A stretch of DNA of 64,000 nucleotides from Spirogloea muscicola (taxonomy: Eukaryota; Streptophyta; Zygnematophyceae; Spirogloeales; Spirogloeaceae). How positions within the stretch are numbered: the first letter of the stretch is position 1; each line of letters opens with the position of its first letter. Both the position numbers and the translations under genes were made by a program. Of this stretch, positions 1-64,000 are shown piece after piece. The notes beneath the pieces are model-generated. The model was not told the origin of the DNA. It was given only the letters and a program-made list of their open reading frames with translations, and made no database searches. Where the stretch lies: contig WELB01000029.1 in assembly GCA_009602725.1 (NCBI GenBank), forward strand, positions 330,946 to 394,945, in the 5' to 3' direction.

Positions 1-2
1 GC

Positions 3-1252
3 CGCGGCCGCCTCGCGCGGGCCGCGTCCGCCACGCCCGCCGCCGCCCCCCGCGCTGGCGCCCTGGTTGTCAGAGCCGAGAAGGGCCAGTGGCTCCCGGG
101 CCTCGCTTCCCCGGCTTATCTGGACGGCAGGTCGGTCTGCGCCGCCTGCAGTGCATTGCCAGCAGGGCGGTCTGCGCCGCCTGCAGTGCATTGCCGGAGG
201 GAGGCTTCAGACCTCGGCCACTCGTGCGCGAAATCATGACGAGGGACTGGGTGTGCTCGTGAAAGCTTCGCATTATAGAAAGGCGCAGCACGATTCGTGA
301 CGGCCGCATTATACAATGTCAGCAAGCTGCTCACATGAATCCTACATTTGCTGCGCCCAGTCTGGCCGGTGACAACGGCTTCGACCCCCTGTCTCTCGGC
401 GAGGACCCCGAGAACCTTAAGTGGTTCGTCCAGGCGGAGCTCCAGAATGGCCGCTGGGCCATGCTTGGAGTGGCCGGCATCCTGATCCCCGAGGTCCTGA
501 CCAAGATCGGTATCCTCAATGTGCCGCTCTGGTATGACGCCGGTGCCGCCGAGTACTTCGCTCCATCCTCCACCCTCTTCATCATTGAGTTCCTCCTCTT
601 CCACTACGTGGAGGTCCGAAGATGGCAAGACATTCGCTTCCCAGGAAGCGTCAATGAGGACCCCATCTTCAAGGGCCAGAAGCTGCCTCCCAATGAGGTC
701 GGATACCCTGGTGGCATCTTCAACCCTCTTGGGTTTGCGCCCTCCTTGGAGGCAATGGAGAAGGAGCTTGCCAATGGTGGGTCCACTTGACCTGGACCTG
801 GCAGTATGTATGACTTGTCTTAGCGACTGTCCCAGGTCACAGAGGGACGTCACAGCTGCCTTAGCTCCTCGCTCGCCTTTGACCGAGCAGGTTTTACATG
901 TCAAATGTTGGTCTGCGTGGTATATCATGATGGATCCCGGGTTTCAGCTAAGCCCAGCAATGACATGAGCTTGTCTGTGGGAGCGCTTTGTTAGACTGAC
1001 AAGCACAGGAGCTCAAGGATGCTGTCTTAGTTATGCGATGGATGATGAGAACAACCCTCCAGGAGCTCACTGTTGTTCTGTCTGATTGCAGGCCGCCTGG
1101 CCATGGTTGCATTCTTCGGCTTTATCGTCCAGTCCCGCATCACTGGAGATGGCCCTTATGCCAACCTTCTCCAGCATCTGTCTGACCCGTGGCACAACAC
1201 AGTTTTCCAGAGCTTGGCAAACTTCTTTGCTACCAGGACCATTGAGACCTAG
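3..1252 (+). CDS. LHCA: Photosystem I light-harvesting chlorophyll a/b protein (Lhca4-like), 5' end outside window
   Basis: Exons 3-130 (continuing to the left), 361-776 and 1092-1252; phases agree at both junctions. The first part is an Ala/Arg-rich chloroplast transit peptide. The mature protein has [14 protein letters not shown], then [19 protein letters not shown], the helix-1 chlorophyll-binding motif around [11 protein letters not shown], a hydrophobic helix 2 followed by VRRWQD, and the diagnostic [10 protein letters not shown] and [12 protein letters not shown] segments. Helix 3 (ELANG-RLAM) is split by the second intron. It ends [10 protein letters not shown]. The family binds chlorophyll a/b and carotenoids in the thylakoid membrane around photosystem I. 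The PGSVNxDPIF segment is typical of Lhca4; assignment to an exact Lhca number is tentative. Only the start codon is missing. Confidence 0.93.
133..195. repeat. Two identical 28-bp direct repeats in Lhca intron 1
   Basis: Positions 133-160 and 168-195 are identical over 28 bp (offset 35 bp). They lie directly after the exon-1 donor and both carry the core GCCGCCTGCAGTGCATTGCC. The intron is 131-360. This is a local tandem duplication. Confidence 0.9.
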
Positions 1253-1270
1253 AGACCACCTCCCTGATCC

Positions 1271-1275
1271 TGTAA
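1271..1275 (+). promoter_or_regulatory. TGTAA poly(A) signal of the Lhca gene
   Basis: TGTAA is the chlorophyte polyadenylation signal. It lies 19 nt after the Lhca stop codon, which is close but compatible with a short 3' UTR. Confidence 0.5.
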
Positions 1276-1486
1276 ATTGACTCAGCTTTATCTCATAACA
1301 TGACACTCTCCTCCTCCAACCTTTTACTGTACTTAGGGGGTGGTGGCCTTACAGAATTCTGAGTGAGTACTGCATCTGGTCCTTGAAGAAGGCTGACTTG
1401 AGCTTTTCCATGAATGGTACCATAAATGTGTCAGGGATGCCTTGAAGATGTAGTGGCTGATGAGCCAGGCAGGTCCTATCTCTTGT

Positions 1487-1939
1487 TTACTTTCTAGCGT
1501 CTAAAGGAGCCAGCTGTCGTGCAACTTCGGCCCACATGTGCACTCTGTCAATACAAGCAGCTTCTTCTGTGCAGCTTGTTCTTCTATCGCTTGAGGTATC
1601 AATGGCATTGCCATCAAGTTGTTCACTCAGCAGCCTATGCCAAAGTACATCGCCTTGCTCTGTACATGCTGTTGAGAGGTGGTCTATGCCGGGCAGCTGG
1701 CAGGAAGGAAGGCCTGCTGTTGCTACTTGTCCTGTCTTTCCTTGAGCTGTGAGGTCATTGGGCCCACGGTCGCTGAGGAAGCCGAGAATGGCCCCTTTAC
1801 TTGCCAGATCATCAAGTGTCACATGTCCAGCATCAAGGCTCTCTTGAGGCGTGAATGTCCACCCCTTATCCTGCAGTGAGTAAGTTAGATGCTTGTCATT
1901 TGCATGCTGCCGCATTAATAGAACATTGTGGCCTACCAT
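1487..1939 (-). mobile_element. Possible Ty1/copia retrotransposon remnant (pre-integrase region), doubtful
   Basis: A minus-strand reading of this stretch has the layout of the copia segment between protease and integrase, including a TEQGDVLWHR-like piece reminiscent of the pre-integrase LWHRRLGH motif. No other part of the element is recognised next to it. Treated as an old, broken fossil if it is real. The similarity is weak and from memory. The rest of 1276-2180 shows nothing I can name. Confidence 0.2.
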
Positions 1940-2183
1940 TGACTTCGACCTTTAGCTGTCGTGCTTGCCTGAGTTGCCCTGTTCACAGCCTGGTCTTCTG
2001 GGCTTGCATTATGTTGGTTATCATGAGGTACAGCATGGTGCCTTTCAATCCGTGCCAGCATCAGCTGATTCCGAAGGGCATGAGCATCCCTGAGAAACAA
2101 GGCAGGCCCACGTCTTCAGCTTATTGACGATAATGATTGTGCAGAACCGAGAGGCCACACAAGCTGCTGGATTGAGGAACCTA

Positions 2184-2590
2184 TCAGGTCTTGTACATGC
2201 GCTTCAGTAGCCTGCTTTCGACTCCGCTGATATCTTGCTTAATGACAGCAGCATAATGATCCATGAGCTCAGCCGCGCGGTCATTCGCCTTTGCCCGCAT
2301 GCGGGCCAGATGCTTCGCCAGCGTCTTGATGCCCCTGCAGCCAAGCCGTCATTCGCCTAGTTAACACCTCCTCGTCGAGCTTGACAGCTTTCGCGGACAT
2401 GAGGTCATGAGCAACCGGTCAGGACGATGGCGGCATGATGGCGGTGGAGACAGTGTAGGAGAGCGCCGGCCTGCCGGTCACGAGCTCGTCGACTGACAGG
2501 CCGCCCTCGGCGCCCCGGGCCGTGGGGGACAGCATGGAGAAGTCGACGTCGTCCGGCTCGCTCGCCGCCGCCTCGCCGCGCCGCATGGCG
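2184..2590 (-). CDS. Unresolved gene: terminal exon plus GC-rich candidate first exon
   Basis: A clean terminal exon, 2184-2334, follows a CTGCAG acceptor and reads GIKTLAKHLARMRAKANDRA, then a helical tail ending ESRLLKRMYKT and a stop. Upstream on the same strand, about 2430-2590, a GC-rich stretch looks like a first exon (MRRGEAAASEPDDVDFS...GLSVDELVTGRPALSYT). The last segment resembles the start of IMP dehydrogenases (GLSxxELF...YTYDD), but no IMPDH core follows, so I do not call it that. I could not join the two exons in phase. They may belong to different genes. Confidence 0.3.
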
Positions 2591-2959
2591 CGGCGCGGCG
2601 GCGGCGCTGGGAGGTGCCGGCTCCTCCGGCCAGGTCCCGGCGCACTTACGACGGCCGGGAAGATTTGATCTAGTTGCAGGCGGCCCAGCCAGGGCCCGAG
2701 CCAGGGGGTAGATTTCGTGGATTTGAAATAATCGAACTGCAGGGCGACGGCGCGGCGACGGCGATCGGGGCGTGAGGATTGGTCGGCGACTACGAGCGAC
2801 ACTGTGCGACCGGACCCTCCCACCGCCAAGTACTTTTCTTTCCAGAACCACACGCTTTTCTGGCCCCTTCGAATCCTTGTCCATACTTTCTTCTGGGCTG
2901 GCAAATCACAGCCATCGCCCTCTTCTGGAAGCATAGCCTTCGCAGAAAATGCTCATCCT

Positions 2960-4335
2960 AAGGAAGCGAGGGCTGTGGAAAAAGAAAGTGGCTCTCCCAA
3001 TGGGGGCAAGGGCTGAGAAAAGCCAGCCCGAAAAGAATTGACGAAGGTTTGAAGGGGCCAAATGACGGAGGGTGTGGAAAGCCGGCCCGGAATGGATTGA
3101 CAAGGTCCGAAGGGACCGCAAAAGAAGTAAGTGGCTCTCCCAATGGGGGCAAGGGCTGTCTAAAGGGCTGTTTTCAGCCCCTACCCTCAATGGGCGAGCC
3201 CTTCTCTCTGTCTAAAGCCAGCCCGAAAAGAATTGACGACGGGTCGAAGAGGCCACAGTGACGGAGGGGCCTGAAGATGCTATGACAGAACCGGTGGAGG
3301 ATGGAACAATCAGTAGCTACGAGTGAGCCGAAAAGTGCTGAGGAACAGCTAAGCAAGTACCATATAGGATGATCACTTCGTCGCCTCTAATCAGCAGCCA
3401 CAAGTCAGAAACAGTAGCCGCCGGAAAGCAGTCCCCTTGACGGAAGCCAGAGGCTGCAGCTAGAGGACGGCCTTGAAGGTCCTTTCTCTCCTGAAAAGCG
3501 AGCTCGCTTCTCTTGTAGCCATCGCCACTTTTGATATGCGAAAGCTCCTCCAAAAGAACGAAGTAGCACTTCCAAAGAGGGCGAAGGTTGCAGGGAAAGA
3601 GATTCAGCTCTTCCGAAGGGGGCGAGAACTGTGATAGAAACAGCTTCGATGTAATGCAATGGCTGTGAGAGGCCAGCCCAAAGGAATGAGCAAGGTCTGA
3701 AAGGGCTGGAAGCAGCAAGGACCACGAATTCATCCTCGGCATAATACAGCGATGGCTGTCAAGTAGTAAGCTATCCAAGGCGGCGAGGGCTGTGAAAAGC
3801 CAGCCCAAAAAGAATGGTCGAAGTCTGAGGGGGCCAGAAGCGCTGAAATAGACGACTATGCAAGTACCACAAAAGAAATCACTAGGTAAAACCCTAGTAA
3901 GCAGATATATGTCCAAAAGACTAGCCGCCGGCAAGCAGCCCCGTGTTATCAGCCAGAAGAAGGGCCCGCCCATTGAGGATGGGGGCTGGGAAATGCCAGC
4001 CTAAAAAACAATGAACAAAGGACGAGAAGGGGGCCAGGGAAAGCACTAAGAAAAACAAGCACAGAAAGAAAGTAAGCAGCTACGAAGCACTCAGTAACCC
4101 CTGCTAAGCAGCCAGAGACGGCAGCTAGAGCACAGCCAGGTCGCAGATGCAAGGCGTGGGCCAGCCCAGGAGGAATAAGGTCCAGAAAAACGGGAAAGGT
4201 AGAGATCAAGAGGCAGTGAAGGGCCTAAAAAGCAGAATGAGATTGAATGATACTCAGAGGGGAGGATAGTGCTTCTCAAAGGGGGCGATGGTTGTGAAAG
4301 GCCAGCCTAAAGAGGAAGGCGCACGGTGCGCATGA
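2960..4335 (-). repeat. Cluster of truncated LINE-like 3' ends
   Basis: At least seven degenerate copies of a module resembling GCCAGCCCGAAAAGAATGGA followed by CAAGGTCTGAAGGGGCC occur here (near 3020, 3085, 3225, 3675, 3800, 3990 and 4300). They are interleaved with a second module, for example near 3405-3475 and 3905-3955, that on the minus strand encodes GRPLAAASGFRQGD...SDLWLLIRG. The same peptide and module order recur elsewhere in the window (13.1, 15.5, 20.0, 37.5 kb). I read this as nested, 5'-truncated copies of one non-LTR element family on the minus strand. No reverse-transcriptase core is present. Confidence 0.6.
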
Positions 4336-4519
4336 AATTTAAAGGGCCGGCCAAGATAAGCCAATTCACTGTTTGGGCAAACGCTAGTGCAAATAGAGGG
4401 GCTACTGAAGGAAGAATGAGTGGGCTCTTCGTATATTTGAAGCAAACCGCGAAGGCCGTGAAGGTCAGCCCGTCTGACGAGTGGGTCTACACGTAAGATC
4501 CACAGCGACATCCCCAGCC

Positions 4520-7070
4520 ATGGCGCCTCGGCGCCGCGCGGCCGCCGGCGTGGTGGCGCTCGCGGCGGCGCTCTGCCTCGCAGCCGCCGCCGGCGGCGCG
4601 CTGGCCAAGCCGCGCAAGGGCGCCGTGGCGTGGAAGGAGGACGTGCCCTTCATCCGCTGCGCCGTCTGCGAGGAGCTCGCCAAGAGCCTGCACCGCCAGG
4701 TCAAGCGGCGGCGCGACGAGGCGGCGCCGCGCAAGGTGAGCAAGGCGACTCAAACACTGCCGTCGAGATTTGGACTTTGGAATATATCTGGCTTAGTGGG
4801 AGCCAGGTGCTCAGCAGGCGAGGTTGCTGAAGGATCGGAAGCAGCCGGCTTCCTGGCGCTTCCACCAGGGCCGTTTTGACGGTTTAGGGTTTATAAACCT
4901 GAACCCAAACCCTAAACAGCATAAATCGAGTCTGACAAGGCCGCATTTCCCCAGCGAGACCGCCTGTTATCGCATTAAATAGGGGTGTGAGAAGTAGATT
5001 TGGGGTTTGAACCAACATCTGTAGGACGAGGGTAAGGAGAAATGCAGCAAGAGGTTTAGCAAAAATAGCCACAGCTTCAGAAACTTGAAGAGATTGATAT
5101 AGGCTTCTAGCACTTGGGACGTTGAGGGCGTTCCAATGGGTTGCCTTGGAGCTGAGTACTTGCGCGACGCTAGCCATGCATCATCACTTGTACACAGCCT
5201 TCATGGACTGTGAATTGTGGATTGTGTGAGACTTCTCTGAAGCTGGCGTCCACATTGAGTCTGACCTGATGCTCCGGCTCGACCTCGTTAAAATGTTCAT
5301 AAGTGATGGTTTATGCCCATGCTCGAGTTGGCAGCTAAGTGAGTTCCAGATTATTGAGCTCACGGAGAAGATATGCAATCCAAGTCGGGATGAGGGCGAA
5401 TGGATCACGATGCTGGACATCGTCCAAGTGGGTGATCAACTCAAGGTGAAGCACTTGCTCTAGCCTGCTAGAGAGGTACATGTCAGTAGCTGCAGAGCTT
5501 CATGGTACTACGGCTACGAACAGGTTTTGGCATTAAAGACAAGCTTGGAATTGCAGTGTGCGCTTGCTCAACCTGTTCATGGATGCGTCTGCAGCTTGTG
5601 CAACAAGATACAGCTGGGAACTGCAACTCTGAATGCAAGACGATTCAGCGGGCCTGCGAGGAGGTAATGAAGATGCAAGCAATACATCTGTATCTATCAT
5701 ATTCGCGTGTCACGTTCTCCTGCCATTTGTTGACTACTGTCATGCAAGTATAGGAAGTCTTCGCAGCTTCGGAGCCTGCTTCAGATCTGAGCATAAAAGC
5801 TGCACATCTTCTTGACAGTCTTATGTTGCTACCAGCAGCCAACTCACAAGCCACGAGCTGACTTGCATGCAGGTGATGGGCGAGCATGATACAGATGTTG
5901 CAGAGCTCCTATATGCTGACAGTAATAGATCAGTTCTGTCCAAGCTTCTGTGCAAGGACCTCAGTGGAGCGTGCAAAGGTCCCGTTCCACAGGTTCCCAA
6001 GGTACCTTCCAGACCTTACGTGAGAAAGTGGGGTGTAGTACAGCTTCAGTCTTGAGAAGATGCAAGCCGCGCTCTGGCTTTTTGGTGCTCTCAGTTACTG
6101 AGTATTATTTCTCAAAGCGTGACTTTGCATGATTGTGCACAACTCGAGGATGTGTAAGATGAGTAAGATTCAAACAGTGTCGGGAAGACTGCAGGGAAGG
6201 ACCCGCAATGAGGAGTTCTCTAAGATGGAGGCCAAGGAAGCTGAGATGGAGAGATTGATGAGATCGATGGGTGTAAGCACAATCAGCACAATCTCGGCAT
6301 TATCCACCTGTCGCTTCGCCTACCTGATGATCTATTTGCTACTCAAGGGGACAGAAGCGTGTCAGAATGGGTAGTGCTGCATTTGGTGCTCCATTAGCTT
6401 CAAGCTTGAGTGACTACTTTGACCTTATCGACTTCATGTGATACACTGACTATGATAGACCAATCTTGCAGGACATGCCGGGTGCTCCGAAGATGAAGAT
6501 GTATTCGCGGGACGACCTCATGAACGGAGGCCTAGATGCCATGAGCGGCGCAAGTGACGACGATGACGAGGAGGACGAGGACGATGATAGGAGTCGACCA
6601 CCTATCACTGTGCGCTTCTTTCACTCATCAGAAGGGGCATCACCGGAGTTGATGAAAGCCGCTGTCTACTGCCTGCTTGTGTGAGAGGAGTCAGGCATTG
6701 TGCTTCGTCCATGTGCCAGTGTTTGCTTGAGTTGGATCCGCTTTCAGACCACCTACTGCTGGCTATTTAATTGACGTGGTTTATCTTCACATTGTTCCCT
6801 TACATTGTGCAGATTAAGCAGCAGACACAAAGCCCAGCTGCTCACTCGCAGAGCGCCAGTGATGGGGTCAAGGCAGGTGGTACTACTCCTGCGAAAGGCT
6901 TTGTCGAGCAGGTGCAAGGGCATGCACAGCAGCTCAGGAGCAGGCTCTTGGCTGGTGGCCAGCAGCTGTTAGACTCGGCCAGGGAAGGAGCGAGCGTGGC
7001 CGCCAAGTACATCAGCAGCCTGTGGCCAAGCAGTGGTGGTCAGGGCAGTACAAACACGGGCGAACTATGA
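4520..7070 (+). CDS. ER-lumenal MSAP/saposin-like protein (TLR4-regulator and MIR-interacting MSAP type)
   Basis: Exons 4520-4735, 5335-5445, 5595-5663, 5873-6019, 6195-6272, 6472-6609 (or to 6678) and 6813-7070. All clear junctions are in phase 0. The N-terminus is a signal peptide (MAPRRRAAAGVVALAAALCL). Family-specific blocks follow in order: VPFIRCAVCEELAKSLHRQV, FQIIELTEKICNPSRDEGEW, CNSECKTIQRACEE, HDTDVAELLYADSN, LSKLLCKDLSGAC, MPGAPKMKMYSRDDLM and a long acidic run. The spaced cysteines match the saposin-like fold of plant At1g42480-type proteins. The C-terminus NTGEL may be a weak ER-retention signal. The end of exon 6 is ambiguous between two donors. The molecular role is unknown; the family is inferred to work in ER folding or secretion. 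Confidence 0.85.
4883..4917. repeat. Telomere-type motifs in first intron of the MSAP gene
   Basis: TTTAGGGTTT and AAACCCTAAA face each other across about 15 nt, some 150 nt after the exon-1 donor, forming a short inverted repeat of plant-type telomere units. Compare 29727, 30824 and 51150. Confidence 0.75.
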
Positions 7071-7787
7071 GCAGAACTGATCTTGTACACACCGACATGA
7101 ATCCTGATACACTGCTCTGTAGTTGCACTGTAGCAGGCACTTAGCGAGAGCGATGACAATCCTTTACTGCCAGCTTTTGGCCACAATGTTTGACATGAGA
7201 GGCAGGTGCATTGCCTGCTGTTTGTAGTCGAAATAGAATTTTGTTGAGGCTTCCCAAGGGCTCTGAGCATTTGCTACATACAGGCAACTCTGGACCCGGT
7301 TTCCCTTGCCTCTGATGCAGCACTGACTCTGACACGGATTCTGCTCTGGAGGTTGGTGAGCGGCACTCCTGTATCAGCTCGCAGGAGCATGCTGCTTCAG
7401 TAAGCCGGACTCGAGCGGGTATGTCCGCAAGTAGCTTGAGCTAACTTCTTGTGCAGCTCTGCCTTGCACCACTGTGCCTCACACAGCAAAACACGGTGCT
7501 TGCTCAAAGGGGTTGATCGAGCTCACTCAAGCACGCTCTCTTCCTCCTTCCATAGCTGGAATCCCATCACGCACGCTCACCCACACTCTCCTCCTCTTTT
7601 AATTGCTGAAAGCGCAAATGAAAGCCCATGTTGAAGCTTTAAGCGCAGGAATGTAAGCAGAGAGGATGCATGCAAGTGAGAGTGCGCACCTACAGAGCCC
7701 ACGGTATAAGATGAGGTGCAAGTTCAGCAACAGCATGTTGATCCAAAGATTGCTTATCTGGTCTCTGAGTAATAGGGCAGGAATGAC
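7071..7787. other. Intergenic region between convergent genes
   Basis: Lies between the stop of the MSAP gene (+) and the recognisable end of the anthranilate phosphoribosyltransferase gene (-). I see no gene, RNA or repeat here. The minus-strand frame of the last trpD exon stays open down to 7599. Confidence 0.5.
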
Positions 7788-10246
7788 CTGCGACAAGGCC
7801 ACCCAAGCGTCCAGGGTCTTGAGCGCCCGGCCTGACCGCTGCACTTCCTGGGCCATGGCGACGCCCTCCTCCACACTCGTGGCCACTTGGCACGCCACCA
7901 AGCCCACTCCGGCATTCAAGACCTGAAACAGCAAGAGAGCGGAGCGTTATAATACGGCGCCCTTCAACGTAACAATGTATGATAACCCTGCTAAATTCGT
8001 GACCACAAGTGCATACCAAAGCATCGGCGACGGCCCCTTGCTCGCCAGCAAAGATGGCCCTGAGGATGCTTGCGTTCAGCTGCTTGTCCCCACCCTTGAG
8101 GTCCTCTACTGTACACCTCGCGATCCCAAGGTCCACTGCACAAACAGAGATGTTGCTCTGATGAGCACTACAAATAAGAAACAGAATCCAATTATAGATG
8201 GGTTACGATTAACATGAATACAAATCATAGACGTGCTCCAGGTTGTCCTGCTTACATGGATCGACTCTGAACGAGTGGATGCCCTTTTGCAACACCTCCA
8301 GCATGTCAGCAGCACCTGCATTTCAAGATAGACATTTATTCGACATGCATGCAGTGACTGGCTTAAGAGCACTTTAAATAGGCCATGCCCAAAACTTCAC
8401 CACCGTGTGCAGTGAAAAGAAGGATATCAAGGATAATGATTATAAGAAGTGGCTCAGGCTCACAGCTCTCAGATTTTACCCATGGGTGAGATCTCATCCA
8501 AGCCTTTTGAGTGAACCACTAAAGCTCGCTTGAGGCCAAGAAGCTGCAGTGACTCTGCCATCAAGGCCACCTGCATCACAAAGATTCACCTTCCAGTCTT
8601 AACTTGGTAGCAAGGCCAGCACTCCATAAAAGAAGCTGAGACTCGGCAATGCTGCTTTCAGCCTCCATTTATGATCAAAGTGCCATACAAGGAACTCCAA
8701 TAAAGTATGAGGCACATACCATTCTCTGTGAAAAAACTCCCACGAGCGCATAAGGAGCCATGGCAGGATTGAGCATGGGTCCCAGAATGTTGAATGCGGT
8801 CCGCACTTTCAGTGACTTCCGCACGGGGCTGACAATCTTCATAGCCGGGTGGTATCGTGGCGCAAACATGAAGCCCACACCCACCTCCCGAACGCACCTA
8901 GCTACACTCTGGACACTTGAAGGCTGTCAGCATTGCAAGTTCTCTATGCCCAAATTGGAACAAGCTTCAGGTGTTGCATTCAAAAAGGCACTCTGTGATA
9001 TACTGACATGATCAGCTGGTGCAACACCATGCACAGTAGTCAAGCAGAGGTAATTAGCTTTCACTTGAGCCCCAGCAGCAGCCTGTGGCTCACACGTAAC
9101 AGCGAGCAAGTGCTATATTCAAGGAGCAAGTGGAACTTTCTCACCTCAGGACCGAGGTCGACTGCAACACCGAGAGCCTCTAGTACGTCCGCGCTGCCAC
9201 AGGCACTGGACACAGACCTGTTCCCATGCTGCATGTTCGTGTCGACCACTGTGTTGAGTCTTGCTGCACGTTGACAAAGGCATGCCCTACACAAGGTGCG
9301 AACCTAGTACTGTGGCTTCGAGAGCAGGGGCTTCAGCACACCTTGGCCACTTTCGCGCCGCACGCGGCTGCAAGGACGCAGGCCCCCGTGGATATGTTGA
9401 CGGTGTTGGCGCCGTCGCCGCCGGTGCCCACAATGTCCAGGACGTCCTCCCCAGCGTGCACTGGGACGCAGCTCCTCCGCATTGCCCTCGCCAGGCCCGC
9501 CACCTGATGCAGCCCAGCCGCCGCAAGTGGCTTGTAGTGAGGCTTCTTGCTCAACTTTAAAAGGGAAGTTGACAGGTGCAAAGTCCTGTAGAAAGCACCG
9601 TCAGACAATTGAGCTGGCTACTGGGCTCTGCCCACCCGCAGGCACATGAAATTGTACTTAGCAAATGGCGTGCCCAACAAACGAGGTGGCCACCGGGACG
9701 GCAACCGGAGAAGCCTGAACGCATGCGGTTCTCTATCCCTTTATGTTAAGGTTAGAAGTCACCATCTTCTATGGGATTTTACTAAAAAGGAATCAAAGAG
9801 GGTTTGGGGCAATGCGGCTAGACCTCCTCGGCGGTCTCGCCTTTGGCGCGCAGGAGGACGAGGAAGGCGGCGATCTGCGGCGGCTCGGCCCCGGCCAGAA
9901 GCGAGGCCATGGCGGCCTCCGCCTGCGCCTGCGTCAGGCTCCACCCCTCCAGCAGCTGCTCCAGGACCTGCAAAAGCAGCGGGCCCAGGGTTTGAACTTG
10001 AGCCTCAGCCGAGGAGGGCCGGGCTCCTATCGACGGCAATCGCCGAACCAATGCCGGAGCCGTGGCCGTCGCCGCCTGCGCACCTCGCGGAGGTCGGCGC
10101 TCGCCACGTCCGCAGCCGCCGGCGGCGGCGGCGGCGGCGGCGGGGGTACGTCAATGATGTGATGGCGGGCGTGCGGGGTGAGCGCCCGGCCCGGGCGGCT
10201 GCTGGNTCGCGGCGGCGGGCGCGGCGCGAGCCGCGGCGGCGGCCAT
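7788..10246 (-). CDS. PAT1: Anthranilate phosphoribosyltransferase (plastid, tryptophan biosynthesis)
   Basis: Minus-strand exons: 10084-10246, 9824-9967, 9342-9503, 9145-9228, 8720-8908, 8480-8570, 8256-8315, 8017-8135 and 7788-7922. It transfers the phosphoribosyl group of PRPP to anthranilate. Family blocks in order: [19 protein letters not shown], the PRPP loop [92 protein letters not shown] and LNAGVGLVA. Phases agree in all internal exons. The start at 10246 gives an Ala-rich plastid targeting sequence, but the exon is one base too long and contains an N (10206), so the assembly probably has a one-base error there. The C-terminus after ALSQ is uncertain; the frame is open to 7599, or a tiny last exon exists. 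Confidence 0.93.
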
Positions 10247-11251
10247 GGCGGCGGCGCTGCCCTGTGGCCGCGCTGACGCAATGGCGGGAGTCAGGCTTCC
10301 TCGAGGCCCCGGTCTCCTCAAACGCCTTCGAGGAAACCTTGACATTTAATATCATAACTAACAAAGAGAAATAATACAGCAATAGCTCCTACGTATACTA
10401 CTAAGAAGATCATGGCAAAAAAATCAAGATCTGCCCTGCCTCTCGAGCTCCGTCGAGGATATTGTGACACTTCAACGCCGCTCTGGAGGACTTTCGTTTA
10501 CTTTGACGCGGAGACGCAAACTTGAGCACAAGACCCGGCCGTCACGGCAACGGTGGCAGCACTGTCGGCAGCGCTGTACGGTTGTGACTTGTGTGGCGTG
10601 AACAGGGTGCTGTGGTGTTGGAGAGCAAGAGCTTTCTGCCCCCAAGCGCTTTCTGACGCCAGCCTAAAGAGCGTACGGAAGGGCGTGGCCCCGCAGTCAT
10701 TGTGCACGTCACTGTTCCACCTGCCCAAATCACGAGCGGCAAGCTTAAGTGGGAGGCTCTGGCTGGGGATGTCTTTGACCCTCAAGTTGCGAGTCCCCGT
10801 ACCATCCAATTTAGACTGAAGAGCAGAATAGCAGGGCAGAATGTTTTGGCAGCTTGAATTGTTTGGTTGTTGAAAGTTTGGCATTAGCTTTCTCCTTGGC
10901 AGGAGAAAGCCAGTGGCAACGTGACCCAGCCATTACCCTATATAAGGTTTGGCCTTTCAATGCCCCTAGCTCTTTTTCTCTCTTTTCAAGTAGATGCAGT
11001 GATCGCCTGTAAGGACAGGCTGACCGCCCTGTGCACACTAAGGAGGCAAGCTGCAATGTGGCTCTTGAGTTCTTGGGCTATGCGAAAGAATTCTCGGATC
11101 GGGAAGCTTCTCCTCACACACCATTAATCGCGGAGTGCTCGAATGCCACATGCTAGCTCTTGCATCTAGAATACAAGGGTATCCTGGCAGTCCTTTAGGG
11201 CCACCACTGATGACCTGCAAGAAGTTAGTCAGGTCGAGAAAGTCAAAAACG
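10247..11251. other. Intergenic stretch, nothing identified
   Basis: A minus-strand open frame at 10498-10884 has no recognisable family, no splice support and no clear codon signal. An acceptor-like TTCTTGCAG followed by VISGGPKGLPGYPCILD (minus strand, about 11220) could be a last exon of the neighbouring BTB gene. Otherwise nothing is seen. Confidence 0.4.
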
Positions 11252-12949
11252 TCAAGACCGATTTTGAAAGTCAGCAAGTGGGCAATGACACTTCGGAGCT
11301 TTGTAAAGATTTGGCCAGATTGGCCTGATAAGTGCCCGAACCTCTATGAGGTACGCAAGATGAGCAAGTGGTGGGAAACTGGTTGGATACTCGGACAGCG
11401 AAAGACTCAGCACTAGGAAGCAGTCTAGTCGTTCCCCTCTGCCTGCCTGTCGTGACAGTCTAGGCGGCCTTCGTAAATTGAGCAGCACATTCTCAAAATG
11501 ACGATAGAGGTGCTGTAGGTCGTATATATCATCTTGCATCTCGCATGCAAGACTTTTGATGACGGCGGCCTGCTCTTCGACGCTGAAGGTGCTGAGAACC
11601 TTGCACGTATCAGCATATAGCTCGTCCAGGCGCCTCTCTATTATCTTCAAGTGCCTGCTGACCGAGGCTAAGGCGGGCGCCCAAAGGGGGAGGAAGGATT
11701 TCCGGTTGTCGGCCTCAAGCGCCCAACCGCAAGGTCCCCGAGGCAGCTTCGCAAAATGTCGTCGAATATCTTGATTGTGTACCTGTCGACCTCCTTCTTG
11801 ATCAAGCCGGCTATCCAGCGCTGCGATGACAGCACCTCAACGAGCTTCTGCTCAAACCCCAAGACCTGCTTGGACCTGCTGGAGCAGTCAGCCGTACTTA
11901 TTAAGAATGAAGGTATGGCTGCTTAGAATTGTAGGAAGTTGTACATACGATCGAGCCGGCAACCCTGTGTACGGCATCAAAGACGCCGTCCTCCACGCCG
12001 CGACAGGCCTCGTCGCCCGTGCCGATGAGATTTTTGAGCATGGCCGTGAGGCGGGCCTCATCGGCTATTGCCCTCGGCCCTGTTGATTGAGAAATATGCT
12101 CAATGCGACTCATCGCGGCTTCAGCAAGTGCCTGTATGACGCAGCGCACTGGCTCGTAGCCTGGGAGGGGTCCACCGGCGTGGCGTGCGATCTGCTTGCA
12201 GAAGCTGGCGTCCAGAGGGATGAAGGTGGCAACGGCCTTGAGTGCCACCTCCTCTTCCGGGGGTCGCGGAATGAAAGCTAGATACTTGGTGGCGAGTGTG
12301 ACACCGTCCTGGAACAAGAGCTCGGCTGCTACCAGCAGGAAGCTTAGTGCGTCAGCGAAGCTCCGCAGCGGCGCCGTCCGCACTGGCTTGTAGTACATGG
12401 CCTCAGCGACTGCACGGTACGCTTCAGGGCCGCCGGCTCCGCTCGCCGCCGTCATCACCACCGCCGTCACGCCGCTGCTGCCGCTGCGGCCACTGCCGGC
12501 CCACGCTGCGGAGCACCGCGCGCTCTGCTGCCACACGACGGCCTTGTGGAGGTGAAGGTCGACGGCGCTGCCGCCATCAGCGTCCTTCACCGTCAGCTGA
12601 ATGTCCACCGTGTCGCGGTCATTGAAGCGTGAGCTCGTAGTGGCAGAAACCACCGCCATGCTGGAAGTAAAGTCACTGTCGTTGCCGCCGCCACCGCGGG
12701 CTGCAAATGCTGGCCTCTGCGCGTGGGGAGGGGCTGCCGATAAGCTGACGCGCAGCTGCAGGTGGAATGCCGGCAGCTGGACCTCGCGCAGCTGCAGCCC
12801 AAAGCGACTGCCGAGCTTGGCGGCCGTAGCTTCAATGGCGGCGCCGTCGTCCTCTCCTCGTCCTCGGCCTCGTCCGTAATGTGGCGACGTGATGGCCGCT
12901 GGCTGGCCGCAGCGCTTGCCCCCACGGTGCACGCAGAGTGCCGCTTACC
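11252..12949 (-). CDS. BTB/POZ domain protein
   Basis: Minus-strand exons: 11949 to about 12949, 11783-11865, and 11654 down to about 11450 (frame open to 11252). The long exon carries a BTB/POZ fold: DTVDIQLTVKDADGGSAVDL, LHLHKAVVWQQSARC, then EAYRAVAEAMYYKPV and FADALSFLLVAAELLFQDG, with a helical region after it. Later exons add FEQKLVEVLSSQRWIAGLIKKEVDR, joined in phase to HLKIIERRLDELYADTCKVL, SVEEQAAVIKSL and LQHLYRHFENVLLNL. Plant relatives are often cullin-3 substrate adaptors; that role is inferred. The first in-frame ATG is at 12659, but good coding sequence runs upstream to a TTCGCAG acceptor at about 12950, so a 5' exon is probably missing. The C-terminus is unresolved. Confidence 0.7.
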
Positions 12950-13059
12950 TGCGAAGGGAGTATATCAGATTGTGTATTATATATGAAGACTGGCAGTGCG
13001 TGGCAGCCGGGAGGGGACCAGCCGGGAGCTTCCGCGCGGCAGTACAAGGACCACCCGGC

Positions 13060-13560
13060 GGGTGATACCTTTTACCCACTGGCCATGGACATCCATGGGT
13101 GTTACGGGGGTCGGTGGTCCTCGTTACTTTCGCTGCTGGCCTCTCAAGCTGACCAGCGGCGCCGGGAGCAGGGTGCTGCCCTTCCCGGTGGCTCGGTGCC
13201 TTTGGGTCTGGTGTCCTGCTACCGTATGCGACTGTCTATGTCCCTGCAGCGCTCCCAAGCGCTTGCTTTGCACCGCCGCGCTGGTCGCGCCCTTGCAGCA
13301 GCCTCTGGCTTGCGCAGCGGGGTTGCTCTTCCTCCCCTCAGCTCATCTGACTTCCTACTGCTGACACGGGGGTATTGAGGGCGCCTGTCTGCCTAGCCTT
13401 TGGCTCCGTCAGGAACACCTGTATGCATCTGGCTGGCATTTCACAGCCGATTCTTTCATATCAGCAGCCGCTTTCTTCGCGCGGCATGCATGCACTTGGC
13501 TGGCCAACACAGCCGCCCCCTGTCCCAGCAGCCGCTCCCTTCTCGCCAGGCGCAAGCAGG
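13060..13560 (+). mobile_element. 5'-truncated LINE-like 3' end, copy A
   Basis: Positions 13065-13400 match 37275-37600 closely over about 330 bp. On the plus strand they encode FYPLAMDIHGCYGGRWSSLL, then LVSCYRMRLSMSLQRSQALA and GRALAAASGLR...LLLTRGY with a stop at 13376-13378. The layout resembles the C-terminal tail after reverse transcriptase in non-LTR retrotransposons (inference). After the stop comes a 3'-UTR module (CTGTCTGCCTAGCC, GGCTCCGTCAGG, CTGGCTGGCATTTCACAGCC, ATATCAGCAGCCGC), followed by a degenerate second copy to about 13560. Confidence 0.65.
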
Positions 13561-13879
13561 GAGCCGCTCCTAAAGGGGTCGGAAGAAGCCGCCTGCTGCT
13601 GTATCGGCTGCGCAAGCCCCACTCAGGAACACGGGGAAGAGCGCTGCGTGTGCAAAGTAATGGATGGCCTGAGAGGCAAGCACATCCAAGCCGCCTGCTG
13701 CTGTATTGACCCGCTCATTAGCCGCGAGTTAGCATATAGAGCGAAAACGTCATCATAATGAAAGGCAATGGATATTAAAGGCCGGCCCGAATGCTGGACA
13801 AGATCAAGGGATAATCGTTTACAAAAGAGCGCAAACGACTCAGAAATCGAAGAGGCTCCTCTGGATGGCAATCCAGTTA

Positions 13880-14850
13880 CCCCTATTCAATTCCGCAAGT
13901 CGGGCTACATAGAAGCAGGGCGATACTCGCCCCTCCGATGACGTAAGGTGGCAGCCGAGGAACGACTGATAAGCTGTTCCTGCACTCCTGTGGATGAAGC
14001 ACAAGCTGCATACTCTGGTTGTCCAGAGAGTCTACTGACAGCAGATTCTTGGCCGAGTGAGGTACATAGAGAACGTCTTCTAGAGTGGATCTTCTAGTCT
14101 TGCCCTTGACCTTGAAAATGATCCATACCATATTTGTCTCCGTAGCGACAGCAACGGTAATACTCCCACATACGACAACTCGCAATCTTCCTTCGTAGTC
14201 AATCTCTTCTACAAGTCATGTGTGAACTTTCGCCTGAGTTTAATAGCCAAGGACTGTACTCACGACCTTCTTGCTCTGGACGACGTTTCTTCTTCTGGAG
14301 CTTGCTTTTAGCACAGGACTCTGCACCTTCCAGTACCCAGGCTGCTTGCAGTCGTTATGCAAGTCTCTCACGGCCCAGAGTCCCGCCTGTCCTCCTCCTC
14401 GGTCTTGAATCCTGAATTGCGACCAACTATTTCATCGGTCTGCCCAACCAGCGCAAAATCCTAGTATTGGCTCTCGTGCCCCTTACTCTGAAACTTGTCT
14501 CTTCTTCTATTAGATAAAGGAATCAACAAAGTACAAGGGTCTTATGAAATCTACTACATTTCGCAAATAATCACAACGGATAAGGTTCATCCAAAGTGAT
14601 GTTGTGTAACTGCACGTACTTTACATAGAACTCGCATCTTCTCGTCCACCCAAGGGAGGTGATGAAGGTGTCAACTATGTATCTCTTAGACACATCCTTT
14701 TGGAGGATGGCCACCTGGAGATTGCCAAGGTCTATACTCATCTCAAACGCCTCGAGCTCCTTGATCACTCGCTTAAACTCCATAAGATGGTCCACAAAAC
14801 AGAAAGTCCACAGAGCTCGTTCCTTCTTCTACCTTCAGTCTGAGTAGTCT
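13880..14850 (-). mobile_element. Ty1/copia LTR retrotransposon fossil (gag to protease part)
   Basis: On the minus strand the order is a UBN2-type gag segment (14795-14571), a basic linker and a WLLNSGxSSHMT-like protease-site region (about 14400-14200), and the protease-downstream segment with KGKTRRSTLEDVLYVPHSAK and LLSVDSL (14185-13883). Integrase, reverse transcriptase and LTRs are not seen. The copy is broken, with several breaks in under 1 kb and large parts missing. Recognisable but clearly decayed, so moderately old. Confidence 0.75.
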
Positions 14851-15119
14851 CGGCTGCAAACCCAGCATCTTCTGTGAGCCAGCTAGCTCACAGTACACCA
14901 CCAATATCTCCAGGCTTCAGCTTCACTCGCTGATGCACTCGCAGCTCAGTCTGCATCAAAAGATGACAACACCAAGCCACGGCTGCGGCGAGTGACTGCT
15001 GTACGCCAGTGCTTGTGGCTGTCTCGGCAACAGTGGAGCATCGGCGGCGGCGCTTAAGTGTGGCATTTTGGACTGGGCGGGGTGCGGTGCCCCTTTTTCG
15101 AGCAATAGCCTGAAGTAAT

Positions 15120-15900
15120 AGCCGCCATGAAGAAAGTGCGCGCCTATAGAGAAGAGAGGCTGGCAGAGGCCAGCCCGAAAAGACTGGACAAAGTGATTCT
15201 GGTCATGATTCAGCCACTACAATGTAACAACAAATGATGACAGGAAGTAGTGCTACCAGAGGGCGCGAGGACTGTGGGAAGAAGAGAGAAGTAAAAGTAA
15301 GGCAATGGCTGTGAGAGCCAGCCCAAAAGGAATGAACAAGGTCCGATATGGCCGGAAGGTGCAAATGTTATGAACTCAATCTCCCGTGACTTCTGCAAAT
15401 AGATTCAATAATCCTTGGTCAACAAACGCAGATCGGAGTGACTAGGCGGAAAAGCGTTGCCCTGTTTCATACCTGGAGGCAGCAGCCAAGGCACGGCCTG
15501 CGCTAAGGAACGCCGCAGAGATGGCAGCTCCTGAGCCTAGCACCTGAGCTAGCGACCCGACGGCATTGAAGTCAGGCTGCTCGCTCTGCTGCCCTTGACA
15601 GCACATTATAGCTAGCCGATAAGCTACTGGAGAGGTCGAGCCAGCAGAACTCAAACGCCCCGTGGACGTCGACTGCAAGCGCGACAAACTGGTCGCCAGA
15701 GGAAGAAGTAGCTCTTCCAAGTGGGCGAGGAAAACACAGCCCTCGTAAGAAGGAACAGGGTCCAAACATTCGGAAATTGTAGAACCGCGAAGGGTGCCTG
15801 CTTAGTTTCCCCGTAGTCAGCAGCAGCCGCAAGTGGGGAAAGGCACTAAAACCTTTAAAGTGCGAAGTCATTAAAAGCAATTAAAGCATAAAGTGATTTG
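15120..15900 (-). mobile_element. LINE-like 3' ends, minus strand
   Basis: Contains the module GAGGCCAGCCCGAAAAGACTG (about 15166), a second copy at about 15300-15355, and on the minus strand AGRALAAASRYETGQRFSA plus a FVALAVDVHGAFEF segment related to the PLAMDIHG peptide of copy A. Degenerate and fragmentary. The preceding motif TGCGCGCCTATAGAGAAGA at 15137 also occurs at 19800 and, inverted, at 37165 and 51955. Confidence 0.55.
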
Positions 15901-16500
15901 ATGAGCTCTTCGTGCCACTCACCCCACTCAAGTCCATGGCTTAGGCAGGCCTCTCCCAGCTACTGTCTCGTGCAAGAGCTGCTGTTTCCGGCTGGCCCCC
16001 AGTTGCCACCTCATTCTCATTTGAGAACATCATTATTGACAATCTGACTGAGGTGCAGCTCACAACATCATTATCTCGTATCTCAGGCCTATGACGGTGC
16101 AAGCAACTTCTCCAGTCCCGTGTTTGCCCTTTGCTTCAAAGATGTGAGTCGATGCCATTATGTCGCCGATTTGAGCCGTTGACACGGTCTCATGAAAGAT
16201 GAAGCTAGCTGGCCAACGCCAGATGGCTTCAGGACAGATATCATATTACACATTCGTCAGGATATCTAAGACTAGAATGACAAGAATATGAGCAGCAGCT
16301 AAAAGCACAGACAAAAAGTCTGAAGACAACCACGGCTTCAGCAAAGCCAGAGCTGCAACCACTGATATTCTTGTTTAGTGTGGCAGAACGCACTCAACAC
16401 CCACTTGCAGGCCTTTCGGGACATGTGGCAGACTTCAGCGAAATGTGCAGGGCAGGCAGGTGATATTACTGTGGCGGCAAACTGAATGCTAACAGATTAC
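15901..16500. other. Intergenic stretch, nothing identified
   Basis: No open frame with family similarity, no RNA and no repeat recognised. It is the region downstream of the fibrillin-domain gene. Confidence 0.4.
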
Positions 16501-19246
16501 TCAGGCAATGGGCTCCCGCTGAAATACAAAGTGTGCATTGCTCCTGCTGCTCCGGTTGATTCGGATGTCATCATCAAGATAAATCGTCTCCCAATCGGCG
16601 CTCCGTTGAAGCGCCTTCGGAAGGCTCAAAGTGACCTTGGGCAGGTCATTGCTGACTGGCTGCCCCAGCAGCTGAAGTGGCCGCGCAGAGAATGTGTCAA
16701 ATTGGACAAGCCCAGACAAGCTGCCACCCTTCTCCCAGCTGCCCTGCACTGCCACCTCAAAGACGCCTAGCGGACCCAGCCTGAAATGCAGGACACAAAT
16801 GGAAGTGCGTCAGAAATGTACCTAGCTATCAAATATGTTACAGGGTTGCTCAAAATAGTGCAGAGTAAGCACCTGATGCAGGCCATGCTGTTGCCTGGAG
16901 ACCATTTAGATCTGGGTTTATAAACTACATGCTAGCTGTAACGTGTCTTGTGAGTCAAAAGTAGGCAGGCCATTCACCTGATCTGCGCAGAATTGCAGGC
17001 GAGCATGCTGAGATCGTCAGCAATGGCGTCGCTGACTGTGTCCTGCTTTCGGTGCTGCACCTCTTGGCGGAGGTGAGAAATCTCAACCCCGAGCAGTGAG
17101 GGCAGCTCCTGCTGTTGCGGAAGGCCATCGCCAGACACAAACCTGCGAGAGTACGTACCACTGCGCCAGCTCAGGAACAACAGCAAGCCGCCACTGCTAC
17201 CACTCCTAGTAAGTGCCACTACAAGTAACATAAACATTTCTCTCTATAACTTAGCTCACGCTCTGAGCACAGTTGTGGGGATCTTTGACATTCAGCTGCA
17301 GCTCGGCTTCCAGCGCAGCACAGCGACCTCACCTGAGGCGCCAATCGCCATAGAGCTGCGGTGCTGGCTGGAGGGGTACAAACGTGCCCTCCACCACCTC
17401 CGTCCGCTCTGAGTTAAGGACGGCCGCGACTTCTGAGCCCGGCAACGCCCCTACATGGGCACCTGCTGGGGCTGGAGCAAGCTGCTGCAGCTTCTCCATG
17501 ATGTACTCCACCTTCTGCCGCCCAGCGTGCGGTGCAACCCCAACCGGCCTGAACGCCTCCTGTAGCAACAGCGCTAGAGTCCCATTGTAAACAGCAGATG
17601 GAGAACAGTACTTGACATTCAGCTCTGACCAGCACAACCGATCATAGATGCTGTTCACGTCTTAGAGTGCTTCTCTTATACGCTTCTCTGGGCAGGAAAG
17701 TGGACATGATTTGTAGAGAATCTCCGACAGCATGGTAATATGAATCTCCTAACAGTTGAGTACTTCAGTAGACAGTGGGAGGCAGAATGCTTCATACTGG
17801 CGTCAGTGCAGACGAAGTAAAAGGCAAAAGATGAATCTCACCTGCTGGCTGAGGCTGTCGAGCGCCTGGAAGAGCGAGCGTTTCAGCTCCAGGCGCTGTA
17901 GTGCAGCACGCACGTGGGCGCCCTTCTCCGAGGAGAGCACCGACAGAGCTGCTGCGGCATCGGCGGCAGCGGCTGCACGCCGCTTGCGCACCTTGCCCTC
18001 GCTTGCACTCTTCATAGACCAGATCATGGGCAGCGCAACAAGCGGCCCGAAGATGAGCCAGCGCTCGCCGAGTCCAACGGCAGTCGATAGCTCGAACGCC
18101 GTGAAGCGCTCCGCCAGCCCCTCGAAGAAGCCCACAACAGACGCCTCCGCTGCCTCGCCTGACTCCACTGGATTGAACTTGCTCACCTGCAGGTGAGCAA
18201 GTGACTGGCACGCCATTGAGTATCCTGTCGGCGCAGACCACAGAACTCTGTAAAGGACTTGCACGCTAACTCCAACTCTCCAGGAGCTAGAGATATGGGG
18301 CTTGAGAGCGGTGCATTGCCATCTGTTGCACTGGCCCTTGGTCACAGACAAAGGCAGCCCGTGCTCACCGCCTCCACGGTGCTTTCCCACGCATCACCAA
18401 TGTTGCTCAGAATGTCCCAATCGAGGTCCAGCAAAGGCTTGCTCTCCTCCTGCCATTGGCGGCAGGAAATAGAATCAAGTAGAAGCTTCTGGCTGACTTC
18501 AAACACAATTAGCACTGTTAGCACTAGGCACAAGTGCATCCCTCAGAGCTTGCAAACAGCGAGCAAGCATACTGAGCAAGGTGCACCAGGAGGAAGAGGG
18601 ATTAAGGGCTAAATTTGAGTGATACCTCCTGCTTGGTGTCAAAGTCCAGGATGCCTTTTATCTGCTTGTCAATGACCTCGGGCGTGACGAGCTGGCCGCC
18701 GGTGACGACAGCCGCCACCTTCTCCAGCAGCGTAACCTTGCGGCCGCTGTTCACTGCGGAGTCGACGAGCTCCTGCACCCTCTTCAGCTGCCAATGGCAG
18801 GCCCCGCCAGAGGCACCATAACCGTCAGTCGCTTCGCTAAAAGAGTCATTTTGACTTTGAAACTACCGTTAGTGTTCGTACAATTTGCCTTGTCATACAA
18901 TTTGCCTTGTCTGCCACTAATGTAGTACTAACACCCTCTGCATACACCTGGCTGGCTTTTACAGCCGTTCTTTTGATATCGGCAGCATCATTCTTCTGCT
19001 AATGGAGTCTGTGAGCATCCAAGAGCTGCAGAGACTAACGGCAGGCTAACGGTGGGGGGAGAGAGGGTCTGGGAGCGCACTCTGTCGAATGGCCCGGCCT
19101 GCGCAGCGCCCTGGTCGAGCGCCAGCCGGCCGGGGATGGCGAGGTCGAGCTCCGGCACGGGCCCAGGCCAGGCGAGCACCGCCATGCTCGCCAGGAGGCC
19201 CACGGCGGCCCGCCGGGCGCCATCCGCGAGCGCCACCGCCGCCGCC
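16501..19246 (-). CDS. Large plastid protein with C-terminal PAP/fibrillin domain
   Basis: Minus-strand exons: 19081 to at least 19246 (runs into a gap), 18626-18787, 18369-18449, 17842-18186, 17333-17559, 16978-17160 and 16501-16780. All phases agree. The C-terminal domain reads LYGDWRLSGTYSRRF, LGPLGVFEVAVQGSW, VQFDTFSARPLQLLGQPVSN, LPKVTLSLPKAL and DWETIYLDDDIRI, the signature of plastid lipid-associated proteins (fibrillins), which bind plastoglobules or thylakoids. The roughly 250 residues before it are unusual for the family: helical (LKRVQELVDSAVNSGRKVTL, LLDLDWDILSNIGDAW, FFEGLAERFTAFELSTAVG) with one hydrophobic stretch WLIFGPLVALPMIWSM and a basic/Ala-rich coiled part. The N-terminus is hydrophobic and Ala-rich like a plastid transit or lumen signal, but the start is inside the gap. 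Confidence 0.8.
18177..18202. repeat. 26-bp perfect palindrome across a splice acceptor
   Basis: The two halves (ACTTGCTCACCTG and CAGGTGAGCAAGT) are exact reverse complements with no loop. On the gene's strand it covers the CTGCAG acceptor and the first bases of the 115-codon exon, so the exon starts with GTGAGC, which is itself donor-like. Confidence 0.9.
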
Positions 19247-19403
19247 NNNNNNNNNNNNNNNNNNNNNNNNNNNNNNNNNNNNNNNNNNNNNNNNNNNNNN
19301 NNNNNNNNNNNNNNNNNNNNNNNNNNNNNNNNNNNNNNNNNNNNNNNNNNNNNNNNNNNNNNNNNNNNNNNNNNNNNNNNNNNNNNNNNNNNNNNNNNNN
19401 NNN
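19247..19403. other. Assembly gap (157 N)
   Basis: Gap inside GC-rich DNA of the first exon region of the fibrillin-domain gene. Flanks are GCC/GGC runs. Confidence 0.95.
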
Positions 19404-19779
19404 GCGCCGGCGGCGGCGGCAGCAGCGGCCGGCGGCGGCGGCGATCGCGGCGGAGATCGCGGCGGCGGCAGCGGCGGCGGAGAAGGACTGCACAGGTAGC
19501 GCGCCGGGGCCCTCCACGTCACCCAGCTCCCCCTGGGCTGTGCGGGCTCCCCCCCTCCCGAGAAGGGAGGCCCCTAGTAACACAATGATGTGATTGTGGC
19601 GGAGGGAGGAGAGCTCCAATTGGGGGGGTGCTGGGGGCAGGGGCTGCAGGGCCCTCCACGCAGCCCGCGTGCAGCGGCAGCCACGTCGCCGGCATGAGTG
19701 CGTCATCGTCAAGGGCTGAGCGTCATCGCCAGGCTGACGGTTTGCCCGTCAGCCTCTCGGCACAACCCCGCTGCCCAGC

Positions 19780-20060
19780 CGAGACTTCATTAAGAAATTG
19801 CGCGCCCATAGAGAAGATGGGCTGGCAGAGGCCAGCCCGAAAAGAATGGACAACATCCAAAGAGCCACAAAGATGCCTACAAGGAAAATGACACAGTTGG
19901 AAACAAGACGACGCAACGGGAAACCCAGTAACCCCTGCTAAGCAGCCGCAGGTTGGAGAAACCGGGCTCCTGGTAGCGGGTCCCCAGGCCAGAGCCAAAG
20001 GCCGCAGCAAGGGCACGACCGGCACGAGACTTTGGAAGATGAAGCTCAGAGAAACTTGGA
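19780..20060 (-). mobile_element. LINE-like 3' end, minus strand
   Basis: On the minus strand: AGRALAAAFGSG...FSNLRLLSRGY, then a 3' part ending in the GTCCATTCTTTTCGGGCTGG module and CTTCTCTATGGGCGCGCAA. It has the same order as copy A (peptide, then UTR). The remaining 20060-21060 shows nothing I can name. Confidence 0.55.
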
Positions 20061-21068
20061 AGCCTTCTTTGAAAGGAAGCCGGCTCATCGCCCAATGTGC
20101 TCTCGCCATCCTGCTGGCCTTCCTCAGCGACTTCCCTATGTGTAAGAGCATTGTCTCTCGCTTTGTGGGCCACAATACCTGAGAAGACGGCTTCTCCAAG
20201 CAGTGGCTGCAGATTGGGTCAAATACAGGTTATACTCCTGCTTCGGGTACACAGGTGTTGTTTTTGAGCCGATTGAGATGACTCCAAATCTTCAACTCTT
20301 TGGATTTTTAGTCCCTTAAGTTCTTGACAAGGCTGCATCTGCTGGAGCAGATTCTTCTGAAGTTGGATTTCCCTTACTCTCAGAGTGCCCAAAAGCACAA
20401 AGTAACATCCAGAGCACAGATATGCAACATTTGATGAAGATATTGTGATGCAGATCAATGACTCCTTGCATCAAAGGAGCTGCATGTTGAAAACACGAAG
20501 AGCGAGGCCCACCAAGAGAACGACGGGCTGTTTGCAATCAGCCCCCAGCTTTGCACAGATGGCTGGCCAAGAGTAGCATCAGCAAGCTCAGCATGGAAAT
20601 AAGGCTGAGCTCGCAGGCCCGACACCACAGATGCCAAACAACAGCCAGACGACAGGCAGACTAGTGCAGCCCTGCGGCAAAAGCCCGATGCCGCAGCTAC
20701 TACATGATTTGCCTAAAAGAAGGCAGTAGCCATAGCTCTTTTGCGGAGCAAGCTCAGAGGTCTGACGTAAGTAGTCCCAAAGAAATCTACATCATGTCAA
20801 GTGTTAGATATACATGCCATGACCATACCTGCTGCTTTGCAGCCAAGTTGTGATTCATTATGGGGTAGCCTCTCTGCAGCATATCCTCTGTACTTCACTT
20901 CCTCGAGCCACAGTCACGCCCAAAATTGGAGAGTTGAAAATCTTGCGGTGGAAATTGTGAGAGCGTCGTTTGGAGCAGTCATGACAGTCATGTGAGAAGG
21001 AAGCACAATCTGCCAGCTGCCTTGTCCTTGATCTGTCCTATTCAACTGTAAGCAACACGAAGAATGTA

Positions 21069-22371
21069 TCATCTATTTTTCTTTACCCATTCCAGAATGT
21101 TCCTCTCGTTGTCTGTCAGGTCTTTCTTGTTTGCTAGAGACCCCTGCCACAAGCACTGCAGGACCTCAGTGACCAATGGAGGCGTGATGAACGAGCACAG
21201 TATGGCAATGCTCTTTCCTCGTAGATGTGTAGATGTCAAATATGCTTCTGTCCAAGAAAGCGTACTAGCTCACTGGTCTAGCTTAGTTGCACCAATAATG
21301 TCCTGTGATTGTGATGGGTATGCTCACCGCAATGAAATTGAAGTAATCCCCAAAGTTCCGGCGGTTGTAATCATCGAGCCTCTGCAGAGCAAGTCCAGCA
21401 ACATCAGGGACGTATGCCTCGCAATCTTGGTGATGCGTACCTAGAGGCACTGCAAACCGTGTTCACTGCACGACAGAGTAGGCTAGTCCTCCCTACACAT
21501 GTCAGAGCTTCCTGCATGGATGCTGGAGGTGACAGATGTGACCAACCTCCTGGTCTCGCTGAGGCTTCTTCTCTATGGATCGTTTCAAGAGCTCTGCCCA
21601 TTGACCAAGCCAACCAGTCACAACATTTGTAAAGCTATCTCATTACTCAGAATATTTGAAGGAGGCGGACAGATTAAGCTGCACTCAACTACAATTTTCA
21701 GCAACCTCATCAGAAGGCAAGACTCAGCATTGGAGTAGGACAAATGGAGGAAGCCATCTGCTAGTACACAATGCAGGCCTGATTGCTCAGCGCATATCCA
21801 ATTTAGGTGTGGCCCTCTGACCTTTAATGTATTCATTCTTCTGCTCAACTGGAGCAGGCAAGCGCAGCTTCAGTTCCACAGGGGCTGCTTCTAGTTCCAC
21901 TTGCGCTTCTAGCCATGTGCCAGCTTACAAGCCAGTGAATAAGCAGTTGGTAGCCCAAGGCTTTCAAGTTGAGCATACTGGACACCCCTTAAGTGAACTA
22001 TGACTGTTTCTAGACTCAAGATCTCTTCATGACGAGTGAACCAGAGGGGTGCTTCTAGTTTGTCGGATAGAGGTGGTCAACTCCTGTTGTAGCGTACCTG
22101 AGTCCAATGGTAAGATCGAGCTGGCCAGCAGCCAACCGGCACCGGTTGCAGAAAGCAGCACTGATCTCCTCGTCCGCTGCGACGTCAACTGCGAGCCTCT
22201 GTGGGTCGCTTCGCCAGAGCTAGCACGAGGTGCAATGGGATGGAGGGAGCTGAGTCTTGTCCTCAGACTGCTTCCATCGCTTAGTTCTGGTCTCCTGACG
22301 AGGTCGCCAGAGAGCGGCTGCACGAGGAGGCTGCGAGAAAGCATCGCAGGTGCAGGCATGGCGGCTCCCAT
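21069..22371 (-). CDS. Putative thylakoid-lumen protein with Tat-type bipartite transit peptide
   Basis: Minus-strand exons: 22098-22371 (ATG GGA GCC), 21822-21884, 21547-21593, possibly a 13-nt microexon near 21505, 21328-21449 and 21069-21143. The first exon encodes a Ser/Arg-rich plastid transit part, then QRTRRSVLLSATGAGWLLAS, a twin-arginine plus hydrophobic lumen signal. The mature part is APVELKLRLPAPVEQKNEYI, joined in phase to ELLKRSIEKKPQRDQE, then EAYVPDVAGLALQRLDDYN, RRNFGDYFNFIA, SLANKKDLTDNERNILEW and VKKNR with a stop. About 205 residues. The phase between the third and fourth solid exons only works with a microexon, so one junction is unsure. I do not recognise the family; a role in photosystem assembly or maintenance would be a guess from location only. 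Confidence 0.65.
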
Positions 22372-22467
22372 CGCAGCGCGGCCTTCTGGCAGGTCGTCCA
22401 ACTCCCTCCCCTAGGCAAAGGCGATCAGCGACTGTTACGAAAGCAGAAAGCGCGGTCTAATTGACTG

Positions 22468-22530
22468 GTGGCTGTGAGAGGCCTGCCCATACGGAATGGT
22501 CAGGGTCTGAAGGAGCCGGATGGCGCAGAA
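22468..22530 (-). repeat. LINE-like UTR module copy
   Basis: GGTGGCTGTGAGAGGCCTGCCC followed by a GAATGGTCAGGGTCTGAAGG-type stretch matches the module described at 2960-4335. It lies just downstream of the tRNA gene on its strand. Confidence 0.5.
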
Positions 22531-22606
22531 CGCCAGGGACTAAGTGCCAGGTACCAAGAATGACGGCTGAGAGGAGTGTGGAAGTACTACGAGAATGGGC
22601 GAGGGC

Positions 22607-22611
22607 AAAAA
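22607..22611 (-). terminator. RNA polymerase III terminator (T5) of tRNA-Ser
   Basis: A run of five T on the minus strand, 11 nt past the tRNA 3' end. Confidence 0.75.
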
Positions 22612-22622
22612 GCACGGTGGAT

Positions 22623-22704
22623 CGTGACCTGAGAGATTCGAACTCTCGCGGGTAGAACCCATGTACTTAGCAGGCACACGCCTTAACCACTCGGCCAAAG
22701 TCAC
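22623..22704 (-). tRNA. tRNA-Ser (anticodon GCU)
   Basis: 82 nt on the minus strand. The acceptor stem GTGACTT pairs with AGGTCAC (one T-G pair), discriminator G. The D arm has GGCCGAGTGGTTAAGGC, the anticodon loop is CTGCTAA (anticodon GCT), a long type-II variable arm is present, and the T arm is GAGAG-TTCGAAT-CTCTC. No intron and no encoded CCA. A T5 terminator follows. Reads AGC and AGU serine codons. Confidence 0.95.
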
Positions 22705-23507
22705 TTCTAGCCCTCGGAGGGGCGTCACGACCACGCTCAACCTCTCTGGCTTCTGAGCAATATATCTAGCATTCACTGCTAGTCTCCACGGTGGAAAGCA
22801 GTCATTCTAGGTGCGTCAGGAGTCATATGACGCACCTGCCTGCCCGTCGATGCACAGGATCGCGCGGTTATCAGCGGCCGCGACTGACGCGCCCCTGGAG
22901 TCGGCTGCCACGTTGGCGGCGGTTCCGCCGCCTCGCCCCCACCGCCTTGTGGTGTTGCGAACAGGAATCAGAGCTACGCCATCGAAGTATGGAAGTTAAT
23001 CTAGGGCAACCGCTGTATCACGCAGAGCGGCCAGTGGTCCCCCGACCGGAATCCGAGCTTTTCAGCACCGTGTGGTCGTCGCCAGCCGAGATTCTTCCAG
23101 GCCGCTGAACGTGGCCCGTGGTCCTCGGCAGGGTACGTCCTCTGCAGGCCGCGCCCACCGAGCCTACCGATAGGGTCCAGCCGGCCCCCACGAACCGAGC
23201 ACACGCCGGGCAGGCCCCGCAGAGGACCGGCCCAAAGGCGCGGAATTGGATTTGGTGGGAAATTTCTGGGAGGAGCCCCGCGGCCCCTCCCTCCCTCTCT
23301 CCCCGACTGACGGGAGGCGGCGCCGCTCTGGCTACCTACTGACCCGGGGCCCCCCCCGAGGCGGCCCGCCTCGCCCAAAATCCCCCTCCCCCCCTCCTCC
23401 TTTGGTAGATTGATAACAGCAGCCGTGTTCATGTCCTCCCCCCCCCGCACCGTTACCCTAGCCCGCGCATTCCAGCGGCCCCATCCGCTTCCCGGGCGCC
23501 CGCCGCC
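22705..23507. other. Upstream region of tRNA and protease genes
   Basis: GC-rich. Open frames at 22791-23108 (+) and 23001-23450 (-) are of biased composition without recognisable domains. It probably contains the promoter and 5' leader of the protease gene (pyrimidine-rich 23360-23450). Confidence 0.35.
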
Positions 23508-26367
23508 ATGGCCGTCGCCGCCGTCGCCGCCGCGCAGAGGGCCCTGGCGGTGGCCGCCCTCGCGGCGCTCGTGATGGCCCAGGTGGCCCTCGCTGTCGCC
23601 GACCTCCCGGCCGCCCGGGCGGTCTTCGAGGCTTACCTTGCGGGCCGCGACGCCTCGCAGGCCAACTCTGTGGTCCGCGTCCTCCTCTGGGCCGTTGGCA
23701 GAGTAGCTCTTGCCGATTGGACCCTAAACTGGACTGCCATAACGTCAACGTATCAGGCATCCTGGTGTTGGTCTTGATTGGAGGTGTTACAAAGCTGTGG
23801 TGAGGCCTTGTTGCCCCTGCCTTGTAGTCTGACCAACTCCTTGTGGGATTGAACAGGGCCTTGCCGAGCAGATTGCAACTTGTCGCCAATCTTCTGACTA
23901 CGATGTCTTCGTCAGCAACTTCTTTAGCCTCTGGGTCAACCTGAACAAGCCCTCTGGCTACAGTGCACATCACAGGCAACATCACCTTGCCAATTTTGCT
24001 GACAACTTGGAGTATATCGTCGACCACAACAGTCAAGGGAAGGCGTACCAGCTGGGTGTCAATCAGGTACAACAAGTACGCAGTTGCACAACAAGTAATG
24101 ATACATGTCAATAGCAAGCCGTCAGTGCAAAATCATAGGTCAGACCCTGACAACTGGTTATACCTTTCCATGTGCAGTTTGCAGATTTGACGCACGATGA
24201 GTTCAAGGCTACATACTTGGGTCTGCGCCTGGATGCAGGCAACACAGCCCTTCGCCTTGGAGGCAATCGCCCCTTTAGCCATGCTAATGTACAAGCCCCT
24301 GACGAGGTGGACTGGAAGGCCAAGGGTGCTGTTACTGACGTGAAGAATCAGATGCAGTGCGGTATGCACTGTCTCTGGTTCTATGGACTCGCTGCTTTCA
24401 TCTTCCTGAAGCTTGTCCATCTCAGACAATTGATTGACCAGTGGACATATGCTGAGTGGTTATTGAGAAGCCTTGTGAGAGATGTGTTCAGGTAGCTGCT
24501 GGGCTTTTTCAACCACAGGGTCGGTTGAGGGCATCAACAAGATTGTCACTGGCGAGTTGCTGTCACTATCTGAGCAAGAACTGGTGGACTGCGACAAGGC
24601 CCGTGACATGGGCTGCCAGGGTGGGCTCATGGATTTTGCCTTTGAGTTCATTATTCAGAATGGTGGTCTGGATACTGAAAAAGACTACCCCTATACAGCT
24701 GTTAATGGCCAGTGTGACCTCGAAAGAGTACGTGCCCACTAGCCTGTGTGATCATATGGAGGCTGAAGGACCCCAGCAGTTGGTCGTGGGAGCTGTCCTC
24801 ACATGACATAGTATTGTCATAGTCTCATTTGCTCCACCTGTGGTGGCTTTTGTAGGAATTGTAACATCAGTTTGTGCTGTGGTTGCTGAAGGAGTGCACA
24901 TTATATGCAGGGGGCTGTCTGCTCTCGGCTTTGAATGCATTGGTCTGCAAAGACGCCAGGCAATTTTCGGCGAACATGTGGTTTTCCAGCTAATTGGAGC
25001 TATAATTCTCCTCCTGGCAGGAAAACAGCCACATTGTCACGATTGATGACTTTGAGGACGTGCCGCATAACGACGAGGCCTCTTTGAAGAAGGCTGTTGC
25101 TGCTCAGCCGATCAGCGTTGCCATTGAAGCTGATCAGCGCCAATTCCAGTTCTATGCAGGGGTACGATTTAGAGTAACTAGGAGACTATGTAGACATGGT
25201 TCCACTGATGCATACTATTTAGGGCACAGCATGCATGTTAGCTTTCCTGATATGCTAGATGGTGGAGGGTCACAGTGGGTGAAATCGAGTTTCACGTGGA
25301 TTCTGCTGAGTAGGATCTCAATCATATTGGGTCAATCATGACGCTGTATATAAGGAACCTTGTGGGATTTTGCAGGGTATCTTTGACGACGAGTGCGGCA
25401 CACAGCTTGACCATGGCGTCCTCATTGTTGGGTACGGGGTTGATAACGGAACAGACTATTGGACCGTCAAGAATTCATGGGGCTCTGCCTGGGGAGACCA
25501 TGGTTACATTCGTCTGAGGAGGTACCTGATTGGCATACACATACATACACATCAAGCTGTTCGAACTCTCTGCACTTCTAGCTTAAATCCTTGTTTAAAT
25601 TCTTATGCAGATTATTGTCACTTTTGGTTTCTGCAGGAACGTGCAGGACAACCAGGGGCTCTGCGGAATAGCCATGCAGGCGTCCTACCCCATCAAAACT
25701 GGCCCCAATCCCCCCCCCGGGCCCCCTCGTCCGCCCACTCCTCCACCTGCACCCGAAGTCTGTGATCCCACTCACAAGGTGAGCACGCCAGAGGGGAAAT
25801 GCTGTTGTCATGAGGTGGCCAGGCAGCATGTCTGCTTGTGTGCTTGATTCTCACTCGACGCCTGAGGCTGCCGATGGCAGTGTGACCACGGCACTACGTG
25901 CTGCTGCTCTGTGCCTTTGGGCAAGTTTTGCCTGGCGTGGGGCTGCTGCCCGATGGAATCTGCTACTTGCTGTGACGACCACCGCCATTGTTGCCCAGTC
26001 GAGTACCCTGTATGCAACCTGGACGCTGGGCTGTGCATGAAGGTCAGCCACTGACATTTGTAAATTGTCATTACATGCACCAGATTCTGTGTTAGCTCGT
26101 AGACATCTCTCACAGGCTCCTCTGATGCTGGGGGTTCCTCCACTTGCTGGTCCTGCATGTGCGGGAGCTGGTTGTGCAGTTGCTTCAAGAATGTCAGCTC
26201 TACTTCTGCGTGCTTCTTTGCAGGGCTCCTCTCTCATGTGGATGGACAAAGGCGTTGACATGCTTGAGCAGAGCCCTGCTCATTTCCATTGGCCGTCAAT
26301 TCACGATGCTCTCGGCCGCAAGTCTGGACCAGGAGATGTCCAGCTGCAATCTGTTGCTGACCAGTAA
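23508..26367 (+). CDS. Papain-family cysteine protease with C-terminal granulin domain (RD21-like)
   Basis: Exons 23508-23669 (donor uncertain), 23857-24066, 24178-24361, 24492-24727, 25021-25161, 25376-25521, 25637-25778, 25881-26042 and 26224-26367. Order: signal peptide; I29 inhibitor prodomain ([34 protein letters not shown]); peptidase C1 with the oxyanion Gln and catalytic Cys in [38 protein letters not shown], catalytic His in [11 protein letters not shown] and Asn in YWTVKNSWG; a proline-rich linker; and a granulin domain with [15 protein letters not shown] spacing plus paired cysteines ([17 protein letters not shown]). A 48-residue tail follows. The catalytic triad is intact. RD21-type enzymes act in vacuoles or are secreted, and the prodomain and granulin are removed during maturation. 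Confidence 0.93.
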
Positions 26368-26404
26368 TTTGTGGAACGGTTGGCATGGTTTGCATAGTGG
26401 GAAT

Positions 26405-26409
26405 TGTAA
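26405..26409 (+). promoter_or_regulatory. TGTAA poly(A) signal of the cysteine protease gene
   Basis: Chlorophyte-type TGTAA, 37 nt after the stop codon. Confidence 0.55.
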
Positions 26410-27187
26410 CTAATATCGATCCTCACTCTGCGCACATGCGTGGAGCACTTGCTCGGGCCCAGGTCTTCGTGCCTAGGGCGTTGCTTGGACCCCACTTTCA
26501 TAGCCACTGGTGCTGAGGTGCCTTGGGTTGCACTTGTACGCCAGAGCTTCGTCGCGTTATTATCATAGTCTTTTCAGTCACGTGCTATTAGAGTTGTCTT
26601 ACAAGGAAAGTAGTAGGACAGAAGAAGGGTACATTTTAGGCCAGTGCTCCTTCTGTGTCCTCAAATTGTCCTTGGCCTGCCTGGCATGATACGAGAGCTG
26701 TGGCAGCCAGCTCGCAAGCCCACCTGTAGATACTCCACTTCTACGCTATCATTAATACATGTGCTTTCAACTTCTACTTGGCTGCTTTTCATCGCGTCTA
26801 TCAATGTGTTGCAGAGGTCTTACGGACACTTTGTTCAGTGTCATGTACTAGGTTCTGATTCAAGCATTTTCTGCAATGTGTGGGTTGTTCATCAAAGCCT
26901 TAATCTGTTGAGTAAGTTAAATGCTGATGGAGTTAAAGTCTTTATGACATCTGTACAAATGACTGACAGGCGCATTGATACCCACTCGCCACTTACTGTG
27001 CCATCCATTGGCACGGCAGCAGCCACGACCTCTGATGCAACAGGGCATAGTACTCTGACATCTTGCGCACTTTGACTTTTGCATTGTTATTATGGTCGGC
27101 AAAGAATGTATCATCACAGACCAATGATGCAACTACTGTACAAGAAGTTGAAGAAGTCGCTCTTTGAATATAACCAGTGGTGACCCT
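26410..27187. other. Intergenic region between convergent genes
   Basis: Between the protease gene (+) and the proteasome alpha-2 gene (-). AT-richer than the genes. No gene, RNA or repeat recognised. Confidence 0.45.
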
Positions 27188-29873
27188 TCACTCCACCTCC
27201 GCAAGATAGTCATCAACCTCTGAAGGTGTCAGGATCCTGGCAAGAGTGCAGAGTGCAGTGGAGAAGATTTAATTGCTAAATATGGGCCATTAGAGTGGTC
27301 TGACTGAGTGGCAGGGATGTGCAGTAAGGCTAAGACCTTCACTACTTTTACCTCAAATACAACAACTGAAAGTCATGAGCCAATGAGGGAATTAGTGGTA
27401 GCTCTTGTGTGCGCTCCTATTCATGACACTTTTTGCTACACTGTGAATATGGGATGCTTTCCTGTTCAAGCACTAATTTTCAGCGTGCTAACCTGAATTT
27501 GTGGTCGTTGCCCACTATCCCAATCTCGATGTTGCTCCCAGATATTTGGCCCTCAAAACTAGACGGCAAAAACCCAGAGCAATATATGAGTAGATTGTGA
27601 TGCTCTTGCTGTCAAGCTCAACCACAGCTTGATCAAGGAAATCAGAGCTGTCAGGCATCCCTGTGCAGCGACATAACTGGGATAGAAACCATGACCCAAA
27701 CAGCACTTACCCTTCCTTCAGAGTCAGAATAGCAGTATGGACAGCATCCTCCAACTCCATGTCCTCTGTATACCTGTCAAATCCATCCGAGCAGGTAGAA
27801 GTTGCCCAGCTGAGACATGTCAACTGCGGGCCTGCCTCCCTTCAACTCAAGCGACAGAATTGAGGAGCCCAGTGCCAGCAAGAGGCACTCCAGCACAAAG
27901 CGAATTGATAAGGGGTGCTGGAAGAACATGACATTTACTTCCACACACACGACCTGCTCTACATGTAAGAAGCTCAGCATGACACAACTCATCCACATAC
28001 GTCAAGACCACTGTAAACGTTCCAAGAGATCGAACCTCTTCTCCAGGAACGTCTTCGCATTCACCATATTTTTCCCAATTGCTGACGCTTTCCAGGCAAA
28101 ATATGAACCTGATGGATCGACCTGGTTGAGGCACGTTGTAAGGCTTCCCACTCAGTCAAGCAAAGTGAAGTGTCATCCAAGACAAGGTATGTATTACATT
28201 GGCACTATGAAGTGGCGCAAGACTCGTAAGATGAGTAACTCAAGGAACACTTCCAGCTGCCTGCCCCAATGCACCATACGGACCAATGGGCGAGCAATAT
28301 AAGGCAAGGTGACATTGCCCACTTGCCTGATAAAGCTGAGGGCCCTTGGTATCATAACCAGCGACAAGTAAGGACACTCCAAATGGCCTCACGCCTCTGC
28401 TTAGCCAATATGCATAATTGCATGAGGCACGTTGTTAGTCTTCAGGTAGCACGACACAAGGTAGCATAACGAGCTGTTCCAGGCAGGCAACATGTCATCC
28501 ACAATTTGACACAAAGGGCACTGACCCAGACTGCGTGAACTCCTGCATCACTGTGGCAGTCTCCCTCACAAGCTGTGATACGGGGATCACCTCCTGCAGG
28601 TGAGGAAGTACAAGTCAGGCTGCTCTCAACAGAATGGACTATGCACTCCTTCTGCAGGACTTGAATAATTGAAGCATTGCCATGCAAGGCAAAGTGTGAA
28701 GAAAGCTGCAAATCGCTGAAATGGCACCTCGTACAGGCGGTAGTAGGCCTGCGCCGACTTGCGGCTCTGTCGGACTAGCACCCGCGAGTCTGGCCCCATG
28801 CCGCTGCAAGGAGAAAGCCCACCTTGCTGCTGTGCGTGAACACAACATTGCCTGGAGAAGCTAGCATATGCTGCAAATACTTAAGGACTGCCAACATGTA
28901 TGACCCTGACACAAGACTATGTGACCCAATATTTGACACTGAGGCAGACCTAGCATTTGCATGACCTGCAGATACGACCTTTGACACCTGGGTGTGGAGC
29001 TGGCGGGGCAGACCTGTAAACCACGCCAGTGTTGGGAGTGAGTAGCTGGATCTTCTTGACCTGCAGTTACCTTAAGTGCAAGCTCAGCCTATGTAGTTTG
29101 CCGCTTGACCAGAGTGCCATCGAGCATCGCAGTGGCAGGCACGTGAGGTGGAAGTTTTGGGTTTCTTGGTTGCCGTGCTTATGCACCCCATGATGCTTTG
29201 TGGACACACAGCCAGAGTGTGGCCTGGAGTCGCAGACTGAGGGCTTTCAAACAGCAGCAACTGGCAAACAGATCATAAGGACTTAAGATGAAGGCTTTGC
29301 GATTGGAAGTCTATGGTGCTTTGCTTAGTCTGCACACCCCATGCGACTAAGCATTAGTTGTTGACTGGGCATCATTGGGCATCATAATAGCTCAAGGCGC
29401 CCATTCTCATGCCCATCTGGGCTAAGCCAGCCCGTGTTGATTATGAACGTCGTTTCTGGAGAGGTGGAGTGCAGGCTTTGGCCTCACCGACTCCTCGTCA
29501 ATGAGCGTGGACGGCAGCTTCTTCTCCGTGGCAATCACCACCCCATTAGTGGCTGCACGCAGAACCCAATCCAGCAATAACGATCACCGAAAGCAGCGGC
29601 CGAAGCGCCGAGAATCAGCTGACCATGGCCGCAGCGTCGTGGATGGCCGACGCGCGACTGCCATAGATGGCTAACCTCCCCTCCTTCCGGCTGCGACGGC
29701 TAAATGACTATTATAAACATAAAGCCTAACCCAAAACCCTGAATCCTTGATCAAGTCCATAGAGATGCGGTTCCTGACATGGTTAGAACCACCCACCCTT
29801 GATGCCGAGGGAGGTGGCGCCGCTGGCGACGGCGTTGATGGCGTACTCAATCTGCACCAGCTTCCCGGATGGG
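27188..29873 (-). CDS. PSMA2: 20S proteasome subunit alpha-2, first exon in assembly gap
   Basis: Minus-strand exons: 29797-29873, 29488-29552, 29014-29060, 28728-28803, 28526-28593, 28327-28396, 28036-28121, 27711-27773, 27493-27558 and 27188-27236. All phases agree. The joined protein reads [142 protein letters not shown] and ends [15 protein letters not shown], colinear with alpha-2 (plant PAB1). It forms part of the outer ring of the 20S core in cytosol and nucleus. The N-terminal MxxSxYSFSLTTF exon is expected in the gap at 29994-30487. The intron after 28327 starts with GCAAGT (GC-AG type). Confidence 0.95.
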
Positions 29874-29993
29874 CTGCCAGCGCGCTCGCAGCCAGCGGAG
29901 GCTCAGCTCGCCGCCCCGGCCGCGGAGACGGCGGCGGCGGCGGCGGCGGCGGTGGGCTGGCCCACGGGCCACGAGCCAAGCGCACTGCGGCGG

Positions 29994-30487
29994 NNNNNNN
30001 NNNNNNNNNNNNNNNNNNNNNNNNNNNNNNNNNNNNNNNNNNNNNNNNNNNNNNNNNNNNNNNNNNNNNNNNNNNNNNNNNNNNNNNNNNNNNNNNNNNN
30101 NNNNNNNNNNNNNNNNNNNNNNNNNNNNNNNNNNNNNNNNNNNNNNNNNNNNNNNNNNNNNNNNNNNNNNNNNNNNNNNNNNNNNNNNNNNNNNNNNNNN
30201 NNNNNNNNNNNNNNNNNNNNNNNNNNNNNNNNNNNNNNNNNNNNNNNNNNNNNNNNNNNNNNNNNNNNNNNNNNNNNNNNNNNNNNNNNNNNNNNNNNNN
30301 NNNNNNNNNNNNNNNNNNNNNNNNNNNNNNNNNNNNNNNNNNNNNNNNNNNNNNNNNNNNNNNNNNNNNNNNNNNNNNNNNNNNNNNNNNNNNNNNNNNN
30401 NNNNNNNNNNNNNNNNNNNNNNNNNNNNNNNNNNNNNNNNNNNNNNNNNNNNNNNNNNNNNNNNNNNNNNNNNNNNNNNNNNNNNNN
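29994..30487. other. Assembly gap (494 N) between divergent genes
   Basis: The gap lies between the proteasome alpha-2 gene (-) and the fructosamine kinase gene (+). It likely hides the first exon of the former and the shared promoter. Confidence 0.95.
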
Positions 30488-30491
30488 GGCG

Positions 30492-30569
30492 ATGTGCAGG
30501 AGCCGGCGGCCATGGGCCCGGCGGAGTCATCGGCGGCGAGGGTGCCCCAAGGCGTGGTTCGACTTCAGC

Positions 30570-30600
<31 letters not shown>

Positions 30601-33355
30601 CCGGCGACCGCGCGATCGCGGACCACCTGCGGCTCCTGGGCTGCGGCGAGCTGCGGCGGCGGCCCCGCGAGGTCCACTTTGCCGGCTGCACCAACGAGTC
30701 GTACGCCTTCCACTGCGCCCACGGCGACTTCTTCGTCAAGATCAACAGGTTAGCGCAGCCGCTCGCAGCCCCTGAGCTGAGGCTCTGTCATGACAAAGGC
30801 TCCACAGTCAACGACTGACCCTAAACCCCAAACCCGAAGCCAACCCTAAACTCCTGAACCACTCCCTAAACCCTAAAATCTCATCTTGAAGGCCTAAATC
30901 CTTAACGACTGCTGGAGGCGTTTAAGGAAAAAGGACACTTGCAAGGCTGCTGCATTTATCTGAAGGTTATGTTGGGACGCTGCGACAGGCACTCTTGACA
31001 AGCCTAGCCGTAACACAAGTAGCGCCAGAACACATCGAGTGGCTCAATGTTTCTATACATTGCATCTGCTGAGCTCTTATGCATGTGCTTGCCACTGGGA
31101 CAGGAATGCGTCGGCAGCCCAGATGTTCGAGGGTGAGGCAGAAGTGTAGGTCTGCTCCCTCCCGACCTTCTTCTCTCCTTGCCCATTCTTGAAGATGTCC
31201 TTGGGATGTGTGCTGACAAACTCAGGGGCCACCAGATTAAAGTCTGCTGCTTGTGCTCCTCCCGTGCGCCCCTGGAGCTATATATTCCCGCGTCTGTCAT
31301 TGCAGCTAGTCAGACTGTCAAATAAGTTGTGTTCTGACTGTTGGTGTGAGCTGCAGAAAGTAGACTCTGTCTTGCAGCCAGACGAAGTCAGATGCTTGCA
31401 GTTCCTAGCTGATCTTATTTCTGTGATACCTGCACCATATAGCTATTTGTCAAGTCTTGCAATAGCAGCAACTCTCTAGTCCTTGCTAAGGACACCCCCG
31501 AGTCTTAAATCCTGGCCCTGACCTTTCAGCTTTGACTTCGACTCCCCAGTCTTAGTTGCATAATGGCAATAGAATGACATATAATTGCTCCATGGTGGCT
31601 GATGCGGTATGGCGTTGGGTTAGGTTGAAGCAGATACAGGCGTCAAGCACAGTGCGAGTCCCATCCCCACTGGGGTCTGGCGATCTGCCAAATGGAGGGT
31701 CATACATCATCCTTGAGTTCCTTGCGATAAGACCCTTTGGCATGGTGCACTCTCGTCTGCTCGCAGCCTTCATCACAATGAGATTTGGTCGGCACTCTCG
31801 TAGACTTCTTGTTGTTTCTTTGTACCTGGACAAGCTCATCTATTCTGCTGATGTCTGAGTCTGAGTTGCGTCATATTATGACCTGCATTGTCCTGGGCCA
31901 CAGTATGTCACCGATAAGTGTGGCGTAGTTATGTTGCCATAGTACCTGCTCTTTGGAACTTCCATGTGCACAAGGTGACGACCTTCCTGTCTCCATTTAT
32001 ATGTGACTTTCAGTGTTATTGTGCGGTGGCACCTTGCAGATGCAAGAAAGCAGTCAAGCTGCATTGGGACATGCTTTGGCGAGCCTGCATGTTGCACCTG
32101 CCAGCATGAATGGCTACGGATTTGCACTACCTACACGGTGTGGCTCAAGTGCAGATTTGTTTCTTACTTGGCTAGCTTTGGTATGTGCCGCTGGGACAAT
32201 TCATGCCATGACACTGGCAATTGAAGTACCCTCATTCCCTACATCCCTACAGATTAGGAAGTTTGCCTCTTGTCAATGACTGGTCTACATCATGGGAGCA
32301 GTTCTTCATCCAAAGACGCCTCCTTGATCGATTTGAGGTAGATACATTGGGGCCTTACCTCTTTCGCCTCCCTTGCTCCATTCAGGACTTTCTGTGTTCT
32401 AACGGCCTCTTGCAGATTCTTCGAAGTAGGATGATCCAGATGTTACTCACATCTGGTTGCGTCATTCATGCAGAAAGCTTGCCAAAAACTCGGCAACAAT
32501 GCTGGGGACATACGTGGCACCAGAGATAGACTGATTGCAAGGGCACAGGACTGTCTGAGTCAGCATACGGTCAAGCCAAGCATGCTACACGGAGACCTCT
32601 GGGTAAGTTTGTCGCATTTCCTTTCACAAAGTAACTCAAGAGGTTCTCAACCATTTCATAAGGCCTTCTGTAGAAATCCTTGTCGATCTCGATCTGCAAT
32701 GCACGCTTGAGATTAACTGAAAATGACATCCTGCGGCACAAAGTGCTCTGCAAGTAGGATGACTTGAGGAAGTTTCTGAGCCGTTGTGCTGAAGCAGGTC
32801 GGCAACTCTGGCCTCACCAATCAAGGAGTGGCCATATTCGACCCAGCAGGCTTCTTCGGTCACTCCGAATTTGGTAGGCCCGGGTCATGCCCGAAAGATC
32901 GAACCTTTAGAGGCCTCTAGCCTGCGGTTGTGCGCCTGGTCAGTCAATTGAAGAGCGTGCTTGTGGTGCATGATGACATACAAAGCAGGTAAGCACACAG
33001 TAGTGTCTGGAAGAATGTGTTCAGCAGAGTGTTTCAGAATGTATATTGTACAGGACCAATGCAGGGAGCTGTCCTGTGCAGATCTGGCATTTTGCGGATG
33101 GCAGCCAACACCTGATTTTCCTGGCTTCTGTGAGTGCTTCGAGCTCTCAATCGTTGTTTCGATAACTACAGTCATAGATGAGAGAGGATCCTCAGTAAGT
33201 GCACGTGCACTCCACTTATTCCTATTCCATGATGATTGCTGTTGCAGCCTCGGCCTTCTATGATGCATACCACGACATCATTCCTCGGGAACCTGGTCAC
33301 GAGGAGCGGCGCCAACTCTATCAGCTATTCCACCTCCTCAATCACTTCCTTATAT
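30492..33355 (+). CDS. Fructosamine-3-kinase / ketosamine-3-kinase family protein
   Basis: Exons 30492-30748, 31104-31145, 31624-31744, 32040-32137, 32253-32337, 32474-32602, 32798-32873, 33082-33129 and 33248-33355, with a short last exon not resolved. Phases agree throughout. Blocks: FAGCTNESYAFHCAHGDFFV plus KINR (nucleotide-binding Lys), MFEGEAE, VPSPLGSGDLPNGGSYIILE, ALGHALASLH, LPLVNDWSTSWEQFFIQRRL, the catalytic loop PSMLHGDLWVGN (HGD), the metal-binding VAIFDPAGFFGHSE, and FYDAYHDIIPREPGHEERRQ with LYQLFHLLNHF. The family phosphorylates sugar adducts on glycated proteins so that they decompose. The ATG at 30492 borders the gap, so the start may lie further upstream. The extra N-terminal residues may be organellar targeting. 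Confidence 0.88.
30824..30890. repeat. Telomere-type CCCTAAA motifs in first intron of fructosamine kinase gene
   Basis: Four to five CCCTAAA-like units (ACCCTAAACCCC, AACCCTAAACTCC, CCCTAAACCCTAAAA) within 70 bp, starting about 75 nt after the exon-1 donor. Confidence 0.8.
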
Positions 33356-34406
33356 GTACGATTGTCCTCATGCATTCAGTTTTTAGGCACTGATGTCTGG
33401 AAGTATCCGTCATATGCATTTCTGGTCAGACGCCCAGCCGTTCAAGATCTGCACAAGGCGTTCAGTAACACAAGCACAACTGGAATCCTGCAGATGGCGA
33501 GGAATACTATGAGCATCTGATGGCAATGCTACGAAAGATCTTGTAGCAGGATGTAGAGCGATCTACTCTAACCATAGCTCTCCTTGATGGATGCTCATAT
33601 CTGTAAACCTTCCTTCGCAGCATCATAGATGTGTGCCTTCAATGCAGGCTTGTTATCTATTGTACCTTGCAGCTATGGCCAGATCAAAGCATTTCTCTCA
33701 TGCCAATGAGCATTGGTGCCCATAGCTATGAACCACCAAGAAGTCCACTTGCAACATGTGCTACATTCTTATATGCCCTAAAGTCCAGTTGTGGGTGGTA
33801 TCCAGTAAGTATCCAGCAAAATGTTCGATAGTCAGTAAAACCCTGCCCACGCCATTTTGCTGGATACTGCTGATCATTATGATATCGTCGCCTCGTGCCA
33901 AGACCTACACGCAGGAGTGCAGCATAACTGTCTGGCACATTTGCAGACGAAAGTCACTCCAGCATGACTAGTTGAGGTATCCAACTTCATCACGCGATTG
34001 CCACGTTGTGGTAAAGTCAACTGGCACTTTGCGAACGAAAGCCACTGCCAGCACCACTGTCTTGGCATGTCTATCCTAGTTAGGCAGTGATCACAATTGT
34101 TGACCTGCCTGGTGGCGCGAGGCTCTAGAAGTCGGTTGATCTCAGACGGCAGCCGCTGCTGGTGCAATTCCCCCCTTTGACGCAGCTACTGAGCAGGCAC
34201 CCTTAATGATTTCTACGCTTTTCGGCTTCTTCGACCTTGTTCAGTCATTGAGCAGTTTCTGTGGGCTGTTTATTCACAGCCCTTGCCCACTCTGAAAGAG
34301 CTGCTTCATATCGCTCTCCCCACTTGTGATGGCTGCTATGCGAGGTGGCTTTCCTCCTGGCTGCTCCATTCCCTCGAACCGCCATTGCCGCCGCAGCTGC
34401 CGCCGT

Positions 34407-34437
<31 letters not shown>

Positions 34438-34850
34438 AATGTCGCCTGAGGCCGAGGCCGGCCATGTTATGAAAAATGCGGCTGCTGTCTGAGAACAACG
34501 GCTATAAAGGTCCAGCCAGGTACATGAAGAGGGTGTTTCTGACTATGTTAGCCACAGGCTAGGCAGACAGGGCGCTGTTAGTACCCCCCGCGTCAGCATC
34601 AGGAAGTCAGATGAGCTGACGGTGGAGATGATGACGGGCACTCAGATGATCACTGATCGTTTGCGTCGACAGAGGAGCGGGTTCCGACCGTCCGATCGGA
34701 AGATCCGAGGGTCAGCGCGGCCCCGCTGCAGGCCGATTCAAATCTCACTTCCTCCACCACCACCCTGCGCTGGCAAAGCCAGCTCCGGCGGCGGCGCCGG
34801 CGGCGGCGGCGGCGGCTGCGGCGGCGGCGGCGGCGGCGGCGGCGGTGGCC
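33356..34850. other. Intergenic stretch with a small inverted repeat and GCC-run
   Basis: Apart from a possible last exon of the kinase gene near 33370-33520 I recognise no gene. It holds the inverted repeat at 33808-33868, a (CCG)n tract at about 34385-34438, a LINE-like UTR fragment (GCCACAGGCTAGGCAGACAG, 34550) and a (GGC)n tract 34787-34846 that may be the leader of the next gene. Confidence 0.4.
33808..33868. repeat. 16-bp perfect inverted repeat, 29-nt loop
   Basis: Arm 33808-33823 (AGTATCCAGCAAAATG) and its exact reverse complement 33853-33868. A further partial direct copy, GGTATCCAGTAAG, sits just before it. Function unknown. Confidence 0.8.
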
Positions 34851-36016
34851 ATGCCGGAGCGCGGGCAGGCGCTGCTGGNCGCGGGGTCGTGCAGCCCGGC
34901 GCTGGCTACCCGCGGCCCCGCCGCGCACGACGCCGCCAGCCCCGCCGCTGCCGCGTCCGGATCCACTGCCGCGCTCTTTGGATCCGCGGCAGCGGTGCCG
35001 GCAACCGATACGTCGCCAATGGACGACAAGGTCACCAACTCGGACCTGCGTAATGCCATGTATCAATTCAGACGTTATTTCTGCTGGTCCGGACACTCCT
35101 ATCATGGGCCGTGATGCTGTGACGCGGTATTCCTGCTGATTTTGATGGACAATCATATCATTACGTTGCAGTGCGCTCGGCGTGAGGTCCTGAGCACCTT
35201 GCAGCAGTGCAGCCTGCGCCTGCGCATCGCGATGCGGGGGGTGCTGGAGGCACAGAGCTTCGCGTCATCAAATGGCAGGTCAACCTCGTGATCAGCTTGC
35301 ACGGCTTCTACCTCGCTGCTTGTTCCTGCATCGGATGCCACTCAGCAGCGGACATATTCATGCAAGCATCGAACTTGAGAGCGGAGGGCACGTCTCCCAG
35401 TCGGAGTTGATATCCACTCTGACACTTAGCTACTTACAGGACACCAAGTACAGAGATTGGTGCAGCTCATGCAGCTCTATATACACGCTTGTGTAGAGAA
35501 AACCAGCTTCCAGAAGTGGACTACAGCCTCCTCATGGACCAGCTCAGGGATGCGGAAAGAGCAGTCAGGAAGGGCCTTGACATACTGCAAAAAGGACAAC
35601 CCAGCAAGTCAAGCCCCAGCTTGCAACCAGCTGAAGAGTATGCACGAGATACGGGCATATATGGTAGCAGCAACAGCCGTCATTCCTGCCTCACTAATGC
35701 CGATAACCAGCGACAGGCAGAGCGTCTGGAACAGCCACAGCGTGCAACCTTGCTTGATGACAGAGCTCAGGTTCAAGCCCAGGGCGGCGCAGCCTTCGTT
35801 GAGCATCCTGCACGAGCAACGACGTCCTCCAAGGAGCGTCGCCTGCTTAGGCGGATGCTGATGCTGCATTCACTGGAAGTAAATAACCGAAGGCTCTTGC
35901 AGAAGCTGGCCTCTGAGCAGGCGGCACGTGAAGCGGACGACCTGATGCAAGTCCAACTTGCCATTGAAGAATTGCAGGCTGACCTGCAAATTGATATAGC
36001 AAGCCCAGATGTGTAG
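34851..36016 (+). CDS. Unidentified helical/coiled-coil protein
   Basis: Exons 34851-35030, 35172-35278 and 35440-36016. Phases 0 and 2 agree and ATG follows a GGC-rich leader. About 288 residues. The N-terminus is Ala/Ser-rich (ends TSPMDDK, one N at 34879). Then come helical segments: REVLSTLQQCSLRLRIAMRG, EIGAAHAALYTRLCRENQLP, DYSLLMDQLRDAERAVRKGL, a polar Ser/Gln-rich linker (about residues 155-220), and a strong C-terminal coiled coil RRLLRRMLMLHSLEVNNRRL, KLASEQAAREADDLM, QLAIEELQADLQID. I do not recognise a family. The pattern (basic helix, disordered linker, terminal coiled coil) suggests a scaffold or complex subunit; that is inference. Confidence 0.65.
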
Positions 36017-36200
36017 GTTCATTAATCTACTGTAGGATGCTCGTTTTCCGCCATCAATGCAGGTTGAGCAGAATGATGTCCTCTGACCTCACCCAAAGTT
36101 GCTTACGAATTTCCTGGCAGAAAGCTCGGGGTGGGTGGATGGTCGTGTCTTTAGATTGCTACAGCTTGACAGGGTGGCAATGAGACAGTACATGTTTTCC

Positions 36201-36853
36201 CTAGAAGCAAGTATGGTTATGCCAGCTTAGAGTCATCAGCCGTCTATAGCGACGTGTGATATGGCTTATGCCAGCAAGTAATACGGATAGCCCAAGGACG
36301 GTCAGGCAACAGGCGATTGCTTTTGCTACCGCTTTTGCGGCCATCCAAATGGCACAGGCCGTCCCAAGGTACACATGAAGCCCCAAATCAAACTCGCATT
36401 CAGGCCGAGCATGCGGCGCGCCGGCAGGCCGTGTCCTAGCTGAGACTGCGGTTAGACATTCACGGCCTGACCTCCTGCTGACTGCGGAGCTCCCCGTCAT
36501 TGAAGCCAATGAGATTAATAACTTTCTCACAGTGAGTAGTCCGATAACACACTCGGTGATCAACTGACACATGTACAGGTCTTAGAATCCATGTTAAGCT
36601 TATCATAAGTAGATGCCCAGCAGATATCAGTGGCCTCCTCGAGCTTCTACACGCCCTCGTTTCTGCGCACTCCATGCGAGCGGCAGAGCCTCGAGGCCCG
36701 TTGAGGAACGCCGGAGAGAATGCGGCTGCTGATGTTGAAAGACCGGCTGTTGTGAAAGCCAGCCAAGTGCATGCGGAGGAGGGCGCGGACGCTGTCCGGG
36801 CTCCGGCCGCCTGCGGGCGGCGGCGGGAGCGAGCCTGGGGCCAGGGTTGCCAT
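36201..36853 (-). CDS. Small membrane protein candidate, possibly FUN14-like, junction unresolved
   Basis: First exon 36653-36853 starts at an ATG in a good context and encodes an Arg/Ser-rich, mitochondrion-type presequence (MATLAPGSLPPPPAGG, then NISSRILSGVPQRASRL). The second, 36201 to about 36480, encodes DLGLHVYLGTACAIWMAAKA, VAKAIACCLTVLGLSVLLAG and a basic tail ISHITRRYRRLM to a stop at 36201. Two short hydrophobic helices with small residues recall FUN14 proteins (GxxxGWxxG...LLQ), but the key motifs are weak. No acceptor fits the exon-1 phase, so either the two parts are different genes or an exon is missing. Confidence 0.35.
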
Positions 36854-37200
36854 GGCGGCAAGTGGAAGTCTCCAACGAGGGGCTGGGTGCCAGGTCGTGT
36901 CATCTGTCTTCCATGGAGAGACTCCGCTTAGGAAGGGGGGCAGTCAACGCGGTCCCCCGCCCACATTGGCTCGGCCGGTGACGTCCCCTCCTGTTACCTT
37001 CGACACCTTACAGGGCTCCGCTTTATGTAGAGCTTTGGGCTGGCCTCTCCCAGCCACCAGTTAATGTGGCCGCGCTTGCCCCCTTTATTTAGCCTTATTT
37101 GCTTTGCACTAGATTCTGCCTGAACAATTTGTTAAATTGAATTGGCCTCCTTTTCGATTCATACGATGCGCGCGCCTTCTCTCCTGCTGAAAGAAGGGCC
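36725..37200. repeat. LINE-like UTR fragments
   Basis: 36735-36785 carries the CTGCTGATGTTGAAAG...AAAGCCAGCCAAGTGCAT module (minus orientation), overlapping the first exon of the preceding gene. 37030-37065 has GGGCTGGCCTCTCCCAGCC, and 37140-37185 AATTGGCCTCCTTTTCGATT with GCGCGCCTTCTCTC, also found at 51920-51962. No gene seen in 36904-37270. Confidence 0.5.
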
Positions 37201-37267
37201 CCGTTTCTTCTGAGACCGGCAATGCTGTGAAAGCGGCCGAGCACAAGATCTCTAGTCAAACAATGAT

Positions 37268-38000
37268 CACCATGCTGGCGATACCTTCTATCCGCTGGCC
37301 ATGGACATCCACGGGTGATACGGGGGTCGGTGGTCTTCGTACATTCGCTGCTGGCCTTTCGAGCTTACCGGCGGCGACGCGAAAAGGGTGCAGCACTTCC
37401 TGGAGGCTCAGTGCCCTAAGATCTTGCGTCCTGCTACCGCATGCGTCCGTCTATGTCCCTCCAGCAGTCCCAAGCGCTTGCTTGGCACCGCCCCGCCAAA
37501 TGCGCCCTTGCAGCAGCCTCTGGCTTGTGCAGCAGGGTTGCTCTTCCTCCCCTCAGCTCATCTGACTTCTTATTGCTGACACAAGGGTACGAAAAGCGCC
37601 CTGTCTGCCTAGCCAGTGTCTCTGCTAGTACACTCATGAACATTGTCTGTAAAGGCTGGCTCCTTCAGCCGCTCCTTCAACATCAGCAGCGGCTCTCTCC
37701 TCCTCACCCCTCTCCACCCCCCCGCAGTCCAAGGACCGCCGTGCGGCTACTCTCTGGAAGCTCGGTACCTTTAGGTCTTGTGTCGTCTCCGCTACCCCTA
37801 AATCATGCGTCTCTCCATGTCCCTTCAGCAGTTCCCATCGCGTGTTTTGCACCAGCTTCTTGGACAGCGGGGTTCATCTCCCTCTCCTCAGCTCACCTGA
37901 CTTTCTATTTGTGGACACGGGGGTACTGAGAGGCCACCTAGCCTGCGGCTCCGCGATATTTTGATGCCTATCCTCTCTGTAATGCACTCGACTGGTTTGG
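37268..38000 (+). mobile_element. LINE-like 3' ends, copies B and C
   Basis: Copy B (37275-37690) matches copy A at 13065-13480 closely: YPLAMDIHG region, then the CGTCTATGTCCCTCCAGCAG-like segment, LAAASGL and TSYC/LLTQGY frames, then the CCTGTCTGCCTAGCC and CAGCCGCTCCTTCAACATCA UTR module. Copy C (37740-37960) repeats only the second half: GGACAGCGGGGTTCATC, then GGACACGGGGGTACTGAG. Neither has a reverse-transcriptase core. The rest, 38000-39325, shows no gene I can name. Confidence 0.6.
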
Positions 38001-38480
38001 TGACAGCCCCTACTTTCTGAAACCGCCTTGCACTCTTGGGCACCTCTCTGCACCCCTAGGCCAAGCCCTGTCACCTCCATCGCATCCAGTGCGCAAAGTC
38101 TCCTTGCCCAGGTCGGCGAGCTGTCAAAGCCTGCGGCCTCTTGACTACGATCGCTGGACTGCTCCTCAGAGGCAAGTCCCATTGCGAGTAGACCATACAG
38201 CTGCCGACAATCTCCTTGCCGCTGGTGGCCTGCCACCACCCTGATCTCCATCCCGCTGTCAACAGAGGCCAGGAGGTTGTGCAGCCCGCCTTAAGCGCTA
38301 GTCCACCATACGCTCAGGCGGCCTTTTTAATGTGCGACAACCAGAGACAAGGCCTCTGACTGCTTCAGTCAAGTCAAAAGTAAAAGCCCCCCACTAACAA
38401 GGGACTTGGAGGCAATTGCTTGCTCCACTGAAGGGAGCCAGCTCGCCCAAGGGGAGCACTAGCTGGCAATGGCCAGAAAA

Positions 38481-38504
38481 ATCATGTCATCATGTCATCA
38501 TGTC
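38481..38504. repeat. Three tandem copies of ATCATGTC
   Basis: Perfect 8-bp microsatellite, three units. Confidence 0.9.
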
Positions 38505-39325
38505 AACGTACACAGGGGCACAAGCAAAGAGCAGATTACAGCGGCTTCGCCGCTTTTCAAGCCAGGACCGCACGCGCACCACACCTGCAGGCTGCCGTGT
38601 TCGCAAGCAGAGATCTGAGAGCCTCTGGTAGCGATTGGCCAGCAGCGCCCTTATCCATGGCAACTGGCTGATTCGCTGTGCCAAGGGTTCACAGCACCTT
38701 CTGAATCTGCGCAGCCCCACACCAGCAGTTGTTGCATGAAGCGCGTGACCGTGAAGGACCCACCATTCATGCTCCAAGGCAGTGAACTGAGTTGCTGCGG
38801 GTAGAGGCATGCCTGAAGCAGGCACAGATATACATCCTGCTCAGTGACAGTAACGCTACCTGCTTGTTTGCCAGATCAGTGCATCACCTGTCAGCTGTAA
38901 GTGGCAGCTTGTACCCCGGCCACCGATTTGGTGGCCCGTGCCCCTATCTGCAGCAGAGCGTCAACAAGGTCCATGATCCCAGTTTTGAAAGGCCATAGAT
39001 CTAGTGCCTTCAAGTCTGGGACTCGTCTGAGGCCCAGAAAGTCCCTGCTTATGTCTATTCTGCGTCCCTACCTATGTGGAAGTGGGTTGTCTGCGAGGTG
39101 AACGGCAAAAGACTCAATTAGACAGTAGTAGTGATGCAAGGCCACCATCTAGCAGCAACCAGCAGACATGCAGGCAGTAAACTTGTTCATCATCTAGCAG
39201 AAATTAGCAGACATGTAGGCAGTGCAATACTTGCATTAATGCATCAATGCCTCTAGTCTGTGCAACAGAGTTGGAGGTCTAATATTGCAATAGCAACACA
39301 TATACTGACATAGCGTTCATATGAT

Positions 39326-42074
39326 TCATGTATGCTTTGCTGCCTTGCGAATCCTTGTGCAGCTTCTTGAGCAGCGGCCGTACCTTGTGTCTGCAAATTC
39401 TCCCAAGCTGATCCGCCTGGCAAATATGTCAACTTGCTGGGCAATGTAGCCATCAAACCTGACTCCCTCGAGCTCAAAATGACCGACCCCGTCTATGAGG
39501 TGCCTCTCAGTCACGCCTGCAGCAGACTTTAGCTTGCTTTCAAGCTTCTTCACAGTTGTGAAACCGTCCCTGCAACCCACATAGACATGGGATTATCAAT
39601 CCATTCTTTATGTCGCCCAATTGGCCCAGCCCCACTTTACAGGCAAGTCATTCTTGCATCCTTATCCCGCTGAGTCTGAATACTTTGCAGCAGCGTGGCC
39701 ACGGAGCATGGCTCCATCCTGCTAGCCTTGCTGCATCTTGTAAAAGTGAAGGGAGGAGCTATGCTCTTGCATTTTTACTCCTAGATGTATCCAAGGAGTG
39801 AGTCAACTCACAATACCTGGTTCCCATGATAAATAGCTTTGGCTTCGGAGACTTCAGGATTGCTTTGTAGTGTCTGCAAATCAGCGACGCAGTAGCTCAG
39901 CATTGTAGCTTGTGAACAATCATCATGAGGAGGCTAAAAGTATGTAAGCAAGGTGCAAGCAAGACAAAGTCTAGATTAATTGCAGCTTGTGCAGTTACAT
40001 GCCATGACCAAATGCACAGACTAGTCTGGTCCCAACACACTTTTGTGACTCCTCCTTTTGGTGCAAAGAAAGCAGCCGCTAGCTTATTATGCATGACCGA
40101 CTAGAACAAGGATAACAATGAGCCAATATCCACTTATTGCATCTGGAGATGCAGAGTAACACTCAATCGCAAGAATATGGCGATGAGGAGGTGTACCGGC
40201 CAAAGAGTATGGAAGACCAAAAGCCAAACGTGTACCCTATACCAACGAAGCCAAGAACGTCTTTAAGTCGATCAACGGCAGCACCAGCAATAGGTGCACC
40301 TGAAACACAACAAGCACCAGAAGCATTTGACATTGTGGTGTGAGCACTTCTCTGCTAAGATTGTCAGCTCAAGGCACAGGTTTTGGAGAATGATGTCATG
40401 CCGCTCTGCCTGCAGATTGAGCCTGGTCACTACAGCTAAACGAGAAACCAGTTTGAGGGATGTGCAGTTTGCGAGTGAGAATAATGTTTGTCATCCTCCA
40501 ACAACCACCTGCTTGATGCTAGTGAGAGCTCTGCAACTATCCGACTTTACACGTACTTGACAGAAGTGGATGCTAAATGACATGCCAAAACCAGCTATTG
40601 AGCTGCTTAGTAAGCCGGCAGCGTGCAGGACTCAGCACCAGAATGTATGGCACTCATGCTCCTCTCAAGACGGTCAGAGGAGCAAAGTGTTTTGTTCAGT
40701 ATAAGCATGGCATGCAAGGCCAAATGCAAGGCATTTGACTGGCAGGCAGGTACACCTATGCTGGTGGAAGAAACATGGAGTTGAAGTGGCAGGCTGCAGC
40801 ACCTGCAGAAGAGCCGACCAGCAGCAGATCAGACTGCAGCGTTGCACTGGCCCACTCGCACACGGCCTTGACATCATGGACCTCCCTTGTCCCGCACAAG
40901 GAAGCCCGTCCAGTGGAACGATGTACACCCCTCATGTCAAATGTGATGCAGGTATAGCCCAGCTCGTTGAGGTGCAAAGCCAGCCCTGCGCGAGATTAGT
41001 GCAGCAAAGCCGATCAGCATGCATGCAGCAGAGGGCCTCCACAATGTTGAACTTGAATCTCCATCATCTGGACATATATATCAGCAGCAATCCTCCTACA
41101 CATCCTTGATAACCAAGCATGTCTTTCAAATACGAGTCCAGTTGATATGTGAATTCTCAGTGTCATTTGGCATGGGCCTGTCATCTGCAGGCTGTCAATC
41201 AACGCTCAGTTCTGATTCAGAGCTTGCCTACTAATAAATAATGTGGACAAGCAAATGCAACTCAAAAGGAACTGCTCAACTGATCGTTGCAGAGACATAG
41301 GACTACATTGAGCAACAGGAAGTGTTGACGAGCTTGGGAAGTCTAACATAAATACAAACAGATGCCTTCCTGAGATCCTGACACCTAAGAAGGTATAGAT
41401 ATCTTTCAGCCACAGGTGATATCAACAATAGCAGCAATCATAATCATTTCAATCATCTTATGATGCATATTCATGCACACAGGTTTGACTTGCAGATGTA
41501 ACGCCGTCTATCAGTGGTATTTCTCAGAACTGATATAGGTGACGCTTCGCTCTCAAAGACAGTCTCCTTTCACGTTTCACGGAGACGGCTCAAAGCTGCG
41601 GTATTGATTACCTTCCAGAAGCATTTGCCGTCCACCAAGCCATGAGTACGGGTGCACGAGGACCACTGCTGCGATGTGCATCAAGCGCCGGAGAAGGTGG
41701 TCAGCACCTTTTGGCGGCGACCTGGCACGAGCTACGCCTTCGAAGCACAACGGCCTCGCGCATCAGAAGGTCGCAGGCCTTGAAGGCTCACTGGCCAGAC
41801 CGGGGCTGCTGGGAGAGGCGGGCTTCTCGCCGGCAGCAGAAGCAAATGGGATGTACAGCGTCACGTCCAGCTTGGCGCCGCCGGCCGAGGGGACGAACAC
41901 GATTTGCCGGCCGTGCTTGCCCCGCAGCTGCTGCAGCATGAAAAATGGCCGCGCAGGCCGGTCGTCCAGCGCGGCCCGGGCCTGGAGATCGCCGCCGCCT
42001 TCCTGCTCCGGCGGGCTCGACATGCGCGACGGCGAGCGGCCGTCCCCGTCGTCTCCCGGCTGCCGCTCGCGCAT
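39326..42074 (-). CDS. Alpha/beta hydrolase (serine hydrolase) family protein
   Basis: Minus-strand exons: 41792-42074, 41612-41668, 40803-40985, 40197-40299, 39817-39873 and 39326-39569. Phases agree at each junction. Blocks: GRQIVFVPSAGGAKLDVTLY, VVLVHPYSWLGGRQM (oxyanion-hole loop), LNELGYTCITFDMRG, CEWASATLQSDLLLV leading into the nucleophile elbow GSSAG, APIAGAAVDRLKDVLGFVGI, KPKLFIMGTRDGFT (acidic residue) and ERHLIDGVGHFELEG (catalytic His). The Ser-Asp-His triad looks complete. Relatives are plant and cyanobacterial hydrolases of unknown substrate. The start at 42074 is the in-frame ATG; a second lies at MSSPPEQ. The last exon may end earlier, at a GTACGG donor after ADTR. Confidence 0.85.
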
Positions 42075-42530
42075 CCTCAGCGTCAGAGGCCCCCGCTCAG
42101 CAGCCCGCGGCGGCGGCGGCGACGGCGGCGGCGGCGGCGGCGGGCTGGCCCAGTGAAGGTGGATGCTGATGGTGAAAGAGCGGCTGCGAAAGCCAGCCAA
42201 GTGTACATAGAGAGTTAACGGAGCCAGACCGGATTAACGGAGCCACAGGCTAGGCAGACAGGGACTGACGGGCGGCATTCGGCGGGCGGGAGCTCGTCTC
42301 GAGACGGTGGCACAAGCGGCGGCAGCTGGCCCGACGGCGACGACAAGGCCAAGAGACGAGGACGAGGACACGACCGCGGGTTGGCATTGGAACCACGAGA
42401 GAAGGCGCGCGGTGCGCACGAGATGGAAGTGTGGCCATTTCCGAGCCAACACTCTGTACAGGCCACAGCTACTGCAGAAAGTGGGGCTACATCTGCTGAA
42501 GCCCTATGCTAAGGTGGCTAAGGTGACAGT
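42075..42530 (-). repeat. GGC-run promoter side and LINE-like UTR copy
   Basis: 42107-42142 is a GGC tract at the 5' side of the hydrolase gene. 42160-42262, read on the minus strand, holds CCCTGTCTGCCTAGCC, GGCTCCGTTAA, CTTGGCTGGCTTTCGCAGCC and CTTTCACCATCAGCATCC in the same order as the UTR after copy A. No gene found in 42265-42900. Confidence 0.5.
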
Positions 42531-42927
42531 GTGACGTTAGTACCCACCGGTGAGCACATACGATTAACACGACGTGTGGTGTTTGATGTGGGCTGTGTAC
42601 TCAAATATCACAAGCAAGCACGTCCACAGATGTACGCGACCTGCTGCTACGCCGACCCGCTCGATGACCACGGGTCAGCAAGTAGAGGTCTGGCTATGTC
42701 CGACTACCAGCTTGCAGATTCTAGGCCCTTTTGCCACCAACTCAAGCTCGCCCAGCTTCATGGCGGAAAGCATGAGCCTGAGCTCGCTACAAACAGGCTC
42801 ACACACGACGCTGAAAGCACGACAATGTGCTGCCAAGTGGGGTCTGGTGAAGGGAGACCCTCATCAAATCACTACGAGCACTGAGCACTCAGGGACAGGG
42901 CACTCAGTGGACTTCAGGTAGCCCACC

Positions 42928-43055
42928 AAGCAGCTTGACATTCGAGCCCCAGCGCAACCAGGAGTGCTCATCTGCTTAGGTGCACGAGAGTTCACGCAGC
43001 TACCTAAGCAGATGAGCACTCCTGGTTGCGCTGGGGCTCGAATGTCAAGCTGCTT
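42928..43055. repeat. 54-bp perfect inverted repeat with 20-nt loop
   Basis: Arms 42928-42981 and 43002-43055 are exact reverse complements. The match continues imperfectly outward (about 42916-42927 against 43056-43068, GTAGCCC/GGGCTAC). No terminal target-site duplication or TE similarity recognised. RNA from either strand would fold into a long perfect hairpin of the kind processed into small RNAs in green algae; a foldback DNA element is the alternative. Confidence 0.9.
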
Positions 43056-43189
43056 AGTGGGGGGCTACAAGGGTGGACTCGGCAGTCTGCTTGCACTGCT
43101 TGGATACTCCCTCCGCTCAAGGTACTCTGTCGTGTGTTTGACTCTGACCATCGATGTAGTCAGATTCCCAGAGCCCTCTAATAGCCTTA

Positions 43190-43985
43190 AACACTCGATG
43201 ACAAGAGCCCCTGTCCAGATTGAGGCTGTCAAAGAGACCACGCAGCGGTGACGCCTTATTTGGCACTGCAACAGTGCTTCCTACAATGGTGGTCGACTCG
43301 AGTGAATCTAGGAGGAAGGAGTGAAAGGGCTCTTGCAGGGAGGCAGCTGCTGCTGTCAGACATGCCTGCACAACATTTGTGATCACTTCATTGATGACCC
43401 GCCATCCTTACATCCCACCTTAGGCAGGAGAAATCCAGAGGCTATCAAAGGAGAGGGTCAAGCTCATAGTGGTGATTACAGTGGTGACAATGCCAGAAGC
43501 TATGATCAAGGTCAGCGACAGCATAGCAGCCAGGCAAACTGACTTCCAGAGGGGGCATAGAGTTGAGGCGAGCTGGCAAAGTTGCCAAGTCGTGTGTGAT
43601 GCATTGCAGTCCCACAATGCCGTCCCTCATAGCACAACTGAATGAAACGAGCAGTGCGTCGAGAATGCACCATGTAACTATGCCTTCAGATGCTGAAAAA
43701 AGTCGTGCACCCGAGGCAAGCAGCTCCATCTTCCCAACCTTGCTTTTCTAAAATGTCACTAACAAACTGCCGCTCAAGCAAATATACAAGCTCAGTACAT
43801 CCTGGCATTGCTGTCTGTCCTGCAGCAAGTGCAACTTGATGCACAGGAAGAAGCGCAAAGTGAATGCCCTTGACCTAGTGCAATTCCTGATCGGCTGATT
43901 GTAACAGAAAGGTCGTGTAGCGCCGCTGTGAAGCCTTGACTTGTCAAGCGCACTGCATCTGTCCAGGTCCATAGAAGATCCACAG
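43190..43985 (-). CDS. Unresolved minus-strand gene fragment, family unknown
   Basis: Coding-like stretches on the minus strand: about 43985-43885 (LTSQGFTAALHDLSVTISRS), 43749-43557 after a TTTTAG acceptor (KSKVGKMELLASGARLFSAS, then GIVTWCILDALLVSFSCAMR, THDLATLPARLNSMPPLE, ending at a GTCAGT donor), and after TGTTGTGCAG from about 43361 (ACLTAAAASLQEPFHSFLLD, LESTTIVGSTVAVPNKASPL). The second and third join in phase 0. Start and end are not found, and I recognise no domain. A C-run with one N at 43990 lies upstream. Confidence 0.4.
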
Positions 43986-44573
43986 AAGANCCCCCCCCCC
44001 CCGCCTTCTCTCTCTATCTCTCTCGCGCTCCCTCTCCCTCTCTCCCTCTCCCCCTCCTCCATCCTTCCTGGCTGGCCTTTTACTAGCCACCGCCTCCCTC
44101 TCGGAGCAGCCTCTTCTGGCATCCGTACGGCCCCTCAGCCCCTCAACACTTCAATGACCACGCGCGTAGCAGCATCGTCACTCCCCTCTTGCACCCACTA
44201 GGTGACGACTTGGCCAGTCGGCATGGACACGGTGGTCGTCAAGGAGCTGCTGATGAAAGCACGGCCCCACCGCCACTCCCAGCGTTCCTCAGCTTTCTGC
44301 TCACGCCAGAATCTATTCTTGCACTAGCCTGTCGCACTTCAGTGGACCGCAAGATCGGCTCAACGAGGAGACGAGAGGTTGAACATCCATTGCCACATAC
44401 CCTCGCTTTATTAAGTGAGTGTTACAACCACTTGCATGAAGAAGCAAAGCCGCCACCCAATGGTATCCACACATAGCATGGTGAATCTGTTCCTCTCCTG
44501 GAAATCAACACACAGATCAGCACCTCGGCCTACAAATAATCATGCCGTAACTGCCTGCCATAATAGACTTGCC
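43986..44573. other. Low-complexity and intergenic stretch
   Basis: A poly-C and CT-rich tract at 43990-44065 with an N at 43990, then DNA without a recognisable gene up to the DUS3 stop codon. Confidence 0.4.
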
Positions 44574-47500
44574 TCAGCCATTCTCGGCCAGGTCGTATGA
44601 GTTGGACTTGTGCTTGGGGACGAACGAAAAGTTGGCCGGCGTTGGCCCCAGAAGCATCTCGCTTAGCTTAATCTGCGCAACATACCGGACGACGTTGCCT
44701 GCGAGCGTCAGCGTGCCAGACAACAACCAAACCAGCACAGCAAATGTGAGCGCTAGGCAGCAATCCTAATGTGGTGAAGTCACACCCTCAGCTTCCAGCC
44801 TGGCTAATGACAATTTTGGACCATATCATGGCAGGACCAACTCCGTTGACATCACCTTGACAGGACAGTAGGTGACTTAAGAGCTCTTTCAGTGCCTCCG
44901 TATGCAGAAGGCGGTGCTGTGGCTTACCCAGTCATTGGCCTGATCAGAGGCCATGAGCGTCTCGAGGTCGTTTCTGCCGAAGTAGCTTGGCGGCCGCCAG
45001 TTCATCTTCTGCGGAAGTATGTCCAGCAGCCCGACTGGGATGTATCTGTGCAGGAAGCCCAGCCACTCCAGAAGGTAATGCCGCGTGGTCTCCACACCTG
45101 CCAAAAGGCTTTAAGGTTTAGCCAAGCCACACAGATGAGATTTGCAGGTAAGAGTCAGCAGCCATGGATGTTTCCACAAGCTTGTCTTCCATAGTCAACA
45201 CAGTATTCAAAGTGCGAGGCTCCTGCAAGTCTGGAGCGATGAGGCGTAATCCAGAGGCAAATTAGACTTTCAACCAGAGCGGAGTGACCACAGCACATGA
45301 GTGCCTCAGATTGTGAAAGGACGAGCAGCAGCCATTCCGACCATGCGTCCTGGACTCGGCACGCCCCGTGCTCTGACAAATAGTACAGTGGCGAACCTTT
45401 GGTGTCAGAACCCCAGTGCTCGAGCCCAAAACGAGCATAGTCCTGCAGGATCGCGAATCGCTCTCCCGAGCTGATGTCCCAGTGGCGCTGCTCCTTGATT
45501 TCAGTCAAGAGCCACGGCTGTGCAAGCGAGACAAAAAGTGGTGTCAGCTGGCAGCAAAAGACACAAACTTGAAATATCGACAGCTGCAATGTGGTAATCA
45601 TGAAGTCACTCTATGCAAATACAGCTAGATATGGAACTCACTCATACTCTTACTTTGCAGGAACTGTAAAAAAGTGATCAACTGCTATAAGATACACACA
45701 AATCTTATTGTAAGTGCAAGTTTTTCATTGAAGGATTGGAAAGACCTTGATGAGCACTCCGCGTGCCAGCATGCAGGTGTCCACTCCAGGGCCCCCAGCG
45801 GCCATGCGCTCATTCCAATCGGTGAAAGAGAAGACGTCACCATTTCCAATCACCTAAGACAAGGGGTGGCTTTACTTTAGCTTCTGGCAGCAGCCATTGA
45901 AAAGTCACCAACACCCATTGTAGAATTTCTCTAACGAGTGCTTATTTCCCAAAATGCCGCTCCACTCCACTCCAGAAAAGGTGTCACAAATATTCAGCTG
46001 ATGGCAGCTCACCAAAATTTCAGCATACAAGAAGGTGGCCTTGAAGTGATTACCTGCAAGGATGACGGTGCACACTCCCGGCACTTCCGGATGTAGTCCC
46101 AGTCCGCCGTCCGGCTGTACCGTTGCTGTCGTGTCCGGCCGTGGACGACGACCGCCGAGGCCCCCCAGTCAGGGAAGTTCGGGATGAGGTTGTGAGCGCA
46201 GTTCTTGCCCTCATAGTACGCCATGCGCACCTGTAGTGGTATACATGACAGGAGGTGTTAGAGCGATTGACGGGAAAATTGGTCAACATCCCCAATGCTC
46301 TATTACAGACCTTGACATCTAGTAGGTAGCTAGTGTGTTTCGGATGTAGCCTCTCAGAAGCCAAAAGCTACATGCTTCACCTTGCAGTGGTTCGTGAACA
46401 AGGCCTGTAGTATTACAATATTTGCGCTTCTGGAACTCAATTGAGCAGCGAAGTGCTGCTGACTATTGTGAAAGAATAAGCAAGGCTGATTCCTAAATTG
46501 GAACCTATCAAGTGATTGACCTTGACAGTGAGGCTGCTGTCGATGGCGGCAGACGTGGCACGCAGGCACTGCTCCAACCTCATCGGCTTTGTCAATAGGC
46601 AGGACCCAGCACCCTACCAACCACAAGGGAGAGTTGGGTCAATAAGGGCCAACAAGTAAACCTTCTGTCACAACCCAGACCCTGAGAACTAATCATCTCG
46701 ACCGCTGACCTACTTGCGACCATGCAAGTGGGTTGCCCATGCGGCAGTTGCTTCAAGAGCCAGTCATGGGTCTTCAGTGAAATCATAAATGCAAGTTTCA
46801 AGCCCTCCCTCTTGAGCTAAGTATTTGCAGCCAAACGAAGCCGCAAGGTGCGGATCGCACACAAGCAGGGTTGAAGATAGTTTGCATCAGGTTACTTTGC
46901 AGCGTCCAGCCCGATCTTCATCAGCAGAGTATGGCAATAATAGCAGAAGACCCTGAGCCCTGAGTCCTACCCCTAAGCTCTGCGGCCTTTGAGCTGGGTG
47001 GCTGAGCTGACATGGTTTCAGTGAGAGCCCAAGAGCATGAGTCCTTTGAAATGGCCAACATTTTGGAGACATAGGCTCCTTGAATGCGCGTTAATTTACG
47101 GGTTCGCATTGTAATGGGTGCATTGCACAGTACGTAGCATCTGAGGGCCTCACCTTGTTCACCACGAGATCAATGGGGCAGCCCATGTTGATGTCAAGGA
47201 AGTCAATCTGAGCCGCCGCCGCGAACTCACGAGCTGCAGCGTCAATAGGCGGTCTGATGCAACAACAGGGCCGACGAGGCAAGAAGACACCATGAGGACC
47301 TCCCTCCTCAGCCAAGAGCAGCAGAAGGAAGAGGCGCACTCAGCGTCTGAGGTCTGAGCCTAGACGCTGCACAAACTTGATCCCAAGTCCGTCAAGGGAC
47401 GCCCACCTGGCACTCGCGCTCGACGATCTCGGCGGTGCGTGCAAGTGTGTCGGGGTGCGCGCCACAGATCTGCACGCCAAAGACGTCCTCACTTGCATGC

Positions 47501-50466
47501 CGCCGCAGTAGCGCCCACTCCGACGCCTGGCCCTGTATCCAAATCCCAGCATGAGGTCTGGCAAATGCCGCAATGGCGAACCTTATATTACAAGCGGGGC
47601 AAGGTCAATACAGGCATTTGTTACTGCAGAACAGACATAGACAATTAATACTAACCCCAGGTAAATTTCAGGTCCCAAGTTGATGGCAATCAGGAGGACA
47701 AAGTGGGCACAGAGGCACTCGCCTGGAGCAGATTGGTGCACATGGCCATCTCGCCGCACGTGATGTCGGCGCCCAGCGTCTTGGCGACGCGGCGGAAGGG
47801 CAGGTTCCCGACCGTCGTCAGCGGCGCAAGATACAGCTTGCCGCGGAAGTCGACCACCTGCCGCTCCCGCGGAGGGGCCCGAGCTGGCTCTGGAGCCCCA
47901 GTATTGACGTCCCCATGTGGAAATGCTACTGTGGCCTCGCTGACGGACCCATTCACACCACTGCCAGTGGAAGCGCCATCTTGCTCCTCAAGGGCGTGGG
48001 AGCCGCCATCCTCCACCATCCGTGGCCGCTTGACGCCATCGGCCTCCAGCGCGTCCTCATTCCCACTGTGGAGAGCCATGCCTTCCTCCAATGAAGCCGG
48101 CTCGCATTCACCGACAATCTCCTGGACCTTCCGCTTGAGGCCCTCGCTGGCATCTTGAAGGCCGTCATCGCCCTCCTTGCCAGATGTATCGTCCAGCACC
48201 GCGTCCTCGCCAGGCAGTCCTTTCGGCGGGCGCACCTTGCCCTTGCTCTGGAAGCACAGGCCATTGAGTATGAGCAGCACTGTCAGGCACTTGTGGGTCC
48301 TGTTATGTTTCTGAACCCGCTAATTAATGGAAAACCATCAAGAGCTAGTCAGTCCTCACCTCTCAACCCATCTGCCGAGCCTTCAGCACTCCTCTCACAC
48401 TCCCTAGCCACTTGCTAGCCGTAAGCAAGGCACACTACTCCTTCCAAAGCACAGATTGTACACCTATTTGATTGACTTTACTATCTAATTCATCAACCCT
48501 CGGGTCAAAGAAGTTTGGCTTACTCAGGTAGTCTAATCTATTTCCTACATCTACTAACAATCTGCACATCAGCATAGCTAACAGACTGGCAGGTAGAAAA
48601 GTTGTATGCGGTTGCAAGTTAGGCACCATGGGCTTAAGGTTCATACTTGCTGTCCTTACCAGGAGGCCATGTGCGCGAAGGTATGCATCGGCGCGTGGGA
48701 ACGCGACGCGGTTCTTCCACAGGAGTTTCTGCAGCTCCTTGCTCAGGCCGTTCGCCTCTCCCTCGGGGCCTTTCTTCTGCGCGGCCCCTTGCTCAGGGGC
48801 GACGCCCGCTGCTTCCACGCCGTTTGTGGGAGCGGCGTGCCGCCCTGCGAAGCGGCAGGCCAGCCCGAAAGGGCACGGGTAGAGCTTGCCGGCAAAGGGG
48901 CAGTCGCCGTCCAGGTCGGCAGGTTTCTGCAGTCAACCACAAATATGATGCTCAGAGAGTCAGTCCCGATGAGAGTTAACGGACTCTATTGTGACATTGA
49001 TACCATGTGTTGGAAATAGTGCTGGGTGCTTATAAACAAATGTTACTGAAAAGCCCATGCCAACACCCATTCCCCGTTCACTCTCTGTCTCGCTCGTGAA
49101 GGTGTCAGGGAGGTATCCAGTCCTGCAGAGGCATGCTGACCACTTGCTGGCCGCGGACTCGCTGAGGAGCAGATGTGCAAGACTTGAGCTGCGACTGTCC
49201 CGCTCTCAGACAACCACCCGCCATCATCCAGGTTCACCAATTACTCTAAGACGGGACCCAACGCTTGCGACTACATGCAAAAGGAAGTGAAGGCGAGAGC
49301 ATTTTGGGCTAGGAAGGAAGGGCAGAACTGAGGTGGCAGCCCAGGGCTTTGACTTCATGGAGGTCTGAAGCCTCAAGTCTTGACGACCCAGCAATCGACG
49401 AGTAATAGATTGGGACTTCCAAGAATCCTGAGTGTACGTTAAAAGTGGGTTCAGAACAGAAGCAAGAGGGCAGTACCGGCTACCTGGGCAAGGAAGCCCG
49501 CCAGGTCATGGTTGAAGCGGCAGGCGGCACCATAGGGGCAGGCATCGGTGCGGCCGGCCCGAGCCACTGCTGCACAGACGTGCTCTGCTGACACCTTTGC
49601 CTGCATGACGAGGCGGGACGGGGCGGGGCGATCAAATTGGTGCTCAATTGTTGCAGAAGCATAGGGCAGGGCAAATGGAAGGGGCCGCACCTGGTCAATC
49701 AAGATCTCCTACACGGTCAATGGAACTGTAAGCCAACAACAATTTGATCTCATTCTGAGAAATAGCAGCTATAGCGCCTAGTGACACAAAAGCAAGGCTG
49801 CAGAAGACGAAGATGGGCTGCTGATCATCAGAAACTATCAACGGCTTTTATTCCCGTTTCCATAGGTTCATGAACGGGTGGGTATATTTCCAGGAGCTAT
49901 TGGGGATGGTCCAGTTATTAGTATCAAGAAGTGTTCTAGAAATGATATGCAACTCTCATGTGTGCTAGTCTGGTGTCGAGATATACATAAGCAGTGTTAG
50001 AGGTTTAGACATGCATTGGTCTGAGATCCGGTGAAATACCTGCTGCCTTTCCCGCTTCTGCTGCCGCCGGGACTTCTTGCCCGCCGGCATGCCCGCCGCC
50101 GTCGGTGGCGCCGGCACCGCAGGCGCCGCCACTTGAACCCTACTCTCCAGATTCCCAGTCTCAGCACTCAAGGCTGAAGTTCCTTCCGTCTGCTCTGGGG
50201 GCTTTCCGCCCTCCTTGGCCGACGAGCCCCGTGGCCGCAGGTACTCCCGCTTCACCGGCGCCCGGTTTTTGGCAACCAGCTCCAATGGTGTGAGGAGGGT
50301 GGTGTCTGCCAGGCCGCTGCGGGCAGGTGGAGCTTCTGTGCTTCCTGCGGTTGGGATGGAGCAGCTGGCTGGCCGTCAGCTGCCCAAGGGACTCGGGCGG
50401 GGGATAATGCAGGCGAGGCATGAAGGAAGGCCGGCTCATGAAGAGAGGGAGGCAGCGGTGACTGAG

Positions 50467-50503
<37 letters not shown>

Positions 50504-51074
50504 GGGGGGGTGACTCTTCTGCCACATTCGTCGCAGGCCTGCTCATCTGGTAGTGAGGCCATGCAGGGCAGGCTGCTGCTNNNNNNNNNNNNNNNNNNNN
50601 NNNNNNNNNNNNNNNNNNNNNNNNNNNNNNNNNNNNNNNNNNNNNNNNNNNNNNNNNNNNNNNNNNNNNNNNNNNNNNNNNNNNNNNNNNNNNNNNNNNN
50701 NNNNNNNNNNNNNNNNNNNNNNNNNNNNNNNNNNNNNNNNNNNNNNNNNNNNNNNNNNNNNNNNNNNNNNNNNNNNNNNNNNNNNNNNNNNNNNNNNNNN
50801 NNNNNNNNNNNNNNNNNNNNNNNNNNNNNNNNNNNNNNNNNNNNNNNNNNNNNNNNNNNNNTGAGAGGGAGGGAGGGAGGGAGGGAGGGAGGGAGGGAGG
50901 GAGGGAGGGAGGCAGGGGGAGAAGGAAGGTGAGAGAAGCAAAACAGGCGAGACGGGAAGGAGCGGGAGCGTGTGGAGGAGGGTGCGACGAGGGGAGTCCT
51001 GACTGACCCGTCTGCGCCGCCACGCTGCCGGCCAATGCAGCGGCCGCCACGCCGAGCTCCTCCTCCTCCGGCAT
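44574..51074 (-). CDS. DUS3: tRNA-dihydrouridine(47) synthase, Dus3 type with CCCH zinc fingers
   Basis: Minus-strand exons: 51008-51074, 50040-50316, 49484-49600, 48660-48926, 47723-48247, 47407-47532, 47154-47225, 46521-46613, 46054-46230, 45746-45853, 45397-45517, 44928-45097 and 44574-44672. All phases agree from exon 2 on. A basic N-terminus ([13 protein letters not shown]) precedes two CCCH fingers ([29 protein letters not shown]), then the FMN-dependent barrel: [67 protein letters not shown] (catalytic Cys), [24 protein letters not shown] and [14 protein letters not shown]. The end is KLSEMLLG...[10 protein letters not shown]. It reduces uridine 47 of tRNAs with NADPH. Exon 1 ([18 protein letters not shown]) does not match the next exon's phase, so a small exon may hide in the 50581-50861 gap. 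The intron after 47723 starts with GCGAGT. Confidence 0.93.
50470..50911. repeat. G33 tract, assembly gap and GGGA repeat in DUS3 intron 1
   Basis: 33 consecutive G (50470-50502), a 281-N gap (50581-50861) and a (GGGA)n tract (about 50866-50911). All lie in the first intron. Such G-rich DNA could form quadruplexes and explains the failed assembly. Confidence 0.9.
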
Positions 51075-52070
51075 CGCCCCCACCGCCGCCGCCGCCGCCG
51101 CCGTCGCCGCCGCCATCGCCGCCGATGGCGCCGCCGCCGGGGTTGCTTGACGGGTTAGGGTTTCGCACTTTGGGCTCTGCCTCTGCGGGATTCTGCGGGG
51201 TTCGGGGTTCTAGCAGAGGTAGTCGGGACGGTGTCGGAACGGAACGGGACGCTCCAGTTTAGCGGCCGCCGTCTTGCGCTCCGCCGCCGCCGCCGCCGCC
51301 GCCGCCGCTTGCGCTGGCACGGCGGAGCGCGGCGGCGCTTGCGCGGGCCTCAACCCTAAATCTCAAACCTAAGCCCTAAATCCTGCCCGGATCTCACCCG
51401 CGGCGGCGCAGCCGACGCGCCGCGTACCTTGGCGTGCGGAGCTGCCGCCGGCGGCGGCAGTTGGGCGGAGCTCGGCGCCTTGTGATGCGCTGGCAGGAGC
51501 AGCGGGCGAATACTCAGCTCGAGGAGGACGAGCAGCTCCGAGCGTTTGTGCAGCTTTCTCACTTATGATGTGTGAAGGGTTTAGGCTCTACTGGTCAGGC
51601 TGTACTTAAATGGGGGACATGCCACCACCATAGTCAGCCCCCGACTCGACTCAGCGCCGGGCTTGCTTTGGTGATGAGGATGAGTGCCTGTGTCTTAGGC
51701 TCCTGCGGCGCACAAAGGGCGTCTGCATGTTCTTAGTCTTCGTTGTACATCGTCTCACCACGGACGACACCCACCCTCTTTGCAGGCCCAGGCTAATGGC
51801 TTCCGTGGTGGTGGTTTGGCGCCTCAGTATAGCTTGTCAGATATGCATGTGCTCACTCGGGTTTATTAGTGTCCCCCTTAGCCAGCTCATTACCCAGTTA
51901 ACAGGTCATTTGTAAGGCTAGAATTGGCCTCCCTTTCAATTTCATGCGCAGTGCGCGCCTTCTCTCTTTGCAGACAGCCCCAGAACTCCCAGGCGTGTGG
52001 GCGCGGGATGTGCGAGAGCGTGTCCTGGGGCCGAGGCGCGCCTTTGTCGGGGGCTGCCCTTTGGCGGCTT
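51075..52070. other. DUS3 upstream region with telomere-like motifs and GCC runs
   Basis: GGGTTAGGGTTTCGCAC at about 51153 (85 bp upstream of the DUS3 start), a (GCC)n tract 51277-51309, and CAACCCTAAATCTCAAACCTAAGCCCTAAATCC-like DNA at 51350-51382 in shorter units. 51900-51970 holds a LINE-like UTR fragment (AATTGGCCTCCCTTTCAATT, GCGCGCCTTCTCTC). No certain gene. Confidence 0.5.
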
Positions 52071-52149
52071 CTCACATAACGCAGGAACAAATTTTGCTCT
52101 TATTACATCCACTTATCTGTTGGAAAGTCAAGCAATATTCACCTGCGCA

Positions 52150-52371
52150 CTTGTCTAAAATGGTGTCCCTCCACGTTTTCCATGCAATATTGCGCACCCT
52201 CTTGGCTCCAGAGCTCACCACGTATGTGATGTCCTTATTCGGCCGCCTGGGAATGACATACGAGCTAACTCTGAAGCGGTGCAAGTTTTGATAGTGGGTG
52301 GCCTCTGTCACTGTTGGCTGGAAGTAGTAGTTGGAGGTCGCCGGGTCGATAGTTGCAGTAAGTGCTGGCAT
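52150..52371 (-). CDS. Possible exon of an unidentified gene
   Basis: The minus strand reads IDPATSNYYFQPTVTEATHY, QNLHRFRVSSYVIPRRPNKD and ITYVVSSGAKRVRNIAWKTW with gene-like codon use. A second coding-like piece lies upstream near 52430-52560 (DDKGGAFRYIVKDSSN). I find no consistent splice pattern and recognise no family. 52600-53000 shows nothing further. Confidence 0.25.
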
Positions 52372-53004
52372 GCATCAATAGCCGCTATAAGTGGTGTGTG
52401 CTTGGCACCTCCGCATGCAGGTTGTGGGTTCTCCTCTTGTGCTTGCAGAGTAGCTTCATTTCAGCTCCAGGCCATGCATTTAGTGTGTGCATGTTGCTAC
52501 TATCCTTCACAATGTATCTGAATGCACCACCTTTGTCATCCTTGCATTTTGTCTCGATACCGCAAGATAAGGGCCTCACAAATTGCTTTCCTTAACGTTA
52601 AGGTATCACTTAAAGTGGTCAGCATGTGTATATCATCGTGCTTTGAGTTTCTGGCTTGGGAGCCAAGCACACGGGGTGCTTGGCCATCCAAGGCAGCAAT
52701 GGAAGACATGCCAGCGACTGTGAGACACTATTGTAAACGACGCGTCGTTCTCAAGCGGCCTTGCAAGAGGCTCGGCCTGTGGCTGCAAGCTTGACCATGG
52801 ACATAACTGATCCCCTAATTAGGCCGCGCGAACAGCCCAACACAAAAACGCGAAAACGCGTCAATCAGGCTATGGAAGAGAGCGGTGAGCATGGGTTGGA
52901 CCGCCGCTGGTCGGACCCCACGAAGTGGCAGTCCAGGCAAGTGGGAGGAGTACATCCGAATGAACCCAAATGAAGTTTAACGAAATCAAGCGCGGCCAGA
53001 TCAA

Positions 53005-53080
53005 CAGTTGGCTGGGAGAGGCCAGCCCAAAGGAATGGACAAGGTCTGAGGAGCCGGAGCCGGAGCCGGAGCCGGAAACG
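53005..53080 (-). repeat. LINE-like UTR module followed by a GAGCCG minisatellite
   Basis: GGGAGAGGCCAGCCCAAAGG then ATGGACAAGGTCTGAGGAGC matches the module of 2960-4335. About four GAGCCG units follow (53050-53074), then GCGGCTGCTGATGTTGAAG as in the UTR copies. Another module copy is at 53815-53868. 53100-53760 is GC-rich with open frames of biased composition and no recognised domain. Confidence 0.55.
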
Positions 53081-54302
53081 AAAGCGGCTGCTGATGTTGA
53101 AGTTGATGTTGGAGATCCACGAGACCGCCACGTCGGCCCGTCTCCTCGCACCATCCCCGCAGAGTCAGCTCGACTCCGCACGCGTTGACCCGCTACTCGC
53201 TCCCGCCAACGGGTCTAGGAATCCCGGACTTGGACCCAATGCTGACCACTGTGCCCGTTCTTCTGCCGTATCTCCAGCGTGGCAGCTCGGCGAAGTAATT
53301 TCGCCGCCGCCGCCGGGGGGCCCGCGCATCCACACGTGTGATGGATTGGGGGCTGATGCCCCCGAAGCCGCCGGCGGCTTCGCCGTCGTGAGCCGTGCGA
53401 TGCGCAGCGGGAATGATAGCGGCCGTCGGATGAGGACGCGGAGTCTTGCGGGCCCGGCGAGCTTGTGGGCTAGCGCTCGTGCCTGGCCGCCTGCCGACCA
53501 GGACCGGTTCAGAGTGACCGGCTCCGGTCCGCTGTGGGCCCTTCCGAGCGGGGCCCTGCACGGGGACCGGCCCGGTCGCGACCGGGGAGGCGGCCCTTGC
53601 CGCGCCGGGCGCCGGCCGCCACGCGCCACGTGGCATGTCGCGACAGTAGCGGCCGCAGATTGCCGGGATCCCCGCCGGCAAGGACGCGCCCCGGGGATAT
53701 CTAAGCGAAGAGAGATTAGGGGCAAGGGTGAAAGCTGTTAGGGCTAATTGATGCGCGATTCGTCGCAGGCGGGTTCCTCAAATCTCACCCCCAAACCGGC
53801 CAGCTGGTGGTTGTGAGGGGCCAGCCCAGAGATATTCCAGATTGAGCAAGATTTAAGGGGCCAGAGGAAAAACGCTAACGCCAGCCGGGATTAGGCGCTA
53901 AAGAGCTCTTAAAGGAGCTCTCTCAGGGCCTAACGGGGCAGCCAAACCGTCCCCGCCCAGCGCCGCCCGGCCAGCCTGGTGGGGCCCCTGCACCGCCCCC
54001 GCCCCGCGGCCCCGCCGCCGGGCCAGCCCTCCGCAACCCCAGCCTGGGCCCCCCACGGCGCGGGTCAAGCTTCGCAGCAGGTGATGAGCGAGCAGTCTGC
54101 CACTGTGCTTGTCATCGTACTCGCCACTCAGGCCCTCCATTCCATGGCGGCCGCCTGCAGCAGCAGCTCCTCCCCGCAGCTCGCCGCCGCGCCGCCACCC
54201 AGGCCGCGGCGAGGCGCCGTCATGGCGCCCGGCCTCCGCTGAAGCCCGGCCGCGTTCGGCGTCCAGGCTCGAGCTCGAGCTCGACGCCCGCCACCCCCCG
54301 GG

Positions 54303-57300
54303 ATGGCGCCCGCGGCGGCGGCCATGACGGGCCCGAAGGCGCTGCTCTGGGCCGCCGTGCTGCTGAGCTGCTGTGCCGCCGGCGCACTCGCCGCCTGCGG
54401 CGCACCAGGTGGGCGCCCACATCCTGCCGGGCTGTTCGTCCTGAGGTCCCCTTCTGCACTGTGAAGCATGGCCCTGGCCAGGTCCCACTGACAGTGCCCT
54501 GCCGCCGTGGCCGCAGCGGGCAGCCTCGTGGGGCAGGAGAACTGCCTTCCCGGCGCCGGCGCGAGCTGGCGGCACAGCGTCGACCTCAACATCGTCGGCT
54601 TCTCTGACGACATCAGCTACGAGCCCGGCAGCGCTGTCAGCTTCAAGGTGGCTCCTGGGCCCCCCCTCCCTCGTGGAAACTCTCTGTCTGCCTCGTCCTT
54701 CCCTTTCCCTTCCCTTCTCGAGCTTCTGTGCAAAACCCATGTTAGCCCCACTGCGAGCTGGTCAGCTCACAGTATCTCCTCTTGCAGCCTCCTTGCCATT
54801 GACGACGCTGTTTGCAATGCAAGCCCGAAGGTCGTCAACTTCGGGCAGCATGCGTGCCCTTTGCTGCTTGTGCTCACTGGCTGTCACCACTGTTGGGGCT
54901 GTGCCTGCTGCCTTCCGGCACTTGTGCAGATCAAGGTGGCCACTGGCAAGACTTTTGCGTCTCTCAGCGTGCTGCGGCTCGGTTGGTACAACGGCGACGG
55001 AGCGCGCGTGGTGACTACGGCACCTGTGACGGCCACCGGCACCGCCACGCAGCCGGCGTGCGCTTACAACTCAACCACGGGCCTGGAGGACTGCGGCAAC
55101 TGGGCCACGACTGCAACGTGGACAATTCCAGCCAACGCTGTCTCTGGTTCGTCATCTTTACATACTCTCCCCTCCCTCCAAAGGCTTCCCTCTTAGCTCT
55201 GGGCTTGTTGCACAGGCCTCCACAGTCCCGCATCCGAGCTTCATTTCTAACACCATCATGTGCTGGTAGTTTTGTTCGTGACACTGGAGCACGAGGCAAC
55301 AAACTATACTTAGTGGAAAGTGGCTACAGTTCTTACTCTTGGTCTCTACGCTTGCCGTTGTGGTCCTCACCAACTCGTTAAATCGCCACTTCCTCACTCC
55401 TCAGGTGTTTACTCACGTCCTCGTCATCTTTGCAGGTCTGTATTTGGCACAGCTGCAAACAACAGGCAACCTGTACAACTATGTTCCCTTCATCGTTCGA
55501 CAGCGTGCATCAGACACTGCTCCATCGGCCATCCTCTTCCAGACTTCTGACACAACCTGGCAGGTCCAGCTTCCTTAGCCGTCACCTATGCAAGATTTTT
55601 CCACGTTTCCCCTTCTCAACTCATGGTAGTGGCTGCTACCACAGAGAGGCCATTGCCATTAGCGGGGCTCCGGCAGAGGGTGCATGGGTGATGAGCAGAA
55701 AGGTTGTATTCTCGTCCACGCCTTCATGTTTGCATAGCTGTCCTATTTGAGGAAGTATGGTCACCACCTGCATCCCTGGTCTGTAAGTAGCACCTGAAGA
55801 CTGTCAAGACCGTGGTGCAACTTGGCTGCGTCTGTTGAGCTGCCTCCTGTGCGTTTGCAGGCGTACAACTTTTACGGGGACATGGGCAACAGCTTGTATC
55901 GTGGCAAGGGCCCTGGCAATGGGGCCTCGTCCGGCAGAGCATACAAGGTTTGGCCATGACAATAAAACTTTGCCTTCATGGTCTCAAGTCCTTTTTGCAT
56001 AGACAAGCCCAGGGCCTGTGAGCAAGCAGAGTCTGCTCGGTGACACTCACATCGAAATTTAACCCTGAATTGTCTTGCCATACTTATGTGCAGGTCAGCT
56101 ATAACCGGCCGTTCATCACACAGACCGGGGACTCAGTGAGCAACTCTGTCACAGGGCCGCAGGACTTCCTCTTCAATGCTGAGTACCCCATGATCCGGTG
56201 GCTTGAGCGCAATGGGTACGACGTTTCCTACTTCTCTGGCGTCGACAGTGATCGCTATGGCTCGCAGATCCAGGTATTTCCATTCTTGCTGGATAAGCAT
56301 GTAGGCAGCTATGAGCGAGCTGCTTCAAGGTCAAGGGGCCAGCATTGCACAAAATTCAAGTACTTGTAGATATGCTACATGATGCACAAGTCATGTAGCA
56401 CTACACCGATGGTGGCACTTTGACTTCACTCTAGATTGCATTTTTACTGGAATACATCCTTTCATGTGACTTTCGGTGCACGTTGATGCAGCTTCACAAG
56501 GTATTCATATCGGTCGGCCATGATGAGTATTGGTCTGGCGGCCAGCGGCGAGCTGTTGAGGCAGCCAGGAACACGGGCGTTCACCTGGCATTTTTCTCGT
56601 GAGAGTTCCTCCGCTGCAGGCCATCAACTGGCATGCATAAGAAAAGTGACTACAAAATCTGACTTTCACCACGTCAACGTGCCTTCAACAGGGGCAATAC
56701 TGTCTTCTGGAAGACGAGGTGGGAGGCTGACCTGAACAACAAGGCCTACCGCACGCTCGTCTGCTACAAGGAGACGCATGAAAACGCAAAGATTGATCCC
56801 CTTCCAACCGTCTGGACAGGTTGCCTCTGCTCCTGACGTAGCAGATAGCTCTGGTTTTCTCATGCTTGCATGCAACACGTCCAAGTGCAAGCATGTCTGA
56901 GCAAGCCCCTACTCCGCCACTGCTCATTTGCATTGCTGTGTAGCACTCTGCTTATGTCATTACTGTATAGTGCATGTTGCTGCTGTGTCAAAGTGCACGC
57001 CTCTGCAAAACGTACATGGTTCCTGTACCAGCCAGGCGACTTGAAACAGCCAGGTTTGCCGTAGAGCGATTATGGACTACAGCGAGGACTGACAGCCTCT
57101 TTCTCTATCAGGGACCTGGAGAGACAATCGTCCTTTTGTGCCCTCTGGTCCTGATGGAGGTAACCAGCCAGAAAATACTCTCACAGGACTCATTTTCCTT
57201 GTGACTGGTGGTACCGTGGATTTGCAGGTGAGAGGGCTGTATAGGCTAGTGTACAATAGAATGCTTATTGATAGAGAAGCCTGCTCTATCGTGCTTAGGC

Positions 57301-60300
57301 TCACACCGTGTCCACAATATGCATGCTGACTGTGCACATGATTTTGTCTCACACAGTGTATCGTACATTAGACATGCAAGCACTCTGTGCTTCACAGCAT
57401 GTCTAGGAGGAGAATTACAATAAAGGATTTCTTGTGTGATTTATTGGAGACTGTTGTGCTTGTGGTGCAGGTACCTGTCAGCGCCAGCCGATTGCGGTTG
57501 TGGAGGAACACCGCGGTGGCCTCGGAGACGAGCACAACCACCCTGGTCCCAGGCACAGTTGGTTACGAGTGGGACGTCGACACTGACAACGGCCTTCGTC
57601 CTGCTGGTCTGCACGAGAAGGGCCTTTGACCTCTATTAACTTTCACATTTAGTACATTTGAGTGCTGAATTTACAGAGATCCATTGTCAACCTTCACCCG
57701 TTTTGCTGCAAGTTCAGCAGGGTGCCATGACTTGTCCAACACTGGTAGCTAACGAAATTGTCAATATCTGGCAGGGCTCATTCTGCTGTCCAAGACAGAT
57801 GCGCAAGGAGTATCTGTGCTGGTGGACCAGGGTTCGAACTACGTTGACGGGCCTGCCACGCACACGATAAGCCTTTACAAGTGGGGCTCTCTACCAGCTA
57901 TGCTTATGTGCTTATGCATGTAAACTGTCCACAAAGTGGATCACATTAACATGTTTTTGCAGAGTGCTCTGCAAAGCCCCTGCTGACAATCAGAGGTGGC
58001 CTGGCTTTGGAGGCAGACACGCCAGTGGAGCCCTGGTGTTTGCATCTGGCACTGTCCAATGGGCATGGGGCTTGGATGGAACCCACGACCGTCCCGAGAA
58101 CTCGCCAACTGCTGTTGACCTCCAACCAATGCAGCAGGCCACAGTCAACCTCTTTGCTGATATGGCGGTCTTCCCTGCCACCATCCAGGTTTCCCAGCCT
58201 TGTCATGTGACAGCATGTTTTTGTTGCCCACTCTGTGAGCCTTACCCATAAAATTAGATGCTAAAATGTAAAGATCCAGAAGTAGATTCACAACATCAGC
58301 ACACACGACTTTTCCTAGTATTACATTTAACTGGACAGTGACAACCTTGACACCTCATCTGCGTGCGGCGCAGAGCAACCTGGTGTCCAGCACCGCTTCG
58401 ACGGACACACTGGCGCCAACAGCCAGCGTTGACTCTTACCCGCATTCGGGGTCCTCCTTGGCACAAGGAGCCTCTGTTACAATCAGTGGGAGCGCGACTG
58501 ATCCGGGCTCGGAGGCGAGCGCCACCCAGATTGGCTCCGTCGAGGTCTCCACTGATGGTGGCGCTACCTGGCACCCCAGCACCACTCTAGTGCGCAGCTC
58601 AACAAGGTGCACAATTGCCGCCAGGCGTGATGATCCTTTAGTCAGCCCTCCTTGACTCTTCTGAGCGTTGCGCTTGAGATGCCATGCACAATGTGGGGTC
58701 CGGAGAGCAATACAACCCTTGCCGGCTGCTTTAGCTGATTGCTGTGGCCAAGTGTAACCCACCTAATAAGTCATTGTTTGTGGCGTGCACCTGCAGTGCT
58801 ACCTGGACATACAGCTTCACAGTCTCCAGCAGCAACTCCTCCCTCAGCCTCAGCCTTACGGCACGCGCCACGGATGACAGCCTCAATACAGGGGACGCTT
58901 CTGCGAGCATATTGGTCGTGTACCAGATGTCAGGGCAGCCAGCTGTAGGTGGTCCTGGCTCGCCAAGCCACTGCCCTTGCAGGATCTTTGGGGACAGCTT
59001 CCCAGCACCCGACCTTGTTGACGTGTCTGATGGGGTGAGCCACCGCGACAAGTAATTTGGGCATCTCACAACCTATAGTTGTACGACCTACAATTAGACA
59101 ACCTGCACGTAGATTCTGTCTAATTCAGTGAGGTCTTTCTGAGAACATAGGTGGGGCGAAGCTGACAACCAACGATGTTGTAGAGGAACTGATGTGGACT
59201 AGACATTGTCGCTTGCTGCCCTCTAACAAGGGCAAATGTGTTAACAGCATCCTATCACCGTCGGCAACAAGGTGTACTTCCAATCAGATGGCTATGTCAC
59301 TGGCATGCGTCACTATGCCAGTGTCAGCAGCTACTCCTACACGGCCCGCATCTACCAGGAGAATTGCACTCTCCTTGGGCAGGTCAGTCATTCTGCCCGA
59401 GTTGAAGGGGCTAACCACGTGCATGTATGTAAGACCGGCTGATTTGTATGTTAAGGACGTGGAGACTCCCTATATGAGCTTGGGTGTTGACCTGAAAGTG
59501 ACATAGCACAGATGTTTGTTGATCTCTGCTGGAATGACCTTCACCTCTAGTTGTCTTGATGACGCTTGGCTGCCACTTGCAGGCTGCTTTCCCCGTCGTT
59601 TCCACCGCAGGCTGGCAGAATGTTTACTTTCCTTCCCCTGTACAAGTCACTGCAGCTACTACATATGTGGCAGCAGGTCGATAATCAATGCTCCAGACAG
59701 TCCTGTGCATGTAGCAAAGAACAACTATTACATTGTTTGGAACAATCTTGGCTCTACTTTTCAATACTCATCATGTGTGTGCTCTGAGCTTGTGCTCGCA
59801 CTCGGTGATTGCAGTGTACTCACCGGATGGTAGATACAGTGACACAAATGGCTTCTTCGGAAGCATCACCAGTTACTCCGACTCGCAAGTGGCATTTGGT
59901 CAAGGAAATACCGCCGCCAGCCCCAACAATGTCTATATCTATGACAACGCATGCCCCAATGGTCCAGGCAGCTCGACTTATCAATCAGCCAACTACTACA
60001 TTGATGTCATCTTTGATTACGTCCCCGGCAGTTCAGATCCTCCAGCTGTAAGATCTTATGATGCACAGTATCTCCCATCTTTGCTGCTTACACCAATCAA
60101 GCTGGCAGCTCAATTTGCAGCTGCATGCAGGCTTACATGCTATCACATGTGCAAGTCTTACTCATGCAATGAGGTGACAACCTGCAGGTGCTTAGTATTA
60201 GTCCGGCAGATCAGGCCACAAGCGTGCGTACAAGCATAAGTTCAGTCATTGCTGCGTTCACCGAAAGCCTGGACCCTGCGACTGTGTCATCAAGCACCGT

Positions 60301-63300
60301 GACACTGATGGATGGTGCCAGCCCAGTTCCTGTAAGTGTCTCTCCTGTCTCACGATTTTCCCATGCTGTAATTAGAGGGCTCGCTGTGCTGTCATTCAGG
60401 TGAGCTAGCCTTGTGTGCATATTATGGCTACCACTCACAATTCGAGTAAAGCCTTCCAGTTACTCATTATGGCTTAATTGGCCCTGGCAGGGAATTGTCA
60501 GCTACGATTCCTCGCAGCTCGCAGTTGTCTACACACTGTCCAACAGCCTCGACGGGTCAACCAACTATGTGCTGACGATCAAGGGCGGGACAGGTGGGGT
60601 GAAGAACACTTTGGGGACACCGCTTTCTTCAGATTTTACCTCAAGCTTCACCACCGGTGCTGCACCCATCACGCTGCCAGATCCCAACAGCGATAACGGC
60701 CCAGGTATGCTTTGTGTTATGGGGATATTGCTCCAAGCTAGAGTGTGGAGTCAGACTCGTGTCCGCTGCAGATCAGAAGTATGTGGAACCTTGGGTCATC
60801 AAGAGCAAGTCAACTTGCTATTGACCAGTGAAGGGCACCGGGACCTGGGGCCGTCGTTACAAAGGGTCCTCTAATTCAATCAACTAGCTTGCAGGGGGCC
60901 CAATCTTGGTAATTGTCAGTACCACCAATAAGTTCTGCCGGTACTTTGGCGAGATCTTGCGCGCCGAGGGCTTCAACTTGTTCACAATCAAGGACATTTC
61001 GGCCGTGACCAGCGCGGACCTCACGGCTGCTGATGTGGCCATTCTTGGAGACATACAGGCCGTGACGGCTGCACAGGCAAGCAAGCACAAGCAAAGTGTC
61101 TGTGATATAGTCGCGCCAACAGGGCGTGGCAACTTGCAAGAAACATGCTCGTGCAGATGTCGTATAATGGGGACCCAAGTAGCATTCGATCAGACTGGCC
61201 TGCAGATTCCTCGGCTCTGCAACACAATGTCTCACATGCATCTGCGTTGGGCACCTTGGGCAGGTCTCGTCGTTGTCCAACTGGGTGGCTGGTGGCGGGC
61301 GACTGATAGTCAGCAGGCCAAGCACGCTCTTTGCCTCCCTCCTCGGGCTCACCAGTGTCTCGGGCATCATCAGTGAAGGCTATTTCCTTGTCGACACTAC
61401 TGTGGCACCTGGCAAAGGTACACATATGTCAGCACTTAGGCATCTCAGGAAAGGTATGCAAGGATTGTTTAGACATCCACAATTTCTGCTGCTAGAAAGA
61501 CATGTACATCAATATCAACGTCCATATTTGTCCCGTACTTGCAGGCCTGACATCTGAGTCGATGCAGTACCACGGGACCAGCGACCAGTGGCAGGTCGAT
61601 GCTGCAGCTTCTCCAGCTACCAGGAGGGTGGCCAGCCTCTCGGCGACGGCAACAGCGAGCACCGGGCTGGTGGCCGTCAGCTTGCGGACAGTGGGCGTTG
61701 CAGGCGGCCAGGTGGCTGCATTCACGTTTGACATTGCACGTTCCGTGGTGTACACAAGGCAGGGCAACCCAGCGTGGGCAGGCCAGGAGCGCGACATGAT
61801 CAGCCCCAAGCGTTCAGATGACCTGTTCGCCCCCCAGCCCTGGCATCTGCAATGCTATCAACCACTGGAAATTATGGACCATTCAAGTGCAATAGTAGAC
61901 CCTTGAATATTACGTGTGGATCCACCTTCAGAGCTAGTCTTGAAAGTGGTGCCAAGATGCAAGACATGCCCTCCCCAAGGGCTGCATTAATGACAGGAGT
62001 TCGTGTAATCATGACACAATCTGACAAGAGAGGTCTACGTTGCTGTATAGCAGATCAGGCACTGTTACTGCTCTCTGAGTCGTGTACATGCCCATGCAGA
62101 TTCTACGGCGTGGTCGGCCAAGAGTGGGTGAACCGCGACAAGGTGCATATCCCTCAGGCAGATGAGCTGATGCGGCTACTGTCCAACGTCATCCGTGCCC
62201 TGACCTTTGACATCAAGCCCCTCCCCAAGCTCTGGTACTTCCCCAACTACTACAAGGTGGTCGTCATCCTGACGGGCGACGAGCACGGGGACGGCAATGT
62301 CGCTAGTCGCTTTGACAACCTGATGGTGACGCTCTATTTCATCTGGCCAACTCAGAAGTAGACCCACTCCATCAGGCGAATCTTAGATCCCACATCACAG
62401 ATCCTTACCATATATAGACACAGTTGTATTTATCCTAGTGCTAATACTTAAGTAGACCCCACATTGCGTCCTGCTATCTTCCCTGGCAATATCTTGACAT
62501 ATCGACAGCAAGCTCCTTGTAGTAGCCTGACCTCATTCAACTCAAGCTCGTGCTGTTGTGGGCATTGCCACCTTGCTAGGCTGCCGATCCACCGAGCTGC
62601 AACCTTACAAGGTGGGAGTGCATCAGGGGTTCCTCGTACTTCTACCTGGGTGGCTCCTTCAGCAACACGCAGGCCCAGGTCCACTGACTCCTGCCCATGT
62701 CTTGTGCCAATGCATAATGGTTGTTGCTTTATCAAGTCAGACGCTAGCTTACCTACGTCAGTCTCAATTGCTTAACTTCTTGTGGGCCTGGACTTGCAGC
62801 ACTATCAATCTCTTGGTTTTGAAATGGGAGTGCATGTGAACACCGGCTGCGCCGACTGGACACCAGCAACTTTGGACCAATTCTACGTTGACCAGCTAGG
62901 CTCATTTGGTGAAAAGTACACGTCAGTGCCACCGCAAACGACGCACCGCACGCACTGCATTGCGTGGAGCGACTGGGCGACGCAGCCTAAGGTGGAGCTC
63001 AGCCACGGTGGGCCGTACTGAACCACCTTCACCTGGACACAGGCCTCTTTCACATTGTTTTCTGGCACGCAGAATGCTTAGAAACAGCAACAATCATCAC
63101 TGTGTACCTTATCTGCAGGCATTCGGCTGGACACGAACTACTACTATTACCCTCCTTTCAACACGCAGGGCCAGCCTGGCTGGATCTCCGGCACGTATGT
63201 CGGCCACATGTCTGGCTCTGCCCTTCCCATGAGGTGCGTCCACTTAAGCTGACAGCATTGACACCGAGCAGTAGCAAGTGGAGGAGCCACCTTACCCACG

Positions 63301-64000
63301 TCGTTTGACTGTATGTGCTGCTGACACGTTCTTTGAGGAGTTTGACAGTTACTCCTGGCAGTTACTTAACGCCCATGTTTCATCACACAGATTTGCAGAC
63401 CTTGACGGGCAAATAATTGACGTTTTCCAAGTGATGACTGAGATGACGGATGAGTCAGGCCAGACATACCCGAGCTTTGTGAACACGCTCCTGGACGCAG
63501 CTCTCGGCGCGCCACAGTACTACGCCGCTCTGACAGTCAACGCTCACTCCGACTCGGAGCCCAATCCTGTGACCCAGGCGATCGTTGCGGTGACCATCTT
63601 GCTGCCTAGAAGAACCCTGTGACATAGTCGCAGGGCACATATTGCATGCTTGAGATGGATGGGCTTATGCAATATGCAGGTCACAAGAAAACCACAATCT
63701 GATGGTTGACAGTTGGTCGCTTTGTGCAGTCAAGCAAGTCGAGGAACACGCCAGTCGTCAGTGCTACTCAGATGCTCCAGTGGATCGATAAGCGGAACAA
63801 GGTGTCATTCAGCAACATTGTCATGTCGCCGGCTAGGGACTCACTGACGTTCACCGTCGCCACCTCGGGCAGCTTCCCCTGGGGCGTTACATCAACCCTG
63901 CCTACCATCATCAACTCGGGTATGTGCTCTTCACAAGTCAATCAAGGGGCTCTGATGCCATGACCCTGGGTTTCACCACATCCAGCTGGAGTTGGCGGTA
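54303..64000 (+). CDS. Giant secreted protein with bacterial-type N,N-dimethylformamidase-beta/DUF4082/Ig-like architecture, 3' end outside window
   Basis: Exons: 54303-54408, 54517-54647, 54930-55146, 55436-55563, 55861-55947, 56094-56273, 56492-56598, 56692-56819, 57112-57227, 57471-57606, 57775-57880, 57963-58188, 58374-58606, 58797-59034, 59248-59382, 59583-59676, 59815-60047, 60188-60331, 60491-60704, 60895-61076, 61264-61417, 61545-61824, 62100-62325, 62580-62678, 62800-63007, 63119-63233, 63391-63589, 63730-63919, 63986 onward. All phases agree; about 1,540 codons so far, still open. A signal peptide is followed by an N,N-dimethylformamidase-beta-like region (about 40-560: VFISVGHDEYWSGGQRRAVE, GALVFASGTVQWAWGLD), an Ig/FN3-like domain (to about 700), DUF4082-like (715-865: VYFQSDGYVTGMRHY), an SbsA/Big_5-like Ig domain (870-970: SISPADQATSVRTSISSVIA), an amidotransferase-like fold (987-1190: LSNWVAGGGRLIVSRPS) and a polysaccharide-deacetylase-like end (VVVILTGDEHGDG, GFEMGVHVNTGCADW). 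Probably extracellular; substrate unknown. Confidence 0.88.

What the first reader, a model, noticed from the sequence alone, without database searches (positions are those of the whole stretch)
54303..64000. Bacterial-type multidomain secreted protein carried as an intron-rich algal gene
Seen: 28 in-phase introns with the same splice style as neighbouring genes, a signal peptide, and over 1,540 codons. Known: the combination of N,N-dimethylformamidase-beta-like domain, DUF4082, SbsA/Big_5 Ig-like domain and a deacetylase-like end is typical of large bacterial secreted proteins. Inference: an old bacterium-to-alga transfer that gained introns, perhaps acting on cell-wall or extracellular polymers. 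The beta-subunit-like region is usually named after an amide hydrolase, but that activity is unproven here.
Basis: partly seen in the sequence, partly recalled or inferred. Interest (0 to 1): 0.85.

Follow-up and report, generated by a model that had tools for sequence, protein, structure and literature searches.

The report
Bacterial secreted enzyme gene in alga
A green alga carries, cut up by at least 27 introns, a large secreted-type protein whose relatives found here are bacterial, probably an enzyme that trims chemical groups from sugar polymers outside the cell; it looks like an old bacterium-to-alga gene transfer, but the donor and the activity are unproven.

Summary
Confirmed: one plus-strand gene starts at 54303 and runs off the window, with 28 exons, 27 complete introns (26 GT-AG, one GC-AG), a 28th donor at 63920 and 1,519 open codons, not 1,540. 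Exons 2-28 align to intronless bacterial ORFs; 22 of those 26 junctions are gap-free on both sides. Pfam finds DMFA2_C, DUF4082 and Big_5. Twelve bacterial ORFs match colinearly over nearly the whole protein (43-49% identity), so the architecture is bacterial. A rooted tree puts module 1 inside a bacterial subfamily (100/100) but cannot say whether it nests within it or is its sister (AU p 0.616). No donor is named; no eukaryotic collection could be searched. Module 1 keeps the DMFase iron-site residues that could be aligned. Module 2, modelled on a bacterial relative, resembles NDST1 and polysaccharide deacetylases but lacks their HxxxH motif. Some bacterial copies sit beside surface-polysaccharide genes. 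Best reading: an old transfer of a secreted two-module amide hydrolase acting on extracellular amino-sugar polymers; origin well supported, function inferred.

The parts
54303..63919 (+). Gene (28 exons in window; continues past the window end). Exons: 54303-54408, 54517-54647, 54930-55146, 55436-55563, 55861-55947, 56094-56273, 56492-56598, 56692-56819, 57112-57227, 57471-57606, 57775-57880, 58017-58188, 58374-58606, 58797-59034, 59248-59382, 59583-59676, 59815-60047, 60188-60331, 60491-60704, 60895-61076, 61264-61417, 61545-61824, 62100-62325, 62580-62678, 62800-63007, 63119-63233, 63391-63589, 63730-63919
   Evidence: exons 2-28 aligned to intronless bacterial ORFs
54303..54408 (+). Exon 1: signal-peptide-like N-terminus
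   Evidence: judged by eye, no predictor run; no bacterial support for this exon
54963..58077 (+). Module 1, DMFA2_C (residues 91-501, exons 3-12): predicted metal-dependent amidase/acylase fold
   Evidence: Pfam PF20254 E 2.6e-102; bacterial proxy folds like N-acetyl-(R)-beta-phenylalanine acylase E 1.1e-21 and DMFase E 1.3e-17
55864..55899 (+). Y196 (55864-55866) and Y207 (55897-55899), candidate metal ligands
   Evidence: Y207 aligns with DMFase Y440; Y196 column is Y in 50 of 50, its match to Y399 is by analogy
56519..56527 (+). H293-D294-E295 (GHDEYWS): E295 aligns with DMFase E521, H293 with H519
   Evidence: each 50 of 50
56696..56698 (+). N321, aligns with DMFase N547
   Evidence: 50 of 50
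58416..58839 (+). Ig-like linker (weak Big_7 match, residues 553-630; exons 13-14, interrupted by the intron 58607-58796)
   Evidence: E 1.9e-4, below the curated cut-off
59008..60002 (+). DUF4082 (residues 687-834, exons 14-17)
   Evidence: E 6e-24
60036..60655 (+). Big_5 Ig-like domain (residues 846-952, exons 17-19)
   Evidence: E 3.4e-13
60895..63919 (+). Module 2 (residues 969-1519, exons 20-28): alpha/beta ThuA/GATase-like domain followed by a NodB-like barrel; predicted polysaccharide-deacetylase-like unit
   Evidence: bacterial proxy model pLDDT 95.4; Foldseek best hit human NDST1 E 8.8e-8, chitin and polysaccharide deacetylases at 1e-5 to 1e-4; weak ThuA/DUF4350/GH42M profiles in relatives
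62278..62286 (+). D1234-E1235-H1236, candidate base and metal ligand (TGDEHG)
   Evidence: D 84 of 84; next column D 78, E 3, N 3; H 83 of 84 in bacteria
62833..62850 (+). H1294 ... C1299 (HVNTGC)
   Evidence: H and C columns each 84 of 84; no His at +3 to +5 in any row
62953..62958 (+). H1334-C1335 (RTHC)
   Evidence: each 84 of 84
63545..63547 (+). H1442, candidate catalytic acid (NAHSD)
   Evidence: 84 of 84
61077..61263 (+). The single GC-AG intron (CAG|GCAAGC)
   Evidence: gap-free junction

Best explanation
A bacterial gene for a large secreted protein was taken up by a green alga long ago, kept as one polypeptide, and filled with spliceosomal introns (shown: gene structure and near full-length bacterial colinearity; inferred: direction and age). 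The protein is exported (inferred from a signal-like N-terminus). Module 1 holds a mononuclear metal site of the 2-Tyr-1-Glu kind, as in Paracoccus DMFase and its acylase relative, and would cleave an N-acyl (amide) bond (inferred). DUF4082 and Ig-like domains act as spacers or sugar binders (inferred). Module 2 pairs an alpha/beta domain with a NodB-like barrel, as in NDST1 and Agd3, and would use a divalent metal, an Asp base and a His acid to remove acetyl groups from amino sugars in a polymer (inferred). Together they would de-N-acylate an extracellular amino-sugar polymer, in bacteria a surface polysaccharide, in the alga a wall or mucilage glycan.
For: Gene structure and junction support. 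Algal neighbours: chlorophyll a/b-binding protein, DUS3L-type CCCH and Dus exons, papain protease. Window GC 53.9%, exon 58.2%, intron 49.1% match the 53/59/49% published for Coccomyxa subellipsoidea (PMC3446292, passages). Twelve colinear bacterial ORFs; both modules in one ORF in 33 of 79 loci (24 in the algal order, 9 reversed), in neighbouring ORFs in 18 of 79, module 2 only in 28 of 79, which suggests that the modules act together. Alga inside the bacterial subfamily at 100/100 against 12 bacterial outgroup rows. The alga agrees in 132 of 139 (module 1) and 95 of 106 (module 2) columns that are at least 95% conserved in bacteria; Y207, H293, E295 and N321 align with DMFase Y440, H519, E521, N547. 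Folds. Bacterial neighbourhoods: Bac_transf in 2 of 96 and 6 of 106 nearby ORFs, Hexapep 6 and 5, GFO_IDH_MocA 3 and 4, against 70 Bac_transf matches in about 102 Mb of 16 of those genomes, chosen by me; the Sinorhizobium pSymB copy of module 2 lies among polysaccharide genes.
Against: The algal branch is long (0.79-1.09 changes per site against a median of about 0.2); a tree with the alga sister to all core bacteria is not rejected and even has a slightly higher likelihood (AU p 0.616). Only prokaryote, plasmid, phage, viral-contig and PDB collections were searched, so 'bacterial' relatives are what could be found. Module 2 lacks the HxxxH metal motif of CE4/CE18, and the alga has Glu where 78 of 84 bacteria have Asp next to the base. 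Foldseek scores for module 2 are modest (TMq 0.33, rmsd 12.1 for NDST1); Polysacc_deac_1 matched 1 of 84 relatives. The neighbour ORFs include related genera, are only those up to 700 aa of non-duplicate loci (202 of 247), and most neighbour families are not polysaccharide genes; the Pararhizobium copy and the Rhizobium and Paenarthrobacter module-1 copies are not in polysaccharide clusters. Structures were predicted for a bacterial relative, not for the algal protein. No expression data.
Confidence: 0.6

Rival explanations
1. The transfer is real, but the protein no longer (or never) acts as an enzyme: it is an extracellular matrix or adhesion protein whose two enzyme-like folds bind sugars.
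For: Ig-like and DUF4082 domains; no HxxxH in module 2; Glu instead of the usual Asp beside the base in the alga; I found no report of an activity (the DUF4082 search listed one paper, a secretome study, seen as a listing).
Against: Retention of the invariant polar and metal-type residues of both modules over a long branch.
Confidence: 0.22
2. The gene came with the plastid ancestor (cyanobacterial endosymbiont) and is an old endosymbiotic gene transfer.
For: Heterocystous cyanobacteria carry the family (9 of 79 loci), and a cyanobacterial row has the highest identity to the alga in every tree made. Odds raised from 0.08 to 0.10 on rereading this.
Against: Where both modules were found in cyanobacteria (6 of 9 loci) they are separate neighbouring genes in the opposite order to the alga; cyanobacteria form their own clade without the alga (100/98), and by path length they are not clearly nearer than other phyla, though the alga's place is unsure.
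Confidence: 0.1
3. Vertical inheritance from the common ancestor of eukaryotes, with loss in most lineages.
For: The algal row is not shown to nest within the core bacteria, and eukaryotes could not be searched.
Against: The domains bear bacterial names and the relatives found are bacterial, in several phyla; this is weak, because only prokaryote-type collections were searched.
Confidence: 0.05
4. Artefact: bacterial contamination, a chimeric assembly, or exons of several genes joined by eye.
For: The gene runs off the window; no RNA-seq; three junctions have indels beside them.
Against: 27 frame-keeping introns with splice signals like those of a neighbouring gene, and colinearity of the spliced product with single bacterial ORFs from exon 2 on.
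Confidence: 0.02

Closest known systems
Bacterial 'DUF4082 domain-containing' / 'Ig-like domain-containing' secreted-type proteins (colinear ORFs in Caldilineaceae L010, Chloroflexi L013, Acidobacteria gp4 L021, Hymenobacter L023/L034, Dyadobacter L025/L069 and others)
   Same: Whole order module 1 - Ig-like - DUF4082 - Big_5 - module 2; 43-49% identity (41-47% by BLAST)
   Different: No introns; the 12 ORFs run on for at least 272-1,912 more residues; what follows in the alga lies beyond the window
N-acetyl-(R)-beta-phenylalanine acylase (PDB 8huy, 8i59, 8i5a)
   Same: Fold of module 1 (Foldseek E 1e-21 to 4e-20); the HxE motif and the WQAY-like stretch align
   Different: 12-13% identity; a larger chain; named for a small N-acyl amino acid, not a polymer
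Paracoccus N,N-dimethylformamidase large subunit (PDB 6lvb)
   Same: Fold (E 1.3e-17); Y440, H519, E521, N547 equivalents kept
   Different: 15-16% identity; DMFase has a small subunit (abstract and passages), which was not searched for here; no DUF4082, Big_5 or module 2 noted; Y399 equivalent only by analogy
NDST1 N-deacetylase region and Agd3 (CE18)
   Same: Alpha/beta domain followed by a metal-dependent deacetylase barrel; Asp and His residues in comparable order
   Different: No HxxxH; no sequence-level match to NDST1 in the PDB search; Agd3 was not among the 50 listed fold hits

Membership tests
Pfam PF20254 DMFA2_C | Score above the curated cut-off | tested here: met
   343.5 bits against 27
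DMFase-type 2-Tyr-1-carboxylate metal site | Equivalents of Y440, E521, H519 and N547 | tested here: met
   Y207, E295, H293, N321 by profile alignment; residue roles from PMC7686228 (passages)
DMFase-type 2-Tyr-1-carboxylate metal site | Equivalent of Y399 | tested here: inconclusive
   Y196 column is Y in 50 of 50, but the DMFase stretch with Y399 was not aligned
DMFase | Small subunit beside the large one | not tested
   no search was run for it
DMFase | DMF hydrolysis | not testable with these tools
   no assay
DUF4082 (PF13313) and Big_5 (PF13205) | Score above cut-off | tested here: met
   85.1 against 28.4 and 50.7 against 23.6 bits
CE4/CE18-type polysaccharide deacetylase | Metal-binding HxxxH motif | tested here: not met
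   no His at +3 to +5 of the conserved His in any of 84 bacterial rows or the alga
CE4/CE18-type polysaccharide deacetylase | Deacetylase barrel fold | tested here: inconclusive
   Foldseek hits to NDST1, chitin and polysaccharide deacetylases, E 1e-7 to 1e-4, for a bacterial proxy
CE4-type polysaccharide deacetylase | Polysacc_deac_1 profile | tested here: not met
   no match in the alga at E 0.1; 1 of 84 relatives
Bacterium-to-eukaryote transferred gene | Spliceosomal-type introns in a eukaryotic neighbourhood | tested here: met
Bacterium-to-eukaryote transferred gene | Placed inside a bacterial subfamily, with a bacterial outgroup | tested here: met
   100/100 for 67 core rows plus alga against 12 outgroup rows
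Bacterium-to-eukaryote transferred gene | Nested within the core bacterial rows, donor identified | tested here: inconclusive
   AU p 0.616 for the alga outside the core
Bacterium-to-eukaryote transferred gene | Patchy distribution among eukaryotes | not testable with these tools
   no eukaryotic sequence collection was on hand apart from PDB chains

The most novel reading that the evidence does not exclude
This is a eukaryotic holder of an undescribed class of secreted tandem amide hydrolases: one polypeptide joins an iron-type (2-Tyr-1-Glu) amidase to a divergent NodB-like deacetylase with its own metal motif (D-x-H ... H ... H), removing N-acyl groups from amino-sugar polymers. The pair was found here in seven bacterial phyla (module 2 in eleven), is tied in part to surface-polysaccharide loci, and was taken over by a green alga for its own wall or mucilage.
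Probability: 0.3. Interest if true: 0.7.

Novelty: new variant of a known kind. Interest (0 to 1): 0.5.

Why it matters
Bacterial genes in algae are known (an Asterochloris genome paper reports some; passages); that most are short and single-domain is my recollection. Here a 1,500-residue, multidomain bacterial architecture survives whole after gaining 27 or more introns, a good case for studying intron gain in transferred genes. The family looks unstudied: the DUF4082 search returned one paper, the dimethylformamidase search 13, none about algae by title or opening abstract, and the search for dimethylformamidase with alga and horizontal gene transfer none (listings, open-licence papers only). 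If the predicted chemistry holds, it would be a new way to de-N-acylate extracellular polymers.

Tried and rejected
Viral carriers: pattern scans of viral contigs gave no relative, nor did tblastn of module 1 against phages. The genome of the window is not held. Trees of module 1, module 2, both joined, and module 1 with distant and then nearer outgroups gave no supported donor; in the module-2 tree, rooted by me on L007, the alga sat with Chloroflexota at SH-aLRT 13 and 54, inside a 25-row clade at 89. In one search five outgroup rows had branches of 3.4-9.2 and one of ten (L098) was too short to use, so that tree is not relied on. Further Chloroflexota, Pseudomonadota and Acidobacteriota genomes (91 of 400, 25 of 398, 17 of 297 with a match to module 1) held nothing nearer than the 60% identity of the already known G203 and G206. 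I considered that the two modules were joined in the alga (on the plasmids listed they are separate proteins) and rejected it. I considered CE4/CE18 membership for module 2 and rejected it on the missing HxxxH. I considered the stop at 62362 as the gene end and rejected it, since intron 62326-62579 keeps the frame and exon 24 aligns to bacteria. Rows left out: one search has 87 of the 91 module-2 stretches (without L084, L026, L008 and a second L055 copy); one search has 54 of 55 (without L084); searches also leave out L026 and L059; searches scanned 202 of 247 neighbour ORFs (31 over 700 aa and 14 of L026, L027, L033 and L084 left out).
Full report
WHAT IS THERE. On the plus strand a gene starts at 54303 and is still open at the window's end. 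Frames were found from the ORF list and joined at splice sites: 28 exons, 27 complete introns and a donor at 63920, 1,519 codons without a stop, 39 and 52 stops in the shifted frames. All introns but one are GT-AG; 61077-61263 is GC-AG.

INDEPENDENT TEST OF THE MODEL. Twelve intronless bacterial ORFs were aligned to the spliced protein. Exons 2-28 have mean identities of 0.26-0.70. Of the 26 junctions between exons 2 and 28, 22 are free of gaps on both sides; junction 14/15 has a gap in 1 of 12 bacterial rows; junctions 2/3 and 13/14 have gaps in all 12 bacterial rows within three residues, and junction 6/7 lacks two columns in the alga. The exact splice points of those three are therefore less sure. 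Exon 1, the signal-like stretch, is not supported by homology (0.11).

THE HOST. Exons elsewhere in the window encode a chlorophyll a/b-binding protein (263-787 plus), a papain-type protease with an I29 propeptide (about 23.8-25.8 kb plus), and Dus and DUS3L-type zinc-finger exons (46.0-48.9 kb minus). The papain gene has five frame-keeping GT-AG introns, four with GCAG acceptors. Base composition (53.9% overall; exons 58.2%, introns 49.1%) matches that published for Coccomyxa subellipsoidea C-169 (53/59/49%; PMC3446292, passages). This suggests, but does not prove, that alga or a near relative.

DOMAINS. Pfam gives DMFA2_C 91-501, DUF4082 687-834 and Big_5 846-952; Big_7 is just under its cut-off; 960-1519 has no match. 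NCBIfam gives only weak matches far under their cut-offs.

BACTERIAL RELATIVES. On plasmids, tblastn with the whole protein matched 190 records, none covering 80% of it in one place; the best listed places cover module 1 to DUF4082. Module 2 alone matched 29 records; the annotated ones looked at are separate proteins of 729-788 codons. That looked like a fusion made in the alga. The scan of bacterial and archaeal genomes removed this idea: 313 relatives of module 2, best 80 kept as 79 loci. In these 79, both modules lie in one ORF in 33 (24 in the algal order, 9 reversed), in neighbouring ORFs in 18, and module 2 alone in 28, some of which are short contigs. Twelve ORFs match in a single alignment. 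The algal order in one ORF occurs in Bacteroidota (8), Actinomycetota (6), Chloroflexota (4), Acidobacteriota (3), Thermodesulfobacteriota (2) and one unplaced record. In all, the pair was found in seven phyla and module 2 in eleven. Viral and phage collections gave nothing.

TREES. Quick trees of each module and a careful tree of both joined left the alga on a long branch (0.79-1.09) with no supported partner; the row of highest identity is cyanobacterial each time. With 12 nearer bacterial outgroup rows of the same Pfam family, 67 core bacterial rows plus the alga form one clade at 100/100. Whether the alga nests inside that core or is its sister is not decided: the tree with the alga outside has a likelihood higher by 5.3 log units and p-AU 0.616. 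The other rows come from prokaryote genomes and plasmids, the only kinds of record searched, so transfer from bacteria is the simplest reading but not the only one; an old event or fast change would explain the branch.

HOW IT MAY WORK. Structures were predicted for the Caldilineaceae relative L010 (module 2: pLDDT 95.4, pTM 0.94; module 1: 90.5 and 0.92). Module 1 folds like N-acetyl-(R)-beta-phenylalanine acylase (E 1.1e-21) and DMFase (1.3e-17). A profile search aligned DMFase Y440 and E521 with Y207 and E295 of the alga; the Y440A and E521A mutant entries 6lvd and 6lve differ from 6lvb at just these aligned places. H519 and N547 are kept too (H293, N321). In 50 bacterial rows the columns of Y196, H293, D294, E295 and N321 are invariant and that of Y207 is Y in 47. 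Module 2 hits human NDST1 first (E 8.8e-8, but TMq 0.33 and rmsd 12.1), then alpha/beta domains of GH42-type and other glycosidases, GMP synthetases, and chitin and polysaccharide deacetylases. NDST1 and Agd3 both place an alpha/beta domain before the deacetylase barrel (PMC10864358 and PMC7229062, passages). Residues D257, H317, H357, H457, C322 and C358 of the proxy are 84 of 84 and H259 is 83 of 84; the alga keeps all. The HxxxH pair of CE4 and CE18 is absent, so it is not filed there. The position after the base is D in 78, E in 3 and N in 3 of 84; the alga has E. PelA spaces base and metal Asp by two (PMC12022489, passages), so H1236 may be the ligand here; this is inference.

WHAT IT MAY DO. 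Among 202 ORFs next to the bacterial genes, sugar transferases (Bac_transf) are 2 of 96 and 6 of 106, hexapeptide transferases 6 and 5, GFO_IDH_MocA 3 and 4, DegT aminotransferases 2 and 2. In 16 of the same genomes, picked by me, Bac_transf occurs 70 times in about 102 Mb; at roughly one gene per kilobase (recalled) the neighbourhood rate is tens of times higher, with the caution that related genera are counted more than once and that most neighbours are unrelated to polysaccharides. The Sinorhizobium meliloti pSymB copy of module 2 lies between dTDP-rhamnose, aminotransferase and export genes, and the Falsirhodobacter copy beside one gene named exopolysaccharide biosynthesis; the Pararhizobium copy and the Rhizobium and Paenarthrobacter module-1 copies do not. 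A Chlorella wall study reports glucosamine from chitin-like polymers (PMC8759652, passages), so a substrate of that kind exists in another trebouxiophyte. An N-deacylase of extracellular amino-sugar polymers fits all this; no activity has been shown.

VERDICT.

Noticed in passing
window 23833-25843 (+): Papain-type cysteine protease gene with I29 propeptide and five introns; its tail reads like a Cys-rich granulin-type extension (by eye).
   Followed up: partly
window 263-787 (+): Chlorophyll a/b-binding protein ORF of 175 codons (Pfam E 3e-32).
   Followed up: partly
window 46012-48932 (-): Dus domain exons and a weak DUS3L-type CCCH zinc-finger match, a eukaryotic tRNA-dihydrouridine synthase gene.
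   Followed up: partly
window 22623-22704 (-): tRNA-Ser gene, anticodon GCT.
   Followed up: no
window, ORFs of alignment A9 (places not traced): Fructosamine kinase and glycosyl transferase family 3 matches.
   Followed up: no
L010, L013, L021 and nine other loci: In the 12 colinear bacterial ORFs at least 272-1,912 more residues follow module 2; the algal gene may also go on past the window.
   Followed up: no
L005 14560-19988: In one Sinorhizobium meliloti strain the module-2 gene is followed at once by three recombinase/integrase genes, and its end overlaps the first of them.
   Followed up: no
L022, L027, L032, L041, L048 and similar: Cyanobacteria, gamma- and betaproteobacteria and one Chloroflexales record carry the two modules in the reverse order (genes or ORF), which suggests repeated joining and splitting of the pair.
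   Followed up: partly
window 55861-55947 against L002, L003 and L025, L031: The stretch after the WQAYN motif has an insertion that looks in part like that of rhizobial plasmid copies and in part like that of Bacteroidota copies; not used for placing the alga.
   Followed up: no
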